DNA of 24,356 bases from a virus: IMG/VR virus record IMGVR_UViG_3300049445_000008, positions 1 to 24,356 of that record; one strand, 5' to 3'. The first letter of the stretch is position 1. Each line of letters begins with the position of its first letter. Below, in pieces: positions 1 through 24,356 of this stretch. The position numbers and the translations under genes are program-made. The notes beneath the pieces are model-generated. The model was not told where the DNA came from, searched no databases, and saw only the letters and a program-made list of their open reading frames with translations.

Positions 1-133
1 GGCTAGGTTCACGCTCCCATTTCTGGAGTGTCCGAATGTTGACCTTTGCCACTTCTGAGGCATGTTGCTGGGTCCAGCGGGCCAGCAGGCGGGCAGCTTT
101 GATATCGGCAGGGGTGATGGTGCTGGGGTTCAT
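1..133 (-). CDS. Helix-turn-helix (XRE/Cro-like) regulator, partial
   Basis: The gene runs leftward and is cut by the window edge after 44 codons. It begins MNPSTITPADIKAARLLARW, and residues 11-42 read like a helix-turn-helix: an Ala/Leu-rich first helix, T21-Q22-Q23-H24-A25, then V31-N32-I33-R34-T35 and the closing W39-E40-R41-E42. The pattern TQ..A....V..RT...WE is typical of phage and bacterial XRE-type DNA-binding domains. The start codon overlaps the stop of the upstream 62-residue gene (ATGA, 130-133), and AAAGG lies 8 bases before it. It is the last visible gene of a leftward operon whose promoter contains a palindrome, so it may be the repressor or Cro-like protein acting there; that is inference. 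The missing C-terminus prevents a firmer call. Confidence 0.72.
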   Translation of the reverse strand, partial: MNPSTITPADIKAARLLARWTQQHASEVAKVNIRTLQKWEREPS

Positions 134-318
134 TCTGTGGCCTTTGAATATGGCAAATTGAGGCGTTTGGCGATCTGAGCGCATTTGAAACAGTAAAAAT
201 CGATGGCTACTTGATGCTCGATATTGTGTTTTACCTCACACAGTAAGGAGGACGAGGTTTGTGCTTTCACATGCTTCATTAGTCGTTTCCCGACTTTTTG
301 TTTCCATGTTTTGATCAT
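130..318 (-). CDS. Small hypothetical protein with a CxxC pair
   Basis: This encodes 62 residues, basic in the N-terminal half (MIKTWKQKVGKRLMKHVKAQ), with cysteines at 27, 43 and 46. The last two form C-F-K-C, which could bind a metal, but a full zinc finger is not evident. The start at 318 is supported by AGGAG eight bases upstream. Its stop overlaps the start of the HTH gene (ATGA), so the two are probably translated together. It lies in a leftward operon of small genes. I do not recognise the family. It may be a small DNA-interacting accessory protein, but nothing in the sequence proves that. Confidence 0.6.
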   Translation of the reverse strand: MIKTWKQKVGKRLMKHVKAQTSSSLLCEVKHNIEHQVAIDFYCFKCAQIAKRLNLPYSKATE

Positions 319-344
319 AATTAGCTCCTAGAGTGGGTTAGAGG

Positions 345-731
345 TCAGGCAGTAGCGAGGTTTTTGGCAATTGCGGAGTCAATCCGGTAAATAACTTCGG
401 TATCATCGGTTGACAATGAGAACCCGAACGAATACCCAATAAAGTTGCCGCAATATGAGACAGCGTTAGGGGCATCTGGATAGATGGGAGCGCCGTCATT
501 CGCATAGACCTTATGATCTAGCTTTGCATCAAACACAGCGCCGTTGTAGCGACGGGCTGGGCCTCTAAATGGGGCGCGTAGGGGATCGGGTTGGAATTGC
601 GGGTCATTTGAGTAGTCCAAACGGCTATCAAGCGGCCAGCGGCTCAGGGCATCAATAAGGCCATCAACGGTATTGTTTTCCGGCCATCCTGGGATTGTGT
701 TACCGCTCCCGATGTATGTAATGTCAAGCAT
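345..731 (-). CDS. Hypothetical protein, 128 aa
   Basis: This leftward gene encodes a soluble protein with no membrane segment, no obvious catalytic motif and few cysteines. It starts MLDITYIGSGNTIPGWPENN, has a proline- and arginine-rich middle (PDPLRAPFRGPARRYNG) and ends in a short helical stretch. The start at 731 has CTGGAGA at a good distance upstream. The gap to the next gene is 26 bases and carries the same spacer motif as its neighbours. I do not recognise the family. It is probably an early accessory phage protein, judged only by its position. Confidence 0.65.
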   Translation of the reverse strand: MLDITYIGSGNTIPGWPENNTVDGLIDALSRWPLDSRLDYSNDPQFQPDPLRAPFRGPARRYNGAVFDAKLDHKVYANDGAPIYPDAPNAVSYCGNFIGYSFGFSLSTDDTEVIYRIDSAIAKNLATA

Positions 732-758
732 AATCTATCTCCAGAGGGTTAGAGGGAT

Positions 759-947
759 TCAGGCGGACCCGGTGAAATACGGATGATTGACAGGTTGTGG
801 GATAGCCTCGCATTTGAGCCACTTTTGCCGATAGTGAGTTTTCAGGATCAATTCGGCCTGCGCTTGGGACATTGGTTGCTTGCTGACTTGCTGGCGCACA
901 TGGCCCGATGAATCAATGATGCAAGGGTAAAATAGAGATTCGTGCAT
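759..947 (-). CDS. Small hypothetical protein, 62 aa
   Basis: The reading frame stays open upstream to 1103, but the start at 947 is preferred. ATG there follows CTGGAG at normal spacing, and the longer version would overlap most of the next gene. The product begins MHESLFYPCIIDSSGHVRQQ and continues with a helical segment rich in Gln, Ala and Leu (SQAQAELILKTH), then a basic region. There is one clear cysteine on each side of that helix. I do not recognise the family. It is the third complete gene of the leftward small-gene operon read from the left. Confidence 0.6.
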   Translation of the reverse strand: MHESLFYPCIIDSSGHVRQQVSKQPMSQAQAELILKTHYRQKWLKCEAIPQPVNHPYFTGSA

Positions 948-972
948 GCTGTACTCCAGTAGGTTGATAGGG

Positions 973-1182
973 TTAGGCGGAAAGCTCGACAGAGAAATAG
1001 AACTTGCCCAAGTTTTCGCTATAGCCTTGACGATTGTTTGGCATTTGCCTGAATAAGCGAAGGGTTGCAATCTCGGAACCGAAAGCATACAAAGCGCCTC
1101 CAATGTGCTCCACCGTTACCGCTTCTCCAGCAATACGGCCCCAGTCGGCTTGGGCGCGTGCGATTTGTGCTTCTGTGATCAT
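973..1182 (-). CDS. Small hypothetical protein, 69 aa, first gene of the leftward operon
   Basis: The product is 69 residues, starting MITEAQIARAQADWGRIAGE, with an amphipathic N-terminal helix followed by a likely beta-rich half ending in KFYFSVELSA. CGGAG lies upstream of ATG at 1182. It is the promoter-proximal gene of the leftward cluster: a sigma70-like promoter with a built-in palindrome lies about 40 bases upstream (1220-1247). It would therefore be the first product made when that operon is on. No family is recognised and no motif suggests an activity. Confidence 0.62.
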   Translation of the reverse strand: MITEAQIARAQADWGRIAGEAVTVEHIGGALYAFGSEIATLRLFRQMPNNRQGYSENLGKFYFSVELSA

Positions 1183-1219
1183 GGTTAGCTCCGGGTTGGT
1201 TTATCGAACTGACAAGGTA

Positions 1220-1247
1220 AGTATACGGTTAAATACCGTAATTGCAA
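1220..1247 (-). promoter_or_regulatory. Sigma70-like promoter with palindromic operator, reading leftward
   Basis: On the minus strand the boxes are TTGCAA (1247-1242) and TATACT (1225-1220), separated by 16 bases. The -10 matches the consensus at five of six positions. Between and overlapping them lies a perfect inverted repeat, TACGGT-TAAAT-ACCGTA (1224-1240). A further TACCGTT copy of the half-site is at 1258-1264. A protein bound to the palindrome would block RNA polymerase, so this is probably the control point of the leftward small-gene operon. The HTH protein at the window edge is the obvious candidate binder, by inference only. Confidence 0.6.
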
Positions 1248-1323
1248 GGGGTTAGGCTACCGTTGGTCGGATGAGATACTGAACATTTTCCCATGGTGTA
1301 CAGGAATACAGTAAAATCTAGGC

Positions 1324-1788
1324 ATGGACAAGAAATTACTTGAAGAGCACGTTTTTTATCGGGATGGCCATTTCTATGGCTTGTTTAACGGCAAGAAAAA
1401 GGGCTCTTTTGATACTCATGGACGCATACAAGTTTTAATAGCCGGAAAGAGATATTCGGAGCATCGGCTAGTTTGGCTTTGGTTTAATGGGGAATTTCCT
1501 GATGGTGACTTAGATCACATCAATAGAAACCCGGCAGACAATCGCATCGAGAACCTAAGAATCGTAACTCGATCCCAAAACAAGCAGAATTCTGGCTTGT
1601 ACAAGAACAACACAAGCGGTTTTAAGGGCGTATGTCTTGCTGGTAAATGGGGAACATGGAAGGCCTCAATAGCAATTGATCGCAAAAGGTATTACCTCGG
1701 TTCCTTTGAAACCAAAGAACTAGCCTATCAACGGTATCTTGAGGCTGTTCGGGAATTACATACGCATTCTCCATTGATCAGTAGTTAG
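1324..1788 (+). CDS. HNH endonuclease with AP2 DNA-binding domain
   Basis: This 154-residue protein has the build of free-standing phage HNH homing endonucleases. Residues 46-81 carry the HNH_3-type core: H47 in SEHRLVWLWFNG, then D64-H65-I66-N67, followed by N73 and N77 in ADNRIENLR. Residues 98-141 match an AP2 domain (SGFKGV, a W-K pair near 112, YYLGSF, then a helix with A134-Y135). The HNH part would cut DNA using a divalent metal, and the AP2 part would recognise the target site. It sits alone between the leftward operon and the late genes. Its ribosome site is weak (only TAGG close to ATG), and no clear promoter was found. Such genes commonly insert into phage genomes as selfish elements; no intron is visible. 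Confidence 0.92.
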   Translation: MDKKLLEEHVFYRDGHFYGLFNGKKKGSFDTHGRIQVLIAGKRYSEHRLVWLWFNGEFPDGDLDHINRNPADNRIENLRIVTRSQNKQNSGLYKNNTSGFKGVCLAGKWGTWKASIAIDRKRYYLGSFETKELAYQRYLEAVRELHTHSPLISS

Positions 1789-1791
1789 CAC

Positions 1792-1820
1792 TTGCATACG
1801 CGCACAGTTATGGCTATCAT
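1792..1820 (+). promoter_or_regulatory. Candidate sigma70-like promoter for the rightward late run
   Basis: TTGCAT (1792-1797) and TATCAT (1815-1820) are separated by exactly 17 bases, directly after the HNH gene stop and 28 bases before the next start codon. The -10 matches five of six consensus positions, but the -35 only three. It is placed where a promoter for the rightward run is expected. A phage activator may be needed given the weak -35. A chance match cannot be excluded. Confidence 0.4.
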
Positions 1821-1847
1821 GCAGACATCTAAACTGATGGGGAAAGC

Positions 1848-2027
1848 ATGAAGGTTGAGGGAATGGATGTAATCGTAGACCAATACGTAGGCCGATTGAC
1901 GCATGAGGAAGCGTACAAGCTGGCGTATGAGCTATTGCAGAAAGCTCGGCAGGCGTGGCCGTACTATGTTGCAAAATCGGCTGAAACTGATAAAATCAAG
2001 GAATGCCAACTCTTGAGCAACAGTTAG
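1848..2027 (+). CDS. Small hypothetical protein, 59 aa
   Basis: A short gene fills the gap after the HNH gene. It has GGGGA just before ATG (1839-1843) and encodes 59 residues starting MKVEGMDVIVDQYVGRLTHE. A helical segment, EEAYKLAYELLQKARQAW, follows, and the tail is polar. Its end overlaps the next gene by 25 bases in another frame. The good ribosome site, the even amino-acid composition and the compact packing all support it as real. I do not recognise the family. Confidence 0.6.
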   Translation: MKVEGMDVIVDQYVGRLTHEEAYKLAYELLQKARQAWPYYVAKSAETDKIKECQLLSNS

Positions 2028-2374
2028 CTGATTTACAGCGCTTCAAGGTATTGAATGACCTAAGAGCGCAGGCACCCGCGACGGCCCAAGCATCCCTAGC
2101 CCCGGACGAGCATTTACAATATGCCGAAGGGTTGACAAGGGAAGACCCTCTAAACGCTCTAGGACTGGGTTTAATCGCTGCTCCCGGCTACTATCTAGCC
2201 AAACAAGCCCCATTTATTGAACTATCCAAAAGACTAGGACTCATAGGCCAAAACGCCACCCCTGGGACATTGGGACAACTGGGCGCTGCTTACCGGGGGA
2301 TAGGAAGAGGTTTAATCGGCGCGGATTGGTCAAATACAGGGGGAACCCTGAAAAGCATGATCATGGGGCAATGA
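2003..2374 (+). CDS. Hypothetical protein with a Gly/Leu-rich hydrophobic stretch, 123 aa
   Basis: The N-terminal half is helical and polar (MPTLEQQLADLQRFKVLNDL), rich in Ala, Gln and Leu. Residues 52-67 are hydrophobic (LGLGLIAAPGYYLAKQ), and a Gly-rich region follows (YRGIGRGLIG). AAGGA abuts the start codon, closer than usual, so translation may depend on coupling with the overlapping 59-residue gene. It ends in an ATGA overlap with the regulator gene. I do not recognise a function; membrane association is possible, but the hydrophobic part is short and broken. Confidence 0.65.
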   Translation: MPTLEQQLADLQRFKVLNDLRAQAPATAQASLAPDEHLQYAEGLTREDPLNALGLGLIAAPGYYLAKQAPFIELSKRLGLIGQNATPGTLGQLGAAYRGIGRGLIGADWSNTGGTLKSMIMGQ

Positions 2375-2730
2375 TGGATATTTTTGTCATCCCTGAATAT
2401 CAAAGATCAATCCATGAACGGTTGATAAACTGGGCCAGATGGGTAAAACCCGGGCATTGGTCAAAGATTCATCCCATGTGGGCGCACTCCAGAAGCAACG
2501 CAAGACAATGGCACACACCAGAAGTTAGGCCCACTTGCGACACCTTAGACGCTCAATACATAGAGCAGACAATCAGAAAACTTCCCCAAAAGAACGCATA
2601 TATCACAAGATGGTATTACGTCTACTGTTGGCCGGAACATAGAGTGAGGCGGGAATTGGGCCTGACAAAGCAAGGATTGTTTGAGACCATCATAAATTCC
2701 AGAGATAGGCTGGAAAACGCTTGCTTATGA
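2371..2730 (+). CDS. RinA/Q-like late transcription regulator with C-terminal HTH
   Basis: This encodes 119 residues. The frame is open further upstream to 2326, but ATG at 2371 overlaps the previous stop (ATGA) and has GGGG in front of it. The N-terminus includes RLINWARWVKPGHW. Residues 57-75 (DTLDAQYIEQTIRKLPQKN) and 80-114 (WYYVYCWPEHRVRRELGLTK onward) resemble the sigma70-region-4-like helix-turn-helix of RinA, ArpU and Q-type phage late regulators. Those proteins switch on late genes. Its place immediately before the terminase genes fits that role. What is seen is the helix-turn-helix pattern and the position; the late-activator or antiterminator role is inferred, and the exact subfamily is uncertain. 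Confidence 0.68.
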   Translation: MMDIFVIPEYQRSIHERLINWARWVKPGHWSKIHPMWAHSRSNARQWHTPEVRPTCDTLDAQYIEQTIRKLPQKNAYITRWYYVYCWPEHRVRRELGLTKQGLFETIINSRDRLENACL

Positions 2731-2828
2731 CAAAAGAATCTGTTATCGTCGCAAAACTCGACGCGCATACGCATAATGAGACAGGCCATGGGGTAAAGCT
2801 TCCCAAAAATTCAGAAAGAATCGAATGA
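2727..2828 (+). CDS. Very small hypothetical protein, 33 aa
   Basis: A 33-residue frame (MTKESVIVAKLDAHTHNETG onward) fills the space between the regulator and the next gene exactly. Its ATG overlaps the regulator stop (ATGA, 2727-2730), and its own stop overlaps the next start (ATGA, 2825-2828). There is no strong ribosome site, so coupled translation would be needed. It may simply carry ribosomes across the gap. No family is recognised. Confidence 0.4.
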   Translation: MTKESVIVAKLDAHTHNETGHGVKLPKNSERIE

Positions 2829-3052
2829 GCCTCAAAGACAATCTCCTACAAGCACAAGCCGATGTTGTAATTGCACAACAAGCATTAGACGCTGCAAACG
2901 CAAAGGTTTCGGCAGCGCAAGCAGAACTAGACAAATCCCTCCCAGTTGTCGCTCTTCTAGAGCAAGCAATCCAGAACGCTGAGACTCTTGCTGAACAAGG
3001 GATTAAAGACACTCTGGCTAGTTTCGTGAATCAGGCGAAAGCGCTGTTCTAA
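2825..3052 (+). CDS. Small coiled-coil protein, 75 aa
   Basis: The product is almost entirely predicted helix, rich in Ala, Gln, Leu and Asp (MSLKDNLLQAQADVVIAQQA and similar). Hydrophobic residues recur every three to four positions from about 4 to 60, as in a coiled coil. No proline breaks the helix until P40. The start overlaps the stop of the 33-residue frame, and the next gene begins 18 bases downstream. It lies directly before the terminase genes. It could be a small accessory or structural protein; the sequence gives no catalytic clue. Confidence 0.6.
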   Translation: MSLKDNLLQAQADVVIAQQALDAANAKVSAAQAELDKSLPVVALLEQAIQNAETLAEQGIKDTLASFVNQAKALF

Positions 3053-3069
3053 GTTAGTGATCGCTGACA

Positions 3070-3387
3070 ATGAGTGAAAACATTCAGCAAAAATCACGAG
3101 TTGGGGGAAAAAGAGAAGGGTCCGGTAGAAAGCTTGGCTCTGCTTCTAAAAAGACTCGTGAAATTGCAAATAAAGCTGCTGAGTCTGGTTTAACTCCATT
3201 GGAATACATGCTTCAAATCTTGCAAGACTTTGGCGCAGAGCCTGCAATCAGGTTAGACGCGGCAAAATCTGCCGCGCCTTACATTCATCCTAGGCTGTCT
3301 GCTGTAGAGCATTCCGGGGACTTGACTATCAGAACCCTATCTCAAGAGCTTGCAGAACTGAATGACGCCAATACAAGAGGCGGTTAG
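3070..3387 (+). CDS. terS: Terminase small subunit (probable)
   Basis: A 105-residue basic protein beginning MSENIQQKSRVGGKREGSGR and continuing through a Lys/Arg/Ser-rich segment. A helical region with LTPLEYMLQILQDFG (residues 41-55) comes next, then RLDAAKSAAPYIHPRLSAVE. The GKREGSGRK start and the TPLEYML/DAAKSAAPYIHPRL segments are typical of proteins encoded just before the large terminase in many phages and treated as small terminase subunits. Such proteins recognise the packaging site and load the large subunit onto DNA. The last 26 bases overlap the terL start in a different frame, a common arrangement. Function is inferred from composition and position. Confidence 0.8.
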   Translation: MSENIQQKSRVGGKREGSGRKLGSASKKTREIANKAAESGLTPLEYMLQILQDFGAEPAIRLDAAKSAAPYIHPRLSAVEHSGDLTIRTLSQELAELNDANTRGG

Positions 3388-4753
3388 CCGGTGGAGGGCA
3401 GAAGGGCCGGCCCAGTTCGCCAAAGAGGTTTTGGGAGCAACTCCTGAGGATTGGCAATGGGAGGCAAGTAAAAAGCTTGTAGAGCGCCGGAAGCTATCTA
3501 TTAGGTCTGGACACGGGGTAGGAAAGTCTACATTCATGTCCTGGTGCATTCTGTGGTTTTGCTCTAGTTATTTTCCTTGCAAGGTTCCTGCAACTGCGCC
3601 GACTGGGCATCAGTTAGATGACGTGCTATGGGCAGAGTTAGCTAAGTGGCATCGAATACTGTGCCAAAGAATGCCAGCCCTAGGGAATGAGTTTGAATGG
3701 TCAGCAGGCTCATACAAGATGAAAAGCCATCCCAGTGAATCTTTTGCCGTGGCGCGGACATCCAGACCCGAGAAACCAGAGGCCTTACAAGGATTCCACT
3801 CTGAGAACATCCTCTTTGTAATAGATGAGGCTTCCGGGGTTGCTGATAACGTGTTCGAGGTTGCAGAGGGCGCTCTATCGACCGATGGGGCTTTTGCGAT
3901 CATGGCCGCTAATCCTACCCGGCAGAGTGGTTACTTCTATGACTCACACCACAAGATGCGGGCCTACTGGGGCTTGATGCATGTCAATGGTGAGAACTGC
4001 GCCCGGGTATCTCGGCAGTACGTTGAGAGCATGGCAAAGAAATATGGGAAGCAGTCTAGCATCTACAAGGTTCGCGTACAAGGTGAGTTCGCAGCGGCAA
4101 TTGATGGCGTAATACCTCTTGAGTTGTGCGAAGCAGCAAAGATCAGAGAAGTAGTGGTTTTCCCTAATGCTCCAGTTATATGGGGTTTGGACGTTGCAAG
4201 GTTTGGGGATGACTCTACAGCACTTGCCAAGCGCAGAGGAAACCATCAAATCGAAGTCTGCCGAGAGTGGTACGGTAAGGACACCATGCAAACTGCTGGC
4301 TTGATAAAGCATGAATGGGATTCAACTCAGCCAGATCAGCGACCAGCTTCTATCAACATAGACGTGATCGGGATCGGTGCCGGGGTTGTGGATAGGCTTA
4401 AAGAGCTTGGCCTTCCTGTTTATGGGGTAAACGTAGCAGAATCAGCGGCAACTGATATAAGCGATGATGCCCAGTATTCAAGACTTAGGGATGAGCTATG
4501 GTTCACTGGCAGGAAGTGGCTTGCTGCGCTGGACTGCAAGCTTCTGGACGATGACGACCTGATAGGCGAACTGACTACGCCAAAGTATTCTATCTTGTCC
4601 AATGGCTCAATCAAAGTAGAGAGCAAGCAAGAAATGAAGCTTAGAGGACTCAAGAGCCCGAACCTTGCTGATGCATGGTTGCTTACCTTTGCTAGTGATG
4701 GCGCTTCCAAGTGGGGCGCTGAGTTGAAATACCCTAAATTCAGTTATGCATGA
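3362..4753 (+). CDS. terL: Terminase large subunit (packaging ATPase-nuclease)
   Basis: The 463-residue protein has the full large-terminase plan. The ATPase half carries Walker A GHGVGKST (residues 50-57), Walker B with the catalytic acid LFVIDEAS (151-158) and the coupling motif AANPTRQSG (182-190). The RuvC-like nuclease half carries GLDVARFGDD (275-284, acid D277), INIDVIGIGAGVVDRL (331-346, acid D334) and the C-terminal LADAW acid (D437). The enzyme pumps DNA into the prohead and cuts it. No strong ribosome site precedes ATG, so expression is probably coupled to the overlapping small subunit. Length and motifs indicate an intact gene. Confidence 0.97.
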   Translation: MTPIQEAVSRWRAEGPAQFAKEVLGATPEDWQWEASKKLVERRKLSIRSGHGVGKSTFMSWCILWFCSSYFPCKVPATAPTGHQLDDVLWAELAKWHRILCQRMPALGNEFEWSAGSYKMKSHPSESFAVARTSRPEKPEALQGFHSENILFVIDEASGVADNVFEVAEGALSTDGAFAIMAANPTRQSGYFYDSHHKMRAYWGLMHVNGENCARVSRQYVESMAKKYGKQSSIYKVRVQGEFAAAIDGVIPLELCEAAKIREVVVFPNAPVIWGLDVARFGDDSTALAKRRGNHQIEVCREWYGKDTMQTAGLIKHEWDSTQPDQRPASINIDVIGIGAGVVDRLKELGLPVYGVNVAESAATDISDDAQYSRLRDELWFTGRKWLAALDCKLLDDDDLIGELTTPKYSILSNGSIKVESKQEMKLRGLKSPNLADAWLLTFASDGASKWGAELKYPKFSYA

Positions 4754-5144
4754 TAAAACGGACGATCAAATCAAAACTCTATGGCGTCATTTAGGAGTTA
4801 ATCCTGAAACATTGCTTTCCGATCTTGAGTATTACAAGAATTATTCTCATACCGATAAGGCTCACTTTGATCGCATGATCGCATTGTGTAAGGCGACATA
4901 CTTCAAAGCACAGCCACCGGCAAAAGTTGTGCGATACAAAAATACGCTACATAATCCATTTCGTCCTATTATTCAAGGGATATCTCTAAGGATTGCTGAA
5001 TGGCTGCTATCAAGGAAGTATCTTGTTCAGTCACATCCTATGGCTGTTCTGGTACATGACTTGCAATATAGGATTCAAGAACTCACTAATGAACGCAATA
5101 GTTGGAAAACAAAGGCGATTATCAATCAAGTGAAAGGAATTTGA
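4746..5144 (+). CDS. Hypothetical protein, 132 aa
   Basis: The gene starts inside the end of terL (8-base overlap) and encodes a basic, Tyr- and His-rich protein starting MHDKTDDQIKTLWRHLGVNP. Its last third (residues 98-128) is a likely helix with a coiled-coil character, AVLVHDLQYRIQELTNERNS. No transmembrane stretch or catalytic motif is visible. It is followed one base after its stop by the small 53-residue gene. Because it sits between terminase and portal it may act in packaging or head assembly, but no family is recognised and the role is open. Confidence 0.68.
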   Translation: MHDKTDDQIKTLWRHLGVNPETLLSDLEYYKNYSHTDKAHFDRMIALCKATYFKAQPPAKVVRYKNTLHNPFRPIIQGISLRIAEWLLSRKYLVQSHPMAVLVHDLQYRIQELTNERNSWKTKAIINQVKGI

Positions 5145-5145
5145 T

Positions 5146-5307
5146 ATGGGACTACTCTCAACCAATGAACGCAAGGCTCTTCCAAAAAAGGACTTTGCCG
5201 GGCCAGATAGAAGCTATCCTGTTCCTGACAAAAGCCATGCGGCTAACGCAAAGGCACGAGCTACGCAAGCTGTGAACGCGGGACGAATGAGCCCGAGTAC
5301 GAAGTAA
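5146..5307 (+). CDS. Small DUF6582-like phage protein, 53 aa
   Basis: A short gene with AAGGA seven bases before ATG. The 53-residue product begins MGLLSTNERKALPKKDFAGP, and residues 18-34 read AGPDRSYPVPDKSHAAN. The pattern F-A-x-P-x-R-x-Y-P-[IV]-x-D-x-x-H-A-x-N-A is well known from small phage proteins and from domains annotated DUF6582 at the ends of phage structural proteins. Its biochemical role is not established. Here it stands as a separate gene between terminase and portal. Confidence 0.72.
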   Translation: MGLLSTNERKALPKKDFAGPDRSYPVPDKSHAANAKARATQAVNAGRMSPSTK

Positions 5308-5348
5308 AAGATTGATGCCAAGGCAAACAAAGTGCTAAAAGGCTAACT

Positions 5349-5501
5349 ATGCCTAAAGCAGGCATGTTTTTATTGGGTTTTATGGTGAGTATGATTTTTG
5401 CGCCATATTTAATGTCGCTCGGCGAAAAATCAGCAACATGGCTATTCAAGAATAAAGGCATCGTCGAGAGACGCCCCGAATATGACACAGATGACCGATG
5501 A
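5349..5501 (+). CDS. Small single-pass membrane protein, 50 aa
   Basis: The frame encodes MPKAGMFLLGFMVSMIFAPY and then a polar, charged tail ending RRPEYDTDDR. Residues 6-23 form one clear membrane segment. AAAAGG lies about six bases before the ATG. It overlaps the portal start by 20 bases in another frame. It lacks the length of a typical holin, and its position before the portal is unusual for a lysis gene; it may be a small holin-like or membrane-targeting protein. That it is a membrane protein is read from the sequence; everything else is open. Confidence 0.6.
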   Translation: MPKAGMFLLGFMVSMIFAPYLMSLGEKSATWLFKNKGIVERRPEYDTDDR

Positions 5502-7842
5502 TGACTTGCGAGCCCTGACAGATCAGGAGATGCGCAACTCTGTAGGCTATGCCTCTGGCAAACTGGCAAACATGCGCCAGAAGGCCATGTGGTACTACCT
5601 TGGGGAGGCTAAAGATGATCTGTCTCCGCCTGAGATTGAAGGGCGGTCCAAAGTAGTTGCGCCCGTTGTTAGAAACACGATCGAGTCAATGCTCCCTCAG
5701 TTGATGGTCAAGTTCTCAGGCTCTGAACGTGTGGTTGAGTTTGAACCTAATAAGCCCGGAGATGAACAAGCTGCTGATCAAGCTACTGATTACATCAATT
5801 ATCTTTACCATATTCGGAACGATGGTGAACTGATAACCTATAACTGGATGAAAGACGCCCTTCTATCCAAGAACGGGTTTATTAAGGTCTGGTGGGATAC
5901 GCGAAGCGAAGAGACAAGAGAAGAGTATAACGGTTTGAACGACATCGAACTAGCTCAGTTGATGGATGATGAAGAGGTTGAAGTCACTGAACAGAAGAGC
6001 TATCCAGATGAGGAAGACGCTGAACAGAGGCAGAAGGCTCTACAGCAGATGGAACAGCAGTTACAACAAGCAACCGTAGCGGCTCAGCAGGGCAACCAGC
6101 AGGCCCAGCAAGCAGCCATGCAAATGCAACAGCAGATGCAGCATATTCAATCTCTTCCTCCAAAGATGCTGTATGACGTTGTTTGCCATAGGACAAAGAA
6201 GGGCGGGAAGATTTGCGTTGAGAACGTTCCGCCCGAGGAATTCCTGATAAGCAGAAACTCAAAGACGATTGCAGACGCACGTTTTGTTGGGCATCGTGTT
6301 TCACGTACCTTTTCTGATCTTAAGTCTATGGGCTACAAAGACCTAGATGGTATCTCAGGAGATGACCAAGGGACGGCTTTGAATATGGAGCGGATAGAGC
6401 GTCTTTCATGGGATGACGAACTCGCTTATATCGGGTCTGATGTTGTTCTGACGACAGACGAGAGTCAAAAGAACGTCTGGGTGACTGAGTGTTACATCCG
6501 CTGTGACTATGACGGAGACGGAATCTCTGAACTTCGCAAGGTGGTTCGGGCTGGCAACAAAATCCTTGATAACGAAGTCTGTGACGTTGCGCCATTCGTT
6601 TCGATTACCCCAGTGCCGATGCCGCACAAGTTCTTTGGACTATCTATCTCTGACTTGGCAATGGAAAGCCAAAGGATTGAAACATCTCTTCTGCGGTCTA
6701 CTCTTGATAACACCTACCTCCAAGTCAATGGCCGTTACTTCGCTGTGGAGGGACAAGTAAACCTTGATGACCTTCTAACCTCTCGCCCTGGCGGGATTGT
6801 GCGAGTCAAGAACCGCGATGCTGCTGGACGATTGGATCAAGGCAATGGTGACTTACAGAATGCAATGAACATGCTGGAGTACGCCAAAGGCTTCAATGAA
6901 GACTCGACCGGCTGGACTCGGTACAACCAAGGGACTGACGGAGATTCTCTTAACCAGACGGCCACAGGTTATACAGGCGTTACCAACAGGGCAGACATGA
7001 GGCTAGACCTTATCGCCCGCTGCTTTGCTACAGGGTTCAAAGACCTGTTCAACATGATGCTCAAGCTAACCAGCCAGTATCAGCAGAAAGAAGACGTCAT
7101 AAAACTAAGGGGTGATTGGGTATCTATCGACCCGAGAGAGTGGAAGAACGGCTTCACGACTACTGTAAATGTAGGTCTTGGTACTGGAGACAGAGACCAA
7201 CAGATTAAACGCCTGATGGCGATGCTTCAAGAACAGAAACAGGGTGGTTTGCAGATGGGCATCGCTACTCCTGAGAATGTGTACAACTCTGAGGTTGAGT
7301 TGGTTAAGGCTCTAGGATTCAAATCTGCCGACAAGTTCTGGACCGATCCTGCTAAAAACCCTCCCCCTAAAACTCCTAGTCCTGAAGAGATCAAGGTGCA
7401 AGGTCAGATGCAGATCGAGCAGATGAAAGGTCAACTAGCCGACCAACAACACCAGAGAGAAGTACAAGCTGATATGCAACTGGAGCAGCATAAACAACAA
7501 ATGCAAGCTCAAGAGAATGCTCTTCAAAATCAGTTAGAGGCTCAGAGAGAACAGCAAAGACAACAGCTTGAAGCACAAGTAAATGCACACAAAGCCATGC
7601 TGGACGCTGCTGCAAGAGAGCAAGAGATTGTATTCGAGAAGTGGAAAGCTGAACTCGATGCTCAGACACAGATTTATGTGGAGCAGTTGAAACTTGGAAG
7701 TAAGGAAACGCCTGACGACACTGGAGACATGAACAACGCTCTTGCTGTCGCTATCGACGGCTTCAAACAGTCATTGGAAAACATGAACAGACCTCGCCAG
7801 ATAGTTCGCGGGCCTGATGGGAAAGCGCAAGGAATCGTATGA
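5482..7842 (+). CDS. Portal protein (P22-like large portal)
   Basis: At 786 residues this is in the size range of large podovirus portals of the P22 type. The N-terminal region (NMRQKAMWYYLGEAKDD, then APVVRNTIESMLPQLMVKFS and KDALLSKNGFIKVWWD) matches the wing/clip fold of that family. Residues about 181-223 are a Gln-rich insertion. The core contains CDYDGDGISELRKVV and PHKFFGLSISDLAMESQRIE, hallmarks of these portals. Residues about 634-737 are a long Gln/Glu-rich helix, as expected for a barrel inside the head. Twelve copies would form the DNA gate. ATG at 5491, three codons later, is an alternative start. The neighbours terL and scaffold support the call. Confidence 0.93.
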   Translation: MTQMTDDDLRALTDQEMRNSVGYASGKLANMRQKAMWYYLGEAKDDLSPPEIEGRSKVVAPVVRNTIESMLPQLMVKFSGSERVVEFEPNKPGDEQAADQATDYINYLYHIRNDGELITYNWMKDALLSKNGFIKVWWDTRSEETREEYNGLNDIELAQLMDDEEVEVTEQKSYPDEEDAEQRQKALQQMEQQLQQATVAAQQGNQQAQQAAMQMQQQMQHIQSLPPKMLYDVVCHRTKKGGKICVENVPPEEFLISRNSKTIADARFVGHRVSRTFSDLKSMGYKDLDGISGDDQGTALNMERIERLSWDDELAYIGSDVVLTTDESQKNVWVTECYIRCDYDGDGISELRKVVRAGNKILDNEVCDVAPFVSITPVPMPHKFFGLSISDLAMESQRIETSLLRSTLDNTYLQVNGRYFAVEGQVNLDDLLTSRPGGIVRVKNRDAAGRLDQGNGDLQNAMNMLEYAKGFNEDSTGWTRYNQGTDGDSLNQTATGYTGVTNRADMRLDLIARCFATGFKDLFNMMLKLTSQYQQKEDVIKLRGDWVSIDPREWKNGFTTTVNVGLGTGDRDQQIKRLMAMLQEQKQGGLQMGIATPENVYNSEVELVKALGFKSADKFWTDPAKNPPPKTPSPEEIKVQGQMQIEQMKGQLADQQHQREVQADMQLEQHKQQMQAQENALQNQLEAQREQQRQQLEAQVNAHKAMLDAAAREQEIVFEKWKAELDAQTQIYVEQLKLGSKETPDDTGDMNNALAVAIDGFKQSLENMNRPRQIVRGPDGKAQGIV

Positions 7843-8021
7843 TCGACACGACTAAAGGTCCTATAGATGAGTCTCTTCTTGAGAAGCGAGATGGGATTGA
7901 CGACAACGAAACCGCTTTTGTCGAGTGGGTGGAATACTGGCTTGACGGTGAGCTTGTCCACCGCTCTGCCCATGCCCACATGAAGGCCGGTGTCGTCTCA
8001 CTTCTGGAGGGTTCTTTATGA
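7839..8021 (+). CDS. Small acidic hypothetical protein, 60 aa
   Basis: The start overlaps the portal stop (ATGA). The product is acidic, beginning MIDTTKGPIDESLLEKRDGI, with aromatic clusters FVEWVEYWLDGE in residues 27-38 and a His-rich patch RSAHAHMKAG. No membrane segment is present. Its stop overlaps the next start by the same ATGA arrangement. The tight coupling to the portal suggests it is expressed at the same time, perhaps as an assembly factor, but no family is recognised. Confidence 0.6.
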   Translation: MIDTTKGPIDESLLEKRDGIDDNETAFVEWVEYWLDGELVHRSAHAHMKAGVVSLLEGSL

Positions 8022-8179
8022 TAGTTGATGAAGCCATTGTCAAAAGAGTGCTTCCTGAATGCTACCGTATCATCAATGAACTCTTGAAGGACAATTCTCA
8101 AAAGCAGTTGATTCTTGAAGCCAAACGGATTCTTCCGCGACAATATTCAAACTCATTCCAATTTGGAAGTGGTAAATAA
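8018..8179 (+). CDS. Small hypothetical protein, 53 aa
   Basis: This short gene is joined at both ends: ATGA with the gene before it (8018-8021) and TAATG with the gene after it (8177-8181). It encodes MIVDEAIVKRVLPECYRIIN and a basic helical continuation with KQLILEAKRILPRQYSNS. GGAGG lies about ten bases before ATG, inside the upstream gene. The regular helix pattern and double overlap support it as a real gene. Its function is unknown. Confidence 0.6.
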   Translation: MIVDEAIVKRVLPECYRIINELLKDNSQKQLILEAKRILPRQYSNSFQFGSGK

Positions 8180-8652
8180 TGGCCAATACCCAAGCATTCT
8201 GCACATCGGCCAAGGCTGAGTTGTTGAACGCAAATCACCAATTCGGTTCTCCAACGATCACATCACGCACGAGTCTTACTTCCCCGACTGCTGATGTGAT
8301 GAAAGGTGCGCTGTACCTAGCGACCGCGACTCTGAACGCAACGACGACAGCCTATTCAGCGACAGGTGAAGTAGCAAACTCAGGCTCCTATACCGCTGGA
8401 GGAATCTCTTTCGGTGGCTTCAATGCGCCGTCTACCTCTGGAGTAGAGGGATTTACGACTCCGACCGCGAGTTGGACGACAGGCGCAGGTTTCTCAGCAG
8501 CAGCTTTCGATACGATCCTGATGTACAACTCTTCCCAGTCGAACAAAGCTGTTGCCGTCTTCACATTCGGATCACAGACGATCGTCGCAGGGACATTTAC
8601 CCTGACGATGCCTGCAAATACAGCAGGTAATGCTTTGGTGAGGCTGACCTAA
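8179..8652 (+). CDS. Beta-rich virion structural protein, 157 aa
   Basis: The protein is rich in Thr, Ser, Ala and Gly and poor in charge, as expected for a virion surface protein. Distinct segments are MKGALYLATATLNATTTAYS near residue 41 and the C-terminal VFTFGSQTIVAGTFTLTMPA. The F-x-F-G-x-Q-T-[IV]-x-A-G-T-F-T-L-x-x-P ending recurs in uncharacterised phage structural proteins. It overlaps its neighbours by single bases. A decoration or fibre-like role on the head or tail is plausible from composition, but the fold is not proven. Confidence 0.72.
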   Translation: MANTQAFCTSAKAELLNANHQFGSPTITSRTSLTSPTADVMKGALYLATATLNATTTAYSATGEVANSGSYTAGGISFGGFNAPSTSGVEGFTTPTASWTTGAGFSAAAFDTILMYNSSQSNKAVAVFTFGSQTIVAGTFTLTMPANTAGNALVRLT

Positions 8653-8945
8653 TGGCCAATGGACTTGGAACCGCAACGATTGATTTTGGGTCTGATCCAG
8701 GAACCAATGAAGCATCTATCGCGGTGACAGGGCAAGGAACGATAAGCGCTACGAGTAAAGCTGAATCCTATGTGATGGCAGACGACACGACCGCAGACAA
8801 AACTGCAAGCGACCACAGGTACTTTGCTGAGTTTTGTGGTTTGACGTGTGGGACACCTACCGCAGGTGTAGGGTTTACTATTTACGGTCGCAGTCTGGAG
8901 AGATTGCAAGGAACATTTGCCCTTAGATGGGTTTGGGCGGATTGA
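8652..8945 (+). CDS. Small phage virion-associated protein, 97 aa
   Basis: The 97-residue product starts MANGLGTATIDFGSDPGTNE. It continues with IAVTGQGTISATSKAESYVM, then ADDTTADKT and HRYFAEFCGLTCGTPTAG, and ends LERLQGTFALRWVWAD. This G-T-A-x-I-D-F-G start with an ISATSKAE core and a W-V-W-A-D end is a recurrent uncharacterised family in phages and prophages. It looks like a small beta-sandwich. The gene starts on the stop of the previous one (TAATG). Its role is probably structural. Confidence 0.75.
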   Translation: MANGLGTATIDFGSDPGTNEASIAVTGQGTISATSKAESYVMADDTTADKTASDHRYFAEFCGLTCGTPTAGVGFTIYGRSLERLQGTFALRWVWAD

Positions 8946-8946
8946 T

Positions 8947-10386
8947 ATGTCATTAGATGCAACCATACAAGGCGGTAGTAGCGTCGCAAACAAGGCGAAC
9001 GTAGACGCCAACTTCCAGCTTGCTACGACGACAAATACAAATCCTGTTAAAGCAGGGTTTACTGTTCTTGCCGGACAACTCAATGATGGTTCTGCTTTCG
9101 GGACGGTAGAAAATATCGCTATCGGGGTTTCTGAGGAGTCTCGTCTGAGTTCTGGTGTTGATTCGATCATGTTCAACGATCAATTCAACTACACTGCTCA
9201 GGATACATCGAACTATCGGAATCCTGCTACGACACAGACCATTACCTACCCCGGAGGTTACTGTATTCTAAATGGGGGAAATGTCACAACTATAAATACA
9301 AATTCAGCGATCCAGACTTACAAGTCTTTTCCTGTCTTCGGAGGATTTGGAGTCTGGTTAGGAACGGCCTGTCTTCATACTGCTGCTCCGCAAGTCAACG
9401 CAGTCACTGAATGGGGGCTTTTCAATGCGACTCTTCCGGGTGCCGCGATACCCTCAGACGGAGCGTATTTCAGATTCACCAATACAGGGACGTTTGTTTG
9501 CATCATCAATAACAACGGAACTGAAACGACCAGTTCAGCCCTGACGATTCCTGCTGTCAATATCAACCATTTATACGATATCAAAATCACTGAGGAAACT
9601 GTAGTTTTTGAAGTTGATGGAACTGTAGTTTTTGACGTAGATACTCCAGCAGGATTCGGACAACCATTCGCTAATGGGTCTCTGCCTTTCTGTGCAAGAC
9701 ACTATATCGCAGGGTCTGCTCCGGCATCGGCGATGCAATTCAAGATCGCAACGATAGATATTCTCCTTCAAGACATGAACACCACAAAACAGTGGAATCA
9801 TGTGATGGCGTCTTATGGAAGACACGCCTATCAAGGACAAACGGGTGGTGTAATGGGGTCAACCGCCCTGTATACGAACTCTCTCGCAGTAGGAGCGGGC
9901 GCGGCAGCTACGAACACAACCGCAGCTTTGGGTACTGGTTTCGGAGGACAGTTTGCACTTCAACCTACCCTGACTGCGGGCACAGATGGGATAATTTCGA
10001 GCTACCAAAACCCAGCAGGGTCGGTTTCACAAACACCCAAAACGATCCTTATCACAGGGATAAAGATAGACGCCATATGTGCTTCTGCGATCACTGGTGG
10101 GCCTTTAGTCTTCTTTATGAGTCTGGCCTTCGGACATACCGCAGTGAGTCTTGTTACCGCAGAGGCCGCGACGACAAAAGCACCTCGGAGAAAGGCTTTA
10201 GGATACTTCTCTTTCGTCGTTACGACTCCCATATTTGCGACTGCCTCTCCAATTATTATCCACTGGGACACACCTATTCCTGTCTATCCCGGAGAGTTTG
10301 TACAAGTGGTTGCAAAGAACATCGGTACGGTGAGTAGTGCCGGGGTGATCTCTTTTCTTATTGACTTTGACGCGTACAACGAATGA
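8947..10386 (+). CDS. Large beta-rich virion protein, 479 aa
   Basis: The frame is open from 8917, but ATG at 8947, one base after the previous stop, is preferred: it gives MSLDATIQGGSSVANKANVD, and the extra ten residues would overlap the upstream gene. No clear ribosome site is present, so coupling is likely. The protein is rich in Thr, Gly, Ala and Asn. Residues about 130-240 read like a lectin-like sandwich (FGVWLGTACLHTAAP, VFEVDGTVVFDVDT). A second beta-rich region ends at PGEFVQVVAKNIGTVSSAG. No membrane or enzyme motif is visible. It is probably a head fibre, decoration or tail component; the exact role is unknown. Confidence 0.72.
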   Translation: MSLDATIQGGSSVANKANVDANFQLATTTNTNPVKAGFTVLAGQLNDGSAFGTVENIAIGVSEESRLSSGVDSIMFNDQFNYTAQDTSNYRNPATTQTITYPGGYCILNGGNVTTINTNSAIQTYKSFPVFGGFGVWLGTACLHTAAPQVNAVTEWGLFNATLPGAAIPSDGAYFRFTNTGTFVCIINNNGTETTSSALTIPAVNINHLYDIKITEETVVFEVDGTVVFDVDTPAGFGQPFANGSLPFCARHYIAGSAPASAMQFKIATIDILLQDMNTTKQWNHVMASYGRHAYQGQTGGVMGSTALYTNSLAVGAGAAATNTTAALGTGFGGQFALQPTLTAGTDGIISSYQNPAGSVSQTPKTILITGIKIDAICASAITGGPLVFFMSLAFGHTAVSLVTAEAATTKAPRRKALGYFSFVVTTPIFATASPIIIHWDTPIPVYPGEFVQVVAKNIGTVSSAGVISFLIDFDAYNE

Positions 10387-11000
10387 CCGGCGAAAAAATC
10401 ATGACCCAAGTAACCGGGCAAGGTCCGGGGGTCTTACCATTGACAAATATTGTCATCAAATGGGCACTCACGTCTCCCATAAACAATATCAGCACGAGCG
10501 AAGTCTTCTTTGGAGTTGATTTGTCTCTTCCGATTGATCAGGTAAGACAGTCTCTGAGAGACCAAACAGCCGCGTATATCACTAGTCTAACGGGACAAGC
10601 CTTCACTGCATTGGACGTTATAAGCCTTGATGACCTTCTTGAACAGTCCTACGGATTGGCACCGATCACGGTCGTTATTTCTTCTCTCGTAGTTTCAGAC
10701 GACATCAACCGGGTTCTGATTCCAACCATCCTGAATCACCCAAACGTCACCATAGACACGGTACCGTGGTCGGTCTCCGCGAAAGCTCTTGTCTCTGGAA
10801 CCGCTACGCTCGTCATCAAAAACGATGCAGGGACTCTTCTGGCGACCAAAGCAATAACAGCAGCAGGATCGTTCAACTTTACCCCGATAGTCTCAACGAT
10901 CAACGCGGGTGATAACCTTCACTTTGGGTTCTCAGGAATAGGACTGGGACTTTCAGACGTTTGTGTAACAGGCTGGCTTAAGGTTCCGTTGGGTGTATGA
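10383..11000 (+). CDS. Beta-rich virion-associated protein, 205 aa
   Basis: Starts on the stop of the previous gene (ATGA); an alternative ATG at 10401 has no better ribosome site. The product has a helical first half containing SLPIDQVRQSLRDQTAAYIT and a beta-rich second half with SAKALVSGTATLVIKNDAGT and GDNLHFGFSGIGLGLSDVCV. The second half resembles a small sandwich domain. It lies in the block of structural-looking genes between portal and scaffold. No family is recognised; a virion role is inferred from context. Confidence 0.65.
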   Translation: MTGEKIMTQVTGQGPGVLPLTNIVIKWALTSPINNISTSEVFFGVDLSLPIDQVRQSLRDQTAAYITSLTGQAFTALDVISLDDLLEQSYGLAPITVVISSLVVSDDINRVLIPTILNHPNVTIDTVPWSVSAKALVSGTATLVIKNDAGTLLATKAITAAGSFNFTPIVSTINAGDNLHFGFSGIGLGLSDVCVTGWLKVPLGV

Positions 11001-11803
11001 GCCTTCTTCTTGTAGCGACCAGTGGTTCTCCGGATGTAACTGTTGCTATAACGGGTGTAACCAGCCCCGGAGCGGTGGGAACTCTTACCCCTGTCATCAC
11101 GATAGCTCTGACTGGCGTATCGTCTACTGCCGTCGTAGGGTCGATGGTATCAGGGGATTCTGATGCGCTGACAGGGGTTAACTCTCTAGGGACTTTGGGA
11201 ACGGTAGCCCCGAATATCACAGTCGCATTATCAGGTATCGCGTCAGCTGGAGCCTTGGGAACGCTTCTCCCGGCCACACAGCAGGCATTGACAGGGGTTT
11301 CAAGTACAGGGGCTACAGGGACGATCCTGCCTGACATGCAAATCCCGCTGGTCGGGGTGAGTTCAGTCGGAGCAACAGGATTCTTGGCTGCTCCTGCCGG
11401 TGACATAACTATCGCGTTGACAGGTGTCTCGTCTCAGGGCGCATTGGGAAGCCTGACGCCAATCGCACAAGAATCTGGCGGCTACGAAGACAAAAAGAAG
11501 AAAAAGTACATCGTTGAGAAAAACGGACGTTTGCTTGTTTTTAGCAGCAAATCAGCGGCATTGCATGTTCTTAACGACACGCCTAAAATAGCCACAGTTG
11601 CTGAGAAAGTAGTCAAGAAAGTCACTCTTGCCAAACCAGAACAGATCATTGATCTTCCGGTGATCCAAGAGTATGCCGAAGTGACAGGGATGATAGAGCA
11701 GTACAACTCTGCCTATAACAGCCAGCATTATGAAGCTCTGATTGCAATGTTTGAGCAGATGCAGGATGATGAGGATATTGAACTTTTACTGTTGAGCCTA
11801 TGA
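10997..11803 (+). CDS. Repeat protein: seven 20-residue beta repeats plus C-terminal helical domain
   Basis: Residues 14-154 consist of seven copies of a unit like ALTGVSSTGAVGTLTP. The glycine of the T/V-G motif falls at 20, 40, 60, 80, 100 and 120, an exact 20-residue period, and then at 143. Similar 'ALTGV..GAVG' repeats are known from phage and environmental virion proteins of unknown function. A five-lysine linker (166-170) leads to a different domain of about 98 residues. That domain starts YIVEKNGRLLVFSSKSAALH and ends in an acidic helix (FEQMQDDEDIELLLLSL). The gene begins on the previous stop (ATGA) and ends the same way. A two-part surface protein, repeat stalk plus anchor, is the likely design; that is inference. 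Confidence 0.72.
   Translation: MSLLLVATSGSPDVTVAITGVTSPGAVGTLTPVITIALTGVSSTAVVGSMVSGDSDALTGVNSLGTLGTVAPNITVALSGIASAGALGTLLPATQQALTGVSSTGATGTILPDMQIPLVGVSSVGATGFLAAPAGDITIALTGVSSQGALGSLTPIAQESGGYEDKKKKKYIVEKNGRLLVFSSKSAALHVLNDTPKIATVAEKVVKKVTLAKPEQIIDLPVIQEYAEVTGMIEQYNSAYNSQHYEALIAMFEQMQDDEDIELLLLSL
11036..11458 (+). repeat. In-gene tandem repeat, 60-base period
   Basis: Seven diverged units encode the beta repeats of the 268-residue protein. The first six are in strict 60-base register and the seventh is displaced by nine bases. The DNA copies differ at many positions while the protein pattern is kept, so the repeats are old and selected at protein level rather than recently amplified. Confidence 0.75.
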
Positions 11804-12096
11804 CACTTGAGCAAAGACTATTTGAAGGTGATCGAGCCAAAGAGGTTCTTGAGAACGAAGCCTTCAAAACAGCATTTGAAGCAATAGAGAAAGAGGTAGT
11901 CGAGCAATGGAAAACATCACCGGCAAGAGACGAGGCAGGCCGAGAAAAATTGTGGATTTATCTAATGCTGCTAAAGAAGGTGCAAGGGCATTTGCAGAGC
12001 ACTTTAGAAACCGGGAAGCTGGCAAGTCTGGAGATAGAGCACCGGAACAAATTACAGCAAGTGGCCCAAGCTGGGAAGAACTGGTTACGAGGATAA
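11800..12096 (+). CDS. Conserved helical phage protein, 98 aa
   Basis: The gene starts on the previous stop (ATGA). The product is helical: MTLEQRLFEGDRAKEVLENE, then AFEAIEKEVVEQWKTSPARD and REKLWIYLMLLKKVQGHLQS. The motif E-Q-W-x-x-[ST]-P-x-R-D-x-x-x-R-E-x-L-W is a recurrent signature in small proteins located near the scaffold gene of podovirus-like phages, so this frame is considered real. Its last 190 bases overlap the following gene in another frame. It may be an assembly factor; the true role is unknown. Confidence 0.78.
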   Translation: MTLEQRLFEGDRAKEVLENEAFKTAFEAIEKEVVEQWKTSPARDEAGREKLWIYLMLLKKVQGHLQSTLETGKLASLEIEHRNKLQQVAQAGKNWLRG

Positions 12097-12263
12097 CTGA
12101 TAACAAAAGCTGGAAACACTCGGTTGCGATGGCTTTTCATCCTGAACCCAAGGACGACTACATCAAGACAGTTTGCGGGTTTGTGAGGGTCATGAAAGGC
12201 CCAGCAGGGTATACATTGAATACTGGTGAGACAGTGAATTTAGCCAAGGACAACGGCGTTTAA
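11907..12263 (+). CDS. Hypothetical protein with AT-hook-like start, 118 aa
   Basis: The first 63 codons lie inside the previous gene in another frame, and the last 55 are outside it. The start has AGAGG ten bases upstream. The product begins MENITGKRRGRPRKIVDLSN; RGRPRK (residues 9-14) matches the core of an AT-hook, which binds the minor groove of AT-rich DNA. The C-terminus YIKTVCGFVRVMKGPAGYTL is well formed and outside the overlap, so this frame is probably real. A shorter version from ATG at 12126 would avoid the overlap but has no good ribosome site. No function is recognised beyond the possible DNA contact. Confidence 0.65.
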   Translation: MENITGKRRGRPRKIVDLSNAAKEGARAFAEHFRNREAGKSGDRAPEQITASGPSWEELVTRITDNKSWKHSVAMAFHPEPKDDYIKTVCGFVRVMKGPAGYTLNTGETVNLAKDNGV

Positions 12264-12309
12264 TAGTTGTTCACGGGTATCGCAGTGATGCGCCCCCAAG
12301 GAGTTTGTA

Positions 12310-13251
12310 ATGGCAGATGCGGACAATCCGGTAACGGAATCCAAAGAGGTAAATGTCAATGAAGCAGTAGCGCTTTTCGATAAGGTATTTAACCCTGTTG
12401 AAGAGACTAAAGAAACTACTGAGGAAGTAAAGGAAGAGCCAAAAGCTGATCCTGAAAAACCCACAGAAGTCGTTGAAGAATCGACTGAGGATGATCCGCT
12501 TGTCACCGTCAAGATTGACGGCAAGGAAGTGGAAGTCAAACTCTCGGAGCTTAAGAACGGCTACCAGCGTCAATCGGACTACACCCGTAAGACGATGGAG
12601 GTTTCTGAACAGAGGAAGACGGCAGAAGCGGAAACGCAGAAAGCCCATCAGGAGCGTGCTGATTACGCTCAAAACCTGCAAAAGATGGCCATCCAACTGG
12701 AAGGCGCTTTACAGGAGCAGCAAAAAACTGATTGGGACGCGCTATTACAGAGTGATCCTGTCGAGTACCTGAAACAACAGCACCTCTTTCAACAGAGGCA
12801 AGCTACGTTGCAACAGAATCTCCAGGAACAGCAAAAAGTAGCAGTGCAGGCCCAGGCTGAACAGCAAAAAGCTTATCAGAGCCATCTCGTTAAACAGCAG
12901 GAAGAACTTCTTGCCAAGTTGCCCGAATGGAAAGATGAGGCCAAAGCCAAGGCCGACAAAGCCGCAATGCGTGACTACCTGATAAAACAGGGTTACGACG
13001 ATTCGGCCATCAACGCCGTTGCAGATCACAGAGCCGTGGTGATGGCTCGTAAGGCAATGCTTTACGACCAGATGATCGACAAAGCCAAAGTCGCAGCCAA
13101 ACAGGTATCAAAACTACCTCAAAAGGTTGAGCGACCCGGCACAGGATCGAATCCCGGACTTGATAAACGTTCCGCCGTCTTCCAGAAACTCGAAAAGTCT
13201 GGAAGTGTCGAGGACGCAGCAGCGGCATTCGGGCAAATATTTAACAACTGA
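12310..13251 (+). CDS. Capsid scaffolding protein
   Basis: The 313-residue product has the usual scaffold composition. Residues 1-64 are acidic and disordered. The segment VTVKIDGKEVEVKLSELKNG (65-84) leads into GYQRQSDYTRKT, a recognised pattern in phage scaffold proteins. Residues about 96-215 are Gln/Glu/Ala-rich coiled coil. The C-terminal part is more basic and helical (KSGSVEDAAAAFGQIFNN). AAGGAG (12298-12303) six bases before ATG is the strongest ribosome site in the window, fitting high expression. It sits directly before the capsid gene. Scaffolds guide capsid assembly and leave before or during DNA packaging. Confidence 0.9.
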   Translation: MADADNPVTESKEVNVNEAVALFDKVFNPVEETKETTEEVKEEPKADPEKPTEVVEESTEDDPLVTVKIDGKEVEVKLSELKNGYQRQSDYTRKTMEVSEQRKTAEAETQKAHQERADYAQNLQKMAIQLEGALQEQQKTDWDALLQSDPVEYLKQQHLFQQRQATLQQNLQEQQKVAVQAQAEQQKAYQSHLVKQQEELLAKLPEWKDEAKAKADKAAMRDYLIKQGYDDSAINAVADHRAVVMARKAMLYDQMIDKAKVAAKQVSKLPQKVERPGTGSNPGLDKRSAVFQKLEKSGSVEDAAAAFGQIFNN

Positions 13252-13262
13252 AAGGATGCAGA

Positions 13263-14195
13263 ATGACTGCACCAACCAATACATACCTTACGACCGCCGC
13301 AATTGGTAATCGTGAGGACTTGTCTGACATCATCTACCGTATCTCCCCCACGGTAACCCCTCTGTTGTCTCTGGCCTCAAAAGCCAAAGCAACAAATACC
13401 ACCCATGAGTGGCAAACCCAAGACCTTGCAACCGCTGCGAACAACGCACAGGTTGAGGGCGATACGCTGACCGCAAAAGTCGTTACCCCGACTGTGCGCG
13501 TCAACAATCGTACTCAGATCAGCGCCAAAGCCGTGGTGGTTTCAGGTACGCAACTGGCGATGAACCCTGCCGGACGTAGTAATGAGTTGAACTACCAACT
13601 CTCCCTCGCTTCGTTGGAAATCAAGCGCGATATGGAGTTTGGCCTGACTCAGAACGATGTGATCGGAACGGCTCCTCGTCAATCCCGCGGTCTTCGTGGG
13701 TGGCTGGTTGACAACGTATCCACGGGTGCTTCTTACGTTGCCCCTTCGGTGTATACGGGTAACGCAACTGTGGCGACCACGGACGGAACCCAGCGAGCCT
13801 TTACAGAGACTCTGCTGAAATCTGTTCTGCAACAAATCTTCACTGCTGGCGGTGATCCCGACACGGTGATGGTTGGTCCGACTCAGAAACAAACCTTCTC
13901 GACATTCACTGGTAACGCTACCCGTTTCGACAAGAGCGAAGACGCAAAACTCTACGCCTCTATCGACGTGTATGCCTCTGACTTTGGTGAACTCAAGATC
14001 GTTCCGAACCGCTTCCAGCGGACTCGGGATGCGTTTGTGATCGAGTCTCCCAAAGTCGCTGTGGCGTATATCCGTCCATTCCAGACTATCGAGTTGGCAA
14101 CGACTGGTGACGCCCAACAACGCGAGTTGCTGTCTGAGTACACGCTGGAGTATCGGGCACCGAAATCTGGCGGAGCCATCTACGACTTGCTCTGA
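13263..14195 (+). CDS. Major capsid protein, SU10/DUF5309 type
   Basis: This encodes 310 residues, a normal length for this HK97-fold family. The N-terminal signature NREDLSDIIYRISPTVTP (16-33), then HEWQTQDL (48-55) and AQVEGD, is the hallmark of the SU10-type major capsid family (formerly DUF5309). Further segments IKRDMEFGLTQND and a C-terminal TLEYRAPKSGGAIYDL fit. AAAGGA lies about seven bases before ATG, and the gene follows scaffold by 11 bases. Hundreds of copies form the head shell. No truncation or frameshift is seen. Confidence 0.94.
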   Translation: MTAPTNTYLTTAAIGNREDLSDIIYRISPTVTPLLSLASKAKATNTTHEWQTQDLATAANNAQVEGDTLTAKVVTPTVRVNNRTQISAKAVVVSGTQLAMNPAGRSNELNYQLSLASLEIKRDMEFGLTQNDVIGTAPRQSRGLRGWLVDNVSTGASYVAPSVYTGNATVATTDGTQRAFTETLLKSVLQQIFTAGGDPDTVMVGPTQKQTFSTFTGNATRFDKSEDAKLYASIDVYASDFGELKIVPNRFQRTRDAFVIESPKVAVAYIRPFQTIELATTGDAQQRELLSEYTLEYRAPKSGGAIYDLL

Positions 14196-14215
14196 TAACT
14201 GACTAAGGAAATATC

Positions 14216-14659
14216 ATGTCAGTAAATCTTAAGCAAAACCCGGATGCTTCTGTTGGTTTGCAGGGAACGGACCTTGATGATGGCGGTTTCGTTATCGTCA
14301 CCCTCAATTGGTCTGCTATCACTAACACTTCTGGTGCGTTCTTGACAGTCAGCGGCCCGGTTTTGAACCGGCGCATGATTGTGAAGGCCATCACCTATGT
14401 GAATGATACCGCTGCAACCAATGCTGTCACGGCCACTGTTAAAAAGGTGGCGTCAGCAACTGCTCTTGGCTCTGGTACGACCTTGCACACAAGCACGGTA
14501 AACCTACAGTCGGCAGCAGCTACCAACGTCAGTATGACCCTATCAGCGACTGCAAGTGATTTGGACATTGCCGCTGGGTCGCGTATCGGTTTCGTCATCA
14601 GCGCCACTCCTGGTGCTGCTGGTGTCGGCTCCATTACGGTTACTCTCGCACCGGCTTAA
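14216..14659 (+). CDS. Probable head decoration or minor virion protein, 147 aa
   Basis: It follows the capsid gene by 20 bases with AAGGA six bases before ATG. The product is Thr/Ala/Ser/Val-rich and probably all beta: MSVNLKQNPDASVGLQGTDL, then RRMIVKAITYVNDTAATNAV and a C-terminal GSRIGFVISATPGAAGVGSI. Such a small beta protein directly after the capsid gene is often a decoration protein that stabilises the shell. No diagnostic motif is visible, so this is inference from position and composition. Confidence 0.68.
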   Translation: MSVNLKQNPDASVGLQGTDLDDGGFVIVTLNWSAITNTSGAFLTVSGPVLNRRMIVKAITYVNDTAATNAVTATVKKVASATALGSGTTLHTSTVNLQSAAATNVSMTLSATASDLDIAAGSRIGFVISATPGAAGVGSITVTLAPA

Positions 14660-14694
14660 ACCGGCGATCCGGGTGAAAAGCCCGGTTCATTTTT
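14659..14694 (+). terminator. Possible weak terminator or attenuating hairpin
   Basis: AACCGG (14659-14664) pairs with CCGGTT (14682-14687), or alternatively CCGGG (14669-14673) with CCCGG (14681-14685) around a seven-base loop. The T-rich stretch after it is interrupted (TTCATTTTT). It could reduce transcription after the capsid and decoration genes, giving them higher expression than the genes downstream. The T tract is offset, so full termination is doubtful. Confidence 0.35.
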
Positions 14695-14703
14695 GGAGTT
14701 TAT

Positions 14704-15003
14704 ATGGCAGCAATCGGCTTAACAATCCAGGTAACTGGTGTAGCAATTACCACCAGTGGAGCATCTGCGTCAGCGACTATTCCTAATGCGTCTGATGGAA
14801 ATATCCCGCGCTGGATTCGCATCGCAGCGACTCAAGCTGCTTGTGTGCGTCTAGGTAAAACTACTGCTACGGCAGTTACGACAGACATGCAGGTACAACC
14901 AGGGGATGCGGTGATTATTTCAACCAATGGTTGTGACAAGGTTGCAGCTATTCAAGTAACCGCAGCAGGTGTTGTTCAAGTATCTCCGGTGGAGAATCTA
15001 TGA
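14704..15003 (+). CDS. Small beta-rich virion-associated protein, 99 aa
   Basis: GGAG five bases before ATG supports the start. The product begins MAAIGLTIQVTGVAITTSGA and continues IPRWIRIAATQAACVRLGKT, then MQVQPGDAVIISTNGCDKVA, a pattern of short beta strands with few charges. It resembles small uncharacterised proteins found next to phage capsid genes. It ends in an ATGA overlap with the next gene. A minor head role is possible; no family is named with confidence. Confidence 0.65.
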   Translation: MAAIGLTIQVTGVAITTSGASASATIPNASDGNIPRWIRIAATQAACVRLGKTTATAVTTDMQVQPGDAVIISTNGCDKVAAIQVTAAGVVQVSPVENL

Positions 15004-15281
15004 TTGAGACGAGGATTCACACTCACGGAAATGAGGTGACATTTGAGAGCATTCAGGACTGCACGCCTATCCTTGAGAACACGACACGTCTTCATAATGA
15101 AGGCGCTCACGGATCGTCTGAGATGAAACACGCCGCTAGGATTCCTTTTGTGATCATCGAGAAATACTGCAATGACAATAATCTGTTGTTCAGTGAATTC
15201 ATGGGAAACCCTGATCACATGAAACGGATTTGCAATGATCCTTCTCTGTCTGGATTCCGTATCTGGAAAGGTCAGTTGTAA
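15000..15281 (+). CDS. Conserved podovirus-type hypothetical protein, 93 aa
   Basis: Starts in an ATGA overlap. The core GSSEMKHAARIPFVIIEKY (residues 38-56) is followed by FSEFMGNPDHMKRICNDPSL and ends FRIWKGQL. The [GS]-E-M-[KR]-H-x-[AV]-x-[IL]-P and F-R-[IV]-W-x-G features are recurrent in small proteins encoded before the adaptor gene of podovirus-like phages. Their function is not established. The fully conserved-looking layout argues for an intact gene with a role in virion assembly. Confidence 0.72.
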   Translation: MIETRIHTHGNEVTFESIQDCTPILENTTRLHNEGAHGSSEMKHAARIPFVIIEKYCNDNNLLFSEFMGNPDHMKRICNDPSLSGFRIWKGQL

Positions 15282-15892
15282 TGGCTCAGATCATTGATTA
15301 CTCAAGTCTCCAAGCGAACGTAGCAGATTTTCTGCACCGTGCGGATTTGACTGGAGTAATTCCGACTTTCATTCAAGAAGCAGAACAACGGATGAATACG
15401 GATGTTGTCGCACGGGATATGGAGATTATTGCGCCATTGACAACCGTATCAGGTAATCCACTGCTCGCAATGCCGACAGATGTTACAGAGACACGCAGAT
15501 TGACTGTGAGTAGTACTGATCCTATTCGTGTTTTAAAGTACATGGCGGCAGAGCAACTGGCCTTGAAATATCCATCATCCCGTGTCGGTACACCAGAAGT
15601 TTACACAGTGACCGGAGGTAATTTCCAGTTTGGCCCAATCCCTGATGCAGCGTACACACTTTCATATATGTACCGCCAGAGACTAACAGCTTTGACTGGT
15701 GCTGCGCCGACAAATTGGCTGATTCTAAAGTGGCCTCTTGCGTACCTCTATGGTTCATTATGTGCTGCTGCTCCTTATCTTGGAAACGACGTGAGGATTA
15801 AAACTTGGGAAGAAAAATACAAACAGATGGTTGACGGAATAAATAGTGTAGATTGGTTCTCTGGTGGAACGATGGCTGTGCAGGCGGTGTAA
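15281..15892 (+). CDS. Head-tail adaptor protein
   Basis: The 203-residue protein begins MAQIIDYSSLQANVADFLHR, with a helical FIQEAEQRMNTDV (30-42), and has the segment PLAYLYGSLCAAAPYLGND (152-170) followed by a long helix with WEEKYKQMVDGINS. These are the usual marks of the phage adaptor family that docks on the portal and starts the tail (gp11-like or gp6-like connectors). It starts on the previous stop (TAATG) and lies directly before the nozzle-like gene, as in other podoviruses. Confidence 0.82.
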   Translation: MAQIIDYSSLQANVADFLHRADLTGVIPTFIQEAEQRMNTDVVARDMEIIAPLTTVSGNPLLAMPTDVTETRRLTVSSTDPIRVLKYMAAEQLALKYPSSRVGTPEVYTVTGGNFQFGPIPDAAYTLSYMYRQRLTALTGAAPTNWLILKWPLAYLYGSLCAAAPYLGNDVRIKTWEEKYKQMVDGINSVDWFSGGTMAVQAV

Positions 15893-17349
15893 TGGATAAA
15901 TTAACTGGTTTTATGCCAGATAGCGACCCGACCAATCCGGGTGTCCTAACAGCATGCAATAACTTTATTCCTTATGAAGCTGGTATGTGTGGTGCTCCTA
16001 CCGGATTAACGCCTGTTGGAGTACCTGCCCTTGCGGCTGCCTGTAATGGCGCTGTTGTAGTTACGAAATTAGACGACACAAGAAGGACTTTTGCAGGGAC
16101 AACGACAAAGCTTTACGAACTATCAGGAGGTGTGTGGACCGATGTTTCTACGGGTTCTTATACTGGTGGAACTGATACTCGGTGGTCGTTCGCTCAATTT
16201 GGTAATACTACTCTCGCCTCTGATCTAACCGATACGATTCAAAGATCACCCGGATCAGGTATTTTTGCTCCTATAGCGACGGCTCCAAAAGCAAGAATCA
16301 TCTTCACTGTAGGCTCTTTTGTAATGGCTCTAAATACCGTAGACGGTACTTTTGGTACATCACAAAATCGCTGGTGGTGTTGTGCTTCTTTTGATGAAAC
16401 AAGCTGGACACCTTCTGTAACAACTCTTGCGACGACCGGGCAGTTAGTCTCTGCTCCCGGTCAAATCGTAGCCGGTGGAAGACTTGGTGAATACGCTGTA
16501 GCCTACAAAGAGAAGTCTATTTTTCTTGGGCAAAACGTTGGTGCTCCAGATGTTTTCGACTGGATACAAGTTCCCGGTGGTGAAGCGGGTTGTATAGGAC
16601 AAGAGGCTTGGTGTGATATCGGAGGTTCGCATTTCTTTGTTGGAATGGACAATCTCTGGATATTTGATGGTTCTCGACCGACTCCAATAGGTGAAGGCAT
16701 ATTGAGGCAATGGTTTTATACGAACTCGAATCCAACTTATCGCTACAAGACTCAATGCAATTTTGAGAAACAGAATAATCGAGTGTGGATTTTCTATCCA
16801 TCTACTCTTTCAACAACTCTTGATTCTGCGCTTGTTTACCATCTTGGATCGAAGCAATGGGGACAAGTCACAGTTAGCGTTGAAGCCATCCTTAATTACA
16901 TCGCAGCGGGTACAACGATTGACGGTTTAAGTGCCGTAAGTTCTACGATTGACGGGCTCTCAGGATATTCGTTTGATTCTCAGTTCTGGTTGGCTGGTGG
17001 TAGAGGTTTAGGGATAGTAAATACATCGCATCAAATTCAGATGATGAACGGCGCATGTGCTACAAGCGGATTTACTACTGGAGATGCTGGAGACGATGAC
17101 GTAGTTTCAACGATGAGAAAGATTCGTCTTCGGTTTGCTCCCGGATATACACCGTCTACAGCATCCGTACAGATGTACACAAAAATGAACGTAGGGGATG
17201 GACTTACTCCAATGTCAAACGTGACGATGGTCAATGGAAAGTTCGATGTTCTCCAATCTGCAAGGTATCACCGTGGGGCGTTTACTTTCACGGGCGATAA
17301 CAGGGTTTTAGGTCTAGGCGCTGATATTACGCCTGATGGTCAATTTTGA
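15892..17349 (+). CDS. Tail nozzle-like protein
   Basis: The frame is open from 15853, but ATG at 15892 overlaps the adaptor stop (TAATG) and gives MDKLTGFMPDSDPTNPGVLT. The product is 485 residues, rich in Trp, Gly and Thr, with repeated beta-strand/turn segments such as KLYELSGGVWTDVST and ENLW-like positions (MDNLWIFDGSRPTPIGEGIL). This suggests a propeller-type fold as in podovirus nozzle and tail-tube proteins. An internal repeat TIDGLS occurs twice (residues about 342-359). The place after the adaptor fits a nozzle. The assignment rests on position and general pattern. Confidence 0.72.
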   Translation: MDKLTGFMPDSDPTNPGVLTACNNFIPYEAGMCGAPTGLTPVGVPALAAACNGAVVVTKLDDTRRTFAGTTTKLYELSGGVWTDVSTGSYTGGTDTRWSFAQFGNTTLASDLTDTIQRSPGSGIFAPIATAPKARIIFTVGSFVMALNTVDGTFGTSQNRWWCCASFDETSWTPSVTTLATTGQLVSAPGQIVAGGRLGEYAVAYKEKSIFLGQNVGAPDVFDWIQVPGGEAGCIGQEAWCDIGGSHFFVGMDNLWIFDGSRPTPIGEGILRQWFYTNSNPTYRYKTQCNFEKQNNRVWIFYPSTLSTTLDSALVYHLGSKQWGQVTVSVEAILNYIAAGTTIDGLSAVSSTIDGLSGYSFDSQFWLAGGRGLGIVNTSHQIQMMNGACATSGFTTGDAGDDDVVSTMRKIRLRFAPGYTPSTASVQMYTKMNVGDGLTPMSNVTMVNGKFDVLQSARYHRGAFTFTGDNRVLGLGADITPDGQF

Positions 17350-17358
17350 GAGGTATAT

Positions 17359-18003
17359 ATGGCTGACTTAGGTTTTAATGGTACAGATCAATCGTGGACA
17401 GGTGGCAACCCTTTTCTTGGGTCTCAAAACCCGTATCTGCAACAAAACATCAATGCTGCGAATCAGAACATCACTAATGCTTATACGATGGGTACTGCCC
17501 CGCAGATGGCGTCTCGGCAGGCTGCTAGTGGGTCTTTTGGGAATTCTGGTCTTGACCAACTCCAAGGCGAACAACAAAGACAATTCGCACAGACATTAGG
17601 GAATACTGATGCCCAGATGCAGATGCAGGATTATCAAAATCAGGGAAATATGTACCAGTGGGATCAAGGATTCAATGCAAACCAATATCAGCAAGGTATT
17701 ACTAACAACCGCAACAATCTACAAGATTACATGGGTCTGCTATCCACGGCGAATAACTTTGGCAATCAAGATATCAACAACGCAAACACCATCTACAACA
17801 CCCCAATGAACTATGCGCAAGGATTTGGAAATCAAGCAAACAGCATTGGTAACGGGTATGGAACTACTACTGGGTCCACTTCTTATCAACAGAGTCCTGT
17901 GATGGGCGCTCTAGGTGGCTGGCAGTTAGGTGGAGCGGTAGCGAAGAATACGAGCAATCCATCGAGTAACTATAACTGGACTGGCTCTAGCCAGTATTTC
18001 TGA
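17359..18003 (+). CDS. Asn/Gln-rich virion protein, possibly ejection-related, 214 aa
   Basis: GAGAGGT lies before ATG. The protein is extremely rich in Asn, Gln, Gly and Tyr with hardly any Lys or Arg: MADLGFNGTDQSWTGGNPFL, then long helical and loop parts such as QQNINAANQNITNAYTMGTA. Near the C-terminus is a Gly-rich hydrophobic stretch SPVMGALGGWQLGGAVAK. Such composition is common among internal virion proteins ejected with DNA or tail-tip proteins in podoviruses. It ends with a one-base overlap (TGATG). The role is inferred from context. Confidence 0.65.
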   Translation: MADLGFNGTDQSWTGGNPFLGSQNPYLQQNINAANQNITNAYTMGTAPQMASRQAASGSFGNSGLDQLQGEQQRQFAQTLGNTDAQMQMQDYQNQGNMYQWDQGFNANQYQQGITNNRNNLQDYMGLLSTANNFGNQDINNANTIYNTPMNYAQGFGNQANSIGNGYGTTTGSTSYQQSPVMGALGGWQLGGAVAKNTSNPSSNYNWTGSSQYF

Positions 18004-18509
18004 TGATCGACTTCATGGTAATTTCGTCCCCTCGTAGTGGCAGTACGTGGGCAGCAAATTGGTTAACTACCGATTACAGTATGTGTCTGCATGATCCTCT
18101 ATGGACGCATCATTACACGACGCTTGATGAGATAAAAAGCAACAAACGTCTGGGTATTTCGTGTACAGGCATCTATCTCTTCTCGGATTGGGTGAATAAG
18201 CATCCTTCTCGGAAAGTTATCCTTCACCGCCCCTTGGAAGAAGTAAACGCATCTTTGGACAAGATGGGTCTTCCGATGATCAGTGAATCACAGCACAAGA
18301 GACTCGACTATATCGAAGGCACTCATGTTCAATGGACTGATATTTTTCATCGGCCAAAGGACATTTACGAATATCTTACTGGGCTGGAATTTGATGAAGA
18401 GCGACACAAGTTTTTGATGGACATTGAAATGCAGCCACGTCTACAAGGACTTTCTATGGACAAAGCATTGACAAAGAGACTCATTGATGAGTTAGGAGAA
18501 TTGACATGA
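18003..18509 (+). CDS. Sulfotransferase-like P-loop protein, 168 aa
   Basis: The N-terminus MIDFMVISSPRSGSTWAANW carries PRSGSTW (residues 10-16), the 5'-phosphosulfate-binding loop of sulfotransferases that use PAPS. Downstream KVILHRPLEEVNASL (71-85) matches the second, 3'-phosphate-binding motif with R76 and S84. At 168 residues it is clearly shorter than usual sulfotransferase domains (about 250), so the acceptor-binding part is reduced or absent. It is packed tightly between virion genes (TGATG before, ATGA after), so it is co-expressed with them. It may sulfate or otherwise modify a small molecule or surface sugar, or use the fold for another purpose; no acceptor can be deduced. Confidence 0.78.
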   Translation: MIDFMVISSPRSGSTWAANWLTTDYSMCLHDPLWTHHYTTLDEIKSNKRLGISCTGIYLFSDWVNKHPSRKVILHRPLEEVNASLDKMGLPMISESQHKRLDYIEGTHVQWTDIFHRPKDIYEYLTGLEFDEERHKFLMDIEMQPRLQGLSMDKALTKRLIDELGELT

Positions 18510-19015
18510 TTGGTTCAATTATCGGCGGTGGTATTGGTCTTCTGAGTAGCATGGGGAATAAATCCCAAAATACAACTCAAGATAAGTCTCCGTGGGCTTC
18601 TGCTGCGCCGTGGATGCAACAGAACATCGCTAGAGGTCAGCAACTACAAGACTTCTACGCCAAGAATCCTTTCTCTCAAGGTCAACAAACAGCATACGGT
18701 AATCAGGCTGCTCTAGGGAATAGTTATCGTGCGATGTTGCCCCAACTGATGTCTGGTCTTCCTACACAGCAATTCAACCGTGCTAATCCTGCTGCGCGTG
18801 CTCCCATGCAAAGCTTCGCACCTCCCGGAGGAAACTTGGGGTTTTCACCAATCCAAAACCAGTTTGATCCGTCACAGATGGCTCCTACTCAACAGGCCGC
18901 TCCGCCTCCTGCGTATGTAGCCCCTCCTGGGCAGCGTAGAAACTGGCTAGACCCCCTCGGTATCAATCCGGGCTTGTTTGATCCATTCGGTATCGCACAA
19001 GGAGGGCAAGGATAA
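18506..19015 (+). CDS. Pro/Gln-rich small ejection-type protein, 169 aa
   Basis: The gene starts in an ATGA overlap. The product begins MIGSIIGGGIGLLSSMGNKS, a short glycine-rich hydrophobic stretch that may contact a membrane. The rest is Pro-, Gln- and Ala-rich and probably disordered (FDPSQMAPTQQAAPPPAYVA). It is followed immediately by two larger candidate ejection proteins. In podoviruses the smallest ejection protein often has such a membrane-active start. The role is inferred from context and composition. Confidence 0.65.
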   Translation: MIGSIIGGGIGLLSSMGNKSQNTTQDKSPWASAAPWMQQNIARGQQLQDFYAKNPFSQGQQTAYGNQAALGNSYRAMLPQLMSGLPTQQFNRANPAARAPMQSFAPPGGNLGFSPIQNQFDPSQMAPTQQAAPPPAYVAPPGQRRNWLDPLGINPGLFDPFGIAQGGQG

Positions 19016-20517
19016 TGGGCCTTCTCGACGCGCTCAATTCTAACGAAGGCCGTCTAGGTGTTGGGCTGCTTGCGGCTGCTGGGCCTAGGGATATCCTTCA
19101 ATCTGGTTTTGGTGATCGTCTGCAAGAAGGGCTTGGGAAGATGGACGCCTATAAACAGACAGCATTGAAACAAAAGATGGATGACATGCAGTATCAGATG
19201 CTGATGCAAAGCCTCCAACAGGCGACGAGAAAGAACGATCTTATTAATCAGGCTCTATCGCAAGCTAACCAACCTGAACAACCTCAACAGCCACAAGGAC
19301 AACCTCAGACGCCACTATTCAATTCCATGTCTCCAGCAATGACGGCAGGAATTGAGAATGCCGGTCTGCCTGCGCCTATTCCTCAAAAGCAAACCTCTAC
19401 TGCTGCATTCACGTCTGGTCCGTTCGCAGGAATGGATAGAAAGATGGTTTTGAATGACTTGATGTTCAATAATGGCGAGCATCTTTCAACCTTTATGAAT
19501 CAGCGGACTACGCCGACTGACTTCCAGAAACTTGTCACGGCTGCTGGTATTCCTGACGCTCAAGGTGCATTACAGACGCAAGTTAAAAAGCAAAACTACA
19601 CAGCCCCCACCCGTCTTGGTGAAGGTGCGTTTGCAGATGCAAATGGAAATGTCCAAGGTCTTCCAACTACTGCGCCTCCCGGTTTCATCAATGTCAATAG
19701 TGGTGGTCAATGGTCTACACAACCTGTCTCTGGTGGTCTACCTGCGGCTGCTCAGTCCAATAAAGCCATTGAAGGAGCAAAACAGGAAGCCAAGATTGAA
19801 ATGGTCAAGGACGCCTCCGGAAGAATGGTTCCCCGCAGGATGGGTGATATCGTCAATACTTTCGGACAATCTACAGTACCTCAGACAGGCCCGTGGGCAA
19901 CGATGCCGAAGGTACAGGAACCTACTGGTATTGGACAGACTACCGCTCAAGAACAAGCCCAAAAAGGCCAAGGCGAAGCCGTCACGAAGCTAAGTGAGAA
20001 GTTCGGCACGTCGGCACAAGAAGCAAACCAGAGAATCGCTGTTAACAACCAAGCTCTTGAACTTGTTGACAAGTCTGATATCGGTTCTTTGGCTCCGCTG
20101 CGGGCTGATATCAAGAATGTGATTCAAACCTTTGTGCCGGGTATTTCTGAGTCCTCATTTCAGAATACTCCAAGCGCAACAATGGCTCTCCAAAAGGACT
20201 TGGTTAACGCTGCGACTCAAAAGGCTAAACAGCAATTTGGTTCTCGTATCACACAGTCAGAGGTTAACCTCATGCTGACCCGTGGTGCTCCGAATGTGAG
20301 TATGCCTAAAGCTGCTCTGAAATATCTAATCGAGTCTGACAACAAAGCATCTCAGTATGCTATTCAACAATCGCAGGACTTTGGCAAATATGTTTCCGGT
20401 GGAGGGGACCCGTACCAGTTTGAAGGATGGTATGCCAATAAATTTCCAATGACCAATGAAATCAGCAAAGTCAAAATGCAGTCTCCGCAGACATGGGGCA
20501 TCAAGAAGGTGAACTAA
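19015..20517 (+). CDS. Candidate internal virion/DNA-ejection protein, 500 aa
   Basis: Starts on the previous stop (TAATG). The N-terminus MGLLDALNSNEGRLGVGLLA and a following helical segment rich in Met and Gln (KQTALKQKMDDMQYQMLMQS) lead to a low-complexity Pro/Gln region around residue 80-105. The C-terminal third is helical (AQEANQRIAVNNQALELVDK, then QQFGSRITQSEVNLMLTRGA). This combination is common in uncharacterised podovirus proteins encoded between nozzle and fibres, thought to be ejected into the cell wall with the DNA. No lytic enzyme motif was seen. Confidence 0.7.
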   Translation: MGLLDALNSNEGRLGVGLLAAAGPRDILQSGFGDRLQEGLGKMDAYKQTALKQKMDDMQYQMLMQSLQQATRKNDLINQALSQANQPEQPQQPQGQPQTPLFNSMSPAMTAGIENAGLPAPIPQKQTSTAAFTSGPFAGMDRKMVLNDLMFNNGEHLSTFMNQRTTPTDFQKLVTAAGIPDAQGALQTQVKKQNYTAPTRLGEGAFADANGNVQGLPTTAPPGFINVNSGGQWSTQPVSGGLPAAAQSNKAIEGAKQEAKIEMVKDASGRMVPRRMGDIVNTFGQSTVPQTGPWATMPKVQEPTGIGQTTAQEQAQKGQGEAVTKLSEKFGTSAQEANQRIAVNNQALELVDKSDIGSLAPLRADIKNVIQTFVPGISESSFQNTPSATMALQKDLVNAATQKAKQQFGSRITQSEVNLMLTRGAPNVSMPKAALKYLIESDNKASQYAIQQSQDFGKYVSGGGDPYQFEGWYANKFPMTNEISKVKMQSPQTWGIKKVN

Positions 20518-22166
20518 TGGCCGAATACGACATTACATCGCCTGACGGAAAACAGTTCCGTGTTACCGCGCCTGATGACGCTTCTCAGGATCAGGTGTTG
20601 GCCTATGCACAGAAGAATTTTCAGATGGCTGCGGAAGTTTCACGTGGAACAATTGCTGATACGATGCGCTCCGCTCTGCGTTCTGCTTTCCCTATGGGCT
20701 CGATGGCCCTAGAGAATACGCTCGGTGTTCTTGGCATGGGCAAAGACGTTGCCGCTGGTGGTGTACGCGGTGCAGGATCTATTGGTGCGACAGTCCTAAG
20801 ACCGTTCGAGACTGCTCCTGAAAACGCACAACGCCGTCAGTCAATGGACGAAGCCCTTCAAACATTGGGAGCGAACACAAAATCTCCCGGTTTTGCTGCT
20901 GGCAAGCTTGGCGCGGAAATTGCTGGCACAGCGGCCATCCCCGGTGTAGCCGCAAAAGGCTTGGGAATGATCCCCGGTGTCTCTGCTCTGGCCGGACCGC
21001 TCCTAGACTCAATCGGCACTGCGGGGATGTCTGCCGGTGGCGCTACAGGGCTTCCAGGGCTTGCCATACGTGGCGCTGGAGGGGGTATTTCTGGTGCCTT
21101 GACCGCTGGGGCCATTGATCCCAAAGATACGGCTACAGGGGCTGTAATCGGGGCTACGGTTCCTGTTGTTGGGAAACTTGCTGGCGATCTTGGATCAGCA
21201 TTAAGGGCACAAGGAGCTACGGATGGCGCTCAAAACGCCATGAAAGACGCTGCCTTGGCAGAAGGACGGGCCGCTGGTTACAAGGTTCCAAACTCCGAAG
21301 TTGCCCCTACCTTTCTAGGAAATCGTCTTGAAAGTCTAGGAGGGAAAGCAGCTATCAAGCAGGAAGCAACACTTTCAAATCAAAAGGTTACGAACGAACT
21401 TACACGCAAGGCTTTAGGTATTCCGTCTGATGTTCCTATTTCTCAAAGTGCTTTAGATGATCTGCGAAAGACTGCCGGACAAGCTTACAAAGAAGTAGCC
21501 GATATCTCTCCCCAAGCAGCGGCTGATCTTGAAGCTTTGAAGACCGCAAGGAACGAAGCACAAGGGTGGTTCAATGCCTACAACCGTTCTGCTAGGCCAG
21601 ATGACTTGGCGAAGGCAAAAGCTGCCAGAACACTTTCTGATCAACTTGAAAATGCTCTTGAACAACATGCTTTCAATGCTGGAAATGACTTCCTGATTCC
21701 ACAGTTGCGAGATGCTCGGCAACTTATCGCAAAGACCTACACAGTCGAGAGAGCCTTGAACAAAGCCACTGGAGACGTGTCTGCTCCTGTGATAGGGCGC
21801 TTATTTGATAAGGGCAAACCATTATCTGATGGACTTGAGACTGTTGGCAAGTTCAATCAGGCATTCCCTAAATTCACTGGCAACGCTGTAAACACACCTG
21901 CGCCCGGAGTGAGCAAGGTAGAGGCTTTATCCAGCGCTTTATTGGGTGCTGGAGGGGCTGCTGTATCAGGTAGTCCAATGGGCATATTGGCGGCTGGACT
22001 TCCCCTTCTGTCTCATCCTGCCAGAGCATTGGCGCTTTCTAAATTCATGGAAAGAACGCCTCAATATGCAGCCCAGTTGAATCCGCTTCTAGGCGCGAAT
22101 TTGGGACTTCTCACTCAGGGGGCTTATCGTTCGGCTCCTGCTTTGGCTGGTCTGTTGGACCGATAA
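20517..22166 (+). CDS. Candidate large internal virion/DNA-ejection protein, 549 aa
   Basis: The frame is open from 20493, but ATG at 20517 lies on the previous stop (TAATG) and gives the typical start MAEYDITSPDGKQFRVTAPD, followed by DASQDQVLAYAQKNF. That N-terminal domain (Y-x-[IV]-x-x-P-D-G-x-x-[FY]-x-V-x-A-P, ending in A-x-K-x-F) is shared by many phage internal virion proteins. Residues about 60-240 are Gly/Ala-rich with hydrophobic helices (GLPGLAIRGAGGGISGALTA), suggesting membrane or channel formation. The C-terminal half is helical, ending in SSALLGAGGAAVSGSPMGIL. It is probably ejected with the DNA. The role is inferred from family resemblance and position. Confidence 0.75.
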   Translation: MAEYDITSPDGKQFRVTAPDDASQDQVLAYAQKNFQMAAEVSRGTIADTMRSALRSAFPMGSMALENTLGVLGMGKDVAAGGVRGAGSIGATVLRPFETAPENAQRRQSMDEALQTLGANTKSPGFAAGKLGAEIAGTAAIPGVAAKGLGMIPGVSALAGPLLDSIGTAGMSAGGATGLPGLAIRGAGGGISGALTAGAIDPKDTATGAVIGATVPVVGKLAGDLGSALRAQGATDGAQNAMKDAALAEGRAAGYKVPNSEVAPTFLGNRLESLGGKAAIKQEATLSNQKVTNELTRKALGIPSDVPISQSALDDLRKTAGQAYKEVADISPQAAADLEALKTARNEAQGWFNAYNRSARPDDLAKAKAARTLSDQLENALEQHAFNAGNDFLIPQLRDARQLIAKTYTVERALNKATGDVSAPVIGRLFDKGKPLSDGLETVGKFNQAFPKFTGNAVNTPAPGVSKVEALSSALLGAGGAAVSGSPMGILAAGLPLLSHPARALALSKFMERTPQYAAQLNPLLGANLGLLTQGAYRSAPALAGLLDR

Positions 22167-22230
22167 AGTATCCGTACAGAAAAGCTCCTATGACAATCAA
22201 GACACCCTTCCAGATCATGTATTCAATCAT
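22111..22230 (-). CDS. Possible small antisense-strand membrane protein, 39 aa
   Basis: On the minus strand a 39-residue frame reads MIEYMIWKGVLIVIGAFLYG and ends in a Pro/Gln/Lys-rich polar tail (PTDQPKQEPNDKPPE). Residues 6-24 form a good membrane segment. It covers most of the only sizeable gap in the late run (22167-22251) and overlaps the end of the ejection gene by 56 bases. GAGG is present but only one base before ATG, and TATAAT stands five bases before it (22241-22236), which would give an almost leaderless transcript. It may be a small holin-like protein or a chance frame. Confidence 0.38.
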   Translation of the reverse strand: MIEYMIWKGVLIVIGAFLYGYFIGPTDQPKQEPNDKPPE

Positions 22231-22251
22231 GCCTCATTATAGGTAAAAATC

Positions 22252-23148
22252 ATGCCAGTACCAGTTCTTATTACAGATTTGTCTCAGACAGCAGCAAGCA
22301 ACTATCCTCAAGGGTCAGATTCACCGTCTACTCTGGATGACGTTCAGCGTGCCGATGGTTCTTTTATTGCGATGCTCCGTGATGGTAAGGGCCTGACAAA
22401 CCCTGTCATCCTTGCCTCCGCAGGGACTACAGACATTGGTGGTCAGAATTCTTTGTCAGTAGAGATAAGTGGAACGACCACGATCACGAGCTTTGGAACT
22501 AACTACAATGGACCACGTTACATCAAGTTCCAAGCTGCACTGACGCTAACATACAACGCGACAAGCCTTATTATTCCAGGTGCTGCAAGTATCACTACGG
22601 GCGCAGGAGATACGTGCATAGCGATCCCTAACCAAGCTTTGAATGGGTGGACTGTCGCTAATTATGTGGTCGGTTCTTTGACTCCCGGAACGTCTGCTTA
22701 TGGGAGTGGAATTGTTGCTACTACAGCAATGACATTTCAGCAAACGTCAGCACCTACAGGATGGACAAAAGTAGTAACGCATAACGACAAAGCGCTAAGA
22801 GTGGTGTCGGGTACTGCTAGTTCAGGCGGCTCGGTTGCGTTTAGTACAGCGTTTGCATCTCAGGCTGTCGGGGGCACCGTAGGCGGGACAACTTTAAGCA
22901 GCGCCCAGTTACCAGCCCACACGCACGGAAGTATTTTCGGTTCTGGGGATGGCGCTGGAGCGACTAATGCGTTTACATCGTATCCAAATAGTGGCTACCC
23001 AACTTTCAACAATACAAATTCAGTAATTTACACAGTCACATCTGATGGTGGATCAGGAGGGGGCAGCTCTCACACTCACACATTTACTGGCACTGCCATC
23101 AATCTGGCTGTGAATTATGTTGATATGATAATTGCAACGAAAAGCTGA
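22252..23148 (+). CDS. Tail fibre protein with His-x-His tip motifs
   Basis: This encodes 298 residues, with AGGT before ATG. The N-terminus contains SNYPQGSDSPSTLDDVQRAD (17-36), typical of the virion-anchoring part of podovirus fibres. The middle is beta-rich. From residue 160, MTFQQTSAPTGWTKVVTHND leads into a collar-like C-terminal region with PAHTHGS (221-227) and SSHTHTFTGTAINLAVNYVD (272-291). Paired H-T-H motifs bind metal ions in the trimeric tips of T4-type fibres. It probably binds the host surface. The gene is complete and followed one base later by the Cys-rich gene. Confidence 0.88.
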   Translation: MPVPVLITDLSQTAASNYPQGSDSPSTLDDVQRADGSFIAMLRDGKGLTNPVILASAGTTDIGGQNSLSVEISGTTTITSFGTNYNGPRYIKFQAALTLTYNATSLIIPGAASITTGAGDTCIAIPNQALNGWTVANYVVGSLTPGTSAYGSGIVATTAMTFQQTSAPTGWTKVVTHNDKALRVVSGTASSGGSVAFSTAFASQAVGGTVGGTTLSSAQLPAHTHGSIFGSGDGAGATNAFTSYPNSGYPTFNNTNSVIYTVTSDGGSGGGSSHTHTFTGTAINLAVNYVDMIIATKS

Positions 23149-23149
23149 T

Positions 23150-23428
23150 ATGAAGCTTGAACAAGGTAAATTCTGTCCGCTTATCAAGAAAGACTGCATA
23201 GAGCTAAAATGCGCATGGTTCACTCAAGTTAGAGGATTCGACCATAACAAAGGGATAGATATTGATGAATATGCTTGTGCTATTGCATGGATGCCTGTTC
23301 TTATTATTGATAACAGCCAAAAACAGAGAGAAACAGGAGCGGCTGTAGAGTCATTCAGAAATGAAGTGGCGAGAGCAAGCGGAACGCTAACATTGCCAAA
23401 ACAAGCCCCAATTGCTCAGATTAAATAA
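23150..23428 (+). CDS. Conserved small Cys-containing phage protein, 92 aa
   Basis: The frame is open from 23132, but ATG at 23150, one base after the fibre stop, is preferred and gives MKLEQGKFCPLIKKDCIELK. Cysteines at 9, 16, 21 and 43 (C-x6-C-x4-C-A-W-F, then a lone C in DEYACAIAW) could hold a metal ion or iron-sulfur centre. The pattern recurs in small proteins encoded next to phage tail-fibre genes. The second half is helical (RETGAAVESFRNEVARASGT). Its function is unknown; a fibre assembly role is possible from position only. Confidence 0.72.
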   Translation: MKLEQGKFCPLIKKDCIELKCAWFTQVRGFDHNKGIDIDEYACAIAWMPVLIIDNSQKQRETGAAVESFRNEVARASGTLTLPKQAPIAQIK

Positions 23429-24356
23429 TGACACTAAACGTCACTCCCCGTCAAAATGTAGATGCAGAGACTGCGCGGTGGTATAGGGATATTGCCAATG
23501 CAGTAAACAAGTTATCTACTCTGATAACTACAGGCACATTGACTGCGACAACGGCGAATATAACGACAGCAAACATAACTACTGCAAACATAACAACTTC
23601 CAACGTTACGACAGAAACAGTCACAACGCTTCATGCAACAACCATAGATAGCGTTACATCCATCAACAGCGGCCCTCTTGCCGGTAATCATAATCGTCTG
23701 ATCAACTCCAGTTTTGTTCATGACCAACGCAATGAGGGTAATGCAAAAACATTCACAGCAGGGGCAGCGCTCTCTTACTGTGTAGACCGTTGGTATGGAT
23801 ACTGCACTGGTGCGAACGTCACTGGTCAGAGAATTGCTGGTGCCGGAAATTCTCAGTACCGTTACCGTTTTACCGGAGCAGCTTCTGTCACCGGGATTGG
23901 ATTCGGTCAGAGAATCAAGGATTCAAACAGCTACGATCTGAATGGAAGAACTACTACGGTCGGGATTGATCTTGCCAACTCGTTACTGACAACGGTAACG
24001 TGGACTGCTTACTATGCTAATACAGCGAACACTTTTGGTACTCTGGCAAGTCCTACTCGCACTCAAATCGCAACAGGAACTTTCACCGTTACAAGTACAG
24101 TAACTCGTTACTACGCGCAGATTTCAAATCCAGCAGCAGCTACTACAGGCATTGAGCTTGTTGTAAGTGTCGGTGCTCAAACGTCTGGAACGTGGACTAT
24201 TGGTGAACCTCAATGGGTTCCGGGTTCTGCAAATGAAATCTGGATTGAGAAAAGATTAAATGAATTTGATCTTTGCTTACCGCACTACGAGAAAAGTTAT
24301 AACGCTGGAGTCGTGCCAGGAACAGCGGCTCTTAATGGTGGCGATGCCCTGTCTGT
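23428..24356 (+). CDS. Second tail fibre/spike protein, partial
   Basis: The gene starts on the previous stop (TAATG) and stays open for 309 codons to the window edge. The N-terminus MTLNVTPRQNVDAETARWYR is the usual anchor type. Residues 41-68 form five-residue repeats (TTANI, TTANI, TTANI, TTSNV, TTETV), probably a thin shaft. From about residue 90 a beta-rich globular domain begins (NRLINSSFVHDQRNEGNAKT). It includes GIGFGQRIKDSN and reaches LCLPHYEKSYNAG, as seen in carbohydrate-binding tips of phage fibres. It probably attaches to host surface sugar. The C-terminus lies outside the window. Confidence 0.82.
   Translation, partial: MTLNVTPRQNVDAETARWYRDIANAVNKLSTLITTGTLTATTANITTANITTANITTSNVTTETVTTLHATTIDSVTSINSGPLAGNHNRLINSSFVHDQRNEGNAKTFTAGAALSYCVDRWYGYCTGANVTGQRIAGAGNSQYRYRFTGAASVTGIGFGQRIKDSNSYDLNGRTTTVGIDLANSLLTTVTWTAYYANTANTFGTLASPTRTQIATGTFTVTSTVTRYYAQISNPAAATTGIELVVSVGAQTSGTWTIGEPQWVPGSANEIWIEKRLNEFDLCLPHYEKSYNAGVVPGTAALNGGDALS
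23545..23628 (+). repeat. In-gene 15-base tandem repeat (5-residue units)
   Basis: At least five consecutive imperfect 15-base units encode T-T-[AS]-N-[IV]-type pentads in the second fibre gene. Third codon positions vary while the residues are kept, so the repeat is maintained at protein level. Short in-frame repeats like this can change number and alter fibre length. Confidence 0.65.

Follow-up and report, generated by a model that had tools for sequence, protein, structure and literature searches.

Sulfotransferases depend on a basic residue in the 5'-phosphosulfate-binding loop (5'-PSB), a catalytic His or Glu located between the two binding motifs and a Ser in the 3'-PB (PMC6637879, PMC9372746). 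The closest described families, Pfam Sulfotransfer_3 (PF13469) and Sulfotransfer_1 (PF00685), have in common with the phage protein analysed here the 5'-PSB, the 3'-PB with its R-x7-S spacing and the YEDL-like strand which follows it (profile-profile probability 95-97%), but their models run over 216-255 positions as against 168 residues in our protein, which carries about 60 residues fewer between the motifs and escapes single-sequence detection by these families. Human TPST1 and the bacterial RaxST-type tyrosylprotein sulfotransferases likewise have a PRSGTT-type loop, the basic residue of the 5'-PSB and the Ser of the 3'-PB, and in structure TPST1 is one of the closest matches (TM 0.57 by query length); these enzymes, however, use a Glu base on a protein-tyrosine substrate, whereas our protein is much shorter and has His-Asp instead. 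In phages, Sulfotransfer_3 genes have been reported from OM43 and cyanobacterial phages, where the function of phage sulfotransferases was called unclear (PMC10580990); these phage groups also contain 2OG-Fe(II) oxygenases, and PF13469 recognises those sulfotransferases directly, unlike the protein described here. A search of the literature library with the phrases phage-encoded or viral sulfotransferases returned no paper. An earlier note on this DNA had considered a phage sulfotransferase unusual, which is half right, as such genes are already on record in the above phages and the related protein GP01 of phage phiH1 carries the remark 'similar to sulfotransferase'. The present analysis corrects the 'hydrolase' label for the family as a whole, describes the compact build of the protein, and identifies a slot for hydroxylase, cupin and sulfotransferase genes in the ejection regions of podophages. 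We consider it probable that the product is a minimal sulfotransferase which depends on PAPS, the activated sulfate of the cell; it would belong to a family restricted to phages, be carried as swappable accessory cargo and act on a hydroxyl of the virion or the envelope.

The window, i.e. the whole stretch of 24,356 nucleotides that was analysed, is a 24.4-kb IMG/VR record of an SU10-type podophage, in which SU10 models matched the portal (E 6e-203), the major capsid protein (2e-93) and the adaptor (1e-30). Near its left end, before the terminase gene, positions 1324-1788 encode a protein with HNH endonuclease and AP2 domains (PF13392, E 2.2e-16), a probable homing endonuclease. The gene of interest and its neighbours are as follows.

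15281-15892, plus strand: SU10-type adaptor (PF24175, E 1.3e-30).
15892-17349 (ORF listed from 15853), plus strand: nozzle-like virion structural protein (phrog_3287, E 2.2e-55).
17359-18003, plus strand: 214-aa Asn/Gln-rich protein of the virion block, left border of the slot (profile match to the podophage k20 family, E 8.2e-43).
18003-18509, plus strand: compact sulfotransferase-like gene (phrog_10855), 168 aa.
18506-19015, plus strand: 169-aa protein of the k15 family, right border of the slot (profile E 2.4e-22).
19015-20517, plus strand: 500-aa protein, probable ejection or internal virion protein by position (weak profile match, 2e-7, to a cluster at the same position in other podophages).
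20493-22166, plus strand: 557-aa protein of cluster 30, conserved downstream in relatives (profile E 5.7e-217, partly by construction, as the protein itself belongs to this cluster; 31% identical to its homologue in locus L002).

The sulfotransferase-like ORF begins with ATG, ends with TGA and has 168 codons; its product reads MIDFMVISSPRSGSTWAANW...VILHRPLEEVNASL... Its start overlaps the stop of the preceding gene by 1 nt (TGATG), and its end overlaps the start of the following gene by 4 nt (ATGA). It belongs to a closely packed operon together with virion genes, which agrees with the co-expression proposed in the earlier note. The designation 'ejection-protein block' used there stands as a positional label: the SU10-type adaptor gene and, after it, the nozzle-like gene lie upstream and relatives have the same layout, but neither the 214-aa nor the 169-aa flanking protein had an informative match in Pfam or PHROGs. 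In GC and GC3 the gene is similar to its neighbours, so that its composition gives no sign of recent transfer. A scan of the region for promoters and terminators gave sites no more numerous than in shuffled sequences and is therefore uninformative on transcription. A perfect 6-bp-stem hairpin, ACTGGCTCTAGCCAGT, at 17980-17995 ends 7 nt before the start codon of the sulfotransferase-like gene; it may be a chance occurrence, because the region does not exceed shuffled sequences in its frequency of terminator-like sites.

The product matched the phrog_10855 profile over residues 1-166 (E 2.8e-53), and tblastn found relatives in 49 phage records, the full-length matches being 36-47% identical. These GenBank relatives (PaMx25 gp68, PAJD-1, PaMx28, phiH1 GP01 and others) come mainly from phages of Pseudomonas, Stenotrophomonas, Xanthomonas and Variovorax and are annotated as 'hydrolase', which is also the PHROGs description of the family, or as 'putative nucleotide triphosphate hydrolase'. 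A search of IMG/VR added 64 loci. In a limited pattern search of 11.3 million prokaryote contigs just two relatives appeared, both in metagenome-assembled genomes, and given the many phage loci the family looks phage-restricted. Among 13 measurable close pairs dN/dS was 0.10-0.28 in 12 and 0.57 in one, indicating that the protein is maintained. The number of records and loci encoding relatives, the conservation of the motif residues and the purifying selection on the codons together confirm that the ORF is a real gene and not a chance reading frame.

We then compared the surroundings of the gene in 69 loci, comprising the 64 from IMG/VR, four from GenBank and the window. As judged by labels derived from annotated gene clusters, the gene has podophage adaptor, nozzle or DNA-ejection genes as neighbours in 36 of the 69, a positive outcome for the survey near nozzle genes that the earlier note had asked for; the others are siphophage tail-tip (8), nrdJ/RusA-type (7), primase (5) and elsewhere (13), and with close relatives included these counts are of loci and not of independent events. 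On the tree these labels group together, yet 13 changes are needed to explain them, which indicates that the gene has moved from one context to another. In many long-tailed phages the phrog_10855 gene occupies nucleotide/replication or lysis neighbourhoods, whereas the window copy, in an SU10-type podophage, lies between nozzle and ejection genes; the positions in long-tailed phages weaken the case for a virion-specific role, and we argue that such a role is not general for the family.

To see what else the interval between the k20 and k15 genes can hold, we surveyed loci found through the left-border (k20) gene. The interval was closed in 13 loci, held a 2OG-Fe(II) hydroxylase in 10 of the loci listed (with duplicates removed, about seven separate contigs, plus two with overlapping ORF calls) and contained another gene in most of the remaining ones; among loci found through this left gene, the window alone had the sulfotransferase-like gene there. 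Cupin-like proteins were the other gene in 11 of the loci inspected, Pfam placing Cupin_2 above its cut-off in L268 and below it in L270 and L164, while the longer cupin-like protein of L253 had no Pfam match. These small proteins (99-185 aa) are frequent in the interval, for instance at L253:4642-5160, L268:2919-3218 and L164:3637-4005. Since the interval is closed, hydroxylase-filled or cupin-filled in relatives, the sulfotransferase-like gene sits in a cargo slot that related phages fill with different genes in exchange.

The hydroxylase is also found next to the gene itself. Directly downstream of the sulfotransferase-like gene, at least nine loci (L001, L002, L022, L028, L033, L050, L051, L055 and L058) encode a PF05118-type 2OG-Fe(II) hydroxylase, and L025 and L057 also have one; the nozzle-ejection interval of the window has none. 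The HxD...H...R residues of the hydroxylase are invariant, and the structures matched by its model (pLDDT 79.8) are L-proline cis-4-hydroxylase, prolyl hydroxylases and a collagen prolyl hydroxylase from a virus. An independent search with the hydroxylase yielded 367 IMG/VR loci confirmed by tblastn, of which the best 80 (L160-L239) were kept; some ORF labels in them are on the wrong strand, the gene caller having chosen a long antisense ORF over the hydroxylase (e.g., L177, L221). Podophage nozzle or ejection markers were present in 70 of these best 80 loci and the sulfotransferase-like gene in 22, usually directly upstream and once downstream. On these counts the hydroxylase is a frequent resident of the nozzle-ejection interval and the sulfotransferase a common, non-obligate partner. 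The hydroxylase family was seen in this interval in many podophages with or without the sulfotransferase, as at L164:4001-4552.

Collagen-like GXY runs lie near the pair in L170, L173, L174, L178, L181 and L227. In L173 (456-2876), L174 and L178 a collagen-like fibre gene, a group-1 glycosyltransferase, the sulfotransferase and the hydroxylase stand in a row, possibly a cassette for fibre glycosylation or modification; the fibre gene of L173 has an Mtd N-terminal domain. A collagen-like substrate was rejected as the general explanation of the pair, as most sulfotransferase loci and the window are without such runs. In L002 (1361-3491), a TylF-type methyltransferase gene and a gene for a methyltransferase/glycosyltransferase-9 fusion are located just upstream of the adaptor gene.

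This neighbourhood allows a second reading of the acceptor, which we regard as possible but rather doubtful: the sulfotransferase would be specific to host surface glycan or lipid precursors, blocking superinfection or changing receptors, and its position among virion genes would merely be a convenient slot for late expression. As to the identity of the enzyme this is a sub-case of the explanation that we prefer, and it is a rival to it as to the acceptor. The known relatives infect Gram-negative hosts, the position of the gene varies between phage types, and methyltransferase and glycosyltransferase genes are close by in L002, as is the group-1 glycosyltransferase directly upstream in L173, L174 and L178; this last enzyme, however, could equally modify the adjacent collagen-like fibre.

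The assignment to sulfotransferases itself draws on the motifs, on profile-profile comparison and on the predicted fold. The motifs and candidate active-site residues are given below with their conservation among 57 distinct homologues.

18030-18050, plus strand: 5'-PSB loop PRSGSTW, residues 10-16 (P10, R11, T15 and W16 in 57/57, S12 in 54/57).
18090-18098, plus strand: H30-D31-P32, invariant (57/57), candidate catalytic base (His or Asp).
18228-18254, plus strand: 3'-PB, R76-x7-S84 (R76 in 57/57, S84 in 55/57).
18402-18404, plus strand: R134, invariant (57/57).

L125 is also invariant. The two motifs were thus found where the earlier note had placed them in the 168-residue ORF, and its concern that close homologues might have lost the motif residues is not borne out. 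R76-x7-S84 aligns with the RDxxxxxxS ('vRDxxxvxxS') motif of PF13469 proteins, and the three places essential in known sulfotransferases are filled by R11, H30 (or D31) and S84; by analogy with those enzymes (PMC6637879, PMC9372746) H30 or D31, lying between both PAPS motifs, may serve as catalytic base, and R134 possibly contacts the 3'-phosphate. Several points stand against the sulfotransferase reading, among them the base: Glu or His is expected, and the window protein has a His-Asp pair.

Aligned by hhalign with 15 PF13469 proteins, the family scored a probability of 96.7% (E 3.8e-10, 169 columns), with one unrealigned path joining the P-loop, the 3'-PB and the YEDL-like strand; the posterior-trimmed local alignment spans mainly the 3'-PB. 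The score was 94.7% with PF00685 and 0.1-0.2% with unrelated phage families. As single sequences, 27 of 45 family members matched Sulfotransfer_3 at E<=0.1 (best 4.2e-5). Against the reading, none was shown to pass the curated Pfam cut-off for Sulfotransfer_3 or Sulfotransfer_1, the window protein had no Pfam match, no PF13469 match was found in the record, and sequence searches of the PDB gave E>0.1 only. The superfamily relationship therefore rests on profile-profile and fold comparison. The AlphaFold2 model of the window protein (pLDDT 92.5, pTM 0.87) has a predicted sulfotransferase-like fold, its PDB matches by Foldseek being, in order, SULT2A1, Teg14, O-phosphoseryl-tRNA kinase (PSTK) and then further SULTs and TPST1, the latter among the top six. 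The best of them reached E-values of about 4e-4 and TM 0.4-0.57 to solved sulfotransferases; these TM-scores are modest, a further point against the reading, but agree with the absence of about 60 template residues between the motifs in the hhalign alignment. Among viral structures, compact phage proteins named 'Sulfotransferase family' matched first (E 3.7e-10, TM 0.74). Combined together, motif conservation, profile-profile score and predicted fold support the compact PAPS-type sulfotransferase with both binding motifs that the earlier note had suggested, and neither of the two checks by which that note would have rejected it, on the fold and on the motif residues, did so.

The same missing segment, which would include the canonical substrate-binding elements and may leave the protein without them, is what a protein that binds PAPS or PAP without transferase activity would be expected to lack, for example one sequestering sulfonucleotides or regulating sulfur or nucleotide pools in infection, and in some phages the gene does sit with nrdJ, MazG and primase genes. 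We think this unlikely: pure binding has no need of the invariant H30-D31-P32 between the PAPS motifs, and the frequent pairing with the hydroxylase suggests acceptor chemistry. A P-loop NTPase or a small-molecule or nucleotide kinase, as the GenBank and PHROGs annotations and the P-loop kinases among the Foldseek matches (PSTK, gluconokinase) might imply, is highly improbable and was rejected, as the loop lysine of the Walker-A motif GxxxxGK[ST] is absent from all 57 homologues, the AAA_33 kinases taken as contrast set scored 5.8% in hhalign against 96.7% for sulfotransferases, and R76-x7-S84 matches the sulfotransferase 3'-PB; the 'hydrolase' label of phrog_10855 thus looks wrong.

PAPS-dependent O-sulfation is accordingly left as the best-supported account of how the protein would act. 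We propose that R11 and the surrounding loop bind the 5'-phosphosulfate, that R76 and S84, perhaps with R134, bind the 3'-phosphate, and that an acceptor hydroxyl activated by H30 or D31 would be converted to a sulfate ester with release of PAP. The gene would serve as late accessory cargo, which in podophages drops into a nozzle-ejection slot that is elsewhere empty or filled by a cupin or a 2OG-Fe(II) hydroxylase gene, and which is often paired with the hydroxylase. Because of this late, virion-adjacent position and the hydroxylase partner, we favour as the likeliest acceptor a hydroxyl on a tail or ejection component of the virion or on a host envelope molecule, which the paired hydroxylase may sometimes make.

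A 'hydrolase' label in the databases leads annotators to overlook a phage enzyme family that occurs in Pseudomonas, Stenotrophomonas and Xanthomonas phages as well as in many podophages from the environment. Its cultured relatives (Nipunavirus, Pamexvirus) make the chemistry testable, and with 168 residues the protein is a candidate for a minimal sulfotransferase scaffold. As a speculative extension, to which we give little weight, short-tailed phages may modify their tail or ejection components in two steps, 2OG-Fe(II) hydroxylation and then O-sulfation by the minimal sulfotransferase, with the sulfotransferase, hydroxylase and cupin genes interchangeable in one slot; if true, virions would have a system of post-translational modification that had so far escaped notice. 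The recurrent hydroxylase partner and the exchangeable position between ejection genes suggest a candidate chemistry in the late phage programme.
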